Below are positions 1 to 64,000 of a DNA stretch of 64,000 nucleotides, piece after piece (positions within the stretch are counted from its first letter, which is position 1; the number at the start of each line of letters is the position of its first letter). The notes under the pieces were generated by a model. That model had not been told where the DNA came from and did no database searches. It worked only from the letters and a program-made list of their open reading frames with translations. Made by a program: the position numbers and the translations under genes. This DNA comes from Sneathiella sedimenti (GTDB lineage Bacteria > Pseudomonadota > Alphaproteobacteria > Sneathiellales > Sneathiellaceae), in contig NZ_JAFLNC010000001.1 of NCBI RefSeq assembly GCF_017313765.1, positions 496,001 through 560,000 on the forward strand, written 5' to 3'.

Positions 1-167
1 CGGAACAGACGGTGCTGGTTGAGAATGAGACGACGGGACGGACACGTCATTATGCGCCGGTTGAGCTTGAATTCAAGGCCACCGGAGGCGAGATTATTCC
101 TGTCCGCATAACCGGGACAGACGGCAAAAAAGTCTTTGCAGTACCCGCCGAGAATAGAGGCCAATGA
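1..167 (+). CDS. MtaB-like tRNA methylthiotransferase, C-terminal end (partial)
   Basis: This is the last 54 codons of a gene that enters from the left edge, read from base 3 and stopping at TGA 165-167. The translation contains a HYAPVEL stretch, then a segment ending in IIPVRITG. That resembles the TRAM-like C-terminus of radical-SAM methylthiotransferases of the MtaB/YqeV type, which modify N6-threonylcarbamoyladenosine-37 of ANN-decoding tRNAs. MtaB commonly sits directly before ftsY in Alphaproteobacteria, and here the stop overlaps the ftsY start (ATGA), which implies translational coupling. The radical-SAM core lies outside the window, so the family call rests on the tail and the context only. 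Confidence 0.6.
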   Translation, partial: EQTVLVENETTGRTRHYAPVELEFKATGGEIIPVRITGTDGKKVFAVPAENRGQ

Positions 168-1105
168 GCGACACAAAAGAAAAAAAGGGCTGGTTCAGCC
201 GCCTGCGCGACGGGCTCAAACGTTCCTCCACCGCGATTTCCGGCGGAATTACTGATATCTTCACCAAACGCAAGCTTGACGACGATGTCATCGAGGAATT
301 GGAGGAACTGCTCATCAGCGCGGACCTTGGCGTAACGACTTCCGCCAGAATTTCCGCCAATATTGCCAAGAACCGCTATGACAAGGAGATTGCGCCGGAG
401 GAAATCCGCGCAGCGCTTGCTGAGGAAGTTACGGCGATCCTCGATCCGGTGGCGGCTCCCTTTCTTCTTGATGAGAGCCGCAAGCCACATGTTGTTCTGG
501 TGGTCGGTGTCAATGGCTCCGGCAAGACAACGACGATCGGCAAGTTCGCCAAGCAATATCGCGCGGCGGGCAAAAAAGTGGTTCTTGCCGCTGGAGATAC
601 TTTCCGCGCAGCAGCGGTAGAGCAGCTTCAGATATGGGGCCAGCGGACCGGATGCGATGTCATCACCACGAAAGTTGGTGGCGACGCGGCGGGTCTGGCG
701 TTCAGCGCGCTTGAAAAAGCAAAGGCTGATGGCGCGGATTTGCTGCTGATCGATACCGCCGGAAGGTTGCAGAACAAATCCGACCTGATGGCCGAGCTTG
801 AAAAGGTCCTTCGGGTGATCAAGAAGCTTGATCCCGATGCCCCGCATTCCTGTCTTCTCGTACTTGATGCCACCACAGGACAGAATGCCCTGAACCAGGT
901 CGAAATTTTCGGCAAAATCTGTAACGTTACGGGACTGGTGATGACCAAGCTGGATGGGACTGCCCGCGGCGGCGTCCTTGTCGCGATCGCTGATCGCTTC
1001 GGGCTGCCTGTTCATGCCATCGGCGTTGGAGAAGGCGAAGATGATCTGCAACCCTTTGCCGCAAGTGATTTCGCGCGCGCCCTGTCAGGCGCCGGCGCCA
1101 ACTAG
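164..1105 (+). CDS. ftsY: Signal recognition particle receptor FtsY
   Basis: FtsY is the SRP receptor GTPase that delivers SRP-ribosome-nascent-chain complexes to the Sec translocon at the inner membrane. The 313-residue protein has a helical N domain (about residues 10-95) and a G domain with a P-loop GVNGSGKT at 115-122, DTFRAA near 145, DTAGR at 197-201 and TKLDGTARGG near 255. These are the signature motifs of SRP-type GTPases. The long acidic A domain of E. coli FtsY is missing and only a short basic-amphipathic stretch precedes the N domain, as is common in Alphaproteobacteria. The start ATG at 164 overlaps the upstream stop, and yciB follows after 16 bases. Confidence 0.97.
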   Translation: MSDTKEKKGWFSRLRDGLKRSSTAISGGITDIFTKRKLDDDVIEELEELLISADLGVTTSARISANIAKNRYDKEIAPEEIRAALAEEVTAILDPVAAPFLLDESRKPHVVLVVGVNGSGKTTTIGKFAKQYRAAGKKVVLAAGDTFRAAAVEQLQIWGQRTGCDVITTKVGGDAAGLAFSALEKAKADGADLLLIDTAGRLQNKSDLMAELEKVLRVIKKLDPDAPHSCLLVLDATTGQNALNQVEIFGKICNVTGLVMTKLDGTARGGVLVAIADRFGLPVHAIGVGEGEDDLQPFAASDFARALSGAGAN

Positions 1106-1121
1106 GAAGGACACCATAAGG

Positions 1122-1697
1122 ATGGCGACTGGAAAAGATATGCAGAAAGGATTGAAGCCGGCAACAGAACTCGGCCCGATTCTTGTCTTCTTTGCCGCCT
1201 ATTATTTCGGCGACCTCTTTATTGCAACCGGCGCCATCATGATCACAACGCTGATCGCGCTAGCCATCTCCTATTACTATACCCGCAGCCTTCCCATGAT
1301 GCCGCTGGTCACCGCGATCGTTGTCATGGTTTTTGGCGGGCTGACCCTCTATCTGAACGATGAAACCTTCATCAAGATGAAGCCGACGATCATCTATGCC
1401 ATTTTTTCGGTCATCCTGTTCGCCGGTCTCCTGCTCGGAAAATCCTTTGTTAAAATCCTGTTTGATAATTTCTGGAACCTGGATGATAACGGCTGGAAGA
1501 AGCTGACGGTGCGTCTCGCTGCCTTTTTCCTTCTCATGGCCGTCGCCAATGAGATCGTCTGGCGCAATTTTTCGACGGAACTATGGGTGAATATCAAGGT
1601 GTTTGGCTTCACCGCCGCGACCTTCCTCTTTTTCATCTCCCAGGTCCCGTTGATCACGCGCCATATGAAACAGGAAAAACCTCACACGGACGCATGA
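1122..1697 (+). CDS. yciB: Septation protein A / inner-membrane-spanning protein YciB
   Basis: A 191-residue polytopic inner-membrane protein of the YciB/IspZ (intracellular septation protein A) family, linked in enterics to cell-envelope synthesis and division. After a short soluble start (LKPATELGPILVFF, typical of the family) come about five to six hydrophobic helices. The open frame extends upstream to 954 inside ftsY, but ATG 1122 follows an AGGAAGGA ribosome site at about 1104-1111 and gives the family length, so I chose it. ATG 1140 is an alternative. It lies 16 bases after ftsY and its stop overlaps the next start (ATGA at 1694-1697), so the genes are probably co-transcribed. Confidence 0.9.
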   Translation: MATGKDMQKGLKPATELGPILVFFAAYYFGDLFIATGAIMITTLIALAISYYYTRSLPMMPLVTAIVVMVFGGLTLYLNDETFIKMKPTIIYAIFSVILFAGLLLGKSFVKILFDNFWNLDDNGWKKLTVRLAAFFLLMAVANEIVWRNFSTELWVNIKVFGFTAATFLFFISQVPLITRHMKQEKPHTDA

Positions 1698-2542
1698 CAC
1701 TCCGCTATTTTCCACTCGACGGCTCTGATTTCCGCCTGACCATGGGCTTGCAGGCATTAAGGGATCGCTCCTTCCTTGATATCGATGAGCATTATGAGAA
1801 TGATATCGCTGAGAAGCGCCGCCTTCTGGTGAAACATCGCGATCTGGTCTATTCCGACACGGAAGGCACGCAGGCTGCGCAAGAGAAAATCCACCATCTG
1901 GTTAGGCATGAACTCGCGGCAAAACATCCGGAAATAGCCCCCTCAACGGAACCGCAGGTCGAAGAGAGCCCACTCGTCCGGGCGGCGCTGCTGATACAGG
2001 AAGACCTCGTCCTAATGCGCGAATCTTCTGACGGCTATGTTCTTGCGGCTGCCTGTGTTTGCTTTCCGACGGGCTGGAATCTGATTGAGAAAGCCGGCCA
2101 GACCATAAAGTTCATCCACCAGCCTGTCCCCGGGTTAAATGACCGGCTGGGAAGCCCCATAGACCGGTTCTTCCGAAACCTGAAATCCTCCAAGAGGGTC
2201 GAAAGATTCAATTGGGGACTTTATGACAGCAGCGAGCTTTTCCAGCCCGGCTGGTGGCGCAGCAACCGACCTGTCGACATGTCAATATCGGCGAAAACCG
2301 TCGGCGAGAAGATATTCTTCCGCGTCGAACGCCAGACCCTGCAGAGGCTGCACGATAGCAAAGACATCCTCTTCACGATCCGGATATTCCACAACAGCCT
2401 CGCGGAGATTTGTGGCAATAAAGATCGTGCCGAACGGCTTCTCCATGGACTGCAGACAATGGACCCTCACATGCGTGCGTATAAATCGCTACCACGCTAT
2501 GAGAAGCTCATAATGGACTATCTTGGGCGAGCGCTGGTCTAG
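1694..2542 (+). CDS. DUF3445 family, haem-dependent oxidative N-demethylase-like protein
   Basis: A 282-residue soluble protein of the DUF3445 family, whose characterised relative is the alpha subunit of haem-dependent oxidative N-demethylase (HODM). Recognisable segments are EDLVLM, the FPTGW motif near residue 120 followed by KAGQ and IHQPVP (the family core), then a WGLYDSSELFQP block and a C-terminal helical region ending in YLGRALV. The substrate is unknown here: no beta/gamma HODM subunits or aminomethyl-folate genes lie nearby. ATG 1694 overlaps the yciB stop. The gene converges with the DUF4197 gene, and both stop codons lie in the same CTAG palindrome (2539-2542). Confidence 0.8.
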   Translation: MTLRYFPLDGSDFRLTMGLQALRDRSFLDIDEHYENDIAEKRRLLVKHRDLVYSDTEGTQAAQEKIHHLVRHELAAKHPEIAPSTEPQVEESPLVRAALLIQEDLVLMRESSDGYVLAAACVCFPTGWNLIEKAGQTIKFIHQPVPGLNDRLGSPIDRFFRNLKSSKRVERFNWGLYDSSELFQPGWWRSNRPVDMSISAKTVGEKIFFRVERQTLQRLHDSKDILFTIRIFHNSLAEICGNKDRAERLLHGLQTMDPHMRAYKSLPRYEKLIMDYLGRALV

Positions 2543-3297
2543 TTACCAAACACTGTTGTCAGAATTTCCGTCGTCCGCTTCACCGGATCAGTGCGAATGG
2601 CCGCCTCTTCCTTGGCGAGATAATAAAACAGGCCTTCCAGCGTCATTTCCGTCGCATGGCCGGTCAGGTCAGACCTGATGTCCGGCACGAGAGGGTAGCT
2701 TTTATATTGTGAAACAAGATTGTCATAGGCAGTAAACGCCCCCACATCCTGCAACGACTGTTCAATAATCGGGCGAACCGTTTCTGTCAGGTCCGCCGTT
2801 GAAACCTTGCGAAAATACTGCGTCGCGGCGTCGTCCGGACCGTTGTATATCTCCCGAGCGTCGTCAAGCGTCATTTCGGAAATGGCAGCGTAGATAATTT
2901 CCTTTGTTTTGGGTGCGGCGGCTTCAGCGCCCCGGTTTAGTCGTTCCTCTACCTCGTCGGCCATGCCGGAGAGGCCAAACTTCTTCAACAAAGATTGAGC
3001 TTGTTGCATTTTTTCGGGCAGCGGAATATGGATTGCGGGATCGGCGTAATAGCCGTCTGTCGTTCCAATCTGCCCAACCACAGTTTCCGTGCCAACTCTC
3101 AAGGCCTCTTTCAAGCCGTCAGTGATTTGACCCGTCGATAGATTACTAGCTGCACTGCTACCTGCCCCGCCTGATCCTGAGGACGTCGTATCGGTAATCG
3201 TTTTTTGCAGCTTGTCCAGCAACCCCGCCTGCAGGTTCGTCGAACCGGCGAACGTCAAAGCGACCCCCATCGCCACGACTGCTATTGTTTTGTTCAT
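2539..3297 (-). CDS. DUF4197 domain-containing exported protein
   Basis: A 252-residue protein with an N-terminal Sec signal peptide (residues 1 to about 24, MNKTIAVVAMGVALTF with a cleavage region near LQAG), so it is predicted to be periplasmic or envelope-associated. The remainder is a helical DUF4197 domain: an NLSTGQITDGLKEALRVG start, IPLPEKM, a DAREIYNG segment and a YLAKEEAAIR-DP end, all diagnostic of the family. No biochemical role is known to me for DUF4197. There is a Ser/Gly-rich linker around residues 38-50. It is single-copy, convergent with the upstream DUF3445 gene and 24 bases from the NUDIX gene transcribed in the same direction. Confidence 0.85.
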   Translation of the reverse strand: MNKTIAVVAMGVALTFAGSTNLQAGLLDKLQKTITDTTSSGSGGAGSSAASNLSTGQITDGLKEALRVGTETVVGQIGTTDGYYADPAIHIPLPEKMQQAQSLLKKFGLSGMADEVEERLNRGAEAAAPKTKEIIYAAISEMTLDDAREIYNGPDDAATQYFRKVSTADLTETVRPIIEQSLQDVGAFTAYDNLVSQYKSYPLVPDIRSDLTGHATEMTLEGLFYYLAKEEAAIRTDPVKRTTEILTTVFGN

Positions 3298-3321
3298 GAT
3301 AGAAATCCTCCAATAAGTCTG

Positions 3322-3885
3322 TTAGCGACGCAAAATTTGATACGATTTTTCAAGCATTTCCCCGCTCGCATTTGCAAAAGGCGCGAAATAATCCTCGTCC
3401 TTAATCTGCATATACTGATGTAGGGCCCAATAAACAGTAGGAAAGGCCAGATCTTCCCAGGGGATATTCTCCCACTCAAAAAGGCGTACCTCCAATGATT
3501 CCGGTCCGGCGGAAAATTCCGGGCGATCCAGCTCTGCCCGGTACATGATCTGAACCTGGCTTATGTGGGTCACGCTATAGAGGGCGAGAAGATCGCGTAT
3601 ACGGATGTTGGCATTTGCTTCTTCAAACGCCTCGCGCACTGCGCCGTCGGCAGTGGTCTCGTTCTGCTCGAGATATCCTGCCGGCAACGTCCAGTAACCT
3701 TTGCGCGGGTTGATCGCCCGCCTGCACAGCAAGAATTTTTCTTCAAAGGTAACAACTGAGCCAACAACAATTTTGGGATTGTCATAATGTATCCAGCCAC
3801 AGTCGGCGCACACATGGCGCTCCATGTTATCCCCGTCGGGTATCTTTCGCTCAAAAGCGTAATCGTCTGGGTTTGGTGTCGACAC
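3322..3885 (-). CDS. NUDIX hydrolase with N-terminal CxxC
   Basis: A 187-residue NUDIX hydrolase. It opens with a short CADCG pair (Cys26, Cys29) followed by HYDNPKIVVG, the arrangement seen in NUDIX proteins with a small zinc-ribbon-like start. The NUDIX box runs from about residue 70 to 92: Gly70, Glu76, Arg84-Glu85, Glu88-Glu89. The final glycine of the usual EExG signature is Asn91. Members hydrolyse nucleoside diphosphates linked to another moiety (ADP-ribose, NADH and similar); the substrate cannot be read from sequence. The gene ends 25 bases before the DUF4197 start and lies 37 bases downstream of ccmI on the same strand, so it may be a read-through tail of the ccm operon. Confidence 0.85.
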   Translation of the reverse strand: MSTPNPDDYAFERKIPDGDNMERHVCADCGWIHYDNPKIVVGSVVTFEEKFLLCRRAINPRKGYWTLPAGYLEQNETTADGAVREAFEEANANIRIRDLLALYSVTHISQVQIMYRAELDRPEFSAGPESLEVRLFEWENIPWEDLAFPTVYWALHQYMQIKDEDYFAPFANASGEMLEKSYQILRR

Positions 3886-3922
3886 AGCGTGACTTCACTC
3901 CATCCATAAAAGAGTAACGGTA

Positions 3923-5311
3923 TCAATTTTTACCGGTAACGGAAAGGCTCTTTATCGCCTCCTTAGCGGCGGTATTTACAGGTGTTCCTGTCTCGGTCAC
4001 AGCCTCAAGCCGGGTCCAAAGCTCAACCGCCTTCTCGTTATTCCCTTCCGCTGCTTCCGCAACTCCAAGATACCATAGAGCCTGGGGATGGTTAGGGTTT
4101 TGCTCGCGGATGATACGGTAGAGTTCAACGGCGGAAGCCGGCGGGACACCCGAATTGCCGGCCGCCTGAATCCGGGAAAACGCCTCAGCCTGGAGAGCAG
4201 CAAGACTGTCAGGTTTCAAGCTGCGTGCCTTGCGATAGGCCTCCGCTGATTTTTCGTAATTCTGAAGCGTGCCATAGGCTTGCCCAAGCCGCATGAGCCC
4301 CTCATATTCGGGTGTCTCCTCCATGCGCGTGGCCAGCCTGTTCACCATCTCGGCGATCATTTCCTGCCGGTCTTCTGCAGACATCGCGGCCGCAGCGGCA
4401 ATATCCTCGGAACTTGGTCCTGACGTTTCAGAAGATGCCTTTTTGCGTTCGAAAAGATCGCCCGTATCGGTACCGGTTTGTTCTGCTGTTTGTTCAATGC
4501 GACTCGCCAGAACCGGCATATAGGGAGCGTCCGCCGGGCTCTCTTCATAAAGTGCAATCCATTTTTCCAGCGCACCCGATGTGTCCCCTTGCTGCGCATC
4601 GCGAACCGCTAGGTAATAGCGGGCGCCTGGATTACTGGGGTCAATCGCGATCGCCTTCTCGAATGCATCTTCTGCATTGGGCGTGATTTTCCCCTCTGCC
4701 GCAAAATAGTAATTTTCCCCTGCGCCAACAAATAGTGCCGCCGCATTAGGCGCCAGCAGGGTCGCCTTCATGTAGGTTTCCGCAGCTTCATCATACCTTT
4801 CCAGGCGACTCAATGTCCGTGCAAGCAGAACCCATCCCTCCAGATTATCCGGCTGGGCCTTCAATGCATCGACAAGTCGCTGAATCAGGGAAGCGACATC
4901 CTGTGTTTCAAGGGCAGCCCGCTCCGCCTCGATATTCCGTGCCATCAGGGGACGGGCCGGTGTATCCGGGGAGCCGAGGTCAGCGTATAGCGCAAAAGAA
5001 ATTGCCGGAACTGCAACTGCAAGCGTTATGGCAATTGGCCACCCAGCCTTGTGCCCTGAAGAGAGGGAGTTTTTTCCACTCGCACGATCCATTCGGAGCA
5101 TACGCCGCTTGATTTCCGTTTCCATAGCCTCAGCCTCGGACTGGCTCATGACACCGCGAGCCACATCGGAGGCAAGTTCATCGAGCTGTTGCCTGTAGAC
5201 TTCAAGCCCCTGGTCCGCATGATCGCGCAAGCGTCCGCCCGTCCGCAGGAAAGGCCAGACGAGAATAGCAATCGCCAACAATAGAACTACAGAAAAGACG
5301 ATCCAAATCAT
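3923..5311 (-). CDS. ccmI: Cytochrome c maturation protein CcmI (TPR apocytochrome chaperone)
   Basis: CcmI binds the C-terminus of apocytochrome c and presents it to the CcmFH haem ligase. The 462-residue protein begins with a membrane helix (about residues 1-22), a cytoplasmic helical segment with GLEVYRQQLDEL near 37, a second membrane helix near 92-112, and then a long periplasmic TPR region (about 150-460) with repeats such as LEGWVLLARTLSRLERYDEA and PQALWYLGVAEAAEGN. This two-helix plus TPR layout is that of alphaproteobacterial CcmI. It overlaps ccmH by four bases (ATGA) and is the last gene of the ccm operon. Confidence 0.93.
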   Translation of the reverse strand: MIWIVFSVVLLLAIAILVWPFLRTGGRLRDHADQGLEVYRQQLDELASDVARGVMSQSEAEAMETEIKRRMLRMDRASGKNSLSSGHKAGWPIAITLAVAVPAISFALYADLGSPDTPARPLMARNIEAERAALETQDVASLIQRLVDALKAQPDNLEGWVLLARTLSRLERYDEAAETYMKATLLAPNAAALFVGAGENYYFAAEGKITPNAEDAFEKAIAIDPSNPGARYYLAVRDAQQGDTSGALEKWIALYEESPADAPYMPVLASRIEQTAEQTGTDTGDLFERKKASSETSGPSSEDIAAAAAMSAEDRQEMIAEMVNRLATRMEETPEYEGLMRLGQAYGTLQNYEKSAEAYRKARSLKPDSLAALQAEAFSRIQAAGNSGVPPASAVELYRIIREQNPNHPQALWYLGVAEAAEGNNEKAVELWTRLEAVTETGTPVNTAAKEAIKSLSVTGKN

Positions 5312-5805
5312 GAATTCTGTCCGGTCTCATCTGATTTTAGTAACCGGTTGACTTCCGCCTCTTCCGTTGTGGAAAGCTTGGTGCGCGATTCATCTTCCAC
5401 AAGGCGGTTACGACCTCGCAGAAAAACAACCATTGCAAAAGCACCAAGAATGAAAATTACAGCAGGGCCAAGCCAGAGAAAAACGGTGCTTATTTTAAAG
5501 GGTGGATTGAGAAGAACCCAATCCCCATAACGATCGACAAGGAAGCCCCGAACCTCCTCATCAGATTCCCCAAGCGCAATCCGTTCCCTGACAATCTGGC
5601 GGAGATCTTTCGCCAATTCCGCGTTGCTGTCGAGGATGGACTGATTCTGGCAAACCAGGCAGCGTATTTCGGCTGATATTTCCAGCGCCCGTGCCTCCAA
5701 GACCGGATCCTTGAGTTTCTCCTCAATAAATACAGCCGTGGCCGAAAGAACGAGGAATGGCGCGAGCAGCATGGACAGCATCAACAGGCGAAAAGATGAT
5801 TTCAC
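5308..5805 (-). CDS. ccmH: Cytochrome c maturation protein CcmH (CcmL-type thiol oxidoreductase)
   Basis: CcmH keeps the apocytochrome CXXCH cysteines reduced at the site of haem attachment. The 165-residue protein has a signal/anchor segment at 1-25, the diagnostic RCLVC motif (Cys49, Cys52) in the CcmH/CcmL helical domain, and a second membrane helix around 105-127 with a short cytoplasmic tail. The TPR half found fused in E. coli CcmH is encoded separately here as ccmI. Start and stop codons overlap ccmG and ccmI respectively as ATGA, giving tight translational coupling. Confidence 0.95.
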   Translation of the reverse strand: MKSSFRLLMLSMLLAPFLVLSATAVFIEEKLKDPVLEARALEISAEIRCLVCQNQSILDSNAELAKDLRQIVRERIALGESDEEVRGFLVDRYGDWVLLNPPFKISTVFLWLGPAVIFILGAFAMVVFLRGRNRLVEDESRTKLSTTEEAEVNRLLKSDETGQNS

Positions 5806-6335
5806 GACCCGGCCTCATTCAAAAGTGGGCGGATACGGCTTTCGAACATATCCGGACTGACCGGACCAATAATTTTATCGAGGATTTTACCATCCGGGCT
5901 GATGACAAATGTTTCGGGAACGCCATAAACACCAAAATCGATCCCAACCCGACCTTTCAGGTCCATACCCGTACGCTTATAGGGATTTCCGTGACGGGCC
6001 AGCCATTTGGCGGCCCCGTCTGGCGTATCCTTGTAATTCAGGCCAAAGATATCAACCGTATCCTGCGCCTTCAGCTCCATAAAAAAGGGATGTTCAGCCA
6101 TACAGGCCACACACCAGGACGCGAAAACATTCAGCAAAATTACCTTGCCTGTCGCAAGATCTTCTTGCGCCAACCCCGGCCCATAACCAGGAACCGGTTC
6201 CAGCGAAAATTCTGGAGCCGGCTTGCTTACGAACTCGGTCGGTATTTCCGTCGGGTTTAGGTTGAAGAGTGCGTACCACATCATGGCGGCAATACCGACA
6301 AAGGTCACAACAGGGATCAGGAACCGTATCCGCAT
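5802..6335 (-). CDS. ccmG: Thiol:disulfide interchange protein CcmG (DsbE)
   Basis: A periplasmic thioredoxin-fold reductant that passes electrons from CcdA/DsbD to CcmH and apocytochrome c. The 177-residue protein has an N-terminal membrane anchor (residues 1-22), a PEFSLEPVPG start of the Redoxin domain, and the active site WCVAC (Cys75, Cys78), followed by GVYGVPETFVI, the cis-proline loop with the family GVPET signature. The open frame continues upstream to 6425, but ATG 6335 has an AAGGATAGG ribosome site and lies four bases after the ccmF stop. The active-site VA dipeptide differs from the more common PT or EP. Confidence 0.95.
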   Translation of the reverse strand: MRIRFLIPVVTFVGIAAMMWYALFNLNPTEIPTEFVSKPAPEFSLEPVPGYGPGLAQEDLATGKVILLNVFASWCVACMAEHPFFMELKAQDTVDIFGLNYKDTPDGAAKWLARHGNPYKRTGMDLKGRVGIDFGVYGVPETFVISPDGKILDKIIGPVSPDMFESRIRPLLNEAGS

Positions 6336-6339
6336 TTTC

Positions 6340-8337
6340 CTATCCTTTCGCGCCTGACAGGCTTTCAGTGGCAGCCTCCTGCTGACGCGCCCGCCGCGCC
6401 GCGCCAAGCCGCAGCCGCCTGTCACTCAGGCTCAACGCGCCACCGAGGAACATGACAAAGGCACCGATCCAGATCCAGGAGATAAAGGGCTTGTGATAAA
6501 TCCTCACCGCGTAGCCGCCCTTGCCATCTTCTTCCCCAATGACCGCGTAGAGGTCCGCACTCAGCATCGGGCGTATAGCGGCTTCGGTCGTTTCCATGGG
6601 CGGATCGCTATAGCGCCGCTGTTCCGGATACAGATAGACACCCTTTTCGATTCCCGTTGATGCGAGAAAAGTACCGCGCACCGCATCATAGTTAGGCCCG
6701 GCAACCGTTTCTGCCCCGTCAAACCTGAAATCATACCCGCCGACAGACACAATTTCTCCTGGTCGCATCACGCCAAGATGTTCCGTTTGCCAGGTTTCCG
6801 AGGCCGTTATCCCCAAGATAACCAGAGCGACGCCAATATGCGCGACCGTCATGCCATGAGCGCTTCTCGGAAGCTGGGTCATCCGCCGCCAACTGGCCGA
6901 CAAAGGACCGCGAAACAATTTTATTCTTTCCGTCCACTCAAGCAGCGATCCAATGACAAGCCACCCAAACAGGCCTAGGCCGACAAGCGCCATAATTGGC
7001 GTATCCGTCTGCTGCCACCAGATTACGCCGACGAGCAGGAGCGAAAGCAACAGCGCGAACTTAAGACGCGATACCACGCCCGCAAGATCCCCCCGCTTCC
7101 AGGCGAGAAAGGGTCCGAAGGCCATGGCAATTATGAGCGGGATCGCGAGGGGAATGAAGGTGGCCTCAAAATACGGCGGTCCAACTGAAACCTTGGCGCC
7201 GGTAATGGCATCCAGAAAAATCGGGTAAAGTGTCCCAAGCAATATGGTTGCTGTCGCGGTAGAGAGAAGCAGGTTATTGAGAACCAGTGCCCCCTCCCGA
7301 CTGATCGGCGCGAAAAGGCCTCCGCCCTTCATCATCGGCGCGCGAATTCCGTACAGCAGCAAGGATCCACCAATTACGACAATCAGGAACATCAGGATAA
7401 AGACACCCCGCGCCGGATCGGTGGCAAAGGCATGAACGGAATTAAGTACGCCGGAACGAACCAGGAAAGTGCCCAACAGACTCAGGCTAAAGGCAACAAT
7501 CGCCAGCAATATGGTCCAATTTTTCAGGGCATCCCGCTTTTCAACAACAATGGCGGAATGCAAAAGTGCCGTTGCCGCCAGCCAGGGCATAAAGGAGGCG
7601 TTCTCAACGGGGTCCCAGAACCACCAGCCGCCCCAGCCGAGTTCATAATAAGCCCACCACGATCCCAGAGCTATTCCGATTGTCAAAAACCCCCAGGCCG
7701 CCAGTGTCCATGGACGCACCCATCTGGCCCAGGCTGGATCAACCTTCCCTTCAATCAGTGCAGCAATGGCGAAGGAGAAGGTTATGGATAGCCCGACATA
7801 GCCGAGGTAAAGAAACGGGGGGTGGAAGGCAAGACCGGGATCCTGCAGAAGCGGATTAAGGCCACTCCCGTCAAGCGGGGCAGGATCGATCCGCTCAAAC
7901 GGGTTAGACGTAAACAGGATGAACATCAGAAACCCAACACCGACAAGGCCCTGGACGGAAAGCACGCGCGCTTTCAGGCTATCCGGCAGGTTGCGGCCAA
8001 AAACAGCAACAGCGAGGCCAAAAAGAGCCAATATCCAGCTCCAGAGCAGGAGTGACCCTTCATGGTTACCCCAGACACCGCTTATCTTGTAGAGCATGGG
8101 CTTCAGAGAATGGGAATTGTTCGCCACGTTGAGAATTGAAAAATCACTGGTGATATACCCGACAGTCAGGCAAATGAAAGCAGCGGTAATAGCGGCGAAC
8201 TGAACGAAAGCAGCATTATTCGCGAACCGCATCATGGGCTGGCTGTTCCGTGCGGCGCCGATTAGCGGAAAGACACCCTGAAATATCGCCGTTATGAGTG
8301 CCAATATAAGAACAAACTGACCAATTTCCGCGACCAT
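6340..8337 (-). CDS. ccmF: Haem lyase CcmF (cytochrome c-type biogenesis)
   Basis: CcmF is the core of the system I haem ligase: it reduces and receives haem from holo-CcmE and attaches it to apocytochrome c in the periplasm. The 665-residue integral membrane protein shows the periplasmic WWD domain at about 235-252 (WGGWWFWDPVENASFMPW), conserved histidines in HPPFLYLGYVG (near 172) and around the helices, and about 14-15 hydrophobic helices. The length matches the family (about 650). Its start shares one base with the ccmE stop (TGATG). Confidence 0.97.
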   Translation of the reverse strand: MVAEIGQFVLILALITAIFQGVFPLIGAARNSQPMMRFANNAAFVQFAAITAAFICLTVGYITSDFSILNVANNSHSLKPMLYKISGVWGNHEGSLLLWSWILALFGLAVAVFGRNLPDSLKARVLSVQGLVGVGFLMFILFTSNPFERIDPAPLDGSGLNPLLQDPGLAFHPPFLYLGYVGLSITFSFAIAALIEGKVDPAWARWVRPWTLAAWGFLTIGIALGSWWAYYELGWGGWWFWDPVENASFMPWLAATALLHSAIVVEKRDALKNWTILLAIVAFSLSLLGTFLVRSGVLNSVHAFATDPARGVFILMFLIVVIGGSLLLYGIRAPMMKGGGLFAPISREGALVLNNLLLSTATATILLGTLYPIFLDAITGAKVSVGPPYFEATFIPLAIPLIIAMAFGPFLAWKRGDLAGVVSRLKFALLLSLLLVGVIWWQQTDTPIMALVGLGLFGWLVIGSLLEWTERIKLFRGPLSASWRRMTQLPRSAHGMTVAHIGVALVILGITASETWQTEHLGVMRPGEIVSVGGYDFRFDGAETVAGPNYDAVRGTFLASTGIEKGVYLYPEQRRYSDPPMETTEAAIRPMLSADLYAVIGEEDGKGGYAVRIYHKPFISWIWIGAFVMFLGGALSLSDRRLRLGAARRARQQEAATESLSGAKG

Positions 8338-8777
8338 CAGTTGTCACCCTCCGGCTTCCATTGTCCGGCTTTTTTGAGCGCGTCCGCCACTTCCGGCGGC
8401 ATGTAATTCTCATCATGCTTGGCAAGAACATTGGTCGCGACAAAGACACCATCTTCGGTGAATGACCCTTCCGCGACAACGCCCTGGCCTTCACGGAACA
8501 GGTCAGGGAGCAACCCTTCAAAAGTAACCGGCACCGCCTTGTTCAAATCGGTTACATTAAACCGGGTCACGACCCCATTTTTCTCGACACTGCCTTCTTC
8601 AACGAGTCCGCCCAGACGAAAATTCCTTCCGGCAGGGATTGGTTTCTCGACAAGGTCAGAGGGGCTTCGGAAGAATACAAGGCTATCCTCAAAGGATGTC
8701 AGCACAAGTGCCGCCGCGATCCCAAGAACGCTCATTCCCGCAAGAACGAAATATAATCGCCGCTTTTTCCGGGTCAT
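8337..8777 (-). CDS. ccmE: Haem chaperone CcmE
   Basis: CcmE covalently binds haem in the periplasm and carries it from CcmC to CcmF. The 146-residue protein has an N-terminal membrane anchor (about 8-28), an OB-fold body with RLGGLVEEGSV and the haem-binding motif HDENY with His121 and Tyr125, followed by MPPEV and a flexible tail. This is the His-type CcmE, not the Cys variant. It overlaps ccmD by ATGA (8774-8777). Confidence 0.96.
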   Translation of the reverse strand: MTRKKRRLYFVLAGMSVLGIAAALVLTSFEDSLVFFRSPSDLVEKPIPAGRNFRLGGLVEEGSVEKNGVVTRFNVTDLNKAVPVTFEGLLPDLFREGQGVVAEGSFTEDGVFVATNVLAKHDENYMPPEVADALKKAGQWKPEGDN

Positions 8778-8998
8778 GACAGGCTTTCTTCAGTTGACGA
8801 AGAGATGTTCCGTCCGCTTTGCTTTTGCCGACGGCGTTCGAGCGTCGCAAGTTCTTTTTCTACGATAGTCAGGCGTCGGCGGCTCGATAGATAAAGCACC
8901 AGCAGCACAAAAGCGGATACTGCAAAGCACGGCCAGATAAACAGCCCATACCCACCCATATCAAAATATGTTGCAACCTGATCCAATATGACCCTCAA
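8774..8998 (-). CDS. ccmD: Haem exporter protein CcmD
   Basis: A small single-helix protein that stabilises the CcmABC-CcmE complex and helps release holo-CcmE. The 74 residues contain the family start YFDMGGYGLFIWPCF (about 12-26), one membrane helix to about residue 40 (SAFVLLVLYLSSRRRL), and a charged cytoplasmic tail that is longer than usual. The gene is separated from ccmC by about 100 bases that hold a small hairpin, the only real gap in the ccm operon, and it overlaps ccmE. Confidence 0.9.
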   Translation of the reverse strand: MRVILDQVATYFDMGGYGLFIWPCFAVSAFVLLVLYLSSRRRLTIVEKELATLERRRQKQSGRNISSSTEESLS

Positions 8999-9069
8999 AG
9001 ACGATTGTTTGGCGCGAATATAATGGTTTCCCGCCTAAAATACACAACGGATCGATCATTCTGCGTCAC

Positions 9070-9088
9070 AATGCCGCGATCCGGCATT
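9070..9088 (-). repeat. Inverted repeat between ccmC and ccmD
   Basis: Arms AATGCCG (9070-9076) and CGGCATT (9082-9088) flank a five-base loop. This sits in the only gap of the ccm operon (8999-9099), just after the ccmC stop when read on the minus strand. No U-run follows, so it is more likely an mRNA processing or stability hairpin than a terminator. It could also be a dyad operator for an internal promoter. Confidence 0.45.
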
Positions 9089-9099
9089 ATGACCTTGCC

Positions 9100-9834
9100 T
9101 TAGCTCTCTCTTAATTCCGCGATTTGTAGAACGCGAAGACGCCGTTTCAGTATTTCCGCCTTCACCCGGATAATCAGTACCATGACAAAAAAGGCCGTGT
9201 ACGCAAGACCCATCACCAGCAGCGGAATCAGGATGGTGCTATGAATTTTAGGGCCATCCATCGTCGCAACGCTTGCCGGTTGATGCAGGGTGTTCCACCA
9301 GTCGACCGAAAATCTGATGATGGGAATATTAATTACCCCGACAAGCGCAAGAATGGCCGCCGCCTTGGCGGCTTTAACCGGATCGTCGAAGCTTTCCCAA
9401 ATTGCCATATAGCCGAGATACAGGAACAACAGAATTAACATGCTGGTCAACCGGGCATCCCATACCCAGAAGGTTCCCCACATGGGCTGGCCCCATAGCG
9501 AACCCGTTACAAGGGCAAGAAAAGTAAAGCAGGCCCCGATCGGCGCCGAGGCTTTGGCCGTAAGATCGGCAACCGGATGTTTCCAGATTAGGCCGACCGC
9601 CGAACTGATCGCCATCATGGTATAGATCATAAGCGCCATCCAGGCGGCAGGAACATGCACGAACATAATACGGACTGTATCGCCCTGCTGATAATCAGGT
9701 GGCGCGACGAACAGGCTCAGATAAAGCCCTACCAGCAGCAATACGACTGTCAGCCCGACACTCCATGGGTAAATCGCCCCGGTAATCGCGAGAAACCGCT
9801 TAGGGTTGGCATATTTGTGTAAATCTATGGCCAT
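9100..9834 (-). CDS. ccmC: Haem exporter permease CcmC
   Basis: CcmC positions haem in the outer leaflet of the membrane and loads it onto CcmE. The 244-residue protein has six hydrophobic helices, the tryptophan-rich WWD domain WGTFWVWDARLTS at about 119-131, and periplasmic histidines in FVHVPAAW (His60) and in TLHQPAS (near 184) that axially ligate haem. It lies between ccmB and ccmD in the canonical order and starts 26 bases after the ccmB stop. Confidence 0.96.
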   Translation of the reverse strand: MAIDLHKYANPKRFLAITGAIYPWSVGLTVVLLLVGLYLSLFVAPPDYQQGDTVRIMFVHVPAAWMALMIYTMMAISSAVGLIWKHPVADLTAKASAPIGACFTFLALVTGSLWGQPMWGTFWVWDARLTSMLILLFLYLGYMAIWESFDDPVKAAKAAAILALVGVINIPIIRFSVDWWNTLHQPASVATMDGPKIHSTILIPLLVMGLAYTAFFVMVLIIRVKAEILKRRLRVLQIAELRES

Positions 9835-9860
9835 GACGTCAATCAGTTCCTAAATCTTTC

Positions 9861-10526
9861 TTACGACAGAGACAGCCGCAAGGCCGCCGCCGCTGCCAGC
9901 GGCCCGACAACCAGCGCCCCAAGCGATGCCCCGCCTAGCAACAGGAGATGAGGGGTCGCAGATAGCTGGGCCATCGAGGCATCGACCGCGGCAACACCAA
10001 AAATCAATACCGGTATATATAGGGGAAGTACCAAAAGTGACAACAAAACACCGCCGCGCCGCATTCCCATGGTGAGTGCGGCGCCAACCGCCCCGATCAA
10101 ACTCAACGTTGGCGTTCCGATCAACAGGGCGGCTGTCAGGGCAAGAATGCCGTCTCCTGGCAGGTTCAGGGACATGCCGAGCAGGGGCGCTATAACTATT
10201 AGCGGTAAGACTGACGTCAGCCAATGTGCGATTACCTTGGCGAGCACCAATATTTCCGTCGGCAAGGATCCAGTCATCAGAAGGTCGAGCGATCCGTCCT
10301 CATAATCCGCCTGAAACATCCGATCGAGGGTTAGCAGACAGGCGAGCAACGCCGCCACCCAGAGTACACCGGGCCCGATCCGCGCGAGCACGGCAAGCTC
10401 AGGGCCGACACCAAGCGGGAACAGGACAACAACGATGACAAAAAAGGACAGACCGAGGGTCATTGCGCTTCCCTGCCGGAAGGCTAGCCGGACATCCCGG
10501 CCAATAAGGCGGAGAAAACGGTTCAT
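9861..10526 (-). CDS. ccmB: Haem exporter permease CcmB
   Basis: The membrane subunit of the CcmAB ABC complex that uses ATP to release holo-CcmE from CcmCD. About 221 residues with six hydrophobic helices and the typical N-terminus (FLRLIGRDVRLAFRQG). ATG 10526 overlaps the ccmA stop as ATGA, so I prefer it over the ATG three codons upstream (10535). FEADYEDGSLDLL-type sequence (here MFQADYEDGSLDLLM, near residue 70) is the conserved family block that contacts CcmA. Confidence 0.94.
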   Translation of the reverse strand: MNRFLRLIGRDVRLAFRQGSAMTLGLSFFVIVVVLFPLGVGPELAVLARIGPGVLWVAALLACLLTLDRMFQADYEDGSLDLLMTGSLPTEILVLAKVIAHWLTSVLPLIVIAPLLGMSLNLPGDGILALTAALLIGTPTLSLIGAVGAALTMGMRRGGVLLSLLVLPLYIPVLIFGVAAVDASMAQLSATPHLLLLGGASLGALVVGPLAAAAALRLSLS

Positions 10527-11134
10527 GATGCCCAATCATCAAGATCGAGGATCTTGACCTGCTCCAGTTCCAGATCCTGATGGGTTGCAAATAGCGCCAT
10601 GCCGCCTTCCGCCAGATGCCGGATTAACCTCTCCTTGAAAAGCGCGATGTAATGAAGATCCAGCGCACTTAACGGTTCATCTAATATCCAGAGTTTCGCC
10701 GAAGAGGCGGTAAGGCGCGCCAGGTTGGTCCGCTTCTTCTGTCCTTGGGAAAGCATACCCGTCGGAATGTCCGAAAGCGCCTGAAGGTCGAATTGGTCCA
10801 GCGCCGAGGCAACATCCGGAATGCCGTGAAACTCCGCCCAGAAATCAATATTTTCGCGAACGGTCAAGGCATACTTGAGGGCATCGAGATGACCGAGATA
10901 ATGATAGTCTCCGATATAGCCGTCATAATCCTTGAATATATCCTCTCCATGCCACGCAGCTTGCCCCCGCAAAGGCGCTAAAAGGCGAGCGCATATCCGT
11001 AGCAAGGAAGATTTTCCGGCGCCATTTCGCCCCTTCACCCAAACCGCCTCTCCGGGGGACAACGAGAAGGAAACATCCTCAAATATCAGCTGATCGGCGC
11101 GCTGACAGGCAAGATTTTGGGCGACAAAACTCAT
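10523..11134 (-). CDS. ccmA: Haem exporter ATPase CcmA
   Basis: The ATP-binding subunit of the CcmAB complex. The 203-residue ABC domain has Walker A GRNGAGKS (35-42), the signature LSQGQKKR (near 128; the family often has Q in place of the usual LSGGQ) and Walker B LWILDEPLSALD (near 148-159), plus a switch histidine in FATHQD. It is the first gene of the nine-gene ccm operon, whose promoter should lie in the 264-base divergent region shared with acnA (11135-11398). Confidence 0.95.
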   Translation of the reverse strand: MSFVAQNLACQRADQLIFEDVSFSLSPGEAVWVKGRNGAGKSSLLRICARLLAPLRGQAAWHGEDIFKDYDGYIGDYHYLGHLDALKYALTVRENIDFWAEFHGIPDVASALDQFDLQALSDIPTGMLSQGQKKRTNLARLTASSAKLWILDEPLSALDLHYIALFKERLIRHLAEGGMALFATHQDLELEQVKILDLDDWAS

Positions 11135-11398
11135 TGTGGCGGCATATCACTCCGAAGAGACAAGAATTAGGGTATCCCCCTGTTTCACTGACTACAGCAA
11201 GAATCCCGGATTCGCAAATACTAGAACCTACTTTTGCGGATCGATCTTACTAAATATCGAAGATAATGGTGTCTGAAACGTCGGTTTTGCACCTTAACAC
11301 TTGAGAATTTTTCAAATTTAAGGCACATAACGCACATTATTGAACCGGTGCCGAACTTCCGGCATTTTCCGTTCCCCCTACCTTCAAGGAGCGATACG

Positions 11399-14092
11399 TT
11401 GACAACAACTGGTCACGACAGCCTGAACATTCGCCGCACACTCGATATCGACGGTGAAAAATATGATTATTACAGCATCCCGGAAGCTGAAAAAGCTGGC
11501 CTCGGCGATGTCTCCCGCCTTCCCTTTTCCCTTAAAGTCCTTCTTGAAAACCTGCTTCGCCACGAAGATGGTCGCACTGTAAGTTCGGAAGATGTCAGCG
11601 CGATCGCTGGCTGGCTGAAAGACCGCAAGGCGGATCGCGAGATCGCCTATCGCCCGGCCCGCGTGCTGATGCAGGATTTCACGGGCGTACCGGCTGTTGT
11701 TGACCTTGCTGCGATGCGCGATGCAATGGTAGCCCTCGGCGGCGATCCGGAAAAGATCAACCCGCTTGCCCAATGTGACCTGGTGATTGACCATTCCGTG
11801 ATGGTTGACAAGTTCGGAACGGCTGCCTCTTTCGGTCAGAACGTTGAACTGGAAATGGAACGGAATGGCGAACGCTACGCTTTCCTCCGGTGGGGCCAGA
11901 AAGCATTCAACAATTTCCGTGTTGTTCCGCCCGGAACTGGCATCTGCCATCAGGTCAACCTGGAATATCTTGCGCAGACCGTCTGGACAACAAAAGACCA
12001 GAACGGCAACGAAGTCGCGTATCCGGACACATTGGTAGGCACAGACAGCCACACGACGATGGTCAACGGCCTTGCTGTTCTTGGCTGGGGTGTTGGCGGA
12101 ATCGAGGCCGAAGCTGTTATGCTCGGCCAGCCGATCTCCATGCTGATCCCGGAAGTCGTCGGCTTCAAGCTGACGGGCAAGTTGAAGGAAGGGACAACAG
12201 CAACTGACCTCGTACTGACCGTAACGCAGATGCTGCGTGCGCAGGGCGTTGTCGGCAAGTTCGTCGAATTCTATGGCCCCGGCATTGCGGAACTTGGCCT
12301 TGCCGACCGGGCAACCATTTCCAACATGGCGCCGGAATATGGCGCAACTTGCGGTTTCTTCCCGATCGACGCAGAGACCATCAACTACCTCAACTTCACG
12401 GCCCGTGATCCAAAACGGGTAAAACTGGTGGAAGCCTATGCAAAGGCACAAGGCATGTGGCGTGACAACGATACGCCGGATCCGGAATTCACCGCGACGC
12501 TGGAACTCGACATATCAACGGTTGAACCAAGCCTCGCCGGCCCGAAACGGCCCCAGGACCGGGTTCTGCTGACAGACGCAACCAACGCCTTCAAGGGCGC
12601 TCTGCCAGAACTAGCCGGAACGACGAGCGACCTGAAAAAGCAGATAGATGTCGCCGGCAAGGACTACAAGATCGGCCATGGCGATGTAATCATCGCCGCT
12701 ATTACGTCTTGCACCAATACCTCCAACCCGAATGTGATGTTGGCGGCTGGCCTGGTGGCGCGCAATGCGCTTGCCAAAGGCCTGACAGTGAAGCCCTGGG
12801 TAAAAACCTCGCTCGCGCCGGGCTCCAAGGTGGTCACGGACTACCTTGAAAAAGCTGGACTTCAGGATGATCTGGATGCTCTCGGGTTTAACCTTGTCGG
12901 CTACGGCTGTACGACCTGCATCGGGAACTCTGGTCCGGTTGACCCCGCCATTGCGGACGCAATTGCCGAGGGCGAGCTTGTCGCCTGCTCGGTTCTCTCC
13001 GGTAACCGCAACTTTGAGGGTCGGGTCAGCCCGCAAGCGAAAGCGAACTACCTGGCATCTCCGCCACTGGTTGTCGCCTATGCAATCGCGGGGTCACTCA
13101 ATATTGATATTACCAAGGATTCACTCGGGAACGACAAGGACGGCAACCCGGTTTATCTGAAGGATATCTGGCCAAGCAACGCGGAAGTGATTGAAACAGT
13201 CCGCAAAGCCGTCGCGCGCGATATGTTTGTAACCCAGTATGCGGATGTTTTCTCCGGTGACGACACATGGAAATCGATTAAGACTGCGGAAGGTCAGACC
13301 TATACATGGGATAGCACCTCGACCTATGTTCAGCATCCGCCTTATTTCGAAGGGATGCAGAAAGAACCGGGCGCGTTCGAGGATATCAATGGTGCACGTG
13401 TTCTGGCGCTTCTCGGTGATTCGGTAACGACAGATCATATTTCGCCTGCGGGCGCTATCAAGGCCGATGGTCCGGCCGGGGAATATCTGAAATCGCATCA
13501 GGTCGCGCCAAAGGATTTCAACTCCTATGGGTCTCGTCGCGGTAACGATCAGGTCATGACCCGCGGTACCTTTGCCAATATCCGGCTTCGTAACGAAGTT
13601 GCCCCGGGCACCGAAGGCGGCGTGACCAAGCATATGCCGGATGGAACGCAGATGTGGATCTATGATGCGGCCGAGAAATACCGCGAAGAAGGCACGCCGC
13701 TGGTGGTCTTTGCCGGTAAGGAATACGGTACGGGCTCCAGCCGTGACTGGGCTGCCAAGGGTACTCTCCTCCTCGGAATCAAGGCTGTCATCGCCGAAAG
13801 TTTTGAGCGCATCCACCGCTCCAACCTCGTCGGCATGGGCGTTCTGCCACTGCAGTTCCCGGATGGGGTCACCCGCAAAACGCTCAACCTCGACGGAAGC
13901 GAAGTGATTGATCTCGTTGGCATTCAAGGCGGCATTACGCCAGGTATGAATGTCACCTGTAAAATCACACGCACGGATGGCTCGTCGCAGGAAATTGAGC
14001 TCCTCTGCCGAATCGATACGCTGGATGAGGCCGAATATTATCGCCACGATGGTATTTTGCAGTATGTGCTGAGAAATCTGTCAAAAAGCTAG
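11399..14092 (+). CDS. acnA: Aconitate hydratase AcnA
   Basis: Isomerises citrate and isocitrate in the TCA cycle; a cytosolic [4Fe-4S] enzyme of the AcnA/IRP1 type. The 897-residue protein carries the cluster ligands Cys438 (in [10 protein letters not shown]), Cys504 and Cys507 (in [13 protein letters not shown]). The swivel domain near the C-terminus has [13 protein letters not shown]. The open frame runs back to a GTG at 11348, but the family N-terminus ([15 protein letters not shown]) and an AAGGAG site at 11384-11389 point to a TTG start at 11399. Divergent from ccmA. A strong Rho-independent terminator follows, so it is monocistronic. Confidence 0.97.
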
Positions 14093-14118
14093 TATCCGGT
14101 AGGGATATGAAATTGAAG

Positions 14119-14148
14119 ACGGCGGGTCGAACGATCCGCCGTTTTTTT
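14119..14148 (+). terminator. Rho-independent terminator of acnA
   Basis: A stem of ACGGCGG (14119-14125) paired with CCGCCGT (14136-14142) is followed by a run of seven T residues to 14148. It lies 26 bases after the acnA stop and ends that single-gene transcript before the DUF1223 gene. Confidence 0.9.
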
Positions 14149-14211
14149 GTGCACCCTTCTCTCACTGACAGGTGATTTGTCTGTGATGCTGGAATAAGCT
14201 AATTAGAATTC

Positions 14212-14946
14212 ATGATAAAATTATACGTCAATAAATTGGCCGTAATCTGCACTGCCGTTCTTATGGGGACCACCATCGCGAGCGCAGTCTTCGCCCAGAG
14301 CGCGCATCAACCGTCGACCGTCGTGGAACTCTATACCTCCCAGGGATGCAGTTCCTGCCCTCCTGCGGATAAACTGCTCAGCGAGCTTATCAAGGATGAC
14401 TCGGTTCTGGGTTTGTCTTTTGCCGTAACCTACTGGGACTATATCGGCTGGAAGGATACTTTCGGCAGTCCCGATAACGATGACCGCCAGGTGGAGTATC
14501 GTGGTCGCTTCAACTCTCGCTATGTGTATACACCGCAAATGGTCATTGGTGGGGAAGCCCATGCCGTCGGCTCAGACCCGAGTGCCGTCAACTCCCTTAT
14601 TCAAAAGCACGCGGATCACGCGAAAAGCCTTCCGCTTGAGTGGGCGTTCGATGGCGATCGGCTAAATGTCGTCCTGCCGGCGGGGTCGGGCAATGCCACC
14701 ATCTGGCTCGCGGATATTGACCGCTCAAACGATGTGGATATACGCCGGGGGGAGAATACCGGACGGATCATCACCTATCACAATGTGGTGCGCAAAATTA
14801 GAACCCTTGGGGAATGGGCGGGCGATGCCAAAACCATTGTCCTAGACCTAGCGGAAATGCGCGCTGAAGGGCGTGATGGCTGTGCACTGATTATTCAACA
14901 AGACGGATATGGACCCATTCTTGCCGCCTTGGAAGTCATGCTGTAA
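14212..14946 (+). CDS. DUF1223 thioredoxin-fold exported protein
   Basis: A 244-residue exported protein of the DUF1223 family. A Sec signal peptide spans about residues 1-29 (cleavage near VFAQS). The mature protein opens with VELYTSQGCSSCPPADKLL, in which Cys46 and Cys49 form a CxxC at the start of a thioredoxin-like fold. The downstream YVYTPQMVIGG block contains the cis-proline loop region seen in thioredoxin folds. A periplasmic thiol redox role is inferred but not proven for the family. It follows the acnA terminator and has its own short leader. Confidence 0.87.
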   Translation: MIKLYVNKLAVICTAVLMGTTIASAVFAQSAHQPSTVVELYTSQGCSSCPPADKLLSELIKDDSVLGLSFAVTYWDYIGWKDTFGSPDNDDRQVEYRGRFNSRYVYTPQMVIGGEAHAVGSDPSAVNSLIQKHADHAKSLPLEWAFDGDRLNVVLPAGSGNATIWLADIDRSNDVDIRRGENTGRIITYHNVVRKIRTLGEWAGDAKTIVLDLAEMRAEGRDGCALIIQQDGYGPILAALEVML

Positions 14947-15014
14947 AAAGCATTTAGTTGATCCTCCTTCCACTCTCAGGCACTATGGCCAAAAAAGAAT
15001 AAGAATGGTGCTTT

Positions 15015-15824
15015 ATGACTGACAAAAATGTTCCTTTGAAACCCGCTGCTACGGTCTTGCTGGTTCGCGACTGCGTAAAGAAAAACGACAAAATTGAAGT
15101 CTTTATGGTTGTCCGCCATCATCAGATCGACTTTGCCTCCGGCGCCCTGGTCTTTCCAGGTGGCAAGGTGGATGAGGGTGATATGGATCCTATGCTGATC
15201 GATCATCTGCCGGAAAGCGACCGAGGGGACGATCCCTTGCGCTCCTTTAAAATCGCTTCCATTCGCGAAAGTTTCGAGGAAGCCAACATCCTGCTTGCCC
15301 GAAATCGGGAGACCGGCGCGCTTGTCACCCACGACCGGCTGGAAGCCCTCGCGGAAAAGTACCGACTGCCACTCCAGAATGGAGAATTGCCGATTGGAGA
15401 TATGGTACGGGCCGAAAATCTGGAGCTTGCGACCGACCTGCTCGGCCATTTTGCACATTGGATAACACCAGCCCATATGCCTAAACGCTTCGACACCCAT
15501 TTCTTTATTGCCAAGGCGCCACCGCATCAACTGGCGGCGCATGATGGCGAAGAATCCGTGGATTCAGTTTGGGTTGGCCCTCAGGAAGTTATGGAGGATG
15601 CCGATAAGGGACTCTATACGGTTATCTTTCCAACCCGCATGAATGTGGAGGCATTGAGCCGGTTTAGCTCCAGTGAATACGCCGTCGCACATGCGCATGG
15701 AACCGACACATTCACGGTCCTTCCCCAGATGGAAGTAACGGAGGAGGGAAAGTATCTACTTATCCCGAAAGAGGCCGGCTACAGTGTAACCCGCCGCCGT
15801 ATAGACGCGATTATGGATAAGTAA
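15015..15824 (+). CDS. NUDIX hydrolase (NUDT19-like)
   Basis: A 269-residue NUDIX protein with the domain near the N-terminus: AATVLLVRD (about 11-19), LVFPGGKVDEGD (about 50-61) and then, after a roughly 27-residue insertion, the catalytic helix SIRESFEEANILLA (about 85-98). A NUDIX box split by an insertion is characteristic of NUDT19/RP2p-type enzymes, which in eukaryotes hydrolyse CoA and its thioesters. In bacteria the substrate is generally untested. The conserved HFAHWITPAHMPKRFDTHFF block also matches this family. It is convergent with the hypothetical gene that stops one base further on. Confidence 0.85.
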   Translation: MTDKNVPLKPAATVLLVRDCVKKNDKIEVFMVVRHHQIDFASGALVFPGGKVDEGDMDPMLIDHLPESDRGDDPLRSFKIASIRESFEEANILLARNRETGALVTHDRLEALAEKYRLPLQNGELPIGDMVRAENLELATDLLGHFAHWITPAHMPKRFDTHFFIAKAPPHQLAAHDGEESVDSVWVGPQEVMEDADKGLYTVIFPTRMNVEALSRFSSSEYAVAHAHGTDTFTVLPQMEVTEEGKYLLIPKEAGYSVTRRRIDAIMDK

Positions 15825-16154
15825 TTATATTAATAGGGACAAAGCGATACTGACGCCCTTTGTCAGCATTGAGAAGATGGCGCGATCCCGCGCCTCTTTC
15901 GCCGACACCCAGTTCGAGAGTTCCTTCAGGTCCGATTTGCACTTGCGAAATACATCGGTAACCGCCACATAGCCTTGATCGCGATCTTCAATTTGTTTGG
16001 CCTGAAGCGCCTGTATCTCACCATAAACAGCGGCTTTCGACCTTTCGAGATTTATCAGCTGGGCAGCGGGCAATTGCGATATGTCTTGGGCGTTCAACGC
16101 CGCTTGGGCCTTTTCCAGCTGCGCAAGAGCGTCTTCATAACTCTTTGTCATCAT
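15825..16154 (-). CDS. Small helical membrane-anchored protein, unknown function
   Basis: I do not recognise this 109-residue protein. It is predicted to be almost all helical: about residues 1-55 are rich in Ala, Gln, Glu and Leu (coiled-coil-like), a central segment has one Cys (VFRKCKSDL), and the last 15 residues (MLTKGVSIALSLLI) are hydrophobic and could be a tail anchor. Its start overlaps the end of the upstream lipoprotein gene by 20 bases, so the two are translated as a unit. ATG 16151 has better spacing from the GGAG site than ATG 16154. Its stop abuts that of the convergent NUDIX gene. Confidence 0.6.
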   Translation of the reverse strand: MMTKSYEDALAQLEKAQAALNAQDISQLPAAQLINLERSKAAVYGEIQALQAKQIEDRDQGYVAVTDVFRKCKSDLKELSNWVSAKEARDRAIFSMLTKGVSIALSLLI

Positions 16155-17244
16155 TTACTCCGGTGACAGTTTGTGTGTTGAAACTCGGCTGGAAATTCTG
16201 AGCGGCCGAGTTGGTCACGGATAGCGTAGATAGAGCGCTTTCAATGGATGCGGCTGCCCCCGTTAGTCCGCGGAGCCTCTCAACAAAAAGAATAGATTTT
16301 GAGGTCGCAGCAACGGGTAGACCACTCGACTTTTCCGCATCTTTCAGCGTCTTTTCAAGAGCGTCATGCGCGTTGACCATGGCAATCAGGGAAGTCTGGG
16401 TTTCACTGAGAAGCTGATCCAGTCGCTGGCCCAATTTCTGGATCGAAACGAGGCGTTCAATTGCGATGCGGCGATCTCTTGACGTTTTCTGGTCCTGGGT
16501 CTTTAGATACGCCAGCTTGTCCTTCCAAACATTCGTATCAAAACTGATGGCGCTGCTGACAATTGACCGCAATCCTCCCTTACATAGCCGTAAACTTGCC
16601 AAATCGGCATCAAGTTCATTTTTCGGATATGTATAGCTGCATTTGCTTGACTGATCCGAAACGGCTCCGATATCGAAATAAAGGAGAATTGCCATTTTTG
16701 ATAAGGCAGTTCCTCCTTTTTCGACGATCGGAAGCAAGCGCCTGTCCCGCTCCGGCAGGATAAACAACCGGTCAATGACGCTTACGTCATTGACAAGCTG
16801 ATCAGAATCCAGAATGGAAAGGGAATGCGCTAGATTAAAATGGCCGGACGTTAGCTGCTTCAAATTTTCTGTTGTTCCCGCCAGTTTATAATATTCCGAG
16901 GAAAGCGGCTTTCCCGACGCGACAGCCACCAGGGTTTCGGCATATCCGTTAAGGGCCGTCAAAAGACTCTGTCTGGCAGCAATATCCGATGCACTGAACA
17001 AGGGCTTTAAGTTGGTATCGGGATTTCCACCCAGTTCCAGTTGAAACTGCAGATTGTCCATAAACCCGAGTGTGTTGACCTCTTCAGCCAGCGAGAACTC
17101 GTGTGTGATAATGGCTGAAAGAGCGACAACCCCACGGGAAAATTCGCGAACCTCCTCTGTCAGCAATGTATCATCAATAACACTGCAGGCGGAAAGGCCC
17201 GGCAGAAAACCTATTAGGATAAAGATTTGAAACAAACGCTGCAT
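16135..17244 (-). CDS. Predicted lipoprotein, unknown function
   Basis: A 369-residue protein with a clear lipoprotein signal peptide: a hydrophobic stretch at 4-17 then the lipobox LSAC with the lipidated Cys20. Residue 21 is Ser, not Asp, which favours outer-membrane sorting. The body is helical with no domain I recognise; two further cysteines occur in the KCSYTYPKNE and LRLCKGG region (about 205-225) and might form a disulfide. It overlaps the small tail-anchored protein downstream. The pair is flanked by unrelated housekeeping genes and has no neighbour that suggests a pathway. Confidence 0.65.
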   Translation of the reverse strand: MQRLFQIFILIGFLPGLSACSVIDDTLLTEEVREFSRGVVALSAIITHEFSLAEEVNTLGFMDNLQFQLELGGNPDTNLKPLFSASDIAARQSLLTALNGYAETLVAVASGKPLSSEYYKLAGTTENLKQLTSGHFNLAHSLSILDSDQLVNDVSVIDRLFILPERDRRLLPIVEKGGTALSKMAILLYFDIGAVSDQSSKCSYTYPKNELDADLASLRLCKGGLRSIVSSAISFDTNVWKDKLAYLKTQDQKTSRDRRIAIERLVSIQKLGQRLDQLLSETQTSLIAMVNAHDALEKTLKDAEKSSGLPVAATSKSILFVERLRGLTGAAASIESALSTLSVTNSAAQNFQPSFNTQTVTGVNDDKEL

Positions 17245-17414
17245 ATTAAATTGCTGTCTATCGTATCGATCACAGCATATTTAATATTAAGTTGTATTGT
17301 TTTCAATATTTATAACTTATAGTAGTTATTATGGATGCACAAATCCGTCAGGTGTCCCGGTGGCCACCTGCGGTACGTCAATGTTTTACATAGTAGAATG
17401 CGTCATAAGCACGA

Positions 17415-17444
17415 AGGGCTGGCATATAAGCATATGCCAGCCCT
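17415..17444 (-). terminator. Perfect 13-bp hairpin downstream of htpG
   Basis: Arms AGGGCTGGCATAT (17415-17427) and ATATGCCAGCCCT (17432-17444) flank a four-base AAGC loop. The hairpin begins 18 bases after the htpG stop on the minus strand and lies between htpG and the upstream end of the lipoprotein gene (start 17244). No clear U-run follows in either direction, so it may be a Rho-dependent end or a 3-prime stabilising structure. Confidence 0.6.
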
Positions 17445-17462
17445 CCAGATCTTCATGTCCAC

Positions 17463-19340
17463 TCAAGCAGAGAGGCTGTTCGCCATGAAATCGGCCATGC
17501 GCCTTGAAAAGGCAACCGGATCGGCAACCGGATCGCCCTCGACAATGTGCGCCTGGTCTAAGAGCAGGAGAGCCGCATCCTGCATGGCCTCCGAAGTCCC
17601 CTTCTCCTTGGCACTGGTTGCCAGCTTCTTGATCAAGGGATGCTTGGGGTTCAACTCCAGAATACGCAAGCTATCCCCCGCGCCAAACTGTTTGTGGGCT
17701 TTCAATAGCTTTTCAAGATGGATATCCATATCCCCCTCATCGGCGACGAGACAAACAGGGCTTCCCGTCAGCCGGGACGAAATCCTGACATCCTTAACTT
17801 TATTCTCAAGTACTGTTTTGAACAGAGCAATCAAGCTATCCATTTCGCCGGGAGGTGCCTTATCGGTCTCCTCGCTTTTTTCATCCGCATCGGCGACCTT
17901 GTCGAGATCAGCGGCGCCCCGGGTTACGGACTTAAAAGGCTTGCCTTCAAACTCATTGGTCCGGCTCAGCCAGAAGCTGTCCACGGCATCGGCCAGCAAC
18001 AGCACTTCTATGCCTTTTGCGGCAAATCCTTCTAGCTGCGGGCTGGATTTGAGAGCTTCCAGATCTTCACCGGTAATATAATAGATAGCATTCTGGCCTT
18101 CTTTCATGCGGCCAATATAGTCATTGAGGTTTGTACGGCTTTCCTTGATGGTACTGTTGAAAAGCGCCATTTTGAGGATGCGCTCGCCATTGACGGTATC
18201 TTCGTAGATCCCCTCTTTCAGTACAGCGCCGAAATTATCCCAGAACTTGGCGAAGTTCTCTGTATCTTTGTTTGCTTTTTTCTCAAGCTCACCGAGAACC
18301 TTTTTGACCAAGCCATTACGGATTTTCTGCAGTACGGGATTGTGCTGCAGCATTTCGCGACTGACATTTAGCGGCAGGTCCTCCGAGTCCACGACGCCGC
18401 GCAGGAAGCGCAAGTACGCCGGAATCAACTCCTCACAGTCGTCGGTAATGAAGACCCGCTTCACATAAAGCTTAAGCCGCGATTTCCGTTCGGGATTGAA
18501 GAGATCGAAGGGGGGCTGCTCAGGGACGAACAAGAGCATTGTATATTCGATACGACCTTCTGCCCGACTATGCAATGTCAGCCAAGGTGTGTCGAACGCC
18601 TGTCCTACATGGTGATAAAATTCCGTATATTGCTCAGGCGTAATTTCTGACTTCTGACGCGTCCATAATGCACTCGCAGTATTGAGCGTTTCATCTTCCT
18701 CGTCTTCCTTAGTTGATTTCAGGATAACCGGGATTGCAATATGATCCGCGTATGTCTTGATAATCTGCCGCAACCGGGCAGGCTCCAGATATTCTTTGGC
18801 GTCTTTGCGCATATGCAGCACGATCTCTGTGCCACGTAACTCGCGCGTGGCAGGCTCAACCGCGAAGGATCCCTGTCCTTTGGAAGACCAGACCGTCGCA
18901 CCCTCTTCCCCGGCGCGACGACTAGTCACTGTGACCTTGTCCGCTACCATGAACGCAGAATAGAACCCGACACCGAACTGTCCGATCAGGGTTACGTCCT
19001 TTGCGGCATCACCGGTCAACTGTTCAGAAAAGCGGGAGGTGCCCGAGCGGGCGATCGTACCCAGATTATCGATCATGTCCTGCTCAGACATGCCAATGCC
19101 ATTGTCCTCGATAGTCAGCGTACGGGCTTTCTCGTCTATCGAGATGGAGATTTTGAAATCCGGATCATCTTTTATCAAGTCCGGCTTTGTCAGCGCTTCG
19201 TAACGTAGCCGGTCACAGGCGTCGGAGGCGTTAGAGACAAGCTCCCTTAGGAAAATTTCCTTTTCACTGTAGAGGGAATGCGTCACAATGTCCAAAAGCT
19301 TGGCGACTTCCGCCTGAAATTCATGTGTTTGCTCTGTCAT
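17463..19340 (-). CDS. htpG: Molecular chaperone HtpG (Hsp90)
   Basis: The bacterial Hsp90, an ATP-driven dimeric chaperone acting with DnaK. The 625-residue protein has the GHKL ATP-binding motifs NASDACD (about 36-42), DNGIGM (about 80-85) and GQFGVGFYSAF (about 117-127), the middle domain with the catalytic-arginine loop in LPLNVSREMLQ, and the C-terminal dimerisation domain. The length fits the bacterial family (about 620-635). Upstream on the minus strand is a promoter with heat-shock features (19379-19409). It is monocistronic and bounded downstream by a hairpin. Confidence 0.98.
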   Translation of the reverse strand: MTEQTHEFQAEVAKLLDIVTHSLYSEKEIFLRELVSNASDACDRLRYEALTKPDLIKDDPDFKISISIDEKARTLTIEDNGIGMSEQDMIDNLGTIARSGTSRFSEQLTGDAAKDVTLIGQFGVGFYSAFMVADKVTVTSRRAGEEGATVWSSKGQGSFAVEPATRELRGTEIVLHMRKDAKEYLEPARLRQIIKTYADHIAIPVILKSTKEDEEDETLNTASALWTRQKSEITPEQYTEFYHHVGQAFDTPWLTLHSRAEGRIEYTMLLFVPEQPPFDLFNPERKSRLKLYVKRVFITDDCEELIPAYLRFLRGVVDSEDLPLNVSREMLQHNPVLQKIRNGLVKKVLGELEKKANKDTENFAKFWDNFGAVLKEGIYEDTVNGERILKMALFNSTIKESRTNLNDYIGRMKEGQNAIYYITGEDLEALKSSPQLEGFAAKGIEVLLLADAVDSFWLSRTNEFEGKPFKSVTRGAADLDKVADADEKSEETDKAPPGEMDSLIALFKTVLENKVKDVRISSRLTGSPVCLVADEGDMDIHLEKLLKAHKQFGAGDSLRILELNPKHPLIKKLATSAKEKGTSEAMQDAALLLLDQAHIVEGDPVADPVAFSRRMADFMANSLSA

Positions 19341-19378
19341 CTACGTTTTTTACCTCAGATAAAATTTCCTCTGTCGTC

Positions 19379-19409
19379 TATATGACCAATGAGGCAATTT
19401 CATTCAAGG
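19379..19409 (-). promoter_or_regulatory. Putative heat-shock (sigma-32-like) promoter of htpG
   Basis: Read on the minus strand, CCTTGAAT (19409-19402) and CATATA (19384-19379) are separated by 17 bases. CTTGAAT is close to the sigma-32 -35 sequence and the -10 region (GTCATAT) contains the CAT-T core, while the same hexamers also fit a sigma-70 promoter at optimal spacing. It lies about 40 bases upstream of the htpG start. This is inference from sequence only. Confidence 0.5.
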
Positions 19410-19530
19410 TTTAAAAGGAGGATTTTGTCAGGAGAGATGGTGAAGTCGGCCCACCCCGAGGGGCGCAGAAAATCGGGGCGGGCCATTCACAGATCAACAA
19501 CATTTATGCGTAGATGGAGGTGATCAGTAT

Positions 19531-19561
19531 CCAATCATATATATAATTGGAACGATCGTTC
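19531..19561 (+). promoter_or_regulatory. AT-rich dyad and 12-bp palindrome in the htpG-GntR intergenic region
   Basis: The 326-base gap 19341-19666 holds the htpG promoter on its left side and, here, a CCAAT...ATTGG dyad (19531-19550) adjoining the perfect palindrome GAACGATCGTTC (19550-19561). An AT-rich tract of T residues follows at about 19568-19582. The palindrome is a plausible operator for the downstream GntR-family gene, about 105 bases away. A GTATATGC half-site (about 19635) resembles half of the GTATATAC-like HutC operators. I see no RNA gene in the gap. Confidence 0.4.
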
Positions 19562-19666
19562 AAGTATTATTTTTTAATTTTTTTGCATCGTCCAGCTCGT
19601 GAATTCACATCGCGGCCGGATGTGACGTCTTCCTGTATATGCTAACAGAGAAGACGGACTTCGCCG

Positions 19667-20395
19667 ATGCCCCATTTTATATCGCAAAAAGATGACCGCC
19701 CCTATTCCCCGCCAAAGCCACTGTATGAACAGGTTAAATCCTATGTGCTAAAGAATATGGAATCCGGAGAATGGCCCGCCTATTTCCAGCTCCCCTCCGA
19801 ACATACCCTGGTTCGCGAAATGGGAATTTCCCGTATGACAATCCATCGTGCGCTTCGTGAACTAACCCAGGCCGGTTATCTTGAACGCATTCAGGGTGTC
19901 GGGACCTTCGTAGCCGCCCCGAAAAAGCAAAGGAAAGCGATCGAGCTCAGCGAGATTGACGACATTATTCGTCGCCGGGGAGGGCGGCACCAATGCGACG
20001 TTCATTTCTTGCAAGAGGAGCCGATCGACAATGATGCGGCGGCAATGATGGCGATGACATCCGGGGAGGAGGTCTATCGTTCCTACTTCGTGCATCGAGA
20101 TAACGGATTACCGGTAATGCTGGAGGATCGTTATGTACATCCCAAATTTATGCCGGAATATCTGGAGTCGGACTTCACCCATTTGACCGCAGATACCCTT
20201 TTAAGCCAGAAGTTTGCCTTGCTTTCCCATTCCCATGTGGTTCAGGCCGCTGTGTCGAATGCCGAAATAAATCACTTCCTCGAACTGGAAACCACGACTG
20301 CCTGCATCGTCATCAATCGCAAGAGCTGGCTGGGCGACGACGTTATCTCGGCGGCCCGTCTCGTATTTCCAGGAAACAGAATTCAGCTTACTTGA
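19667..20395 (+). CDS. GntR/HutC-family transcriptional regulator (UTRA domain)
   Basis: A 242-residue regulator with an N-terminal GntR winged helix (about 17-83; PLYEQVKSYV, LPSEHTLVREMGISRMTIHRALRELTQ, GVGTFVA) and a C-terminal UTRA effector domain (about 95-240). It resembles HutC, which represses histidine utilisation and binds urocanate. No hut genes are in the window, so the ligand is open. It stands alone on the plus strand and converges with the AAA ATPase gene. Autoregulation through the upstream palindrome is possible. Confidence 0.85.
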   Translation: MPHFISQKDDRPYSPPKPLYEQVKSYVLKNMESGEWPAYFQLPSEHTLVREMGISRMTIHRALRELTQAGYLERIQGVGTFVAAPKKQRKAIELSEIDDIIRRRGGRHQCDVHFLQEEPIDNDAAAMMAMTSGEEVYRSYFVHRDNGLPVMLEDRYVHPKFMPEYLESDFTHLTADTLLSQKFALLSHSHVVQAAVSNAEINHFLELETTTACIVINRKSWLGDDVISAARLVFPGNRIQLT

Positions 20396-20420
20396 AGGTA
20401 CTCTATGTCCGCCAGTCCGG

Positions 20421-21923
20421 TCAGATAGCCGCCACGGCCGGCTTGGAACGATCCCCGCCACCTGATTTCGCAGCCGTTTTACCCGCGCCCTTCGCGGAGG
20501 AAGTGTAGAGATTTTTAAGGGCGTCAACGACTAGCTCTCTGCTGACATAGGGATCTGCGCCCTGATATTTGCAGGCCGCGATAATCTGCTCCACGATAAA
20601 TTTCGGCTGGTAACATGCCAGGTCAAAGCTGTTGTTCACCTGCAATTCCTCGATAATCGTGTCGAGGATCTCTTCCGTGAATTCAAGACCGCGGCTTTTG
20701 CCCACCATTTTAAAGATTTGGAAATACTGATCGCGGGTGGGTCCAACCGTTTCCAGCTTGTAGGGGATACGTCGAAGGAATGCAGGATCCATCAAATCAT
20801 CCGGCGAAAGGTTGGTTGAGAATATCACCAGCTCATCAAAAGGCAGTGAAAAGCTTTTCCCGGTATGCAGCTTGAGAAAATCTACCCGGCTTTCAAGCGG
20901 AACAATCCAGCGGTTCAAAAGGTCTTCCGGACTGACCAGTTGGCGGCCAAAGTCGTCGATAATAAACGTCCCATTGGACGCTTTCACATGCAGAGGCGCC
21001 TCATAATATTTGGCATGAGCGTTAAAGCTGAGATCGAGCATTTCCAGGGTCAGTTCACCGCCAGTTATCACGACCGGGCGCTCACAAGGAACCCATCGAC
21101 CATCAAACTCTTCGCGCCGCAAGCCGGAATTTTTTTTCTTGTCCAGTTCTTTAGTGAATTTCGGCTTATGTATCGCAGGATCGAATACCTTGATAATCTG
21201 TCCGTCCACTTCAAAGCAATAAGGTACGTAAATAACATTGGAAAAAATCTCGGCGACTTTTTCAGCAACTGTCGTTTTACCGTTACCGGGAGGTCCATAC
21301 AGAAGGATGCTTTTGCCGGCATTCACACCCGGCCCAAGACGGCGCACGAAATCATCGGATATGATCAAATTTTCGAAACTTTTCTCAATTTTTTCCTGCT
21401 CAACCCGCTCATTTGTAATTTTCTGCTGATTGATCCGTTCCTGATAGTCGTTGAGAGAGATCGGTGCCGGTCCGACATATTGATTCTGCTCCAGCGCTTC
21501 AATTGCGAAGCGCTTTCCCGCTTCGGTCATGATGTAGCGGGTTTCAGAAAATGTCGATTGATCCGTATTCCCTAAGGATTCAAGAAATTTCCGGTCCCCG
21601 GCCTCCTGAATGAGGCGATTGACAACGCCGATCGGCAGCTTGATCGCCGCTGACAGTTCAGACGCGGTTTCAAGTGTATTTGTGTACATCAGCTTCAAGA
21701 GGATGCGCAGCAGATTGCCGTTTGGAATGCCAGTATCTTCAATGGTTTTCGGTGCTCGCGGAGCTTCATAGATCGCCCGGTCGAGCTGTTCCTGGGTCAT
21801 GGCGCCGAGCGCAACGAGATTGTCGCCGAGACGGCCCCCGTTCTCTTTTTGACGGTGAAGGGCAATCTTTATATCCTCCGGCGTAACCAGGTCGTGCGCC
21901 AATAAGATATCACCGATGAGCAT
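20421..21923 (-). CDS. AAA ATPase with N-terminal MshEN-like (type II secretion GspE-N) domain
   Basis: A 500-residue protein. Residues 1-55 look like an MshEN/GspE N-terminal unit: IGDILLAHDLVTPEDIKIAL, then RLGDNLVALGAMTQEQLDRAI, the two-half pattern of c-di-GMP-binding MshEN domains, although only the second half keeps the RLG. A winged-helix-like region (about 70-145) and a charged helix (165-185) follow, then an AAA module with Walker A GPPGNGKT (210-217), Walker B TFIIDDFGRQ (near 315) and sensor-like FSTNLSPDDL. The open frame starts at 22010, but ATG 21923 has a GGAG site. The role is unknown. It is not a secretion ATPase, since the AAA core is of the MoxR/Bcs1-like type and no secretion genes are near. 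Confidence 0.75.
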   Translation of the reverse strand: MLIGDILLAHDLVTPEDIKIALHRQKENGGRLGDNLVALGAMTQEQLDRAIYEAPRAPKTIEDTGIPNGNLLRILLKLMYTNTLETASELSAAIKLPIGVVNRLIQEAGDRKFLESLGNTDQSTFSETRYIMTEAGKRFAIEALEQNQYVGPAPISLNDYQERINQQKITNERVEQEKIEKSFENLIISDDFVRRLGPGVNAGKSILLYGPPGNGKTTVAEKVAEIFSNVIYVPYCFEVDGQIIKVFDPAIHKPKFTKELDKKKNSGLRREEFDGRWVPCERPVVITGGELTLEMLDLSFNAHAKYYEAPLHVKASNGTFIIDDFGRQLVSPEDLLNRWIVPLESRVDFLKLHTGKSFSLPFDELVIFSTNLSPDDLMDPAFLRRIPYKLETVGPTRDQYFQIFKMVGKSRGLEFTEEILDTIIEELQVNNSFDLACYQPKFIVEQIIAACKYQGADPYVSRELVVDALKNLYTSSAKGAGKTAAKSGGGDRSKPAVAAI

Positions 21924-22198
21924 CCAATTTCTCCAGTTCTGTTTCCGCCAAACAGTGCCTTGTAAACACAGAATTACGGCAGGCTTTTCACCAAGTCGCT
22001 CCCAAGACATACCTGATTTTCGTTAACGCAAGGTTATCTGATACAAGAAAAGCTGAATTGTGCCCTTAATTTTCATTTTTCCGGCGGTGGTTTCGGAAAT
22101 AGGGGAACGGAAAAGGTAAAATGGTTGTTGAAATGGCGCGAAGGGAGTAATTCTGTATATCCAACGCTCCTTTAGAACTGAATTTCGCGAGCAATGCC

Positions 22199-22735
22199 AT
22201 GTCAGACTATAAAGCGCTATTATCCGTTTTTTCAAAGGATCGTGTAGGATTGATTTCCCTCGTAACAGGGCACCTTTTCGACAAAGGGATCAATCTTGGA
22301 GACACATCCTTCGCCGTTCTTGGAAAAGGCGGCGAATTTACCAGTGTGATTGATATTCCCGCAGATGTGTCGGAATCGGAACTGATTGACGAGTTACGCA
22401 CTCTGGAAGGAATGCAGGACGCAGATATTGACGTCCGGCGTTTCGCCTTTGAGGAAGGGGACACCCCGCCGACTGACATCACCCATCACATTCGTTGTGA
22501 GGGACCGGACCAACCTGGCGTACTCGCGCGTTTGTCGGAAGTTTTTATCGATTTCGATGCCAATATCGTTCGCCTGAAATCGGATCAAGTCGACCGGAAC
22601 GGCCAAACGATATTCATTACACGCTTTTCTGTCTATATCCCGCCGGAGCGCACCGAGAACTGCCTTGCCGCGTTAGATAACACGGCAAGTGCTCTTGGTC
22701 AGACGTTAACGGCCGAAAATTCTTCTTTAGGATAA
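22199..22735 (+). CDS. Tandem ACT-domain protein (GcvR-like)
   Basis: A 178-residue protein built of two ACT domains: residues about 5-80 (LLSVFSKDRVGLISLVTGHLFDKGINL) and about 93-170 (IRCEGPDQPGVLARLSEVFIDFDANIV). This is the layout of GcvR, the glycine-cleavage regulator that binds glycine and inhibits GcvA, and of related amino-acid-sensing proteins. No gcv genes are near, so the partner is not clear. It stands alone between the divergent AAA ATPase and the convergent small membrane protein (stops four bases apart). Confidence 0.8.
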   Translation: MSDYKALLSVFSKDRVGLISLVTGHLFDKGINLGDTSFAVLGKGGEFTSVIDIPADVSESELIDELRTLEGMQDADIDVRRFAFEEGDTPPTDITHHIRCEGPDQPGVLARLSEVFIDFDANIVRLKSDQVDRNGQTIFITRFSVYIPPERTENCLAALDNTASALGQTLTAENSSLG

Positions 22736-22738
22736 TGT

Positions 22739-23101
22739 TCAGGCGTTCTTAAAGACTAAGAAGGCAAACAGTATCATATTAAGCACGGCAATAAACGACG
22801 CGACAATGGCAATTGGCTCATATTCCGGCATGCCCGCGTAGATAAGCCCAATACCAGCTGTCATCCCGATAACCGAAATATGGGCGAACCAGAACGTCAG
22901 CTTTGCGAGTTTCGCTTCCGCGACTGCAGGCCAGTTCTTGTACACGAGACCCATGATCCCCATTGTCACCCACCCCAAGAGGTTGAGATGCGCATGTGCG
23001 GGCATTTGGGAATGGTCTTGGGAAGCCGCCATATAGATCCCCAATATCATGCCAAGAATGATGTAAATTGCAGCTGACTTGATAAATTTTTCTGCAAGCA
23101 T
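22739..23101 (-). CDS. Four-helix membrane protein resembling a haem-copper oxidase subunit I fragment
   Basis: A 120-residue protein with about four hydrophobic helices. Residues 34-46 (PAHAHLNLLGWVT) carry His36 and His38 in a motif seen in NnrS-type and cbb3/NO-reductase subunit I helices, where the histidine ligates haem. Proteins of this size with the HAHLNLLGW motif are frequent in Alphaproteobacteria and are usually annotated as cytochrome-c-oxidase-like. Haem binding is inference. It has its own leader of about 90 bases and no respiratory gene beside it. Confidence 0.65.
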   Translation of the reverse strand: MLAEKFIKSAAIYIILGMILGIYMAASQDHSQMPAHAHLNLLGWVTMGIMGLVYKNWPAVAEAKLAKLTFWFAHISVIGMTAGIGLIYAGMPEYEPIAIVASFIAVLNMILFAFLVFKNA

Positions 23102-23189
23102 TATTCGACCCCCATTTTTATTATTTCGCTAACTTTTTGTTTCCCTGTAATAGAAAAATCTATATTTCGCTAATTTGCAAACGAAATTT

Positions 23190-24347
23190 TTAGTTTGGGG
23201 AACTGTTCGCACCCTCTCCCTGGAGCCGGTCGAAAAGCTTGTAGATGACATCAATAACCGAGGCTCCAAGCTTGCGTGCACGGGCAGGCGACCAACCATT
23301 AACTAGATCAGGCCTGTCCGCCGTATCCTTAAACGGCATTTCCAGTGTCATGGCGAGACAGCCGAAATACTCGCTGACGTGATTGACGCAAATGGTCATA
23401 TTTCCTTCCCCCTTTTTGGCAATTGGATAGCCGTGATGGGTTTGGAAATCCGGGTTCACCTGCTGCCAGCTTCTCTTGAAATCCGTAAGCAACATATCTT
23501 TTTGAGCATTCCAGCTTGGCACACCCTGGGCACCTGCAATAAAGTTGTGCGGCATGGCTTCATCGCCATGGACATCAAGACAGAAATCTACACCTGTCTC
23601 CCGCATCTTCTCCCGCACGACAAACACCTCGGGGCTTCTTTTCATATCTGGGTCCTGCCACTCCCGGTTCAGGTTGGCGCCCGCTGCGTTGGTCCGAAGA
23701 TGCCCACTACGACTGCCGTCCGGGTTCATGTTCGGCACAACATGAAATATCGCCCTGTCCAGCAATGCATTCGAAACGGCATCATCCGGATCGAGCAGGC
23801 GGTGAAGAAATCCCTCTATCCACCATTCGGCCATGGTTTCCCCCGGATGCTGACGGGCGATCAACCAGAAATTCCGCTTGTTGCCCCGTCTCTCCCCAAT
23901 TGTCAGGAGATCCATAGCCTGTCCTTCGATCGTCTTTCCGATAACGGATTGTGACACGCGGGGGGATTGACCTGCTCGCGCCAGGAGATCCGCATGCCGT
24001 TCCATGGAATAGGGAGCAAAATAAGCGTAATAGACAGAATCAAAATCCGGACGATGCTGCAATTTCAGTTCTCCGTCCTCATATCGGCTATCAATCCGAA
24101 ACCAGTTCTGTCTGTCATAAGAGGCAACCGCGCGATATTCCTCCCACCCCTTGGCGTAGGACGACTCCTTTGCGTTGGTTATCCGCAGGATACAGTCGCT
24201 GTCTTTGGCGCCGCTCAGGCGAAAGTAAAACCACTGGAAGAAATCTGCATTTGTATCGGGCCTGATACGCAGCTGGATATTGCCCGGGTCCTCGCATGAA
24301 TCACAGATAATATTGCCGCCATCGAACTGGCTGGTGATGTGAATCAT
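23190..24347 (-). CDS. M14 family zinc carboxypeptidase (cytosolic carboxypeptidase-like)
   Basis: A 385-residue metallocarboxypeptidase. An N-terminal beta domain (about 1-120, with FFQWFYFRLSGAKD) is the Pepdidase_M14_N/CCP N-domain. The catalytic domain has the zinc ligands His167 and Glu170 in ARQHPGETMAEWW and His260 in CLDVHGDEAMPH, substrate-binding NPDGSRSGHLRTNAAGANLNR (about 208-228), and the catalytic glutamate in MTLEMPFKDT. It is not exported. Relatives in eukaryotes deglutamylate tubulin, and the bacterial substrates are unknown. Its start overlaps the stop of the preceding gene (ATGA 24344-24347). Confidence 0.9.
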   Translation of the reverse strand: MIHITSQFDGGNIICDSCEDPGNIQLRIRPDTNADFFQWFYFRLSGAKDSDCILRITNAKESSYAKGWEEYRAVASYDRQNWFRIDSRYEDGELKLQHRPDFDSVYYAYFAPYSMERHADLLARAGQSPRVSQSVIGKTIEGQAMDLLTIGERRGNKRNFWLIARQHPGETMAEWWIEGFLHRLLDPDDAVSNALLDRAIFHVVPNMNPDGSRSGHLRTNAAGANLNREWQDPDMKRSPEVFVVREKMRETGVDFCLDVHGDEAMPHNFIAGAQGVPSWNAQKDMLLTDFKRSWQQVNPDFQTHHGYPIAKKGEGNMTICVNHVSEYFGCLAMTLEMPFKDTADRPDLVNGWSPARARKLGASVIDVIYKLFDRLQGEGANSSPN

Positions 24348-24751
24348 GCTGTCGTCCCGGATCTCGTCGCGTCACGCGCCGCGCAATAAGTCCGCCAACC
24401 ACCATGTTCTGTAATTTCCCGCTGACCCTCACACAGCGCAGCTTCGCCGAGGACCCCTAGAACAGTCTCGCCACCAGAGAGCTCGACCTTGCCGATACAA
24501 AGCCCAGACGGCTCTTCCATCAGAACGGTCGCGAGCCCACTTGCCGGGACTTCCCAGAGTTCAAGCTCTATCGACGCGCCGCCTTTAACTACTCTCTGCA
24601 TAGCAGGATGCCGGTCATTAATTGACCAGAGACGATACTGCGGTACCGTTTTCGCCTCTCGAACAAATTTTGCATCGACCGCGAGCAAATTTCCATTGAG
24701 TTCCAGACCTCGCATCAAGGTGCCATTTACAGCTAACAAAACAGACGTCAC
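24344..24751 (-). CDS. Stand-alone allophanate hydrolase C-terminal-like domain protein
   Basis: A 135-residue protein that matches the C-terminal domain of allophanate hydrolase (AtzF/DUR1 C-domain, gamma-glutamylcyclotransferase-like fold): VAVNGTLMRG-type start, PQYRLWSIND, a GGASIELELWEVP strand, LCIGKVELSGGETVLGVLGE and ITEHGGWRTYCA at the end. In AtzF this domain removes the carboxylate of the N-carboxy intermediate. Here there is no amidase domain attached. It is translationally coupled to the M14 carboxypeptidase and 43 bases after zntB. The nearest stand-alone amidase is far away (51832). Its role is open. Confidence 0.75.
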   Translation of the reverse strand: MTSVLLAVNGTLMRGLELNGNLLAVDAKFVREAKTVPQYRLWSINDRHPAMQRVVKGGASIELELWEVPASGLATVLMEEPSGLCIGKVELSGGETVLGVLGEAALCEGQREITEHGGWRTYCAARDATRSGTTA

Positions 24752-24794
24752 ACATTACTCCCCTGCCTGCGGCCTCAGCAGACTTTAAAGATAT

Positions 24795-25766
24795 TCAGAA
24801 CCATTTAAGTTTTTTAAATAACAGGATTTGGACGACAACAAGGATGACCAGTATCCCGGAAAAGATAAAAAAGGCGTCCGGGTTATCAACACCGGGTATT
24901 CCTCCGACATTTATGCCAAGGAGTCCTGTAAGGAAACCAAGCGGCAAAAAAACCGCGGCAATAACTGACAGGACATAAAGATTGCGGTTCAGTCGATCAG
25001 CAAGGATATTGGCGAGTTCATCCTTGACGATTTGCGCCCTTTCGCGAATGGCATCCAAGTCTTCCACATATCGCATCAGGTGATCGTAGTTTTCCTGCAG
25101 ATGGCGTTTATGCCCGGAGTCCAGCCATGAAAATTCGCACAAGCGCAATTGTGCGATAGCGTCCTTCTGCGGCGCCATGTAGCGGCGAAGGACAATCGCT
25201 TCTTTTCGTATGTTGATGATTTTCTCGCGAAAGGCCGTGTCCGGATTATTGAGGATTTTTTCCTCCACATCGTCTGTCGCGTCGTCAAGTTCGGTCAAGA
25301 CGAGGGCCATCTTTTCCGACAATCGCGACAGCAGCAAATTGATAAAATCGCCGGAATTTTTTGGTGCTCGGCCTGCCAAGATTCTTTCTTCGATTTCCTG
25401 AACCGCTTTTAACTGGCGCCTTTGAACACTAATGATCCGTTCTGCATCAATCCATAACCGAATTGAAACCATGTCCTCCGGATCCGCATTCTCATTCAGG
25501 TTGACACCGCGCAATATAATCAGCGCCCCGTCCCCGATTTCTGCGACACGTGGCCGGGTTTCGTCCGCAAGCAAGGCATCGACAACAAACGGATCGAGAT
25601 AGGAAATCTTTTTATCCAGCCAGGGCTTGGTTTCGGGATGACTTAAATCCAGATGAACCCAGGCAAGGTTCTCATTTTTCAGTTCACGAACGATTGCCTT
25701 GTCGCTGACAGATTTTCCACCTCCCTCGCCATCAAAATCGAATGCCAGCAAAATCGGACTACTCAT
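24795..25766 (-). CDS. zntB: CorA-family metal transporter, ZntB-like
   Basis: A 323-residue 2-TM-GxN transporter. A long cytoplasmic N-terminal domain (about 1-260) includes WVHLDLSHPE near residue 36. The C-terminus has two membrane helices, the first ending in the signature GIN (LGINVGGIPG). ZntB proteins have GIN where CorA magnesium channels have GMN, so zinc efflux or uptake is the likely function. The C-terminal KKLKWF tail is typical. It overlaps mscS (ATGA at 25763-25766) and precedes the AtzF-C-like gene, so all four form one transcription unit. Confidence 0.85.
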   Translation of the reverse strand: MSSPILLAFDFDGEGGGKSVSDKAIVRELKNENLAWVHLDLSHPETKPWLDKKISYLDPFVVDALLADETRPRVAEIGDGALIILRGVNLNENADPEDMVSIRLWIDAERIISVQRRQLKAVQEIEERILAGRAPKNSGDFINLLLSRLSEKMALVLTELDDATDDVEEKILNNPDTAFREKIINIRKEAIVLRRYMAPQKDAIAQLRLCEFSWLDSGHKRHLQENYDHLMRYVEDLDAIRERAQIVKDELANILADRLNRNLYVLSVIAAVFLPLGFLTGLLGINVGGIPGVDNPDAFFIFSGILVILVVVQILLFKKLKWF

Positions 25767-26725
25767 TTTAACGCCTCCGGATTTCTCAGGTGTATATCGC
25801 GCTGCGGGAAGGGGATTTCGATATTGTGCTCACCAAACTTTCGCCAGATCGCAAACAGAACATCACTGCGCGGGCGCATCCTCCCCTCAGACACATTCTC
25901 AATCCAGAAATAAAGCGTGAAATTAATCGAGCTATCCGCAAAATCTACGAGAAAACATTCAGCGGCAGGGGTTTCCATACATCGCGGATGCTCCTGCGCC
26001 GCCTCAACAATCAACCGGGACGCAAGGTCAAGGTCAGTTCCGTACGCGACGCCGATATTGATGTCCACACGCGTGCGGGAATTACTGTATGTCCAGTTTG
26101 TAACGCGATTGGTAATGAAATCTTCGTTCGGGACCATGGTTTCATGTCCCTCGAATGTTTCAATTCGGGTATAGCGGGCGCCGGTTTCCTGCACATATCC
26201 GATAATCCCGTCATTCAGCTCAATCAGGTCGCCCTCCTCGACGGACTTCTCGAATAACAGGATAATTCCACTGATAAAGTTTGAGGCAATTTTCTGGAGC
26301 CCAAAACCGACACCGATACCAACCGCCCCACTAAAAATAGTAAGCGCTGTCAAGTCTATGCCCAGCACCCCCAACACGAAAAGAAACGCCAAAAAATAAA
26401 TGGCGGTCTGTATCGCCTTGATGATCAGTGCCTTGTTACTTGATTTGATACGGCGGAGGGACTTAATCCGGTTCTCCAACGCCTCGGACAGGATTCCGAC
26501 CAGCCAGAAAAGAAGAATGACGATAAAAACCGCCTTGACCAGCAGATAGGCGGAAAACCGAGTGTCCCCAATATTAAAGGAGAAATTATCGGAATCGAGA
26601 TATTCCCGGATCGGGTCGAGATAACCAAGATATCCAAACGCGGCAAAGCCAACGATCACCAGGATAAGCAGCAGCTTGGCTACCCACGCCCGCGGCTTAA
26701 AGAGTGAACTCAAGAATTTAGCCAT
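25763..26725 (-). CDS. Mechanosensitive ion channel family protein (MscS type)
   Basis: A 320-residue small-conductance channel. Four hydrophobic segments precede the MscS core: a TM3-like stretch LTALTIFSGAVGIGVGFGLQKIASNFISGIILL (about 127-157) that lines the pore, then the beta domain with GDLIELNDGIIGYVQETGARYTRIETFEGHETMVPN. Such channels release solutes on hypo-osmotic shock. It is the first gene of the mscS-zntB-atzF-C-like-M14 run, with an upstream gap of about 100 bases before the antitoxin gene. Confidence 0.9.
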   Translation of the reverse strand: MAKFLSSLFKPRAWVAKLLLILVIVGFAAFGYLGYLDPIREYLDSDNFSFNIGDTRFSAYLLVKAVFIVILLFWLVGILSEALENRIKSLRRIKSSNKALIIKAIQTAIYFLAFLFVLGVLGIDLTALTIFSGAVGIGVGFGLQKIASNFISGIILLFEKSVEEGDLIELNDGIIGYVQETGARYTRIETFEGHETMVPNEDFITNRVTNWTYSNSRTRVDINIGVAYGTDLDLASRLIVEAAQEHPRCMETPAAECFLVDFADSSINFTLYFWIENVSEGRMRPRSDVLFAIWRKFGEHNIEIPFPQRDIHLRNPEALK

Positions 26726-26829
26726 ACCTGTCGCGTTACTCCCGCAATTACTTCAGGGAATAATACTGTAGATACTTAATTTGGCTAATTTTTTTTGTCG
26801 TGATTTATCCTGAAGAAGTGAACCTGGCT

Positions 26830-27225
26830 TCAGCGTTGCAGCTCAACCATCAATTCCGGATATTTAGCCACCAGGCGAAGCAGATTATTCATCGGCTTGG
26901 AAATAGTGACCTTGCCCGTCTCATACTTTTGAAAAGCATTTGGTCCGCCGCCAAAAATCTGACCGGCACGTCGTTGCGACAGATTGAGGTCAACGCGGAG
27001 CTCGCGAATACGTTCTGGCGGCATAACGCCAAGATACTCCGCTTTCAAATCAGCCTTTATCCTTTCAACGTCATTCCAGGCACTCTCTTCAACCATGCCT
27101 TCACCGCAATCGGAGTTGCTGCAATAAAGGCCAGGAAGATCGGCATAGCTCTGTAAATGTTTGTATTTAATCTCATATGTTCGAATTTGACGTTCGACGT
27201 CGCCGCCGCATAAGGGACAGGCCAT
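26830..27225 (-). CDS. MqsA-type antitoxin / XRE regulator, no toxin partner seen
   Basis: 131 residues, the same length as E. coli MqsA. An N-terminal zinc-finger domain uses Cys3, Cys6, Cys35 and Cys40 (CPLCGG and CSNSDCGEG), and the C-terminal XRE helix-turn-helix (about 78-105) contains the MqsA hallmark IFGGGPNAFQKYETG (90-104), where Asn and Lys/Arg contact DNA. No MqsR toxin gene is found on either side. ATG 27225 has a GAGGA site, which I prefer to the ATG at 27249. It lies 120 bases downstream of ureG on the same strand. Confidence 0.85.
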   Translation of the reverse strand: MACPLCGGDVERQIRTYEIKYKHLQSYADLPGLYCSNSDCGEGMVEESAWNDVERIKADLKAEYLGVMPPERIRELRVDLNLSQRRAGQIFGGGPNAFQKYETGKVTISKPMNNLLRLVAKYPELMVELQR

Positions 27226-27293
27226 ACTAATCCTCAAAAATATATTCACTGAAAATAATAACTATCAAAGAGCCGCGTCTCTAACAACAGACT

Positions 27294-27312
27294 ATGGCAC
27301 CATTATGGCACC
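27294..27312. repeat. ATGGCACC direct repeat upstream of the MqsA-type gene
   Basis: ATGGCACC occurs at 27294-27301 and again at 27305-27312, an 11-base period (one helical turn). It lies 69-87 bases upstream of the antitoxin start and 34 bases after the ureG stop. MqsA-family proteins repress their own gene, so this is a candidate operator; it does not match the AACCT palindrome of E. coli MqsA. Confidence 0.4.
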
Positions 27313-27345
27313 TAATCGTTACAATTACCTTTCAGTGTCGCGTCG

Positions 27346-27960
27346 TCACAACCCTCCCTTGTCTATGATGAAACTTGCCACACCTTTTACTCCGTCTCCT
27401 GCCTTGATATTGGTAAAGACAAAGGGTCGATCTCCCCTCATTTTCTTTGAATCTCTGTCCATCACGCCCAGATCGGCGCCAACCAAGGGTGCAAGGTCAA
27501 TCTTGTTGATGACCAACAGGTCAGACCGTGTAATTCCCGGGCCGCCCTTTCGCGGAATTTTGTCACCGGCGGAAACATCGATTACATAAATCGTGATATC
27601 GGCGAGCTCCGGACTGAAGGTCGCCGCGAGGTTATCACCGCCCGACTCGATCAGGATCAGTTCCAGACCCTCGAATTTTTCCGAGATATCTGCCACCGCG
27701 GCGAGGTTGATGGACGCATCCTCACGAATGGCTGTATGCGGGCACCCTCCCGTTTCAACACCGACAATCCGCTCAGGTGGCAATGCCCCGGAACGCGTCA
27801 GGAACTCTGCGTCCTCGCGCGTGTAAATATCATTGGTAATCACCGCAATGTTATAATCCTCCCGCAAATATTTGCAGAGAGCGTCGGTGAGTGCCGTTTT
27901 TCCGGAGCCCACCGGCCCCCCGATACCGACACGCAAGGGTCCGTTATGTCGTGACGTCAT
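27346..27960 (-). CDS. ureG: Urease accessory GTPase UreG
   Basis: UreG hydrolyses GTP to drive nickel delivery to apo-urease in complex with UreF, UreD and UreE. The 204-residue protein has P-loop GGPVGSGKT (about 12-20), the CPH nickel-binding motif within [15 protein letters not shown] (about 71-85), and a [13 protein letters not shown] guanine-specificity region. It overlaps ureF as ATGA (27957-27960) and is the last gene of the urt-ure block. Confidence 0.97.
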
Positions 27961-28640
27961 GATCTGAATAACCTCGTATATTGTGTTTCATGTAAAGCGG
28001 AACACCAATCAACCATCAGGGTCGCGGAGCCCAGATCGTCGATATGTGCCTCTTTTGCAATATAGGCAATCCGGCCAACCTCATTGGCGAGTGCGGCTAT
28101 CGCCCTTTGTCCATCTGTCTGTCCAAGCGGCACAAGACGGACCGCCGCAGAGACAAGATTGGAAATAAATCCGTGAAGATAGGCGATGAGTGTCTCGCCA
28201 AGCGGCACAGCATGGTCCGCGGCAACGATGCCGACCGTTATCGGATGGATGAGCGGTCCATTCCAATGTTCACCCAGCGCATCTAATGTCGTTGCCTCCG
28301 TGTTGACATCCTTAATAACACTCACGAACGCTCGTCCCTGTTGCGCTGTTTCAAGTGCGATTTCTTTTGTTGGGGCAAAGGCATTGCCAATTTCTGCAAC
28401 TTCCTTCAAAGCGGCCATATCCTGATCCAGAGTCGCGCCATAGGCAGCAGCCAGCAAAATACAGTCGGACTTACCACTGCCAAAGGCCAGTATGTCAGTG
28501 ATCCAGGGCACCAGATCTTCCAGACTGGTCACTAGCCCGGCCTCCACCGCATATTCAATCCCATGACTATATGTATAGGCACCAATCGGATAGGAAGGCG
28601 ACATCCAGGACATCAGGTTAAAAAGTGCGCGATTATCCAT
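27957..28640 (-). CDS. ureF: Urease accessory protein UreF
   Basis: UreF is the helical scaffold that links UreD and UreG in the nickel-insertion complex. The 227-residue protein has the family start [21 protein letters not shown] (residues 8 to about 28) and ends with the conserved [17 protein letters not shown]. The open frame extends to 28757 inside ureE, but the UreF family start matches ATG 28640, which overlaps the end of ureE by eight bases. No strong ribosome site is visible, consistent with translational coupling. Confidence 0.93.
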
Positions 28641-29106
28641 GATGATGCCCGTGACCATGACCTTCTGTCTCGCCATGCCCGTATGCGCCGCCCTCGGGAT
28701 TAAAGGGAGCCTCCAATCGGCCAACCGTCGCACCGAGCTTTTCTGCCATCTCCTCAATCACATGGTCCTGCCGAATGCGAAGGCGATCGCCCATTAATTC
28801 GGTCGGCAGATGCCGGTTCCCAAGATGCCAGGCGACACGCACCAGATGCGCAAGGTCTTTGCAACTGATATCTGCTACGGGTTCATTGCATGCACGCACC
28901 CCAATACCGGTCCCATCCTCAAGCAAAAGAATATCGCCGTCACGCAGGGTTTTTGTTTCCGGCAGGTCGAGTAAGAAAGCTGTCCCCTTATCGGTCTCAA
29001 GTTTCAGGCGACGGCGACGGCGATGGTCGAAATCAAGTGTTACCGTATCCAGCATCACGCCGTCAAAAGGTGTGGTCGATGTATAAATGGCCTGTGCATG
29101 CTTCAT
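28633..29106 (-). CDS. ureE: Urease accessory protein UreE (nickel metallochaperone)
   Basis: UreE dimers bind nickel and hand it to UreG. The 157-residue protein has the N-terminal domain (DTVTLDFDHRRRRRLKLETD, about 21-40), the metal-binding domain with HLGNRHLPTEL (about 92-102), and a histidine-rich C-terminal tail ([14 protein letters not shown]) that adds nickel-binding capacity. It starts three bases after the ureC stop. Confidence 0.95.
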   Translation of the reverse strand: MKHAQAIYTSTTPFDGVMLDTVTLDFDHRRRRRLKLETDKGTAFLLDLPETKTLRDGDILLLEDGTGIGVRACNEPVADISCKDLAHLVRVAWHLGNRHLPTELMGDRLRIRQDHVIEEMAEKLGATVGRLEAPFNPEGGAYGHGETEGHGHGHHHG

Positions 29107-29109
29107 GGG

Positions 29110-30822
29110 TTAATACATGAAATAGCGTTGGGCCATCGGAAGCTCCGACGCCGGTTCGCAAGTGAGTAGTTCGCCATCCGCATGAACCAGATAGGTTTCA
29201 GGATCAACATCGATCTTCGGCGTTGCACTGTTATGGATCATGGATGCCTTACCGATGCCCGAACGGGTATTTTTCACGGGCAGTAGGTCTCGTTCCAGAC
29301 CAAGGTTTCCTTTAAGGTCATATTGGAGCGAAGCCTCGCTCACGAAGGTAACAGAACTTGCCGTCAGGCTTTTACCAAATGCGCCGAACATCGGACGATA
29401 GTGAACCGGCTGCGGTGTCGGGATGGAGGCATTCGGGTCCCCCATTGGCGCCGCGACAATTGTCCCGGATTTCAACACGAGGTCCGGCTTCACGCCAAAG
29501 AACGCCGGCGACCAGAGTACGAGGTCGGCCAGCTTGCCTGCCTCAACAGAACCGACATAGCTATCAACCCCTTGAGCGATGGCCGGGTTAATCGTGTATT
29601 TCGCGATATAGCGCTTAACGCGGAAGTTATCGTTATCCCCCGTTTCCTCCACCAGCCGACCGCGCTGCTTCTTCATCTTATCGGCCGTCTGCCAGGTGCG
29701 AATAAGGACTTCGCCGACCCGGCCCATCGCCTGACTGTCGGAAGCAATGATGGAGAACGCCCCCAGGTCGTGGAGGATATCCTCGGCGGCAATCGTCTCT
29801 TTTCGGATGCGACTCTCTGCGAAGGCCACGTCTTCGGGGATATTCGGATCAAGGTGGTGGCAGACCATCAGCATATCGAGATGCTCATCAATCGTGTTGA
29901 CCGTGAAAGGGCGCGTTGGATTGGTTGAAGACGGAATCACGTTGGGCTCCCCGGCAACCTTGATGATGTCCGGCGCATGACCGCCCCCTGCCCCCTCGGT
30001 ATGAAACGCATGGATAGTCCGCTTCTTGAACGCTGCGACAGTGTTTTCGACAAAACCGGATTCATTCAGTGTATCTGTATGGATCAGCACCTGCACATCC
30101 ATGTCATCGGCAACCGAAAGACAACAATCAATGGCGGCGGGCGTGGTGCCCCAATCCTCATGCAGTTTCAGACCGCATGCTCCTGCCTGTACTTGCTCTA
30201 CAAGAGCGTCCGGTAAACTCGCATTACCTTTTCCGAAAAAGCCAAGGTTCATCGGGAAAGCTTCCGCCGCCTGCATCATGCGGGCAAGATGGAACGCGCC
30301 AGGCGTGCAAGTCGTCGCGTTGGTGCCGGTCGCCGGGCCCGTACCGCCGCCCATCATGGTTGTCACGCCACTATAGAGCGCATCGTCAATCTGCTGTGGA
30401 CAGATGAAATGGATATGAACATCAAGCGCTCCCGCTGTGAGGATTTTTCCCTCACCGGCGATCACTTCGGTCGACGGGCCAATGATAATATTGACGTCCG
30501 ACTGGATATCCGGATTTCCGGCCTTACCGATTGCCTGTATTTTCCCATCCCGCAAACCAACATCGGCCTTAACGATGCCCCAATGATCGACGATCAGCGC
30601 GTTGGTAATCACGGTATCGACAGCGCCATTAGCCCGCGTTACCTGTGACTGGCCCATGCCGTCACGGATGACCTTGCCTCCGCCGAATTTGACTTCTTCT
30701 CCATAGGTCGTGAAATCCTTCTCGACCTCGATAAAAAGCTCTGTATCGGCAAGGCGAACCTTGTCGCCCGTTGTCGGGCCGAACATGCCCGCATAGGCGC
30801 CTCGTGAAAAGGTGACCGCCAT
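29110..30822 (-). CDS. ureC: Urease alpha subunit UreC (catalytic)
   Basis: Hydrolyses urea to ammonia and carbamate at a di-nickel centre. The 570-residue protein has the carbamylated Lys219 in [10 protein letters not shown], nickel-binding histidines in [10 protein letters not shown] (near 135), the mobile flap [13 protein letters not shown] (near 315) with its catalytic-cysteine-region neighbour VCHHLDPN, and the typical [19 protein letters not shown]-terminus. The open frame begins at 30870 in ureB, but ATG 30822 with a GGGAG site gives the family start. It starts one base after the ureB stop. Confidence 0.98.
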
Positions 30823-30823
30823 T

Positions 30824-31141
30824 TTATTCTCCCTTGTCCAGCGAGCCCATAACGGCCTGATTAAACCCATAAACTGTGCGGGTGCCCGAAATCGCGACGA
30901 GATTTACATCTCTCGTTTGCCCGGGCTCAAAACGGATAGCCGTGCCTGACGGAATATCAAGACGGAATCCTTTAGCGGCCTCCCGGTCAAATTCGAGGCC
31001 ACTGTTGGTTTCCGCAAAATGATAATGGCTGCCCACCTGAACAGGACGGTCCCCGGTATTGGAAACGGTCAGTGTCATGGACTGACGTCCCACGTTCAGT
31101 TCGATACTTCCTTTGGCGGGAATTATTTCACCTGGTTTCAT
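30824..31141 (-). CDS. ureB: Urease beta subunit UreB
   Basis: Structural subunit of the (alpha-beta-gamma)3 urease trimer. 105 residues with the family start [16 protein letters not shown] and the conserved [12 protein letters not shown] and [10 protein letters not shown] segments. It is a separate gene, not fused with ureA as in Helicobacter. ATG 31141 fits the family; an upstream open stretch to 31222 overlaps ureA and is not used. Confidence 0.95.
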
Positions 31142-31151
31142 CTCGCGCTCC

Positions 31152-31454
31152 TTATCGAATGGGATCATGTACGGTAACCAGCTTGGTCCCGTCCGGGAAC
31201 GTGGCTTCGACCTGCACTTCATCGATCATTTCCGCAATGCCGTCCATGACCTGTTCCCGACTGACGACGGTCCCACCTTCACTCATCAGGGTGGCAACGG
31301 ATTTACCATCCCTCGCCCCCTCGATTACGTAATCGGTGATGAGCGCAATGGATTCGGGATAGTTCAGCTTGACCCCACGGGCCAGCCGCTCGCGTGCCAC
31401 CATGGCCGCCAGTGAGACCAACAGTTTATCCTTTTCCCTTGGTGTAAATTGCAT
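31152..31454 (-). CDS. ureA: Urease gamma subunit UreA
   Basis: The smallest structural subunit, exactly 100 residues as in most bacterial ureases. It begins [20 protein letters not shown], contains [24 protein letters not shown] and ends [15 protein letters not shown], which is the canonical UreA sequence pattern. ATG 31454 was chosen over 31481 because of length and family alignment. It lies 11 bases after ureD. Confidence 0.97.
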
Positions 31455-31465
31455 GTTCCGCCCTT

Positions 31466-32365
31466 TTATTGATTTTCCCACACTTTTGGCAGCTCTACCG
31501 AATGCCCTGTCAATTCTGTGCGCATTTTTGTCAAAATTTGCGTCAGGCTTTTACGTAGCTCATATCCGCTATTCGCCAGCACCCGCACTATCAACAATTC
31601 TTCCCTTGAGGTCACGGCCGCGCGCACGCCACATTCACGCGCCGTCTCTCTCGCCGCCTCAAGATAATTTTCTGCATCATCGTCCGCGATCAGGATCGTC
31701 GCCATTCCCTTCGCTCCGTCCAGCACTGCCGGGCGCAAGGAATTGCCATGAATATCCCCTTCCAGCACAAAATTATCGAGCCAGAGAAGCCTGCCGTCTC
31801 GCCAAATTTTCCAACCATCGCGAAGACTGGCGGACCGCAAAACCTCCCCATGAGCCGTTCTGCCAAACAGCGTCGCCTCAAGAGCGATCAGGCGGCTACC
31901 CGCCTCGAGATACAGGCGATTCATCCGGCGCAAACGGCTTTTCTCAAAAAGAATAGTTTCCTGCGGCAACCATTCGAGGATAGCTTTTTTCCCGACATGC
32001 ATCTCCGCTTCGATTGTCGCCATTGACCCAACGGAGCGATATATCTTCTCGGCAGCCTGACCCGATACGGTGAGTCCTGCCCCCTCTTCCAGTCTGACCA
32101 GATAGGACATGTGATCACCACCTGTGAGACCGCCCGCCGTATTGATCAGGACGGCTTCGGGATAGTCCGCGTGATCTACAGTCGGAAACCGGACCCGCCC
32201 GCACCCGCGCTGATACAAATGCGCGAGCTTTGAGCCCCCTTCCTTACGACGAAATGTTAATTCAACCCGCCCCTCGGATCGGGCAAGCGCTGCAGGGCCT
32301 GTACGAGGTTTTGCCGATGTTTCCGGTACCACGGGCTCAGACAGTAAGATATTTTCGTACGTCAC
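31466..32365 (-). CDS. ureD: Urease accessory protein UreD
   Basis: UreD bridges apo-urease and the UreFG complex, conducting nickel through a tunnel. About 299 residues with the family motifs [17 protein letters not shown] (near 105), [10 protein letters not shown] (near 125) and [12 protein letters not shown] (near 150). The start is uncertain. GTG 32365 overlaps the urtE end by 29 bases; GTG 32332 would give a shorter, closely spaced start; an open ATG at 32449 would overlap urtE by 113 bases. It opens the ureDABCEFG part of the block. Confidence 0.9.
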
Positions 32366-33032
32366 TTTCCAGCATATCCTCTTTTGCTCCGGCGAGTACG
32401 ACTTCCCCGCGATCCATAACAGCAAAGCGGTTCGCAAGATCGCGCGCAAACTCGAAATACTGCTCTACAAGTAAAATGGCCATGTCCCCGCGTTCCCGCA
32501 ATATTTCGATAACATTGCCGATATCCTTGATGATAGAGGGCTGTATGCCCTCAGTCGGTTCATCCAGGACCAGTAGCTTTGGTCGCATTACCAGCGCCCG
32601 GGCAATCGCCAGCTGTTGCTGTTGACCACCCGACAGGTCTCCACCCCTCCTTCTTAGCATATCCTGAAGTATAGGAAACAAATCAAAGATCTCGGACGGG
32701 ATATATCGCTGGCTCATAGGGAGTGCGGCAAAGCCCGTCTTCAAATTTTCATGCACGGTCAATAGCGGGAATATCTCCCTCCCTTGCGGGATTACGGCAA
32801 TACCTTCCCGGGCGCGCTGATGCGCGCTCATATTCGTGATGTCTTTACCTTCCCAAATGATTTTTCCACTCGATACCGGGTGCTGGCCAACAATGGCCCG
32901 AAGCGTGCTGGTCTTTCCAACACCGTTGCGGCCGAGCAATGAGGTAACCTCACCCTTGTTGACATTCAAAGATACGTGGCGCAACGCCTGACTAGCACCA
33001 TAGTAAAGATCGACATTTTCGACGGTCAGCAT
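32337..33032 (-). CDS. urtE: Urea ABC transporter ATPase UrtE
   Basis: Second ATP-binding subunit of the high-affinity urea importer, of the LivF type. 231 residues with Walker A GRNGVGKTS (about 34-42), signature LSGGQQQQLAIARAL (about 134-148), Walker B LLVLDEPTEGIQPSI, and the switch His replaced in LLVEQYFEFA by the LivF-family Glu-Gln. The EGIQPSII segment is diagnostic of UrtE. It starts two bases after urtD. Confidence 0.95.
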   Translation of the reverse strand: MLTVENVDLYYGASQALRHVSLNVNKGEVTSLLGRNGVGKTSTLRAIVGQHPVSSGKIIWEGKDITNMSAHQRAREGIAVIPQGREIFPLLTVHENLKTGFAALPMSQRYIPSEIFDLFPILQDMLRRRGGDLSGGQQQQLAIARALVMRPKLLVLDEPTEGIQPSIIKDIGNVIEILRERGDMAILLVEQYFEFARDLANRFAVMDRGEVVLAGAKEDMLESDVRKYLTV

Positions 33033-33034
33033 GA

Positions 33035-33811
33035 TCAGCGCCCCAGGTAAACTTCGATAACACGTTGGTTGTTTTGCACAGTATCAAGGCTGCCCTCAGC
33101 GAGCACCGACCCTTCATGCAGGACAGTCACTTTGGACTTTAGCGCGCGAACAAACTCCATATCGTGCTCGACCACCACAACTGAGTGGGTCGCAGAGATT
33201 TCACGAAGTAAAATAGCTGTCTGTTCCGTTTCCGCGTCTGTCATTCCGGCGACAGGCTCATCGACAAGCAGAAGATCCGGGTCCTGCATCAATAACATGC
33301 CAATCTCCAACCATTGTTTTTGACCGTGGGAGAGGTTGCCGGCAAGGTCTCCGGCCTTTTCCGTCAGGCGGATAGTGCCGAGAACATCTATAATTCGGGC
33401 GACTTCCGCATCATTAAGCGCAGCAAAAAGAGTCGTCATGACACCTTTCTCACCCTTTAGCGAAAGTTCCAGATTATGAAAGACTGTCTGGCTTTCAAAC
33501 ACAGTCGGTTTTTGGAATTTGCGGCCGATGCCAAGGTTGGCAATAAATGCCTCGTCATGCTTGGTAAGATCGATACCGCCCTTGAAAAAAACTTCGCCCG
33601 TGTCAGGTTTCGTTTTTCCTGTGATTACATCCATCATCGTCGTTTTACCGGCACCATTCGGGCCAATAATCGCCCGCATCTCGCCAGGTTCAACTACGAA
33701 GCTGAGATTGTTCAAAGCCTTGAAGCCATCAAAGCTGACACTAACTCCGTCCAGATACAGGATTGAGGTCAATTCCTGCTGACTAGATTCATTTGCATGC
33801 GTCGTCATCAT
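33035..33811 (-). CDS. urtD: Urea ABC transporter ATPase UrtD
   Basis: First ATP-binding subunit of the urea importer, of the LivG type. 258 residues with an N-terminal extension of about 15 residues, Walker A GPNGAGKTT (about 52-60), the conserved FFKGGIDLTKHDE region, signature LSHGQKQWLEIGMLL (about 160-174), and Walker B LLLVDEPVAGMTDAE. The GQKQWLEIGMLLMQDP sequence separates UrtD from amino-acid LivG proteins. It overlaps urtC by ATGA (33808-33811). Confidence 0.95.
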   Translation of the reverse strand: MMTTHANESSQQELTSILYLDGVSVSFDGFKALNNLSFVVEPGEMRAIIGPNGAGKTTMMDVITGKTKPDTGEVFFKGGIDLTKHDEAFIANLGIGRKFQKPTVFESQTVFHNLELSLKGEKGVMTTLFAALNDAEVARIIDVLGTIRLTEKAGDLAGNLSHGQKQWLEIGMLLMQDPDLLLVDEPVAGMTDAETEQTAILLREISATHSVVVVEHDMEFVRALKSKVTVLHEGSVLAEGSLDTVQNNQRVIEVYLGR

Positions 33812-34986
33812 TCTTCTTTCACCGACAAGGGAGCGCCGATGTCCGGACTCTCCCGTCGCCTATTCTTTAATTTTTCGATCCAGGTGGCGGAAGTGCCGAC
33901 AATCCCTTTTGGCAAAAACAATGTTGTGAAGACAAAAAGGCCTCCCAACATGTAAAGCCAGGCTTCCGGAAAGCTGCCAGTAAAGTAACTCTTGCCCCAG
34001 TTTACGAGGAAAGCGCCGAGAACAGCGCCCCAAAGAGTCCCCCGTCCGCCAACCGCCACCCAGATCACCACTTCAATCGAATTGGCCGGGGAAAATTCTG
34101 ACGGGTTAATGATTCCAACCTGCGGCACATAAAGCGCGCCCGCAATACCGGCCAGAACGGCGGACACGACGAAGACAAAAAGTTTGTAATACTCGACCCG
34201 ATAACCGGAAAAGCGCGTCCGGCTTTCCGCATCCCTAATGGCAACAAGGACTCGGCCAAGCTTTGATTGAGTGATAAAGCAGCACACAAGATATCCAAGC
34301 CCGAGCGCAATCACGGAGGCGACGAAAAGGCTCAACCTTGTCCCGGTCACCTGTAGATCAAAGCCTAGTAGATCCTTGAAATCTGTGAGTCCATTATTGC
34401 CGCCAAACCCCATATCGTTACGGAAAAACGCGAGTAGGAGCGCGTAGGTCATCGCTTGGGTGATGATCGAGAGATAAACACCCGTCACCCGTGAACGGAA
34501 AGCAAACCAACCAAAAACAAAAGCGAGCACACCGGGAACCAGCAAAACCATCAGCATGGCAAAGGGGAACATGTCGAAGCCGTACCAGTACCATGGAAGC
34601 TCCGTCCAGTTGAGGAACACCATGAAATCCGGTAGCACTGGATTGCCGTAAACTCCCCGGTCACCGATCTGACGCATCAGATACATACCCATGGCATAGC
34701 CGCCCAGCGCAAAGAAGGCGCCATGCCCCAGACTCAATATACCTGCGAACCCCCAGATAAGATCAACACTCAGCGCCAGAAGCGCGAAGCAGACATATTT
34801 CCCCATCAGGCTGACAAGATAGGTCGGCACATGGAACGGCGAGGTCTCTGGGAGCAAAAGATTGCTCAGGGGAACGAGAAGGGCGGCAACAAGAAGAATC
34901 CCCAAAAACGTCTTGCCGCCGCCCGGGAGACCCGTCATGAGGGAAACGAACGGGCCTTTGTTGGTTTTGAATATCGTATTAGCCAT
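33808..34986 (-). CDS. urtC: Urea ABC transporter permease UrtC
   Basis: LivM-type inner-membrane permease of the urea importer. 392 residues with about ten hydrophobic helices and the family blocks DLIWGFAGILSLGHGAFFALGGYAMGMYLMR (about 60-90) and FSPANSIEVVIWVAVGGRGTLWGAVLGAF (about 300-330). The C-terminal charged tail (KLKNRRRESPDIG) is cytoplasmic. It starts three bases after the urtB stop. Confidence 0.95.
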   Translation of the reverse strand: MANTIFKTNKGPFVSLMTGLPGGGKTFLGILLVAALLVPLSNLLLPETSPFHVPTYLVSLMGKYVCFALLALSVDLIWGFAGILSLGHGAFFALGGYAMGMYLMRQIGDRGVYGNPVLPDFMVFLNWTELPWYWYGFDMFPFAMLMVLLVPGVLAFVFGWFAFRSRVTGVYLSIITQAMTYALLLAFFRNDMGFGGNNGLTDFKDLLGFDLQVTGTRLSLFVASVIALGLGYLVCCFITQSKLGRVLVAIRDAESRTRFSGYRVEYYKLFVFVVSAVLAGIAGALYVPQVGIINPSEFSPANSIEVVIWVAVGGRGTLWGAVLGAFLVNWGKSYFTGSFPEAWLYMLGGLFVFTTLFLPKGIVGTSATWIEKLKNRRRESPDIGAPLSVKEE

Positions 34987-34989
34987 GGC

Positions 34990-36627
34990 TTAGTTCTCCA
35001 CAGCTCGGCCCTTGAGGGCGAACAGCCCCCTGGGTCGTTTCTGGATAAACAAAATGATGAAAACGAGAATACAAATCTTGGCGAGAACTGCGCCGGTGTA
35101 GGGTTCGAGAAACTTGTTCGTAACACCGAGACTGAGGGCACCCACCAACGTGCCCCAAAGGTTGCCGACACCGCCGAAAACAACAACCATGAAGCTGTCA
35201 ACGATATAGGCCTGCCCCAAATTGGGACTGACGTTATCAATCTGACTTAAGGCAACGCCCGCCATTCCGGCAACGCCGGATCCCAGGCCAAACGTCATGG
35301 CGTCAACCCAGCCGGTTCGAATGCCCATCGAGGCAGCCATCCGGCGATTCTGGGTGACCGCGCGCATCTGCAAGCCAAAGGATGTCTTGCGCAACACCAG
35401 TAACAGCATAAACAGCACGGCCGCCGCAAAAAGAATGATGGCGATCCGGTTATAGGTAAGCGCTAGGCCACCGGTGATTTCCAAGGTGCCACTTAGCCAT
35501 TCGGGCGAGGACACTTCTTTATTCGTCGGTCCAAAAATCGTCCGGACAAATTGCTGCAATATCAGGCTCAGCCCCCAGGTCGCCAAAAGCGTTTCAAGCG
35601 GGCGGCCATAAAGGAACCGGATAATACTGCGCTCGATCGCAACGCCGCAAAGGCCCGCGACGATAAATGCCGCAGGGATTGCCGCTATCAGCGAGTAGAC
35701 AAGTAAGTCCGGTGCGAAGTTGCGACAAAGCTCCTGCACCACATAGGTGGTATAGGCACCGATCATTACCATTTCCCCATGCGCCATATTGATCACCCCC
35801 ATCACTCCGAAAGTGATGGCGAGGCCGATGGCGGCAAGGAGCAGAACGGAGCCAAGCGAAATACCCTGGAATATATTTTCTATAATGCCAAGCATCGCGA
35901 GTTTTTCGTCTACCTTGGCAAGAGCCCGGTCTACACGCGCCGCAAATTCCTGAACTTCAGGCGACGGATTCACGATAGCTGCAAGCCTGTTCGCCTCTGC
36001 GCTCAACAGGGACTTAACTTCGGGATCTGATTGCTCCTCCAATATGAGAAGCGCTTCAGCTTGTGCCTCTGGTGTATCTCCATGGACAAAATTCAAAGCT
36101 GCAAGCGCCCGGCGCATTGCCGCAGCTACCGAAGAATCCGCTTCCGCCGCCAAGGCATCACTCAGGGGAACAATCATTTCCTTTGGGCGGCTCTTGAACA
36201 CTGAATCCGCCGCCTTTAACCGCAACGCAGGATCCTCGTTCAAGAGGGTCAACCGTCCAACAAGATCCTTGATAAGGCCACGCATACGGTTGTTGATGCG
36301 TATTTTGGAGAGATCACCGCTTTGGACAACACCGAGGTCCTCATCGGTGACAATATCCTTGATCTGATACCCGTCACTTACTTTTTCCCGGGAAACGAGT
36401 CGGTTGCCAGATTTGGTCGCGTAAAGATTCCCGCCGAGCAGCGCCTCCAGTAAAAATGCTGATCGTGGATCGCCCGAAGCAGCGATAGTCTCGGTGGCCA
36501 GAATTTTATCACTGTAATTTTTTGAGAGCAGGCCCTTCGCGGCGTCAGCCAGATCCGCAGAAGCGGAGGCCTGGGTCGCCAGCAGAAACAGCAAGGCCGC
36601 AATGATGGTTTTTATTGTAATCCGCAT
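34990..36627 (-). CDS. urtB: Urea ABC transporter permease UrtB
   Basis: LivH-type permease of the urea importer. The 545-residue protein is much longer than ordinary LivH (about 300): a signal peptide (1-23) is followed by a periplasmic helical region (about 25-235) with HEAT-like repeats (for example LLNEDPALRLKAADSVFKSR), then eight or so membrane helices starting at NIFQGISLGSVLLLAAIGLAITFG and MGVINMAHGEMVMIGAY. The N-terminal extension is a known feature of UrtB. It lies 83 bases after urtA with a stem-loop in the gap. Confidence 0.95.
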   Translation of the reverse strand: MRITIKTIIAALLFLLATQASASADLADAAKGLLSKNYSDKILATETIAASGDPRSAFLLEALLGGNLYATKSGNRLVSREKVSDGYQIKDIVTDEDLGVVQSGDLSKIRINNRMRGLIKDLVGRLTLLNEDPALRLKAADSVFKSRPKEMIVPLSDALAAEADSSVAAAMRRALAALNFVHGDTPEAQAEALLILEEQSDPEVKSLLSAEANRLAAIVNPSPEVQEFAARVDRALAKVDEKLAMLGIIENIFQGISLGSVLLLAAIGLAITFGVMGVINMAHGEMVMIGAYTTYVVQELCRNFAPDLLVYSLIAAIPAAFIVAGLCGVAIERSIIRFLYGRPLETLLATWGLSLILQQFVRTIFGPTNKEVSSPEWLSGTLEITGGLALTYNRIAIILFAAAVLFMLLLVLRKTSFGLQMRAVTQNRRMAASMGIRTGWVDAMTFGLGSGVAGMAGVALSQIDNVSPNLGQAYIVDSFMVVVFGGVGNLWGTLVGALSLGVTNKFLEPYTGAVLAKICILVFIILFIQKRPRGLFALKGRAVEN

Positions 36628-36667
36628 GGGGGTAACCGGATTCTCGCTAAACTAAGGGAAGGGAAGA

Positions 36668-36692
36668 AAGGGCCGGTCGATCGCCGGCCCTT
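36668..36692 (-). terminator. Intercistronic hairpin between urtA and urtB (attenuator-like)
   Basis: Arms AAGGGCCGG (36668-36676) and CCGGCCCTT (36684-36692) flank a seven-base loop. On the minus strand the stem is followed by a pyrimidine-rich tract (TTTCTTCCCTTCCCTT), so it could terminate part of the transcripts and also protect the urtA end from decay. That would explain the excess of solute-binding protein usually needed over permease. Confidence 0.65.
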
Positions 36693-36710
36693 CTGCTAGT
36701 ACAAGATTGA

Positions 36711-37997
36711 TTAGTACATCGGCTTTTCACAGCCACCACAGACATAGGGGTATGTCCAGTCGGCGATCAGTTTGGCGCTTTCAGGAATGTAATCGCTCCA
36801 GGCGTCGCCAACGACGACATCTTCTGTCCGCCACACCGTTTCAATCTGGCCGTTGTCCTGAATTTCACCGATCAGGACTGGCTTGGAAAGATGGTGGTTG
36901 GTGTTCATGACAGCTGTACCACCTGTCAGGTTCTTGACCTTCTGGCCATACATGGCCTGGCGAACTGCATCCACGTCAGTGGTGCCGGCCTGCTCAACAG
37001 CCTGCGTCCACATCTTGAAGCCGATATAGGTTGCTTCCATCGGGTCGTTGGTAACTCGCTTGTCGTCACCGATAAATGCTTTCCACTGCTTGATGAACGC
37101 GTCATTTTCTTCACTTTCGACGCTCATGAAGTAGTTCCATGCGGCAAGATGGCCGACAAGCGGCGCAGTATCGAGACCAGCCAGCTCTTCTTCACCAACA
37201 GAAAAAGCGACTACCGGAATATCAGCGGCGTCAATGCCCTGGTTACCGAGTTCCTTGTAAAAAGGAACGTTGGCGTCACCGTTAATAGTCGATACAACGG
37301 CCGTTTTCTTGCCTTCAGAGCCAAACTTTTTAATGTCAGAAACGATCGTCTGCCAATCGGAATGACCAAAAGGTGTATAGTTGATCATGATGTCTTCTTC
37401 AGCGACACCCTTCGACTTTAGGAAAGATTCCAGAATTTTGTTGGTCGTGCGCGGGTAAACATAGTCAGTACCGGCCAGGACCCAGCGCTTGACGTTTCCG
37501 CCTTCCTCACTCATCAGATATTCAACGGCCGGAATTGCCTGCTGGTTCGGCGCAGCACCCGTGTAGAACACATTGCGAGAGCTTTCTTCGCCTTCATACT
37601 GAACCGGGTAGAATAACATGCTGTTCAGTTCTTCAAATACCGGTAGCACAGATTTTCGGGACACTGATGTCCAGCAGCCGAAAACAACGTCAACCTTGTC
37701 AACTTCGATCAGCTCCCGCGCCTTTTCCGCAAATAGGGGCCAGTTGGATGCAGGATCAACCACAACCGCCTCTACTTTTTTACCCAAAAGGCCGCCATTT
37801 TTATTGAGATCATCCACCATCATCAGGACCGCGTCCTTCAAGGTGGTTTCCGAAATTGCCATCGTGCCGGACAAGGAGTGCAAGACCCCCACCTTAATCA
37901 CGTCATCCGCCGCCTGGGCCGTTCCCAGGCCGAAAGCGCTTGTCGCCAACATGGCCGCGCCGGTAATCACACCTGCGACTTTGCGTAGTCCTAACAT
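36711..37997 (-). CDS. urtA: Urea ABC transporter substrate-binding protein UrtA
   Basis: Periplasmic urea receptor of the Leu/Ile/Val-binding (type I) superfamily. The 428-residue precursor has a Sec signal peptide (about 1-30, ending GTAQAADD). The mature protein has VGVLHSLSGTMAISE (about 37-51), FGCWTSVSRKSVLPVFEE, and the conserved C-terminus with WTYPYVCGGCEKPMY, diagnostic of UrtA. It is the first gene of the urt-ure block and is preceded by a strong sigma-54 promoter (38049-38064), giving a leader of about 40 bases. Confidence 0.97.
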   Translation of the reverse strand: MLGLRKVAGVITGAAMLATSAFGLGTAQAADDVIKVGVLHSLSGTMAISETTLKDAVLMMVDDLNKNGGLLGKKVEAVVVDPASNWPLFAEKARELIEVDKVDVVFGCWTSVSRKSVLPVFEELNSMLFYPVQYEGEESSRNVFYTGAAPNQQAIPAVEYLMSEEGGNVKRWVLAGTDYVYPRTTNKILESFLKSKGVAEEDIMINYTPFGHSDWQTIVSDIKKFGSEGKKTAVVSTINGDANVPFYKELGNQGIDAADIPVVAFSVGEEELAGLDTAPLVGHLAAWNYFMSVESEENDAFIKQWKAFIGDDKRVTNDPMEATYIGFKMWTQAVEQAGTTDVDAVRQAMYGQKVKNLTGGTAVMNTNHHLSKPVLIGEIQDNGQIETVWRTEDVVVGDAWSDYIPESAKLIADWTYPYVCGGCEKPMY

Positions 37998-38048
37998 TTG
38001 ATGATGCCTCCATTAGCCCATTTGTTTTTTTGCAGTGCATCATAAAAA

Positions 38049-38064
38049 GCAAAGGATGTGCCAG
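38049..38064 (-). promoter_or_regulatory. Sigma-54 promoter of urtA
   Basis: On the minus strand the sequence reads CTGGCACATCCTTTGC: the -24 element TGGCAC, five bases, and a perfect -12 TTGC, followed by TTTT. This matches the RpoN consensus YTGGCACGNNNNTTGCW closely. Transcription would start at about 38037. No other promoter is visible between here and urtA, so the urea transporter and urease genes probably depend on RpoN and a nitrogen-responsive activator. Confidence 0.9.
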
Positions 38065-38151
38065 AAAGCATCAGCATCGCTCGAATAGCTATTAATCGAT
38101 TGATAAATATAGTATTATAAAATAGCGAAGCCGTAATCGACTGTGGCCTCC

Positions 38152-38173
38152 TGATCAGAAAATGATCAGAAAA
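38152..38173. repeat. Tandem 11-bp repeat TGATCAGAAAA x2 upstream of urtA
   Basis: TGATCAGAAAA is repeated directly (38152-38162 and 38163-38173), each copy containing the TGATCA palindrome. It lies between the sigma-54 promoter and the NtrC-like box, about 90-110 bases upstream of the -24 element. The 11-base period puts the copies on the same face of the helix. The rest of the 351-base gap 37998-38348 is AT-rich and holds no gene I can see. Confidence 0.5.
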
Positions 38174-38179
38174 TCCACA

Positions 38180-38197
38180 TTTGCCTAAAATTTAGTC
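38180..38197 (+). promoter_or_regulatory. NtrC-like enhancer box upstream of urtA
   Basis: TTTGCCTAAAATTTAGTC, a near-palindrome (CTAAA-A-TTTAG core), centred 127 bp upstream of the -24 GG of the urtA sigma-54 promoter. The same element occurs upstream of glnK (53191-53208 and, inverted, 53223-53240) and of the second amtB (55118-55135 and, inverted, 55144-55161). The half-site is GNCYAAA. The arrangement suits an enhancer-binding protein such as NtrC; assignment to NtrC is inference. Confidence 0.6.
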
Positions 38198-38348
38198 GTA
38201 TTTGGTCAGTTTCAGATTTATTCTCTGTAATTGTCTATTTTTTGTGCTTTTTCTTGTAACTTTCATATTAACGCTATGGTAATGCCGCGCGCCGCGTGAA
38301 AATATTCGCTGGGCAGACGCACCAATGATCACCTCAAGGGAGGGGAAA

Positions 38349-39659
38349 ATGAGAAAAATACTCGGTATTCTTATCTTAGGACTAATTATGAGCGGGACAG
38401 TATCTGCAGCAGATAACAGGGTAGACGGATTACGGCCGGACGCACCGGAGCTCGCCGCTCCTGGAGATAATGCGATTGGCGTGCGAACCCTGCAGTTCAT
38501 CAATAAAGGTCAGGTTGATATTCTGAAGGTTGAGGCGGGCAAGCCACTTCCCACCTATGATCGACCGTTGACGGTAGAAGTCTGGTATCCGTCAGACGGC
38601 GCCAAGCGGGGCGGCAGTTATGAAAATGTCTATTTACGCGATGGAAAAACGCAAGTAACGCTATTTGGCCAAGCAGTCCGTGATGCTGCACCGGCAAAAT
38701 CCGCGGCAACCTACCCTCTTATCATTATTTCTCACGGCTATCCGGGCAATCGATTTCTTCTGAGTCATCTGGCTGAAAATCTGGCCTCCAAGGGGTATGT
38801 CGTCGCCTCAATAGACCATACGGACAGCATGTATCATGACAAGGCTGCGTTTGGCAGTACATTGGTGAACAGACCGCTGGATCAGAAGTTTGTGCTGGAG
38901 GAGATGGATCGTCTTGGAAAGGATCCGGACAGCTTCCTGAATGGCCTGGTAAATGCGAATGACACCGGATTGATTGGTTATTCCATGGGCGCCTATGGTT
39001 CAGTTATTACGGCGGGAGGTGGTGTCACGAAAGCCGCTACCGAACTCAGCTGGGGCGCACCAGCTGGCACTTTAGAGCGCATGATGGCTGGCAGCGAAGA
39101 ACACAAAGCCCTGCTGGATGATCGCTTCAAGGCAATTGTCTCCATTGCGCCCTGGGGCATGACATATGGCTTCTGGGATGCGGAAGGTCTGGCGGGGGTG
39201 CGCGTACCGATGTTTTTCATTGCCGGCAGCGTTGACGACGTATCGGGCTATGAAAAGGGCGTAAAGGCAATTTTCGAGAATGCGGTGAATGCAGATCGCT
39301 ACTTGCTCACCTTTGTAAATGCCAATCACAATGCCGCCGCACCTATTCCTGCGCCTGCAGAATCATGGAAACCAGTCGATAATCTCGATTTTGTTCCCTT
39401 TGAACATTATGCGGATGCGGTGTGGGATACACTTCGCATGAATAATATCACGCAACATTTCGTCACCGCCTATTTCGATTCTCATTTGAAAGGCGACGCA
39501 GATAAGAAAAGCTATCTGGATATTATCGAAACGGCCAGTGAGGGCGTGTATGCAGTCGAGAAAGACGGAACACAGAAGCCTGAGCATAATTACTGGAAAG
39601 GTTTCCAGAACCGAACCGCCAAGGGTCTGATACTGGAGCATAAGACCAAAGCGAATTAG
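38349..39659 (+). CDS. Exported alpha/beta hydrolase (platelet-activating factor acetylhydrolase-like)
   Basis: A 436-residue exported hydrolase. A Sec signal peptide covers residues 1-20 (cleavage after TVSA). The alpha/beta-hydrolase core has ISHGYPGNRFLLSHLAENLASKGYVVASIDH (oxyanion HG region, about 130-160), the nucleophile elbow GYSMG with Ser212, and an acidic-His pair later (SVDDVSGYEKG and NANHNAAAP). It resembles bacterial PAF-acetylhydrolase/dienelactone-hydrolase-like esterases. The open frame starts at 38325, but ATG 38349 follows an AAGGGAGGGG site. It is monocistronic and divergent from urtA. Confidence 0.8.
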   Translation: MRKILGILILGLIMSGTVSAADNRVDGLRPDAPELAAPGDNAIGVRTLQFINKGQVDILKVEAGKPLPTYDRPLTVEVWYPSDGAKRGGSYENVYLRDGKTQVTLFGQAVRDAAPAKSAATYPLIIISHGYPGNRFLLSHLAENLASKGYVVASIDHTDSMYHDKAAFGSTLVNRPLDQKFVLEEMDRLGKDPDSFLNGLVNANDTGLIGYSMGAYGSVITAGGGVTKAATELSWGAPAGTLERMMAGSEEHKALLDDRFKAIVSIAPWGMTYGFWDAEGLAGVRVPMFFIAGSVDDVSGYEKGVKAIFENAVNADRYLLTFVNANHNAAAPIPAPAESWKPVDNLDFVPFEHYADAVWDTLRMNNITQHFVTAYFDSHLKGDADKKSYLDIIETASEGVYAVEKDGTQKPEHNYWKGFQNRTAKGLILEHKTKAN

Positions 39660-39896
39660 GCTTCGACACAACCGCCAGATCACTTTTCAGAATGCCGCCG
39701 TGGTCTGGCAACCACCCCATAAAGCAAGTTTTCCGAGAGAAACTTCGCCAGGTAACGGCAATCAATCGCTGTTGTCCTGGGCATAATTTAACCGCAAAGG
39801 CATCGGGCCAATTTTACTTCCGTCAATTACACGGATTCGATTGTAATTTAATCGGTAACCCTGCAACCCGTTGCCATATTCTCAAGCGCCAGGCAC

Positions 39897-39929
39897 AAAA
39901 AAACCGCCGTCAATACAAACCGACGGCGG
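39897..39929 (-). terminator. Rho-independent terminator of the cold-shock gene
   Basis: On the minus strand, CCGCCGTC (39929-39922) and GACGGCGG (39911-39904) form an eight-base-pair stem with a ten-base loop, followed by seven U residues (39903-39897). It lies 18 bases after the csp stop. Confidence 0.9.
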
Positions 39930-39946
39930 CTTTCGATTACCGCAAA

Positions 39947-40153
39947 CTAGAGCAGAGAAATATTTTCTGCAGAGGATTTGCCGTTCTTGCCAGCTTCGAG
40001 TTCATAAGAAACTTTCTGCCCTTCATTCAGGCTCTGAAGCCCGGCGCGCTCAACCGCTGAAATATGGACAAAAGCGTCGCTTGATCCATCTTCAGGCTCA
40101 ATAAAGCCAAAACCTTTTGTTGGGTTGAACCATTTTACAGTACCTGTAGCCAT
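39947..40153 (-). CDS. Cold-shock protein (CspA family)
   Basis: A 68-residue single cold-shock domain that binds single-stranded RNA and DNA and melts mRNA structure. The RNP1 motif KGFGFIEP (about 13-20) and RNP2 motif DAFVHISAVE (about 26-35) are intact. It has a strong ribosome site (AAAGGA). The 220 bases upstream (40154-40373) hold no gene and probably include a long 5-prime leader, as for cold-inducible csp genes. A strong terminator follows. Confidence 0.95.
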   Translation of the reverse strand: MATGTVKWFNPTKGFGFIEPEDGSSDAFVHISAVERAGLQSLNEGQKVSYELEAGKNGKSSAENISLL

Positions 40154-40373
40154 AGTATTATTCCTTTATAGCAACATGAAACGCGTGACCCACACCTTGC
40201 AGGCCTACGGTTTTCGTAACGATCACATTGTCAGGGATAACTAAGGTAACCAGCGTACCGATTATTTAGGCAAGTCAAAACGAATGTAACACGTCACGCA
40301 TAGATATAGATTATTTTTCATAAGTCAATGATTTACATCGAAATGTCTTTTGAGCCGGAACAGAAAGCGTCTT

Positions 40374-40793
40374 TTAGTCCAACTTCACTCTTCCGCGGGT
40401 CTTCTTGAGACCCGCCCGTTTTTGCTTTTTCTCAAGCCGGCGTTGCTTGGAGGCAAAGGTCGGTTTTGTCGGCCGACGATATTTGGGAACGATCGCCGCT
40501 GTCCTGATTAAGTCGACCAACCGCTCAAGGGCTGCCTTCCGATTGCGATCCTGAGACCGATATTCGCTCGCCGTAAGGACGAGCACTCCTTCTTTCGTCA
40601 TGCGCTGTCCGGCCAACACTCGTAACTTTACGAAAACATAAGGTGGAATGTTCGGGCTGTTTTTGGCATCGAAACGCAACTGAACAGCAGTTTCCACCTT
40701 ATTAACGTTCTGTCCACCAGGGCCGGAAGCGCGAAGAAAGCTCTCCGTGATTTCCGCATCGTCCAGTTTAATATTGCCATCAACTTTAATCAT
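40374..40793 (-). CDS. arfB: Alternative ribosome-rescue factor ArfB (YaeJ)
   Basis: A peptidyl-tRNA hydrolase that frees ribosomes stalled at the 3-prime end of mRNA without stop codons. 139 residues, with the GGQ motif in RASGPGGQNVNKVETA (Gly26-Gly27-Gln28) and the basic C-terminal tail (KQRRLEKKQKRAGLKKTRGR) that enters the empty mRNA channel. It is not a full release factor, since domains 2/4 that read stop codons are absent. ATG 40793 has a GAGG site. An open frame continues upstream to 40871 and encodes a hydrophobic stretch not found in ArfB. Confidence 0.93.
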   Translation of the reverse strand: MIKVDGNIKLDDAEITESFLRASGPGGQNVNKVETAVQLRFDAKNSPNIPPYVFVKLRVLAGQRMTKEGVLVLTASEYRSQDRNRKAALERLVDLIRTAAIVPKYRRPTKPTFASKQRRLEKKQKRAGLKKTRGRVKLD

Positions 40794-40926
40794 AATGCCT
40801 CGGTTAAACAGAAAAATGAGCGTAAAGGCAAGGCCTGCAATGCTCCAAGCCTGACGTAGACTCCGTTGCATACCTCACTGCATGGAGTACAGTATCCCTA
40901 TAAACCTTCAATTGGAGTCAGAACGC

Positions 40927-41736
40927 ATGACGGCCAATCCCGATGATCTGGGCATCGACGCGTATAGCTCGAAGGACATAGCCGCAAGGGTCGAGACTAG
41001 TGGTATTGCAAAGGCGCGGCTCGGTTTTACACAAGTCCTTATGCTAGCTATTCTGGCAGGAGCCTTTATTGCACTGGGAGGTGCTTTTTACACTCTGGTT
41101 ATTACTGGAAGCGAACTCGGATACGGAATAACCCGATTCGTAGGCGGAATTGCCTTTTCGCTTGGTCTCATTCTCGTCATCGTTGGCGGAGCGGAACTTT
41201 TTACCGGTAATAATCTAATCGTCATGGCTTGGGCAAGCCGCAAAGTTACCCATCGCCAACTTCTGCGAAACTGGATCATTGTTTATATTGGTAACTTTAT
41301 CGGCGCCTTAAGTACCGCAGCCTTGATTAGTCTTTCCGGCGTGCTTTCGATGAGTGACGGGGCCGTCGCCGAGACGGCTATTTACATTGCCAATGCCAAG
41401 CTTGCCCTTTCCTGGCAGGAAGCCTTCTTCCGGGCTATCTTATGCAACACTCTTGTTTGTCTTGCTGTATGGCTTTGCTTCGCTGCGCGTGGGGTCAGCG
41501 GAAAAATCCTTGCCATTATTTTTCCTATTTCCGGTTTTGTCGCCCTCGGGTTTGAACATTCCGTCGCAAATATGTATTTCATCCCCGTTGCCTTTTTTGA
41601 AGGTGCGGAAACAATTTCGATCAGCGGGTTCGCCGCCAACCTATCCATCGTAACTGGCGGCAATATTTTGGGCGGCAGCGCCCTCGTCGCGCTAGTTTAT
41701 TGGCTTATATATTTGCGAAAAGCCCCTCAGGCTTAA
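40927..41736 (+). CDS. Formate/nitrite transporter family protein
   Basis: A 269-residue FNT-family channel with six membrane helices. Helix 1 begins about residue 35 after the GFTQVLMLAILAGAFIALGGAFYTL segment; AELFTGNNLIVMAW (about 95-108) and GFEHSVANMYFIP (about 215-227) are the two signature regions lining the pore, with the central histidine in HSVANM. Members conduct formate, nitrite or hydrosulfide. No nitrite reductase or formate gene is adjacent, so the substrate is open. ATG 40927 has a GGAG site nine bases upstream. Confidence 0.9.
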   Translation: MTANPDDLGIDAYSSKDIAARVETSGIAKARLGFTQVLMLAILAGAFIALGGAFYTLVITGSELGYGITRFVGGIAFSLGLILVIVGGAELFTGNNLIVMAWASRKVTHRQLLRNWIIVYIGNFIGALSTAALISLSGVLSMSDGAVAETAIYIANAKLALSWQEAFFRAILCNTLVCLAVWLCFAARGVSGKILAIIFPISGFVALGFEHSVANMYFIPVAFFEGAETISISGFAANLSIVTGGNILGGSALVALVYWLIYLRKAPQA

Positions 41737-41917
41737 CTTACCCCTGGCTCGAATAGTACGTTTGGTAAATTAGGGGGCTGTTGGAGTTAGACCTTAAATT
41801 TACAGATTAGCACCATTGCCCTCAAAGCTCACACAATAGTGAGATATCGTGTACTCGGCCAGCCGCTCTATCTGCTATCACCTAACGGAGGCATCCTGAT
41901 TTATAGGGAGATTACCT

Positions 41918-42379
41918 GTGACGAAAAACCCTGACTCGCGCGATGCGGTTGCCCTGTTAATATTGCGGCTAGGTCTTGCATGGTTCCTCTTTGTCTGGGC
42001 CGTAAACAAGGTTTTAGAACCTGAGCAGTATATGCGCATCTGGGGCTATTTTCATGGTATCGATATTGGCGCAACCATGCCTTATGTCATGGGGGCTGCC
42101 CAGATTATCATTTGCGTCATGGCCGCGTTGGGGCTCTGGCGGACCCTGTCATATGGTCTTCTTTTTCTGATGCATCTGGTCACCGTGATCGTGATTTTCC
42201 CCAGCCTGATCGCCCCATTTGTGATCGAAGACGGATTTCCCGTTAATCGCAACAATTCGATTGCGCTCGCGACGCTGGCTGCATTTGCGGCCTTATGGAT
42301 GTTACGCCATCGGGATCACTATTCCCTCGATGCCTGGTTACAGCGGCGCAGGCGAGAAAGACGTCACCAGGTCAGCTGA
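41918..42379 (+). CDS. DoxX-like membrane protein
   Basis: A 153-residue protein with four hydrophobic helices of the DoxX/DoxD-like type: LLILRLGLAWFLFVWAVNKVLEPEQY (about 12-37) is the family start, followed by helices near 54-71, 77-95 and 116-133. The C-terminus is very basic (LQRRRRERRHQ). DoxX proteins are associated with quinone-linked redox in several bacteria; no function can be assigned here. The start is GTG 41918 with a GGGAG site. Its end overlaps the convergent quinone oxidoreductase by eight bases. Confidence 0.75.
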   Translation: MTKNPDSRDAVALLILRLGLAWFLFVWAVNKVLEPEQYMRIWGYFHGIDIGATMPYVMGAAQIIICVMAALGLWRTLSYGLLFLMHLVTVIVIFPSLIAPFVIEDGFPVNRNNSIALATLAAFAALWMLRHRDHYSLDAWLQRRRRERRHQVS

Positions 42380-43346
42380 CATGAATCAATGTTTTACCGA
42401 TTGCCTGCTGATTTTCCAGGCGGGCCAGAGCTGCCTTTGCCTGTTCAAGCGGAAATGTTCTGTCGATTGACGGCTTAACATGCCCCTGCTCGCAAAGCCT
42501 GAACAGGTCATTCATCACGTTGTTCGAAATGTCTGGCTGATACCAGGCCGTTGTTGACCAGTTCGCGCCGAGAACAGCATAAGATTTGATCAAGGGCATA
42601 TTCACGCCAAGTTCCGGTATCCGTCCCGACGCAAAGCCAACGATGAGTATCCGGCCTCCCCTTGCCATACGTCGTGAGCAGATATCGAAAAGATCGCCGC
42701 CGACAGGATCATAGACAACATCAACCCCTTTATTGTCGGTTAGTTCCTTTAACCGCTCATTCAGGTCTTCCACAGTGTAATTTACTACCACGTCGGCGCC
42801 CGCGGCTGTGGCCGATTTCATCTTTTGCTCGCTGGAGCAAACAGCAATAACCCGTGCCCCAAGGGCCTTGCCGATTTGAACGGCGTAATTTCCTGTGCCC
42901 CCGGCAGCGCCAAGCACAACAAGAGTTTCTCCCGGCATCAGGTGCCCACAGTATTTCAGTCCATACATAGCCGTTCCACCTGCCAGAGGAATGGCCGCAC
43001 CAATGTCATAGGATAGACTATCGGGAAGCCTGAAACACATCTGCTCTCTCACAGAGCTGTACTGTCCAAGCGCCCCCTGTCCCATACCGACGATCCGGTC
43101 GCCGACTTTGAGTCGTCGGCATTCCGATCCCGTCTCCCGGACAACCCCTGAAAATTCCAGCCCCAAAACAAAAGGCAGGTCTGGTTGATCCTGATAAAGC
43201 CCCCGCGGCTGCAGGACATCCGGAAAATTAAGGGCCGCCGTCTTGATTTCGACAATCAATCCACGCGGTCGCACCGCGGGTTTCGGGAACTCGCTTAGGG
43301 TCAGACTATCCAGACCCGTTGTCTCGGTAACAACAATCGCTTTCAT
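42372..43346 (-). CDS. NADPH:quinone oxidoreductase family protein (MDR superfamily)
   Basis: A 324-residue zinc-free medium-chain dehydrogenase/reductase. It has the substrate-side domain with GLEFSGVV (near 65) and the nucleotide-binding fold with VLGAAGGTGNYAVQIGKALGARVIAV (about 144-169). No structural-zinc cysteine loop is present, which separates it from alcohol dehydrogenases. Members reduce quinones or enones with NADPH. ATG 43346 is the family start. Divergent from the tandem HxlR gene, and the 110-base gap contains a 22-bp-spaced direct repeat, so it is a likely target of that regulator. Confidence 0.87.
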   Translation of the reverse strand: MKAIVVTETTGLDSLTLSEFPKPAVRPRGLIVEIKTAALNFPDVLQPRGLYQDQPDLPFVLGLEFSGVVRETGSECRRLKVGDRIVGMGQGALGQYSSVREQMCFRLPDSLSYDIGAAIPLAGGTAMYGLKYCGHLMPGETLVVLGAAGGTGNYAVQIGKALGARVIAVCSSEQKMKSATAAGADVVVNYTVEDLNERLKELTDNKGVDVVYDPVGGDLFDICSRRMARGGRILIVGFASGRIPELGVNMPLIKSYAVLGANWSTTAWYQPDISNNVMNDLFRLCEQGHVKPSIDRTFPLEQAKAALARLENQQAIGKTLIHVS

Positions 43347-43393
43347 TCTTCTTATTCCGTCTTGCTGCTCTGAAAAATCAGGATAGCGCCAAT

Positions 43394-43425
43394 AAGTCTC
43401 ATATTGCAAGTATAAAAGTCTCGTA
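43394..43425. promoter_or_regulatory. Direct-repeat operator candidate between quinone reductase and tandem HxlR genes
   Basis: AAGTCTCATA (43394-43403) and AAGTCTCGTA (43416-43425) share nine of ten bases and start 22 bp apart, two turns of the helix. They lie in the 110-base divergent gap (43347-43456). A regulator carrying two HxlR domains in direct tandem could bind such a direct repeat. Inference only. Confidence 0.5.
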
Positions 43426-43456
43426 CTGAAAGCACATAAATGATATACAGACCTGT

Positions 43457-44392
43457 ATGTTACAGCATGAAATTCTGCCGGACAGCAGCTGTTCCGTTGA
43501 GCGGTCCTTCGAAATTTTGGGCGGTGCCTGGACCTTCCTGGTGCTGAGAGAAGCCGTGTTTGAAAATGTCGTCCAGTTCGATAATTTTCAATCCAATCTC
43601 GGCATTGCGCGCGAGTCCTTGAAACGTGTGCTCAACCGTCTCGTGCGCAATGGCGTCATGGACCATCGCCCACTCGCGCCGGGGGGATTGCGAAAAGGAT
43701 ATTTTCTTACGGAACAAGGTCGGGATCTGTTGCCTGCCCTGGTGGCAGCACTTAACTGGGGTGAAGTATGGGCCAATGAAGGTCCTGCACCTGAGCGCCT
43801 GACACATAAGCAATGCGGCCACGCTCTTGAGCAGGCTGTAGTCTGTTCTCATTGCCACGTTCCAGTGGATCCGCGGGACGTCAGCTTCACAAGTAAAATA
43901 AGGAACCGTAGCAAGGGGCGCGAGAAATTCGCGAAAATGCGCTATGTAGAGCAGACACTGCTTGAACGCCAGCGCCCCAGCTCCATTGCGCGGACCATGG
44001 CAACGATCGGCGATCCATGGAGCTTTCTGATTATTCGCGAATGCTTTTACGGTATTCGACGATTTGATGCCTTCCAGCAACGACTCTCCATTGCCAGCAA
44101 TATCCTGACCGCGCGATTGAAGCGACTGCTCGCGGCAGGTGTGCTGCGGACACAGCCCGTTGCTGATCAGCCCCATCTCTCCGAGTATCGATTAACCGAA
44201 AAGGGAATGGCGCTCTATGCTGTTCCGCTAACCATTATCGCCTGGGGCGACAAATGGCTCGCCGGGACAAATGGTCCCCCTTTGATCCTGACGCATAAAC
44301 GTTGCGGTCACGTTTTTTCGGCGGAACTTCGGTGCCGGAGTTGCGACGTCGGAATCACTCTTGATGATGTGGAGTATCAGGCGTTGGCATAG
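43457..44392 (+). CDS. Tandem HxlR-type transcriptional regulator (two HTH domains, two zinc ribbons)
   Basis: A 311-residue protein made of two similar halves. Residues 1 to about 150 have an HxlR winged helix (RSFEILGGAWTFLVLREAV) and a ribbon with HKQCG (Cys120), Cys130 and Cys133. Residues about 155-311 repeat it: RTMATIGDPWSFLIIRECF and HKRCG (Cys283), Cys293, Cys296. HxlR proteins normally act as dimers of about 110 residues, so this gene encodes a fused pseudodimer with added cysteine motifs. Its last 38 bases overlap the convergent acyl-CoA synthetase gene. No strong ribosome site is visible before ATG 43457. Confidence 0.85.
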   Translation: MLQHEILPDSSCSVERSFEILGGAWTFLVLREAVFENVVQFDNFQSNLGIARESLKRVLNRLVRNGVMDHRPLAPGGLRKGYFLTEQGRDLLPALVAALNWGEVWANEGPAPERLTHKQCGHALEQAVVCSHCHVPVDPRDVSFTSKIRNRSKGREKFAKMRYVEQTLLERQRPSSIARTMATIGDPWSFLIIRECFYGIRRFDAFQQRLSIASNILTARLKRLLAAGVLRTQPVADQPHLSEYRLTEKGMALYAVPLTIIAWGDKWLAGTNGPPLILTHKRCGHVFSAELRCRSCDVGITLDDVEYQALA

Positions 44393-46022
44393 TGCCGCCC
44401 GCCGCAACAACTGCTTTCGCCCATTTATAGTCCGGTTTGCCATTGGCATGCCGCATCACTTCGGGAACGATAAAAATTGCCTTAGGCAGCTTGTAGCGAG
44501 CGATATGGCGGGCCCCCTCACCGAGCAAGTCATTAGCGTCGACGGTGGCCTCCGGGTGCAGCGAAACAACAGCCGTTACTTCCCGTCCCCAGCGAGCACT
44601 CTCCCTTCCGACAACCAACACATCCTTTACCGCAGAATGATTCTTTATGGCCTCTTCAACTTCCTCGACAAAGATTTTTTCTCCACCGCTGTTGATAACA
44701 AGAGAATTCCTGCCGAGCAGCCGGACGAGACCTCCCGGAAGCAACTCAGCCCGATCACCTGCAATCGCAAACCGCTCTCCCTCCAGCTCTAGGAAGGTCT
44801 TTTTTGTTGCGGCTTCATCATTCAGATAGCCGATAGGCACGTAGCGCCTGCGTGCCCACCACCCTGTTCCGTCATGTCCGGGCTCGAGAAGCCCGGTACG
44901 ATTTTCGTTCAGGACCGCGTTTCCAGGCGACATTCGGAAGGTTCCCGGTAGGCTTCCGTCGATATCCTCCACATGCTGGCCTTGATTGCCACCTTCCGAG
45001 GATCCAAGAAAATCAAGAATGCGGGTCTTGGGAAGCAGCTTCAACAAGGCATGTTTGGATTTTGTCGACAGATGTGCACCGCTGTTCAGGAAGAAACGGA
45101 GCGAATTGAGGTTATGCCTGCCTGCCTTGATTCCCTCTATCAATGGAAGGGCGAAGGCATCACCGACAATCGAGATCATCACGATTTTTTCCCGCTCGAT
45201 GGTGTCCAGAATATCAACGGGATCCAGTTGATCCACTCGCCCCTGAATCACTACCGTGTTCCCTGCGAACAGGCCCATGATCGCATTCCATTGCCCGGCG
45301 GCATGCATGAACGGCGGCGCCGGCAGAACAGGCATTGTTCCCTCGGATGCAATGGCGGCGACTTCGTCAAGGCTCTCAATTATGCCTCTATCGATAAGTC
45401 GCCGCCCGCCCAGGACTGAAATCCAGATATCCCCCTGCCGCCAGAGCACGCCCTTTGGCTGACCGGTGGTGCCGCCGGTATAAAGGATATACAGATCGTC
45501 CGGGCTGTAAGGTAGATCCGGTGAGCTGGGTGAGGATGCCGCGATCAGGCTTTCGTAATCGATCGCCCCTTCAATGAAACTAGGCCCACCGTCATCTATT
45601 TCGATAAAATGCGTTAAACTCGGTACCTGATTGCGAATGGCCGCCAGTTTCTCGCCGAAACTTCGCTGATAAACAATTACGCGCGCCTGCGCATCATTGA
45701 GGAGGTAGGCAAGCTCCTCCTCGACATAGCGGTAATTTACATTGAACGGGGCGAGCCGTGCTTTGAAGGCGCCGAACATGGCCTCGAGATATTCATTACT
45801 GTTATGAAGATAAACTGCGAGGAGGTCCTGACCGGATTCCCAGTTCTGCAGATTGCTGCGTTCCGTATGACATCCTAATCCCAGGTCAAGCAATGCATTG
45901 GCCAGACAATTTGACCGGCTTGTAAATTCCGCGAATGTCCATCTTTTGTCCCGACAGACGATGGCCGTCCTCTCGGGAACCGCGGCGGTAATACAATCAA
46001 GGATCTGTGGTAAATGAAACAT
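44355..46022 (-). CDS. Acyl-CoA synthetase (AMP-binding, FadD3-like)
   Basis: An ATP-dependent carboxylate-CoA ligase of about 555 residues. AMP-binding motif LYTGGTTGQPKGVLWRQGD (near 175), the FLGSSEGGNQGQH region (about 315-330), and the C-terminal catalytic lysine in NGKPDYKWAK. A segment CHTERSNLQNWESGQDLLAVYLHNSNEYLEAMFGAFKARLAPFNVNYRYVEEE is typical of the acyl-CoA synthetases used for sterol side-chain or aromatic acids rather than long-chain FadD. ATG 46022 is chosen on family fit; a frame extends to 46073. The gene starts 56 bases after the enoyl-CoA hydratase, so they are probably co-transcribed. Confidence 0.88.
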   Translation of the reverse strand: MFHLPQILDCITAAVPERTAIVCRDKRWTFAEFTSRSNCLANALLDLGLGCHTERSNLQNWESGQDLLAVYLHNSNEYLEAMFGAFKARLAPFNVNYRYVEEELAYLLNDAQARVIVYQRSFGEKLAAIRNQVPSLTHFIEIDDGGPSFIEGAIDYESLIAASSPSSPDLPYSPDDLYILYTGGTTGQPKGVLWRQGDIWISVLGGRRLIDRGIIESLDEVAAIASEGTMPVLPAPPFMHAAGQWNAIMGLFAGNTVVIQGRVDQLDPVDILDTIEREKIVMISIVGDAFALPLIEGIKAGRHNLNSLRFFLNSGAHLSTKSKHALLKLLPKTRILDFLGSSEGGNQGQHVEDIDGSLPGTFRMSPGNAVLNENRTGLLEPGHDGTGWWARRRYVPIGYLNDEAATKKTFLELEGERFAIAGDRAELLPGGLVRLLGRNSLVINSGGEKIFVEEVEEAIKNHSAVKDVLVVGRESARWGREVTAVVSLHPEATVDANDLLGEGARHIARYKLPKAIFIVPEVMRHANGKPDYKWAKAVVAAGGTMPTPDTPHHQE

Positions 46023-46078
46023 GTAGTTTAAAATGCATCCGGGCCGCGAATAACATCGCGGCCCGGAATTCAATCCTT

Positions 46079-46873
46079 TTAGTCTGACCAGAAATCCTTT
46101 GACAGTTCCCGGCGTTTCTTCCGGCTTTCTGCACTCTTGAAGTCCTTGAGGCCCGAGGACCCCCTTGCATAGGGCATGATCGGCACCTCGAAGGCCAGCG
46201 CACCCTGGACCGGCAAATCCGCGCTCTTGTTCAGGGCGAACTTGGTCCGGCGAACTGTCATCGGATGTTTTTGCAGCATGATATGCGTCAACTGGGCAAC
46301 CTGATCATCGAGTTCCTCCGGCGCGACAACGCGATTAACCAGATCATAGCGTTCCGCTTTTTCTGCCGTAAACATCATTCCGATCAGGTTCCATTCCTTC
46401 GCCTTGCGTCGCCCGGCAAATTTCGGAATGCGCGAGAGACCTCCCCAGCCAGGTGTAATATCCCAGTCAATTTCCGGCATACCCCAGCGCGACCGGTCTG
46501 TCGCCACAACAAAGTCACAGACAAGTGTCAACTCCAGGCCACCGCCTGTGCACACCCCATCCACAGCCGCGATGGTGACCGGCGTCAGGTCCTCGATCAG
46601 CTGGACCGTTTCCTGATAGAGACGAACCTGCCAGTAGGATTCATCTCCCTTCCATTCATTGAATTCTTTGATATCGTCGCCAGCACAGAAGGTATTGCCC
46701 GCCCCGCGCAGGATCATGACCCGGCATTCCCGGTCCGCGCGCACCGCAAGGATGGCATCCTTCAACTCCGCAGAAAGCTCCCGATCCAGCGCATTATGCA
46801 CTTCGGGCCGGTTCAATGTTATGGTGGTAACCGTGTCCTGGCGGTCGAAGATCAGCTTCTTATAGTCGCTCAT
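46079..46873 (-). CDS. Enoyl-CoA hydratase/isomerase (crotonase family)
   Basis: A 264-residue crotonase-fold enzyme. CoA-binding FCAGDDIKEF (about 62-71), the oxyanion hole loop GVCTGGGLELTLVCDF (about 105-120) with Glu, and MPEIDWDITPGWGG (about 130-143) with the second glutamate. Both catalytic acids appear present, so a hydratase is possible. The order acyl-CoA synthetase downstream and thioesterase divergent suggests a pathway for activation and beta-oxidation-type breakdown of one carboxylic acid. The substrate cannot be inferred. Confidence 0.88.
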   Translation of the reverse strand: MSDYKKLIFDRQDTVTTITLNRPEVHNALDRELSAELKDAILAVRADRECRVMILRGAGNTFCAGDDIKEFNEWKGDESYWQVRLYQETVQLIEDLTPVTIAAVDGVCTGGGLELTLVCDFVVATDRSRWGMPEIDWDITPGWGGLSRIPKFAGRRKAKEWNLIGMMFTAEKAERYDLVNRVVAPEELDDQVAQLTHIMLQKHPMTVRRTKFALNKSADLPVQGALAFEVPIMPYARGSSGLKDFKSAESRKKRRELSKDFWSD

Positions 46874-46923
46874 TGTTATATCCTTTCCCCGTTAGGTCGT
46901 TCTTGTTAGGCGACGCTACTTTT

Positions 46924-46952
46924 GTTATAAGATTTATAGAAAGTCTAATAAC
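46924..46952. promoter_or_regulatory. Inverted repeat in the divergent hydratase/thioesterase promoter region
   Basis: GTTATAAGA (46924-46932) and TCTAATAAC (46944-46952) form an imperfect dyad (eight of nine matches) in the 120-base region between the enoyl-CoA hydratase and thioesterase starts. The TTATAA and TCTAAT sequences overlap the likely -10 regions. It is a candidate operator for an unlinked TetR- or MarR-type regulator of CoA-ester metabolism. Confidence 0.4.
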
Positions 46953-46993
46953 GAAAGTCAATGTCCAAATTGATGAATGAAAAAGGCTGAAAG

Positions 46994-47431
46994 ATGACGC
47001 AAGATCACCAAGAGAAATCGCCCCCGCCGGGCTTCGTCCAAAGCCACACACGAGGTCCTTTTTCAACCCATAACGGTCCGTTCTTTCACAAGGTAGAGGG
47101 AGATCAATTCTGGCACGGTCTCTATATTGCCGAACGTCATTGCAATTCACGTGGACGACTGCATGGCGGCATGATGACGACATTTGCCGACGGGCTGATG
47201 GCCACGGCAGTGGCCCGCGCCAACAAAATCACGGCCGTCACGATCAGCCTGAACTGCGACATATGCTCTGCCGCCGATATCGGGGACTGGCTGGAAGGCA
47301 CTGCCCGCCAAATCGGCCTTAATGATGGCATCGCCTATGTTGAGGCAGAAGCCTGGGTCGGGGGGAAGACCATCTTCACTGCGAGTGGGGTGTTTCGACT
47401 GCTTGAGGGGAAAGCCGCGCGGAAAAATTAA
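46994..47431 (+). CDS. PaaI family acyl-CoA thioesterase (hotdog fold)
   Basis: A 145-residue hotdog-fold thioesterase. Family features include the GRLHGGMMTTFADGLMATAV block (about 54-73), with the conserved HGG, and DWLEGTARQIGLNDGIAYVEAEAW (about 100-123). PaaI-type enzymes hydrolyse phenylacetyl- and similar CoA esters to recycle CoA. It is divergent from the acyl-CoA pathway genes and may be a safeguard for them. The Rho-independent terminator at 47447 follows. Confidence 0.87.
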   Translation: MTQDHQEKSPPPGFVQSHTRGPFSTHNGPFFHKVEGDQFWHGLYIAERHCNSRGRLHGGMMTTFADGLMATAVARANKITAVTISLNCDICSAADIGDWLEGTARQIGLNDGIAYVEAEAWVGGKTIFTASGVFRLLEGKAARKN

Positions 47432-47446
47432 CCTGAAAGCAAAAAA

Positions 47447-47473
47447 GCCCCGCATTCCTGCAGGGCCTTTTTT
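47447..47473. terminator. Bidirectional terminator between thioesterase and tRNA-Gly
   Basis: GCCC (47447-47450) with GGGC (47463-47466), plus GC/GC pairing inside and one c-a mismatch, forms a stem with a six-base loop. A run of seven T residues follows on the plus strand (47467-47473) and a run of six A residues precedes it (47441-47446), so it can end both the plus-strand thioesterase transcript and the minus-strand tRNA-Gly transcript. Confidence 0.8.
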
Positions 47474-47479
47474 GAAAAT

Positions 47480-47554
47480 TGGAGCGGGCGATGAGATTCG
47501 AACTCACGACCCTAACCTTGGCAAGGTTATGCTCTACCCCTGAGCTACGCCCGC
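47480..47554 (-). tRNA. tRNA-Gly (anticodon GCC)
   Basis: A 75-base tRNA on the minus strand. The acceptor arm GCGGGCG (5-prime) pairs with CGCCCGC (3-prime), discriminator U, and encoded CCA at 47482-47480. D arm (GCUC...GAGC), an anticodon arm AACCUUGCCAAGGUU with anticodon GCC, and a T arm GUGAGUUCGAAUCUCAU with GUUCGAAUC are all readable. It decodes GGC and GGU. It is a single gene, with the bidirectional terminator at its 3-prime side, and no integrase or repeat suggests use as an attachment site. Confidence 0.97.
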
Positions 47555-47711
47555 TCGAGCGTGCAACATGCGTTGCGAGGCGGGATAATACGTAAATAGC
47601 CTATGAATGCAAGCGCGTTTTGTCAAAAAATGCGGCTTTTGCCAATTCTTTATTTCCACAGGGCGACAGAGCCGCTAATTTCTCCCACTCGAACAGGAAC
47701 GAGGAACACGA

Positions 47712-48212
47712 ATGCCCGCAACACCCGAGGAATTATTTGAAAAACTCGATGCGCTGGGAATCACCTATGAAACCCATCATCACGCGCCGGTTTTCACCGT
47801 CGACGAAGCGCAGGCGCATACCGATCATCTTCCTGGAGGACATTGCAAGAACCTGTTTTTGAAGGACAAGACCGGCGATCTCTATCTGGTCGTCTGCCTT
47901 CAGGATACCGCGGTTGACCTGAAAGCCTTTCGCAAGCTGGTGGGAGCCAGGAACCTGAGCTTTGGCAAACCGGAACTTCTTTGGGAAGTCCTCGGTGTTG
48001 AGCCAGGCTCTGTCACGCCTTTTTCGCTCATCAATGATACGGATCGCCTCGTCATGGTGATATTGGAAAAGCGGATGATGGCGCATGACCTGCTTAATTA
48101 TCACCCGTTACGCAATACGATGACCACTCAGATCACCTCCAGTGATCTCGAAAAATTTATCGAGGGGTGCGGCCATCAGCCCCGTATTCTTGACCTGCCC
48201 GAACGCACATAA
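47712..48212 (+). CDS. ProXp-type prolyl-tRNA trans-editing deacylase (YbaK/PrdX family)
   Basis: A 166-residue INS-domain editing protein that hydrolyses mischarged tRNA (Ala-tRNA-Pro or similar) in trans. Typical features: a MPATPEELFEKLDALGITYETHHHAPVFTV start, GGHCKNLFLKD (about 42-52; the conserved Lys of the active site), and SVTPFSLIND (about 98-107; GSVTPF block). It is the PrdX/ProX subtype that uses a bound tRNA rather than a fused synthetase. It stands alone after the tRNA-Gly gene. Confidence 0.88.
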   Translation: MPATPEELFEKLDALGITYETHHHAPVFTVDEAQAHTDHLPGGHCKNLFLKDKTGDLYLVVCLQDTAVDLKAFRKLVGARNLSFGKPELLWEVLGVEPGSVTPFSLINDTDRLVMVILEKRMMAHDLLNYHPLRNTMTTQITSSDLEKFIEGCGHQPRILDLPERT

Positions 48213-48369
48213 GATTTCACGGCTGTCTTGATTGTCTTTTCCCTTGGCCTAAATCATCCACAGGGCTCTTAACAAAGCAGGCGTATGGTGCTATCCCATG
48301 AATCGGGCAATAGCTGCTCTGATGGCTCGCTCTTCTTTGGAAACAAAATGACATTGGTAATTTAGGCTT

Positions 48370-49275
48370 ATGGAAACTCTGATTAGCGAAAGCGCCGGTG
48401 CAGGCGATGATTTGATCAAGGACGGCTCCACAGAGAGCTTTATGCAGGAAGTAGTCGAGGCGAGCAAGGAAACCTTAATCCTGGTCGATCTCTGGGCGCC
48501 CTGGTGTGGCCCCTGCAAGCAACTCGGCCCAATGATTGAAAAAGTGGTTAGGGACGCAAAAGGCGCGGTGAAGCTGGTCAAGATCGATATCGACCAGAAC
48601 CCACAGATCGCCCAGAGCCTCCAGGTGCAGTCGATTCCGGCGGTCTTTGCCTTTAAAAATGGCCAGCCGATCGATGGTTTTATGGGGGCATTGCCGGAGA
48701 GCAAGATCAAGGAATTTGTAGAGCGACACGCAGGTCCCATTGGTCCTTCCCCTGTTGAGGAAGCGTATCAGTCCGGCACCGAGGCGCTCGAAACCGGGGA
48801 TACGGAAGTCGCCTTGACGGCTTTTGCGAAAATACTGGAACTGGACCCGGATCATGTCGACGCAAAAGCCCAGCTTGCCCGCGTTTATATCAAGCTCGGG
48901 GAACTAGACGCCGCCAAAAGCCTGATGGAAACGATCCCGGAGGATACCAAGCAGACACCCGCTGTAACGGCTGCGCTCGCTGCCATCTCGATTGCCGAAA
49001 ACGCTGCCGATGCAGGGGAACTGGAACCACTGCGCTTGAAAGTCGAAGAAAATCCCGATGACCTCGCCGCCCGGCTTGAGTATGGAAAAGCTTTGGCGGG
49101 CGCGGGAGACTATGAAGCCGGCGGCGCAGAGTTCCTGGAGATCATTCGCCGCGACCGTGACTGGAATGAGGCCGCGGGACGCCATGAACTTCTCAAGATG
49201 CTGGAAGTGATGGGTCCGGCTGACCCGCTCACCAAGAGCCTGCGCCGGCAACTCTCATCGATCCTATTCGCATGA
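48370..49275 (+). CDS. Thioredoxin-domain TPR protein (CnoX/YbbN-like chaperedoxin)
   Basis: A 301-residue protein with an N-terminal thioredoxin domain (about 20-125) and C-terminal TPR helices (about 130-300). The active site is LWAPWCGPCK, with Cys46 and Cys49, so unlike E. coli YbbN/CnoX (SXXC) it keeps a full CGPC redox pair. CnoX guards GroEL substrates from over-oxidation and transfers them to GroEL. Here reducing activity is also likely. It overlaps the Lon-N gene by ATGA (49272-49275). Confidence 0.9.
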   Translation: METLISESAGAGDDLIKDGSTESFMQEVVEASKETLILVDLWAPWCGPCKQLGPMIEKVVRDAKGAVKLVKIDIDQNPQIAQSLQVQSIPAVFAFKNGQPIDGFMGALPESKIKEFVERHAGPIGPSPVEEAYQSGTEALETGDTEVALTAFAKILELDPDHVDAKAQLARVYIKLGELDAAKSLMETIPEDTKQTPAVTAALAAISIAENAADAGELEPLRLKVEENPDDLAARLEYGKALAGAGDYEAGGAEFLEIIRRDRDWNEAAGRHELLKMLEVMGPADPLTKSLRRQLSSILFA

Positions 49276-49931
49276 CCGACACCGGCGCGAATACGGGATT
49301 GGAAGAACTCCCGTCTGCCCTGCCGATTTTCCCTTTAACCGGTGCGCTGCTCCTGACCAATGGTCATCTCCCGCTGAATATTTTTGAACCCCGCTATCTC
49401 GCCATGGTGCAGGATGCCATGGCAACCCATCGTCTGATTGGCATGGTCCAGCCCCGTGATCCGGAAACCAACCATATGACGCCAGAAATTTACCAGATTG
49501 GTTGCGCCGGTAAAATCTGTGAGTATGGGGAAATGCCAAATGGTATGCTGCGCATTACCCTGGAGGGTATCTGCCGGTTCGAGGTGATCGAAGAGCTGAA
49601 TGTCGCGACGCCCTATCGGCAGGTGATGGCGGAGTATCGTAAATTCAAGCATGATATGGAGCCGGTCCAGCGCAATTGCGTTGATCGTCTCGCCCTGCAT
49701 GAAGCCCTGCATCATTTTCTGGAGTTCGAAGACGGGGCCAGCGACTGGCAAACGCTTGATCACATGGAAGATGACAGTCTGGTGAATTCCTTGTCCATGA
49801 TTTGCCCTTTCTCGCCAGTTGAAAAGCAGGCTTTGCTGGAAGCAACGGATATTGCCGCCAGGGCAAATTTGCTGATCTGTCTGCTGCAGATGATGCTGCA
49901 ACAGGTGGAAACCCACCGCACCGTGCAATAA
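49272..49931 (+). CDS. LON peptidase N-terminal (substrate-binding) domain protein
   Basis: A 219-residue protein made of the Lon N-terminal domain without ATPase or protease: [34 protein letters not shown] (about 18-51) is the family signature. A helical C-terminal half is present (about 135-215). Stand-alone Lon-N proteins are common in Alphaproteobacteria and probably bind unfolded substrates, fitting the thioredoxin-chaperone gene it is coupled to. The function is inferred. Confidence 0.87.
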
Positions 49932-49953
49932 CTCTAACCTAAAGAGACACCTC

Positions 49954-50154
49954 ATGCCCGACAACAAGGCCCTCGCTGTAGATCCGAAGCTACTGGAAAT
50001 TCTAGTCTGCCCGCTCACCAAGGGCCCGCTGATTTTTGAACGGGAAAATAACGAACTGGTGAGCAAGGCCGCCAATCTTGCCTATCCGATACGAAATGGC
50101 ATCCCCATCATGCTCGTGGATGAAGCCCGGGAACTAGACGAGACGAACGGCTAA
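49954..50154 (+). CDS. Trm112-family zinc-ribbon-like protein
   Basis: A 66-residue Trm112-like protein ([49 protein letters not shown]). Eukaryotic Trm112 activates several methyltransferases; bacterial versions are small stand-alone proteins with the VCPLTKG start and the [12 protein letters not shown] core. Only one cysteine of the usual zinc set is evident (Cys in VCPLT), so a zinc site is doubtful. It follows the Lon-N gene by 22 bases and shares one base with the DUF971 start (TAATG). Confidence 0.87.
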
Positions 50155-50537
50155 TGAGCGGCGAAATCTATGATCAGGCGGGAAGGCCGAAGCCGACCGA
50201 GATCCGCTTGAAAAAGAACGAGAAACGATTGGCCGTTTCCTTTGAGGATGGCCATTCCTTTTTATTCCCGGCGGAGCTATTGCGCGTGGAGAGTCCTTCT
50301 GCGGAAGTACAGGGTCACGGGGCCAGTCAGAAACAGATTGTCGCCGGACGACGACATGTCGGGATTATGGGGCTGGAACCGGTCGGCAACTACGCAGTGC
50401 GTATCAGCTTTGATGACTTGCATGACACAGGCCTTTTCTCCTGGGCCTATCTGTATGAACTCGGACTGAATCAGGATCATGTCTGGGAGACTTATCTCGA
50501 TAATCTGGCTAAGGCCGGCCTTAGCCGGGACCCGTAG
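50154..50537 (+). CDS. DUF971 family protein
   Basis: A 127-residue protein of the DUF971 family (the N-terminal domain of gamma-butyrobetaine hydroxylase-like proteins). The recognised pattern is PTEIRLKKNEKRLAVSFEDGHSFLFPAELLRVESPSAEVQGHG (about 11-54), then VGIMGLEPVGNYAVRISFDDLHDTGLFSWAYLYELG (about 71-106). It lacks the oxygenase domain. Homologues are often next to mrp/apbC or iron-sulfur genes; here it follows Trm112. The function is unknown. It is convergent with the monooxygenase gene. Confidence 0.85.
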   Translation: MSGEIYDQAGRPKPTEIRLKKNEKRLAVSFEDGHSFLFPAELLRVESPSAEVQGHGASQKQIVAGRRHVGIMGLEPVGNYAVRISFDDLHDTGLFSWAYLYELGLNQDHVWETYLDNLAKAGLSRDP

Positions 50538-50544
50538 GGCCTGT

Positions 50545-51774
50545 TTAAAGAGCTTCGCCGCGCAGCAATCGCGGCATCTTTCCAACGGTGCCGCGTGCAT
50601 GTTCCATAAAGAACCCCTTGAGCGTCGGCATCTTATTGACGGCGGCGAGGCCCAGGTCACGTGCCAGCCGAACCGGCGGAATATCATTTGTAAAGAGCCG
50701 GTTGAGTCCGTCAGTGATAGCCAGCAAGGCAATACTGTCGAACCGGCGCCAGCGCTGATAATCCTCAAGCACCGTGGCGCCACCGATATCCTGCCCGAGC
50801 CGGGCCGCATCGACCACCACCTCCGCCAGCGCCGCAACATCCCGCAAACCGAGGTTAAGGCCCTGTCCGGCTATCGGATGCATGCCGTGGGCGGCATCCC
50901 CTATGAGGGCAAGCCGTAAATCGGTATAACGCTCCGCCTGATGCAGATTGAGAGGGTAGCTCCAGCGCGGGCCAACCACTTTGAGGTCGCCGAGATAATC
51001 GCCAAAGCGCTTCTCCATCTCTCGATGAAACTCGGCCTCCGGCAAGGCCATGATGACTTTTGCACGCTCTGTTGGTTCCGTCCAGACAAGGGAAGAACGA
51101 TTTCCGGTCATCGGCAAAATTGCGAAAGGGCCGGGTTTTAAAAACCGTTCCTGCGCTACACCGTGATGCGGCGTCTCATGCGCAATGGTGCAAACGATAC
51201 CCATCTGGTCATAGGACCAGCCAACGGTCTTTATTCCTGCAAGCTTTCTGAGCGGGGAATTGCGCCCGTCCGCCGCGACGAGAAGGCGTGCCGTCACTAT
51301 ATCGCCTGAAGTAAGATGTGCCGAAACGCCCGAACTGTCCCGTGTGATTGCGCTATATTCCGCAGGCGCCAGAATGCTCAATGTCTGAATTTCTGCGGCT
51401 CGCGCGTATATAGCTTCGCGCAGATGCCGGTTTTCCACCATATGACCAAAAGGTTCATCTCCAAGCTGGCGATGATCATAATGCAGGAAGAATTTTGACG
51501 GGCCGTCCGTAATTCGAATGTCCAGCATCGGCTCTTTCGCCTTCACATGGCTCCAAATACCACAGGAGCGGAACAGGTTTCGCGAGGCATGGGCGATTGC
51601 TGATACACGCCCATCGAATTCCGCATCGACAAGATGGCTCGGCTCCTCTCTCTCAAGGACTAGAACCTCTAATCCCGCAGACGCTACGGCAATCGCAAAC
51701 GGTAGTCCGTTCAGGCCACCGCCAACGACAAGAACATCCACATTGATTGATTTTTCCGTCATCATTTCCGCCAT
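50545..51774 (-). CDS. FAD-dependent monooxygenase, UbiH/UbiF/COQ6 family
   Basis: A 409-residue flavin monooxygenase, probably in ubiquinone ring hydroxylation. FAD-binding VVGGGLNGLPFAIAVASAGLEVLVLERE (about 16-43; GxGxxG-like), DG motif region VAADGRNSPLRKLAGI (near 167), and the second FAD motif ALIGDAAHGMHPIAGQGLNLGLRD (about 288-311), which is diagnostic of the UbiH/VisC family. Whether it hydroxylates C5, C6 or C1 cannot be read. The start may be ATG 51762 (four codons in). Divergent from the amidase. Confidence 0.88.
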   Translation of the reverse strand: MAEMMTEKSINVDVLVVGGGLNGLPFAIAVASAGLEVLVLEREEPSHLVDAEFDGRVSAIAHASRNLFRSCGIWSHVKAKEPMLDIRITDGPSKFFLHYDHRQLGDEPFGHMVENRHLREAIYARAAEIQTLSILAPAEYSAITRDSSGVSAHLTSGDIVTARLLVAADGRNSPLRKLAGIKTVGWSYDQMGIVCTIAHETPHHGVAQERFLKPGPFAILPMTGNRSSLVWTEPTERAKVIMALPEAEFHREMEKRFGDYLGDLKVVGPRWSYPLNLHQAERYTDLRLALIGDAAHGMHPIAGQGLNLGLRDVAALAEVVVDAARLGQDIGGATVLEDYQRWRRFDSIALLAITDGLNRLFTNDIPPVRLARDLGLAAVNKMPTLKGFFMEHARGTVGKMPRLLRGEAL

Positions 51775-51831
51775 GCGAACAAATTCACCAGATTACTTGC
51801 CACAAAAGAGATATATGCCTAATTTGCTGTC

Positions 51832-53199
51832 ATGACAAAGCTCTGGCATGAAATGACAGCCTTGGAACTAGGGCATCTTATAGGCGAAGGTTCAATTGAT
51901 CCAACTGAACTTGCGCAATATTTCCTTGATCGCATTAAAAAGCACGATCCGGAGCGGAGAATTTATGTCCGATTATCCGAAGAAAGAGCGTTGAGCGAAG
52001 CGAAAGCCGCCGCGGTCCGTGCAAAAAACGGAACACGCCTCAGCCCTCTGGATGGTGTTCCAATTTCCTGGAAAGACCTGTTTGATACAGCCGGCATCGC
52101 AACCGAAGCCGGCACACGGCTTTTTGAGGGACGCATCCCGGCAAAAGACGCCGAATGCCTGACCCGGGCTAGCCGCGCAGGACTTGTCTGTCTTGGCAAG
52201 ACCAACATGCCGGACATTGCCTTTTCAGGCATCGGTGTTAATCCCTGGACCGGGACGGGCCCCAATCCTTTTGACCGTGAAATTGAACGCGTGCCGGGTG
52301 GATCGTCAGCGGGTGCGGCGCTGTCCATTGCCGAAGGACTCGCCCCGGCAGCTATTGGATCTGACACCGCCGGATCTGTTCGTATTCCAGCCGCCTGGTG
52401 TGGTGTCACCGGCCTGAAAACGACGTACGGGCAAATTTCACTGGAGGGTGCCGTCCCGCTTTCCTATACACAGGATACGATCGGACCGCTTACCCGCGAT
52501 ATTGCCGATGCAAATATCCTTTACAGCATTCTTTCCGGCCGACCCGTGGCGGATTTGTCCGGTGCTTCATTGAAGGGTGTGCGCATTTTAAGGGCGACAA
52601 GCCAGTTCGACGCACTTTCCGACCCCGCCATTATAGAACAGGTGAAGAAAGGCCTCTCCCTGTTGGAGGCCGCAGGCGCCGTTGTGACAGAGGGACCAGT
52701 AAAGGCATTTGATGATGTTATCGCACTCTCGGCAAAGCATGGTAGCCCGGCCGCGATAGAGGCATGCATGATGTACGGCGATCAAATCCGCGCCAATCGC
52801 GGCTGCATGTATGAACCGATCGAGGAGAGAATCCTGGCCGCCGACAAGTTTACAGCAGTCGATGCCGCGGCCCTGTACCGCGGCATGGAAGCATTGATCT
52901 CTGACTATCTGGATCAAACCGCGGGCTATGACCTTGTTGTCGGCCCGACACAGCCAGAGCACCCGCCGGCGATTGCTCCGCTTCTTCAAAGCGTCGAGGC
53001 GTATTTAAAGGCAACGATGATGTCGATCAGCCTCACACGGCTGGCGAATTTGCTTAGGTTATGCGCGACAACATTGCCTTGCGGACGGGAAAGCGGTTTT
53101 CCGGTCGGGCTTATGTTGATGTCGCCAGGCGACACTGAAGGAAAGCTACTCCGACTGTCTGCCGCGGCAGAAACCGCCCTCAAGCCAATAAATGCCTAA
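51832..53199 (+). CDS. Amidase (amidase signature family)
   Basis: A 455-residue amidase of the signature family, hydrolysing C-N bonds of amides. The catalytic triad is visible: Lys81 (in PISWKDLFD), cis-Ser158 (in VPGGSSAGAAL) and Ser182 (in GSDTAGSVRIPA), the signature block being about 150-190. No GatB/GatC partner is adjacent and it lacks AtzF-like fusions, so substrates such as amides, amino-acid amides or nylon oligomers are all possible. The gene abuts the nitrogen-control region upstream of glnK, and its stop overlaps the first NtrC-like box. Confidence 0.88.
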   Translation: MTKLWHEMTALELGHLIGEGSIDPTELAQYFLDRIKKHDPERRIYVRLSEERALSEAKAAAVRAKNGTRLSPLDGVPISWKDLFDTAGIATEAGTRLFEGRIPAKDAECLTRASRAGLVCLGKTNMPDIAFSGIGVNPWTGTGPNPFDREIERVPGGSSAGAALSIAEGLAPAAIGSDTAGSVRIPAAWCGVTGLKTTYGQISLEGAVPLSYTQDTIGPLTRDIADANILYSILSGRPVADLSGASLKGVRILRATSQFDALSDPAIIEQVKKGLSLLEAAGAVVTEGPVKAFDDVIALSAKHGSPAAIEACMMYGDQIRANRGCMYEPIEERILAADKFTAVDAAALYRGMEALISDYLDQTAGYDLVVGPTQPEHPPAIAPLLQSVEAYLKATMMSISLTRLANLLRLCATTLPCGRESGFPVGLMLMSPGDTEGKLLRLSAAAETALKPINA

Positions 53200-53240
53200 A
53201 TTTTAGACTATTTTCCCGTTTTGATTAATTATTAGGCAAA
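53191..53240. promoter_or_regulatory. Paired NtrC-like enhancer boxes upstream of glnK
   Basis: AATGCCTAAATTTTAGAC (53191-53208) and, on the minus strand, TTTGCCTAATAATTAATC (53223-53240). The centres lie 32 bp apart (three helical turns) and 126 and 94 bp upstream of the sigma-54 -24 GG. The same element is found at urtA (127 bp) and the second amtB (95 and 69 bp). The left box overlaps the amidase stop codon. Confidence 0.6.
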
Positions 53241-53322
53241 ATCGGCGCGTATTTACGCCCATACTTTTGGCAACATCTCTCTAATCCATTGATTATATTA
53301 TAATTTTCAAAAAGAACCTCAG

Positions 53323-53340
53323 TTGGCACGGGTCTTGAAA
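53323..53340 (+). promoter_or_regulatory. Sigma-54 promoter of glnK-amtB
   Basis: TTGGCACGGGTCTTGAAA: -24 element TGGCACG, four bases, and -12 TTGA (consensus TTGC). The GG to -12 spacing is correct for RpoN. It lies 63 bases upstream of the glnK start and gives a short leader. glnK-amtB operons in proteobacteria are classic RpoN/NtrC targets. Confidence 0.88.
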
Positions 53341-53382
53341 AATAGAGACCGAAACCGGAGTTTTTCACCCCGGTCAAAATGA

Positions 53383-53742
<360 letters not shown>

Positions 53743-53752
53743 GAGATTTATG

Positions 53753-55078
53753 ATGCGTAATTTGAAATATATAAAAACAGCCGCCGCATCCCTTGCGGCA
53801 TTCGCACTTGCAGGCGCGGCTCCGGCTTTCGCGGCCGTCGACAGCGAAACAGCCTATGTCCTTAACACATTTTCCTTCCTTGTAAACGGCGCCCTCGTCA
53901 TGTGGATGGCTGCGGGTTTTGCCATGCTGGAAAGCGGACTTGTCCGCTCCAAGAATACAGCTACTATATGTCTTAAAAATATCGCCCTATACTCGGTCGC
54001 GGGCCTGACATTCTACCTGGTCGGCTACAATCTTATGTATATGGATGTGACCGGCTTTATCGGCAGCTTCAGCCCGTTCTGGGGTCCTGACGATGCGGAA
54101 GCGTTGGCTGGAACATTCGCAGATGGCGGATACTCTGCATCATCAGACTGGTTCTTCCAGATGGTCTTCGTGGCAACGGCAGCGTCTATTGTGTCGGGGA
54201 CGCTGGCCGAGCGGATCAAACTCTGGTCGTTTCTGGCGTTTGTTGTCCTGCTGACAGCGATTATTTACCCAATTCAGGGATCCTGGGTATGGGGCGGCGG
54301 CTGGCTCGCAGAACTGGGCTTCTCCGACTATGCCGGCTCCACCTTGGTGCATTCTGTTGGGGGTTGGGCTGCCCTGACCGGCGCAATCATTCTCGGCGCC
54401 CGAAAAGGCAAATATACGGCGGATGGAAAAGTAAACCCGATTCCAGGCGCAAACTTGCCTTTGGCAACCCTTGGTACCTTTATTCTGTGGCTCGGTTGGT
54501 TCGGATTTAACGGTGGTTCTGTCCTTGCCCTCGGATCGGCAGCAAGTGCTATCGAAATGGCAAATGTCTTCGCCAACACCAATATGGCCGCGGCTGGTGG
54601 CGTTCTTGCGGCAATGATCGTAACCCAGATCATCTACAAGAAGGTTGATCTGACATTAGCCCTTAACGGTGCAATCGGTGGTCTCGTTTCCATTACCGCA
54701 GAGCCCGCCGACCCAACAATCGGAATGGCTATCATCATCGGTGCAATCGGCGGTGCAATCGTGGTCTTCGCTGTACCTCTGCTCGACAAGCTCAAGATCG
54801 ATGACGTCGTCGGCGCGATCCCTGCCCATCTCTTCTGTGGTATCTGGGGTACGCTTGCGGTCGCCATCTCCGATCCGGACGCGACATTCGTTACACAGCT
54901 CACCGGCATCGTTGCGATCGGCGCTTTCGTCCTTGTCCTCAGCAGCATTTTCTGGCTGATCCTGAAGTACACGATGGGCATCCGAGCCAGCGAAGAGGAT
55001 GAAGTCGGTGGACTCGACAAGGCAGAACTCGGCCTTGAAGCCTATCCTGAATTCGGCCAGGGATCACAGTCCTTCTAA
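53753..55078 (+). CDS. amtB: Ammonium transporter AmtB (paired with glnK)
   Basis: An ammonium channel of 441 residues. A cleaved signal peptide covers about 1-28 (ALAGAAPAFAAVD), then eleven membrane helices. The twin pore histidines lie in TLVHSVGGW and AHLFCGIWG, and phenylalanine gate and D160-like aspartate regions (FSDYAGSTLVH) are intact. The C-terminal tail (ASEEDEVGGLDKAELGLEAYPEF) is the GlnK-docking segment. ATG 53753 is seven bases after AGGAG; ATG 53750 is also possible. It is followed by a hairpin (55087-55107). Confidence 0.96.
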   Translation: MRNLKYIKTAAASLAAFALAGAAPAFAAVDSETAYVLNTFSFLVNGALVMWMAAGFAMLESGLVRSKNTATICLKNIALYSVAGLTFYLVGYNLMYMDVTGFIGSFSPFWGPDDAEALAGTFADGGYSASSDWFFQMVFVATAASIVSGTLAERIKLWSFLAFVVLLTAIIYPIQGSWVWGGGWLAELGFSDYAGSTLVHSVGGWAALTGAIILGARKGKYTADGKVNPIPGANLPLATLGTFILWLGWFGFNGGSVLALGSAASAIEMANVFANTNMAAAGGVLAAMIVTQIIYKKVDLTLALNGAIGGLVSITAEPADPTIGMAIIIGAIGGAIVVFAVPLLDKLKIDDVVGAIPAHLFCGIWGTLAVAISDPDATFVTQLTGIVAIGAFVLVLSSIFWLILKYTMGIRASEEDEVGGLDKAELGLEAYPEFGQGSQSF

Positions 55079-55086
55079 TAACACTA

Positions 55087-55107
55087 TGGGGCGGCGCTGC
55101 CGCCCCA
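55087..55107 (+). terminator. GC-rich hairpin after amtB
   Basis: TGGGGCGGC (55087-55095) and GCCGCCCCA (55099-55107) form a perfect nine-base-pair stem with a three-base loop, nine bases after the amtB stop. No U-run follows directly. The dyad 55117-55129 / 55150-55162 immediately downstream could also contribute to termination. Confidence 0.65.
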
Positions 55108-55117
55108 CGGTTAAGCA

Positions 55118-55161
55118 ATTGCCCAATTTTTGGCCTTCGTTTTGGCTAGAAATTGGGCAAT
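55118..55161. promoter_or_regulatory. Inverted pair of NtrC-like boxes upstream of the second amtB
   Basis: ATTGCCCAATTTTTGGCC (55118-55135) and, on the minus strand, ATTGCCCAATTTCTAGCC (55144-55161), 26 bp centre to centre. Together their outer arms form a perfect 13-bp inverted repeat (55117-55129 with 55150-55162). The centres lie 95 and 69 bp upstream of the -24 GG of the sigma-54 promoter. They share the GCCYAA half-site with the urtA and glnK boxes. Confidence 0.6.
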
Positions 55162-55218
55162 TTTCGTTGGTTAAGCCCTAGAATACACGATAACGGGCTA
55201 AAAATGGACATAAACGAC

Positions 55219-55236
55219 TTGGCACACTCCTTGATA
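55219..55236 (+). promoter_or_regulatory. Sigma-54 promoter of the second amtB
   Basis: TTGGCACACTCCTTGATA: -24 TGGCAC, five bases, -12 TTGA. It lies 57 bases upstream of the ATG at 55294 and has the same sequence form as the glnK promoter. This second ammonium transporter therefore looks to be RpoN-dependent in its own right and not read from glnK-amtB. Confidence 0.88.
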
Positions 55237-55293
55237 CACAATCCCTAATCCGCGCCCCAACGCGGCCACAAGAAGATGAGGGAGCTAAGTTAA

Positions 55294-56523
55294 ATGTCTG
55301 AGGGAATTACGGGCACGGACGTCCTGTTCGTGCTGCTAGGTGCCATTCTTGTTTTTACCATGCACGCCGGTTTCGCCTTTCTTGAAGTCGGCACGGTCCG
55401 CCGGAAAAATCAGGTCAACGCGCTGGTCAAAATCATTGCCGACTTCGGCATTTCAACAATCAGCTATTTCTTTGTCGGCTATGCCGTCGCCTATGGTGTC
55501 GATTTCCTGGTGAGTGCTGCTGTCCTCTCAGGCGAGGCAGACGCGGAAGGATATGCCTTTTCGAGTAATGGGTACGATCTGGTCAAATTCTTCTTCCTGC
55601 TGACTTTTGCTGCCGCCATTCCCGCTATCATTTCCGGCGGCATCGCTGAACGCGCAAAGTTCTGGCCCCAGCTAATAGCGACCGCAATTCTGACCGCCCT
55701 TGTCTACCCTTTCTTTGAGGGTCTGATCTGGAACGGCAATTTGGGCCTACAGACCTATATCGAAGAAATATTCGGAGTCGGTTTTCATGACTTTGCCGGC
55801 TCAATCGTCGTTCATGCTGTTGGCGGATGGATCGCCCTTGGCGCCATCCTCCATCTCGGAGCGCGGGAGGGTCGCTATACAAAAGACGGTCGCGTAAACG
55901 GTATTCCGCCCTCAAACATTCCGTTTCTTGCCCTCGGTTCCTGGATACTTTGCATCGGCTGGTTCGGCTTTAACGTCATGAGTGCACAAACAATCGGCGG
56001 AATTTCCGGCCTCGTCGCCATGAATTCACTGATGGCCATGGTCGGCGGCATCATTGCCGCGCTTTTTGTCGGAAAGAACGATCCCGGTTTTGTGCATAAC
56101 GGCGCGCTTGCCGGCCTTGTCGCGGTATGCGCCGGTTCGGATATCATGCATCCCATCGGGGCCTTGCTAACTGGTGGTGTCGCCGGCGCCCTCTTCGTTG
56201 TCGCCTTCACCTACTGTCAGAACATACTGAAAATCGATGACGTCCTCGGCGTCTGGCCGTTACATGGGCTTTGTGGATTATGGGGCGGTATCGCGGCAGG
56301 TATATTCGGGCTTGAATCCCTGGGCGGCCTCGGCGGTGTCAGCTTTATGGCCCAGTTGACTGTCAGCCTTCTTGGGTGTGTTTATGCGTTGATCGCCGGA
56401 TTCCTCGTCTACGGCCTGCTAAAAATGGTTAGTGGCATCCGCCTTTCGGAAGAGGATGAGTTTATCGGGGCGGATCTCAGCATCCATAAAATCGGGGCGT
56501 ACCCGGAACAGGATCTGCGCTAA
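55294..56523 (+). CDS. Second ammonium transporter (Amt family, no PII partner)
   Basis: A 409-residue ammonium channel with about eleven helices but no signal peptide (N-terminus MSEGITGTDVLFVLLGAIL). The pore histidines lie in IVVHAVGGW and PLHGLCGLWG. Sequence differs widely from the glnK-linked AmtB, so it is a separate Amt subgroup and not a recent copy. It has its own sigma-54 promoter and no glnK downstream. The C-terminal RLSEEDEFIGADLSIHKIGAYPE keeps the conserved PII-docking tail, so GlnK may still control it. Confidence 0.94.
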   Translation: MSEGITGTDVLFVLLGAILVFTMHAGFAFLEVGTVRRKNQVNALVKIIADFGISTISYFFVGYAVAYGVDFLVSAAVLSGEADAEGYAFSSNGYDLVKFFFLLTFAAAIPAIISGGIAERAKFWPQLIATAILTALVYPFFEGLIWNGNLGLQTYIEEIFGVGFHDFAGSIVVHAVGGWIALGAILHLGAREGRYTKDGRVNGIPPSNIPFLALGSWILCIGWFGFNVMSAQTIGGISGLVAMNSLMAMVGGIIAALFVGKNDPGFVHNGALAGLVAVCAGSDIMHPIGALLTGGVAGALFVVAFTYCQNILKIDDVLGVWPLHGLCGLWGGIAAGIFGLESLGGLGGVSFMAQLTVSLLGCVYALIAGFLVYGLLKMVSGIRLSEEDEFIGADLSIHKIGAYPEQDLR

Positions 56524-56534
56524 CGCAACTCATG

Positions 56535-56549
56535 ACGCCTGAAAGGCGT
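56535..56549 (+). repeat. Small hairpin after the second amtB
   Basis: ACGCCT (56535-56540) and AGGCGT (56544-56549) around a GAA loop, 11 bases after the stop. A further AACGCCTTTCG at about 56578-56588 can pair with it in an alternative fold. There is no U-run, so it is a weak terminator candidate. Confidence 0.35.
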
Positions 56550-56670
56550 GGTATAAAAGCAAGACGTGTCGAATTATAACGCCTTTCGGTGTGATGCCGC
56601 TTGTGTCCCAAGTTTGATTTAACTAAATTCAGAGCCCGTTTATTCCCTTCGACATCGGTACTCTGGGTAT

Positions 56671-57864
56671 ATGATTAACTCCGAACTGTCCCATTTGCGT
56701 GGCTCCCCATTTGATGCGCTTCGATCGCTACTAGATCCGCTGACCCCGGCCCAAAATTTTGATCCCGCCATCCTGACGATTGGCGAGCCACAACACACAC
56801 CTCCTCAGCTGATGATTGATGCACTGCGAGCCAATGAGCATCTTTATGGGAAGTATCCGCCGGTGGGCGGAACAGCCGAACTAAGAGGCGCAATTGCCGG
56901 TTGGCTCACCCGCCGCTACGGGCTGCCAGATGGAATGATAGCAGCCGACCAGCATATCGCCCCGGTAAACGGCACAAAAGAAGCGCTTTATATGATCGCA
57001 TCCGTGATTACGGAACGGGCGGGCCACAATCAGCCAAAACCGGTCATTCTGCTGCCGACCCCCTATTATCATGTCTATCATGCCGCCGCCGTCATGGCCG
57101 GGGCGGAGCCTGTATTTCTACCCGCTGGCCCGGAAACCCATTTCTTTCCGGACCTCGACGCGTTATCGCCGGAAGTTCTCGACCGCGCGTCCGCATTTTA
57201 CTTGTGCAACCCTTCCAACCCGCAGGGAACAGTGGCAAGCGCTGACTATCTCAGGGCGGCCCTTACTCTGGCCCGCAAGCATGGCTTCATGCTGGTCGTC
57301 GATGAATGTTATTCTGAAATATACGATCGAACTCCGCCTACCGGTATCCTGGAGATTTGCGCGGAACAAGGTGGTTCTCTTGATCATGTCATCGCGTTTC
57401 ATTCTCTCTCAAAACGTTCCAGTGCAGCAGGCCTGAGATCGGGTTTTTGCGTCGGTGAGACAGAACTCATTCAAACCTTCCTCAATTTAAGGAATTTTGC
57501 CGGCGCCGCGTCGCCCCTGCCTGTGTGCGCGGCGGCAACAGCGCTTTGGAATGACGACACTCATGTGGAGGAGAATCGCGCTCTTTATCGCGAAAAATTC
57601 GATATGGCAGAAGAGATTTTCGGATCGCGGTTCGGGTTTTACCGCCCGGAAGGAGGGTTTTTTCTCTGGCTCGATGTCGGGGACGGCGTCGAGGCCGCAA
57701 AACAGCTCTGGACAAAGGCTGCGATCCGCGTCCTTCCCGGCAGGTTTTTGAGTGTAGCAGGCCCCGATGGAGTCAATCCCGGCGATCCGTATATCCGAAT
57801 TGCCCTGGTCTCACCGCCAGAGAACAGTAAAGAGGCTTTAACTAGACTCGCCAATAGCTTATAG
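56671..57864 (+). CDS. PLP-dependent aminotransferase (class I/II, DapC-like)
   Basis: A 397-residue fold-type I aminotransferase. PLP-binding features: LCNPSNPQGTVA (about 181-192), VDECYSEIYDR (about 213-223), and the Schiff-base lysine in HSLSKRSSAAGLRSGF (about 243-258). The C-terminal substrate-binding PYIRIALVSP includes the conserved Arg. It resembles N-succinyldiaminopimelate aminotransferase (DapC), which would place it in lysine/meso-DAP synthesis, but substrate assignment in this group is unreliable. It lies nine bases before ftsK. Confidence 0.82.
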   Translation: MINSELSHLRGSPFDALRSLLDPLTPAQNFDPAILTIGEPQHTPPQLMIDALRANEHLYGKYPPVGGTAELRGAIAGWLTRRYGLPDGMIAADQHIAPVNGTKEALYMIASVITERAGHNQPKPVILLPTPYYHVYHAAAVMAGAEPVFLPAGPETHFFPDLDALSPEVLDRASAFYLCNPSNPQGTVASADYLRAALTLARKHGFMLVVDECYSEIYDRTPPTGILEICAEQGGSLDHVIAFHSLSKRSSAAGLRSGFCVGETELIQTFLNLRNFAGAASPLPVCAAATALWNDDTHVEENRALYREKFDMAEEIFGSRFGFYRPEGGFFLWLDVGDGVEAAKQLWTKAAIRVLPGRFLSVAGPDGVNPGDPYIRIALVSPPENSKEALTRLANSL

Positions 57865-57873
57865 AATACCCGT

Positions 57874-60255
57874 ATGATGTTTAAATCAAAAGGCTCAAAA
57901 TCGATTTCCCTTTTGCCGAGTGGAAGCGTAGATTTTCTTCACCGGCGGCTAGTTGAACTGGGCGGGCTGGCGCTGTTGTTGCTGGCATTAATCTGTGTTC
58001 TGTCCCTCGTTTCCTATTCGCCGGATGATCCGAATTTTAATCATGCCACCGCGAGTCCTCCGAGCAATTTTCTGGGGCTGGGCGGCGCGCATCTCTCGGA
58101 CCTGCTCCTACAGACAATAGGTTTCGGATCCATTGCCTTGATCCTTGGACTGGTTGCCTGGTCGTGGCGGGTAATGTCACATCGGGGATTGCGTTGGGGC
58201 TGGGTGCATCTTGCGATGCTTCCCTTTGGGGTCTCCTTTACCTCGGCAACATTGGCGGCATTGCCTGTTGCGGACTCCTGGCCACTGAATGCCGGCTATG
58301 GCGGCATTGTCGGCAAGGTGATATTCAACTCGATTATCGTCGGAGGACAGCAGATTGGCCTGGATATTCCAGCAGTAATACTTGGCCCTGTATTGGCGGT
58401 CATCGCGCTTGCTCTGCTACTTGTGTCCTTTGGCGTTTCTGCGCAGGAATGGCGGGTTGTTGGGCTGTCGTTTAAGGCCGTTGTGCAAACGCTGTTGCTC
58501 GCCCCGGGATATTTACGTGACTTCCGTTTCCGTCGTAACTCCGACGAAGAGGAGGACGACGACCCTGTTGATGTGGAAAAGCCCGTCAAGAAGAAGAAAA
58601 AGTTGCGGATCAAAAAGGAGAAGGCCCCGGTCATCCGCAAGGCTGTCGAGCCACAAATTGAACAGCGTAAGGCCGGAGCCGCCGTTGGCAAACGAGTTGC
58701 GGCGGAAAAACAGCCTGCGCTTGATCTGGGACCGGCTGGTGAATACCAACTACCACCGCTTGACCTTCTCTCGCTTCCCGATACTAAACTTGTATCCAAA
58801 CCGGTCAGCGAGGAGGCCCTGTCCAAGAATGCGCGCCTGCTTGAATCTGTGCTCGACGACTATGGTATCAAGGGAGACATCAGCCGCGTCCGCCCTGGAC
58901 CGGTTGTCACCCTCTATGAGCTGGAACCCGCGCCAGGCCTGAAGAGCTCCCGCGTGATAGGTCTTGCTGATGATATCGCCCGGTCGATGAGCGCAATATC
59001 AACCCGTATCGCCGTTATTCCCGGCCGTAACGCCATCGGGATTGAGCTCCCAAATCAGCGGCGGGAAACCGTGTTCCTGCGCGAACTCCTCTCTGCCGCC
59101 GCTTATGAGAGCACGAATTCAAAACTCACCCTTGCGCTCGGTAAGGATATCGGCGGCGATCTGGTCGTTGCTGACCTCGCGCGGATGCCGCATTTGCTGA
59201 TCGCCGGTACAACGGGATCCGGTAAATCCGTCGCGGTTAATACCATGATCCTGTCGCTACTCTATCGGCTCTCACCGGATGAATGTCGCTTCATCATGAT
59301 CGATCCGAAAATGCTGGAGCTCTCCGTTTATGACGGCATCCCCCATTTGCTGGCTCCTGTGGTTACTGAGCCCGGCAAAGCCGTTGTTGCGCTTAAGTGG
59401 GCGGTCAAGGAGATGGAAAATCGTTACCGCAAAATGGCCGAGCTCGGTGTGCGTAACGTCGATGGCTACAACCAGCGTATTCGGGAAGCACAGAAAAAAG
59501 GCGAGGTCCTAAAACGTACCGTCCAGACTGGCTTTGACGCCGCCACCGGCGAACCCGTTTTCGAAGAGCGCGACCTCGATACGGAGCCGTTGCCGATGAT
59601 CGTAATTATCGTCGATGAGATGGCGGACCTGATGATGGTCGCGGGCAAGGATATCGAGGTGGCGGTACAACGCCTCGCCCAGATGGCCCGTGCCGCGGGG
59701 CTGCATGTGATTATGGCAACCCAGCGTCCGTCTGTTGATGTCATTACCGGTACCATCAAGGCCAACTTTCCGACCCGCATCAGCTTCCAGGTGACATCCA
59801 AAATCGACAGCCGAACTGTGCTTGGCGAACAGGGAGCGGAACAGCTTCTTGGGCAGGGCGACATGCTCTATATGCCGGGCGCTGGCCGCGTGCAACGTGT
59901 TCATGGCCCGTTTGTATCGGATGAAGAAGTCGAGCAGGTCGTCAACTTCCTGAAAGCACAAGGCGAGCCGGACTACAAACAGGAAGTCACCGAGGAAGAT
60001 CAGGGCGATTTCGACGGCATTGGCAGCGGCGGTGCCGGTGGTAGTTCCGGTGATGAGCTGTATGACCGCGCTGTCGAGCTGGTCTGCCGGGAACGCAAGG
60101 CATCCACCAGCTTCGTGCAACGGCACCTGCAAATCGGATATAACCGCGCCGCCCGCATTATTGACCAGATGGAAAAAGAGGGCGTGATCGGAGCGGCAAA
60201 TCATGTCGGCAAGCGGGAAGTACTGGCTCGTGACATTGATGACCGGGAACGGTAA
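57874..60255 (+). CDS. ftsK: DNA translocase FtsK
   Basis: Divisome-anchored motor that pumps chromosome ends through the closing septum and activates XerCD at dif. The 793-residue protein has four to five N-terminal membrane helices (about 25-215), a charged linker (about 215-320), the RecA-like motor with Walker A GTTGSGKS (445-452) and Walker B IVIIVDEMADLMM (near 575), and the winged-helix gamma domain at the end (CRERKASTSFVQRHLQIGYNRAARIID, about 745-771) that reads KOPS. The length is typical of Alphaproteobacteria, which have a short linker. Confidence 0.97.
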   Translation: MMFKSKGSKSISLLPSGSVDFLHRRLVELGGLALLLLALICVLSLVSYSPDDPNFNHATASPPSNFLGLGGAHLSDLLLQTIGFGSIALILGLVAWSWRVMSHRGLRWGWVHLAMLPFGVSFTSATLAALPVADSWPLNAGYGGIVGKVIFNSIIVGGQQIGLDIPAVILGPVLAVIALALLLVSFGVSAQEWRVVGLSFKAVVQTLLLAPGYLRDFRFRRNSDEEEDDDPVDVEKPVKKKKKLRIKKEKAPVIRKAVEPQIEQRKAGAAVGKRVAAEKQPALDLGPAGEYQLPPLDLLSLPDTKLVSKPVSEEALSKNARLLESVLDDYGIKGDISRVRPGPVVTLYELEPAPGLKSSRVIGLADDIARSMSAISTRIAVIPGRNAIGIELPNQRRETVFLRELLSAAAYESTNSKLTLALGKDIGGDLVVADLARMPHLLIAGTTGSGKSVAVNTMILSLLYRLSPDECRFIMIDPKMLELSVYDGIPHLLAPVVTEPGKAVVALKWAVKEMENRYRKMAELGVRNVDGYNQRIREAQKKGEVLKRTVQTGFDAATGEPVFEERDLDTEPLPMIVIIVDEMADLMMVAGKDIEVAVQRLAQMARAAGLHVIMATQRPSVDVITGTIKANFPTRISFQVTSKIDSRTVLGEQGAEQLLGQGDMLYMPGAGRVQRVHGPFVSDEEVEQVVNFLKAQGEPDYKQEVTEEDQGDFDGIGSGGAGGSSGDELYDRAVELVCRERKASTSFVQRHLQIGYNRAARIIDQMEKEGVIGAANHVGKREVLARDIDDRER

Positions 60256-60345
60256 ATAGGCATCAATTTTTTGCATTTGCAGGCGGCTTTCCCATATCAG
60301 GGGGAGCGATCCTCGCTGACAAGATCAAAGCTGAAGTGAGACAAC

Positions 60346-60963
60346 ATGCGATTTATACGAAATACGGCCCAAATCTTTTTTGCGATATTGTTCGTAATGT
60401 CCGCGGCATCCCCTGCCGTTGCTGTAGTTGATGCAGAAGATCGGGCGCAAATCGCGCGTGTGGAAGCCTATCTCGATACCATAAAAACCATGCAGGCGGA
60501 TTTCCTGCAAATTGACTCGGCAGGCGGCATTGCCGAAGGGGCGGTTTATATGCGAAAGCCCGGCCGGATGCGATTTGAATACAAGCCGCCGGCACAAATT
60601 CTTGTCGTTGCGGATGGCCTCTGGCTCGTATTTCACGACAAGGAGTTGAAAGAGACAACTCGCCTTCCGCTTTCCGCTACGCCGGTGAATATCCTGCTGA
60701 AGGAAAATGTCCAATTGAGCGGTGATGTCACGGTTACCAAGGTTCAGCATGATGCCAATACCCTGCGCCTGACCATTGTTGACACGGATAATCCCGATGA
60801 AGGAAATATTGTCCTGATTTTCAGCGACAACCCGCTGCAATTACGTCAGTGGCTGGTGACCGATGCCCAGGGTCAGGTCACGAGTATTAGCCTCGGTAAG
60901 GTCGAAAAGAATATCAAGCTCAATGCGGAACTATTCACCTTCTTCGATAGCGATTACGAATAA
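60346..60963 (+). CDS. lolA: Outer-membrane lipoprotein carrier protein LolA
   Basis: Periplasmic chaperone that carries lipoproteins from LolCDE to the outer membrane. The 205-residue precursor has a signal peptide (about 1-26). The mature beta-barrel shows IKTMQADFLQID, EGAVYMRKPGRMRFEYKPP (about 66-84) and PLQLRQWLVTDAQGQVTSISL (about 163-183), matching the LolA family. It lies 90 bases after ftsK in the order ftsK-lolA seen widely in proteobacteria. Confidence 0.93.
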   Translation: MRFIRNTAQIFFAILFVMSAASPAVAVVDAEDRAQIARVEAYLDTIKTMQADFLQIDSAGGIAEGAVYMRKPGRMRFEYKPPAQILVVADGLWLVFHDKELKETTRLPLSATPVNILLKENVQLSGDVTVTKVQHDANTLRLTIVDTDNPDEGNIVLIFSDNPLQLRQWLVTDAQGQVTSISLGKVEKNIKLNAELFTFFDSDYE

Positions 60964-61026
60964 GCATGAAGCAACACTTAAATTCGTGTTACATATTCCG
61001 CCATGATCATGAATCGAGAGACCAAT

Positions 61027-61620
61027 ATGGATTATGACGACGATTTCGATGAAGACCTGCCCGATATCGAAGACTATCCAACCCTGATTTCCGTTGTTCG
61101 CTTTAACAAACTCATCCCCTCTATCCCGTGGTTTGCGGATGTAGGGGAGCCTTTACCACGAGAATCCCGGACAACCGCACGTGACTATATGGACACGCTC
61201 GGGTTTCCAGACGCCTTCGTTGCAGAGGTGGAGACCTGGGAAGATGCCGCCTACGCCGCCAGCAATCCAGAATTCAACAGTGAATGGTGGGAGGCTGAGG
61301 AACAGCTTCGAATGGGGTTAACCACGATGGCGCTCGAGCTTATGAGTGAGGAGGACCTGAACCTTGCCCTCACCCAGGTCTCTGCGACCGCGTCAGAGAT
61401 CATCTCCAAGGCAGTGGAAGAGATGGCGGATGACGCCAGAATTGAAGATCAGGAACTAATCCGTGCGGCCATTGGCTCCGCCGTTCAAAGTTGCCATCAG
61501 GCCGCGCTAGTGCTTGCCGCTGGGGAGGAAGATACCCATCCCTTCGCGCTGAAGTACAAGCTGTTCGAACAGGGGCATTGGCCGATTGCCATTACAGGCA
61601 GCAGTTTTAATATTTTCTAA
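61027..61620 (+). CDS. Conserved acidic hypothetical protein
   Basis: I do not recognise this about 197-residue protein. The N-terminus is extremely acidic (MDYDDDFDEDLPDIEDYP), then FNKLIPSIPWFADVGEPL, NSEWWEAEEQLRMGLTTMALELMSEEDL (a helical centre), and a DTHPFALKYKLFEQGHWPIAITGSSFNIF end. It is soluble, with no cysteine-rich or TM segment apparent. ATG 61027 follows a GAGAG site; ATG 61003 and 61009 are in frame further up. The gene sits between lolA and xthA and 20 bases before xthA, so it may be expressed with it. Confidence 0.65.
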   Translation: MDYDDDFDEDLPDIEDYPTLISVVRFNKLIPSIPWFADVGEPLPRESRTTARDYMDTLGFPDAFVAEVETWEDAAYAASNPEFNSEWWEAEEQLRMGLTTMALELMSEEDLNLALTQVSATASEIISKAVEEMADDARIEDQELIRAAIGSAVQSCHQAALVLAAGEEDTHPFALKYKLFEQGHWPIAITGSSFNIF

Positions 61621-61640
61621 GTAGACCCGGAAAAACAATA

Positions 61641-62447
61641 ATGAATGATTTGCGCCTTGCCACCTGGAACGTCAACTCTGTCCGTGCCCGTCTTGCCCAT
61701 GTAGAACAATTTGTTGCACAACACCAACCCGACATTCTCTGCCTTCAGGAAACCAAGGTGACGGACAACGAATTTCCGCTCAAGGCATTTGCAAAAATGG
61801 GGTTTGTGCATCATGCCATTGCTGGCCAGAAGAGCTACAATGGCGTGGCTATATTCTCGAAACTGCCTTTTGTCCCGTCGGAATCCAAGGAATGGTGCGG
61901 CAAGGATGACAAACGCCATCTGGCCGTCACGCTGGAGAACGGGGTGGAGGTGCATAATTTCTACGTGCCCGCGGGCGGCGATGTTCCCGATGTGACGCTG
62001 AACGAAAAATTTGCGCATAAGCTGGACTTCATGACGGAGATGTCGAACTGGTTCACAGAGCGCCGGACAGAGGACAATAAGCTCATTCTCGTCGGAGATC
62101 TTAACGTCGCTCCGTTGGAAACTGACGTGTGGAACCATAAACAGCTTTTGAAGGTCGTCAGCCATACCCCGATAGAAGTTGAGCATATGGCACGAATTTA
62201 TGATTCCCATGACTGGATCGACGCAATGCGTCACTTTGTGCCGGAACCGGAGCCGCTTTATTCCTGGTGGAGCTATCGCGCCCGTGACTGGCGCGCGTCC
62301 AACCGGGGTCGCCGGCTTGATCATGTTTGGGTAACACCTGCTCTCAAATCTCATCTGAAGAGAATGGAAATCACCCTGGATGCCCGTGATTGGGAGAAAC
62401 CCTCAGATCATGCACCCGTCATTGTCGATTTTACTAATTTACGGTAG
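61641..62447 (+). CDS. xthA: Exodeoxyribonuclease III / AP endonuclease XthA
   Basis: Cleaves abasic sites and removes 3-prime blocking groups in base excision repair. The 268-residue protein has the EEP-family motifs: WNVNSVRARL (about 9-18), LCLQETKV with Glu34 (metal ligand), SYNGVAIFSK (about 66-75), VGDLNVAPLETDVWN (Asp and Asn catalytic, about 152-166), RRLDHVWVTP (about 224-233) and the final SDHAPVIVDF with the catalytic Asp-His. All catalytic residues are present. Confidence 0.96.
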   Translation: MNDLRLATWNVNSVRARLAHVEQFVAQHQPDILCLQETKVTDNEFPLKAFAKMGFVHHAIAGQKSYNGVAIFSKLPFVPSESKEWCGKDDKRHLAVTLENGVEVHNFYVPAGGDVPDVTLNEKFAHKLDFMTEMSNWFTERRTEDNKLILVGDLNVAPLETDVWNHKQLLKVVSHTPIEVEHMARIYDSHDWIDAMRHFVPEPEPLYSWWSYRARDWRASNRGRRLDHVWVTPALKSHLKRMEITLDARDWEKPSDHAPVIVDFTNLR

Positions 62448-62667
62448 ACATCTTACCAGCATAATTTAGTCATCCCGCTTTCTCAATATTGACTGTGTAA
62501 TTGCCCCGTGGCGCATTCAGACTGTAAGCGCAAGTAAAGACCTGTTGACGGGTTTTACACTGGTCGGAATCCATTTCCTGTCGCCAAATCCACCCGACGG
62601 TTAGGACTTGCTCAAGGCGAAGGCTTGCGGCAAAGTCGGAGAATAATAATAAAAATGGGAGGGAAAA

Positions 62668-63465
62668 ATGGCAATGGAGTCATCAAATGGCGGCCGCTTG
62701 GAAGGGAAAATCGCTCTGATTACAGGGGCAGCGTCTGGAATTGGCAAAGCAACGGCGGAACGGTTCGCCCGCGAAGGCGCAAAAGTTGCACTCACCGACA
62801 TTGATGCCGAAAAGGGCAAAAAGTTAGTGGATGAGCTAACGAAGGCGGGACATGAGGCCTTTTATCAGAACCTTGACGTGATAGACCAGGACGATTGGCT
62901 GACCGTCGTAGACACCGTTACAACCCGGTGGGGAAAGCTGGATATTCTTGTCAATTCTGCTGGAATTGGGCGTGCCAAGGGCCTGCTTGATATGAGCTAT
63001 GATTTTTGGCGCCAGACAATATCCATCAATCTGGACGGCACCTTCCTCGGCACGCAAGCTGCAGTTGGCAGCATGAAGGACACAGGCGGTGGCGCTATCG
63101 TCAATATTTCATCCGTACTTGGATTCGTAGGGATGTCCAACATTTCCGCCTATGCCGCCAGCAAGGGAGGCGTGCGGCTCTTTACGAAGGCGGCGGCCAT
63201 CGAATGCGCGGAAAAAGGCTACAATGTGCGTGTCAATTCTGTGCACCCGGGATATATCGAAACGCCAATGGTCATGCGGCGGTTCGATAAAATCGCCGAT
63301 GCGGAACGTGAAGCGGAGGAAACGAGATTGAAAAAATCGCATCCGCTTGGCCGCCTCGGCAAACCCGAAGAAATCGCATCGATGATCCTTTATTTAGCTT
63401 CCGATGAAGCGGCATTCGTGACTGGTGCGGAATTTGTAGCGGATGGCGGTTATTTAGCTCAATAG
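62668..63465 (+). CDS. SDR family oxidoreductase
   Basis: A 265-residue classical short-chain dehydrogenase. Cofactor motif TGAASGIG (about 18-25), NSAGIG in place of the usual NNAG (about 96-101), catalytic Ser in ISSVLG, and YAASKGG (Tyr and Lys, about 160-166). The Asp in TDIDAEKG after beta-2 suggests NAD preference. It starts MAMESSNGGRLEGKIALI with a strong GGGAGGG ribosome site. The substrate is unknown, and closest in pattern are cyclohexanol/3-ketoacyl reductases. Convergent with the methyltransferase, six bases apart. Confidence 0.88.
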   Translation: MAMESSNGGRLEGKIALITGAASGIGKATAERFAREGAKVALTDIDAEKGKKLVDELTKAGHEAFYQNLDVIDQDDWLTVVDTVTTRWGKLDILVNSAGIGRAKGLLDMSYDFWRQTISINLDGTFLGTQAAVGSMKDTGGGAIVNISSVLGFVGMSNISAYAASKGGVRLFTKAAAIECAEKGYNVRVNSVHPGYIETPMVMRRFDKIADAEREAEETRLKKSHPLGRLGKPEEIASMILYLASDEAAFVTGAEFVADGGYLAQ

Positions 63466-63471
63466 CGCCAG

Positions 63472-63960
63472 TCAGACTTGCCGATAGATGTGATAGCGCC
63501 CCTCGGCCACGCCGTCCGGAAGCGGGCAGGATTGCCAGATTTTGACGTCAAACGGTTGATCACTGACAATGATCGCACCGTAGGATAGCAGCTTCGGAAG
63601 GCTTCTTCCCAGCGCATGGGCGAGCGAAACACTCGCCGCCTTGTCACCGGAGCCGATATCGCAATGGGCTAGAACCGCTTTTTCCGTCATCCTTTCAAGC
63701 GCAGTAGGAACGGTTTCGAGAAAATCGCCGACGATCATATGCTCAGGATCCGGAATACAGTCAGGATGCGCTTTCACATGACGGTCAAACACATAGATGT
63801 CCCGTGTCGGCATCAAGCTGCGCAGATGATCGAAAGTGCGGCCATTTCCAAGGCCAAGCTCCAACATACTACCCGGGATATTCTCAATTAGGCTCACCGC
63901 GTGATTGAGGCAATCGCGCTGCGCACTGACGCGCCGAATAAAACTATCAAGCCTGCTCAT
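63472..63960 (-). CDS. Class I SAM-dependent methyltransferase
   Basis: A 162-residue methyltransferase-like protein. Motif I is MLELGLGNGRTFDHL (about 32-46), and the post-I acidic residue lies in DIYVFDRH (about 54-61). It is short, with no added domain, and ends IIVSDQPFDVKIWQSCPLPDGVAEGRYHIYRQV. The family of such proteins is widespread in Alphaproteobacteria and the substrate is not known. The start lies 40 bases from the window edge; an upstream reading frame on the same strand overlaps its first codons (ending at about 63949), so a coupled gene may lie beyond the edge. Confidence 0.75.
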   Translation of the reverse strand: MSRLDSFIRRVSAQRDCLNHAVSLIENIPGSMLELGLGNGRTFDHLRSLMPTRDIYVFDRHVKAHPDCIPDPEHMIVGDFLETVPTALERMTEKAVLAHCDIGSGDKAASVSLAHALGRSLPKLLSYGAIIVSDQPFDVKIWQSCPLPDGVAEGRYHIYRQV

Positions 63961-64000
63961 TATTGTTCCTTTTGCTTAGCGTCCATTCTGTCCGAACTTC

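Follow-up and report, generated by a model that had tools for sequence, protein, structure and literature searches.

A fused HxlR protein and its neighbours

The window analysed here comprises 64,000 nucleotides of the Sneathiella sedimenti genome. A gene on its forward strand (43457..44392) encodes a 311-residue tandem HxlR regulator, termed HxlR2, which was identified from the open reading frame list and Pfam. The chain contains two winged-helix domains of the family PF01638, an N-terminal one encoded at 43514..43780 (45.3 bits) and a C-terminal one encoded at 44006..44263 (62.8 bits), both exceeding the Pfam cut-off of 20.8 bits. Each domain is followed by a ribbon of the pattern H-x2-C-x9-C-x2-C, formed by His117, Cys120, Cys130, and Cys133 in ribbon 1 (43805..43855) and by His280, Cys283, Cys293, and Cys296 in ribbon 2 (44294..44344). 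The preliminary description of this DNA had proposed two HxlR winged helices, each with its own cysteine ribbon, and had placed the cysteines at these very positions; this layout was borne out, and both ribbons, including the two histidines, are invariant in all eight orthologues. Also invariant in all eight is Cys12 (codon 43490..43492), part of an N-terminal CSxxR segment. Its equivalent in the C domain is Ser175 in HxlR2 and a serine in three orthologues, and a cysteine in the other four of the eight. The two halves of HxlR2 are 35% identical, and single-domain relatives match the C-terminal half best. A Pfam match of CDC24_OB3 to the region of ribbon 1 (residues 114-148; 27.7 bits, cut-off 25.4) is probably spurious.

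HxlR2 shares the PF01638 fold and an N-terminal segment with a sensor-type cysteine (Cys12) with the single-domain HxlR/DUF24 proteins HxlR, YodB, HypR, and QsrR. It differs from these proteins, which act as dimers of two single-domain chains, in that a single chain holds both domains and both ribbons. The AlphaFold model of HxlR2 was of modest quality (mean pLDDT 65.3, pTM 0.59), with a low-confidence stretch of 34 residues (146-179), and did not settle how the halves pair. Foldseek matched the model to 2f2e, 4gcv, 5hs7, 7bzg, and 4a5n and, at rank 7, to 1p4x, in which case the overall arrangement was not matched (rmsd 14.8). The latter structure is SarS of Staphylococcus aureus. Like HxlR2, SarS carries two homologous winged helices of the wider MarR fold in one chain; unlike HxlR2, it belongs to the Sar family and is not known to have an HxlR domain or a ribbon.

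Divergent from hxlR2 on the reverse strand lies a gene (42372..43346) for a zinc-type MDR oxidoreductase with ADH_N and ADH_zinc_N domains. This protein resembles quinone oxidoreductases and is designated QOR below; its best model, the PIG3 quinone reductase family TIGR02824, scored 231.1 bits, below the cut-off of 296.8. In Corynebacterium glutamicum, QorR is a single-domain DUF24 member encoded divergently from qor2, and it reportedly acts as a redox-sensing regulator of this quinone oxidoreductase gene; QOR differs from the oxidoreductase of that system in scoring below the quinone-reductase family cut-off. The RrpA regulator of Campylobacter jejuni likewise adjoins a quinone reductase gene, mdaB, and binds inverted-repeat sites (PMC8765430). 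RrpB (60.2 bits, cut-off 175) and RrpA (31.5 bits, cut-off 185) gave the sole NCBIfam matches to the two-domain HxlR2, both far below the cut-offs, and these family models describe single-domain proteins of about 100 residues.

Two further reverse-strand genes follow hxlR2, encoding an acyl-CoA synthetase of the PRK07798 type (44355..46022), which is convergent with hxlR2, and an enoyl-CoA hydratase (46079..46873). The 3' ends of the hxlR2 and acyl-CoA synthetase genes share 38 bp (44355-44392). Among 25 genomes of the family, 22 had some match to HxlR2 at E<=1e-20, and both halves were matched in eight, which include S. sedimenti; the seven other proteins are 67-90% identical to HxlR2. In all eight genomes the gene order is QOR and hxlR2 divergent, followed by the acyl-CoA synthetase and enoyl-CoA hydratase genes pointing towards hxlR2. 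An orthologue of QOR (E<=1e-80) was present in exactly the same eight of the 25 genomes, which may form one clade, in which case this co-occurrence does not represent eight independent events. Outside the genus, the neighbours that are kept are the acyl-CoA synthetase, the enoyl-CoA hydratase, and a thioesterase-like gene. In a genome of another family, G379, the acyl-CoA synthetase and enoyl-CoA hydratase genes adjoin a fused regulator, and no QOR match was found within the 20 kb examined around it.

A conserved, directional repeat in the divergent gap

In front of hxlR2, the sequences AAGTCTCATA (from 43394) and AAGTCTCGTA (from 43416) form a direct repeat with a distance of 22 bp. Alignment of the orthologous gaps showed that the conserved unit is 17 bp long, AAGTCTCRTAYTGMAAG, and thus longer than the 10-mer of the preliminary description. 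Unit 1, AAGTCTCATATTGCAAG, occupies 43394..43410 and unit 2, AAGTCTCGTACTGAAAG, occupies 43416..43432, both read on the forward strand. That a fused HxlR protein faces a repeat in the gap shared with an oxidoreductase gene was confirmed, and an orthologous gap lacking the repeat, which would have spoken against its relevance, was not encountered: all eight gaps keep it, seven with both copies and one (G021) with one complete copy. The claim that the copies lie exactly two helical turns apart does not hold, as the spacing is 22 bp in five and 23 bp in two of the seven two-copy genomes, and the eighth genome has no second copy.

When the 110-bp gap was subjected to 1000 dinucleotide shuffles, a direct repeat matching at 14 or more of 17 positions arose in five of them. 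Stronger evidence for the repeat comes from column conservation: among the seven two-copy orthologues, 30 of the 34 columns within the units are invariant, compared to 31 of the 76 columns elsewhere in the gap. Copies of the unit with at most one mismatch were present in all eight genomes encoding HxlR2, solely at the hxlR2 locus; a reversed-pattern control gave seven matches at up to two mismatches across these genomes. The 17 family genomes without HxlR2 (11 at least 90% complete, six less than 90%) contained no copy with at most one mismatch, and the 19 sites found in them all had two mismatches, compared to 60 sites for the reversed-pattern control. As the unit at this stringency occurs only at the hxlR2 locus and is absent from the 17 other genomes, it is specific to the gene pair and travels with it. 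The repeat system is thus real, conserved, and specific.

The 15-bp cores of the units are GTCTC-N5-GCAAG (unit 1) and GTCTC-N5-GAAAG (unit 2), giving the consensus GTCTC-N5-GMAAG in the same direction. When the arms are compared as an inverted repeat, two of five positions match in unit 1 and three of five in unit 2. The units, as candidate operators, are therefore lopsided and directional; they have the same overall size as the sites of single-domain HxlR/DUF24 proteins, which in contrast are palindromic. A palindrome over unit 1, CAATA-N7-TATTG, was set aside, as inspection of the alignment showed that its left flank differs in the other orthologues.

Since a strict sigma-70 scan of the gap detected a promoter for neither gene, we infer both promoters from conservation. 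The putative QOR promoter, TTGCAA-N18-TATCCT, lies at 43380..43409 on the reverse strand, and its pattern, TTG[CT][AG]A-N17/18-TAnnnT, which was composed after the alignment had been seen, is kept in seven of the eight orthologues, with a spacer of N18 in S. sedimenti and N17 in the other six. Unit 1 would cover the -35 element and the spacer of this promoter. For hxlR2, a TAT-type -10 element located 6-7 bp from the ATG is conserved in these same seven, which are the two-unit orthologues; in S. sedimenti it presumably corresponds to TATACA (43444..43449, forward strand), 7 bp before the ATG. This proximity suggests a leaderless mRNA. No -35 element can be recognised for the hxlR2 promoter; unit 2 would overlap its -35 region.

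Sites of single-domain relatives and other fused HxlR proteins

HxlR proteins on DNA are dimers of identical chains, and the complex of B. subtilis HxlR with DNA has a distance of 34.8 angstrom between its recognition helices (PMC7835342); by our own conversion this distance is about 10 bp and not 22 bp. YodB prefers the 15-bp site TACT-N7-AGTA (PMC8063818). The size of the YodB site and the helix distance of HxlR indicate that one unit fits one HxlR pair, and the helix distance further indicates that units separated by 22 bp do not match the two winged helices of a pair.

Upstream regions of single-domain relatives were obtained from 28 of 30 loci, as the starts of two could not be located. 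Seven of the 28 regions, from four genera, contain the palindrome GTTCC-N5-GGAAC, which has the geometry of the HxlR2 units. Some perfect arm5-N5-arm5 palindrome was present in 16 regions and absent from 12. After removal of five same-genus duplicates, 11 of 23 regions retained a perfect N5 palindrome, compared to an expectation of 3.6 and a maximum of 8 in 100 shuffles. Spacers of 3 and 7 bp each gave a count of 10, and across 21 spacers the counts in 100 shuffles reached up to 11; the repeated occurrence of the word GTTCC is therefore stronger evidence than the count for this spacer. A search for the consensus GTTTC-N5-GAAAC in 35 upstream regions mostly gave results no better than those for shuffles. 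At three loci of one genus (L093, L094, and L096 in genomes G185, G057, and G282), a single-domain HxlR gene with a ribbon is preceded by two perfect copies of the GTTCC-N5-GGAAC palindrome, in each case exactly 33 bp apart.

Among 398 sampled genomes of the phylum, 10, including S. sedimenti and one outside the class, had a match to a fused double-ribbon HxlR protein at E<=1e-48, and the two-domain layout was seen at ten other places of this search. Further fused proteins were found beyond the sample in G379, G087, and G122. When 13 other fused genes were examined, the unit pattern was absent from the upstream regions of 10 (P > 0.1 in shuffles). A match with three mismatches in G711 (P 0.005) was not relied on, as 13 regions were tested. 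For the same reason, the single, weaker unit of G379, GTCTT-N5-GCAAG, constitutes weak evidence (P 0.015 in shuffles). One of the two fused proteins of G087 (G087a) is preceded by two copies of GTTTC-N5-GCAAC that point the same way and lie 32 bp apart. The halves of G087a are 53% identical, and its site arms match at four of five positions; those of the G379 protein are 34% identical, and its site arms match at one of five (arms delimited by eye). Site symmetry thus tends to follow protein symmetry, a trend drawn from three proteins with a counter-example in G648b, whose halves are 37% identical, yet whose candidate site, GCGACT-N5-AGTCGC (by eye), is symmetric. A second fused subfamily, in which the N half begins with CSIWR, comprises G648b, G122, G711, G733, G729, and G752, with G689 joining in the tree; a search of its members for a common site established none.

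In a quick tree of 60 rows, from which six nearly identical Sneathiella halves and 11 rows of single-domain proteins were left out, the N halves, the C halves, and the remaining single-domain proteins were placed mostly apart (5 label changes, compared to a mean of 28.7 after shuffling). Because support at the base was weak, the tree does not distinguish one fusion event from several. Ten neighbours of other fused genes, picked by eye among the matches listed, encode three thiolases, three RPE65-type oxygenases, one CoA-transferase, one acyl-CoA synthetase, one aldehyde dehydrogenase, and one GST; unpicked neighbours, again by eye and among the matches listed, include ABC-transporter genes at G666. 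Genes of the RPE65/carotenoid-oxygenase type lie near the fused genes at L081, L083, and L086 (G711, G697, and G729), from three genera. The second fused HxlR gene of G087 (L079, contig C84), whose product is 48% identical to the first, is preceded in the same direction by a gene that by eye is GST-like. A phrase search of a library of papers for tandem or double HxlR found none, and a broader search gave none on a fused HxlR by title among the matches listed.

A model for operator recognition and its alternatives

We propose that HxlR2 forms an internal pseudodimer of its N and C domains, that each chain reads one lopsided unit, and that the protein in this way controls its own promoter and that of QOR; judged from the sequence evidence, the probability of this reading is roughly one half. 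The N and C winged helices would pair within one chain, in the manner of the two chains of an ordinary HxlR dimer, and would jointly read one 15-bp site of the form arm5-N5-arm5. This site would be lopsided and directional rather than palindromic because the halves of HxlR2 have diverged to 35% identity. Two chains would occupy the two head-to-tail units, 22-23 bp apart, one at each of the divergent promoters, with the chain on unit 1 sitting over the -35/spacer region of the QOR promoter and that on unit 2 over the -35 region for hxlR2. From these positions over both promoters, binding would most likely repress QOR and hxlR2 until a signal releases the protein. As a guess, the C domain might recognise the left arm AAGTCTC, which is similar to AAGTTCC of some single-domain relatives, and the N domain, itself divergent, the divergent right arm.

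The preliminary description had matched the direct order of the halves in the protein to DNA words repeated directly about two turns apart, so that one fused molecule would bridge both repeats and each winged helix would hold one AAGTCTC. The low-confidence stretch 146-179 of the model might permit such an unusual geometry, but winged helices from halves this dissimilar would need to recognise an identical word, and they would have to be about 75 angstrom apart rather than the 34.8 angstrom given for HxlR (PMC7835342). Moreover, the 17 bp conserved per repeat have the size of a whole dimer site, the spacing varies by 1 bp, G021 has a single unit, and 15-bp palindromes of this geometry occur once or twice in front of several single-domain relatives. 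We regard bridging as distinctly improbable. A four-winged-helix complex spanning both units, formed by N:N and C:C pairing of two fused chains, would agree with the formation of HxlR dimers from identical chains (PMC7835342), and two units could hold four winged helices. Such a complex predicts one N-type and one C-type palindrome, but the units are copies of a single lopsided sequence and share one orientation, and one unit is left in G021; it is an improbable alternative.

The sign of control is a separate matter, since activation of one promoter instead of repression of both would be compatible with binding of an N:C pair to each unit. B. subtilis HxlR is an activator of hxlAB (PMC9224381 and PMC7835342), and the lack of a recognisable -35 element at the hxlR2 promoter, likewise missed by the strict scan, would suit an activator. 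Unit 1, however, lies in a repressor position on the putative -35/spacer of QOR, and unit 2 overlaps the -35 region proposed for hxlR2, which makes activation rather unlikely. Least probable in our view is that a different regulator uses the repeats, which would then be tied to HxlR2 only by linkage to the gene pair. The block and the genes are conserved together, possibly in a single clade, but no further copy with up to one mismatch was found in the eight genomes and none in the 17 relatives, which makes a regulator with a larger regulon unlikely. In addition, similar units precede the fused HxlR gene of G087 and, weakly, that of G379, in both cases beside other genes.

If HxlR2 responds to a signal as the N:C model assumes, the ribbons are unlikely to perceive quinones through their cysteines, as had been suggested. 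With four Cys/His ligands in two knuckles in all eight orthologues, both ribbons look like structural zinc sites, and H/C3 ribbons of this kind are common to many, though not all, alphaproteobacterial single-domain relatives. QOR, moreover, falls short of the quinone-reductase cut-off, and the neighbours kept encode the acyl-CoA synthetase, the enoyl-CoA hydratase, and the thioesterase-like protein. Sensor cysteines have been described for YodB (Cys6; PMC8063818) and HxlR (Cys11; PMC7835342), and Cys12 of HxlR2 appears to be equivalent to them in position. The signal might be an electrophilic or acyl-CoA-pathway metabolite, perhaps acting via Cys12, but this is a guess; a quinone and an intermediate of acyl-CoA or enone catabolism are equally good candidates.

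A tentative evolutionary extension of the N:C model, which we consider possible but somewhat short of even odds, is that fusion allowed the halves to diverge and the palindromic operator to become directional. The chain would then be a built-in heterodimer with polarity on DNA, tandem copies would stack head to tail, and a single divergent gap would hold two molecules in identical orientation, each at its own promoter. If this is true, HxlR2 would provide a compact directional DNA-binding module, and a single-domain protein with a palindromic site and a fused protein with a lopsided site would offer a natural comparison of how the symmetry of an operator depends on that of its protein. The scattered fused HxlR proteins of alphaproteobacteria would then represent a natural series for studying the decay of operator symmetry after domain fusion.
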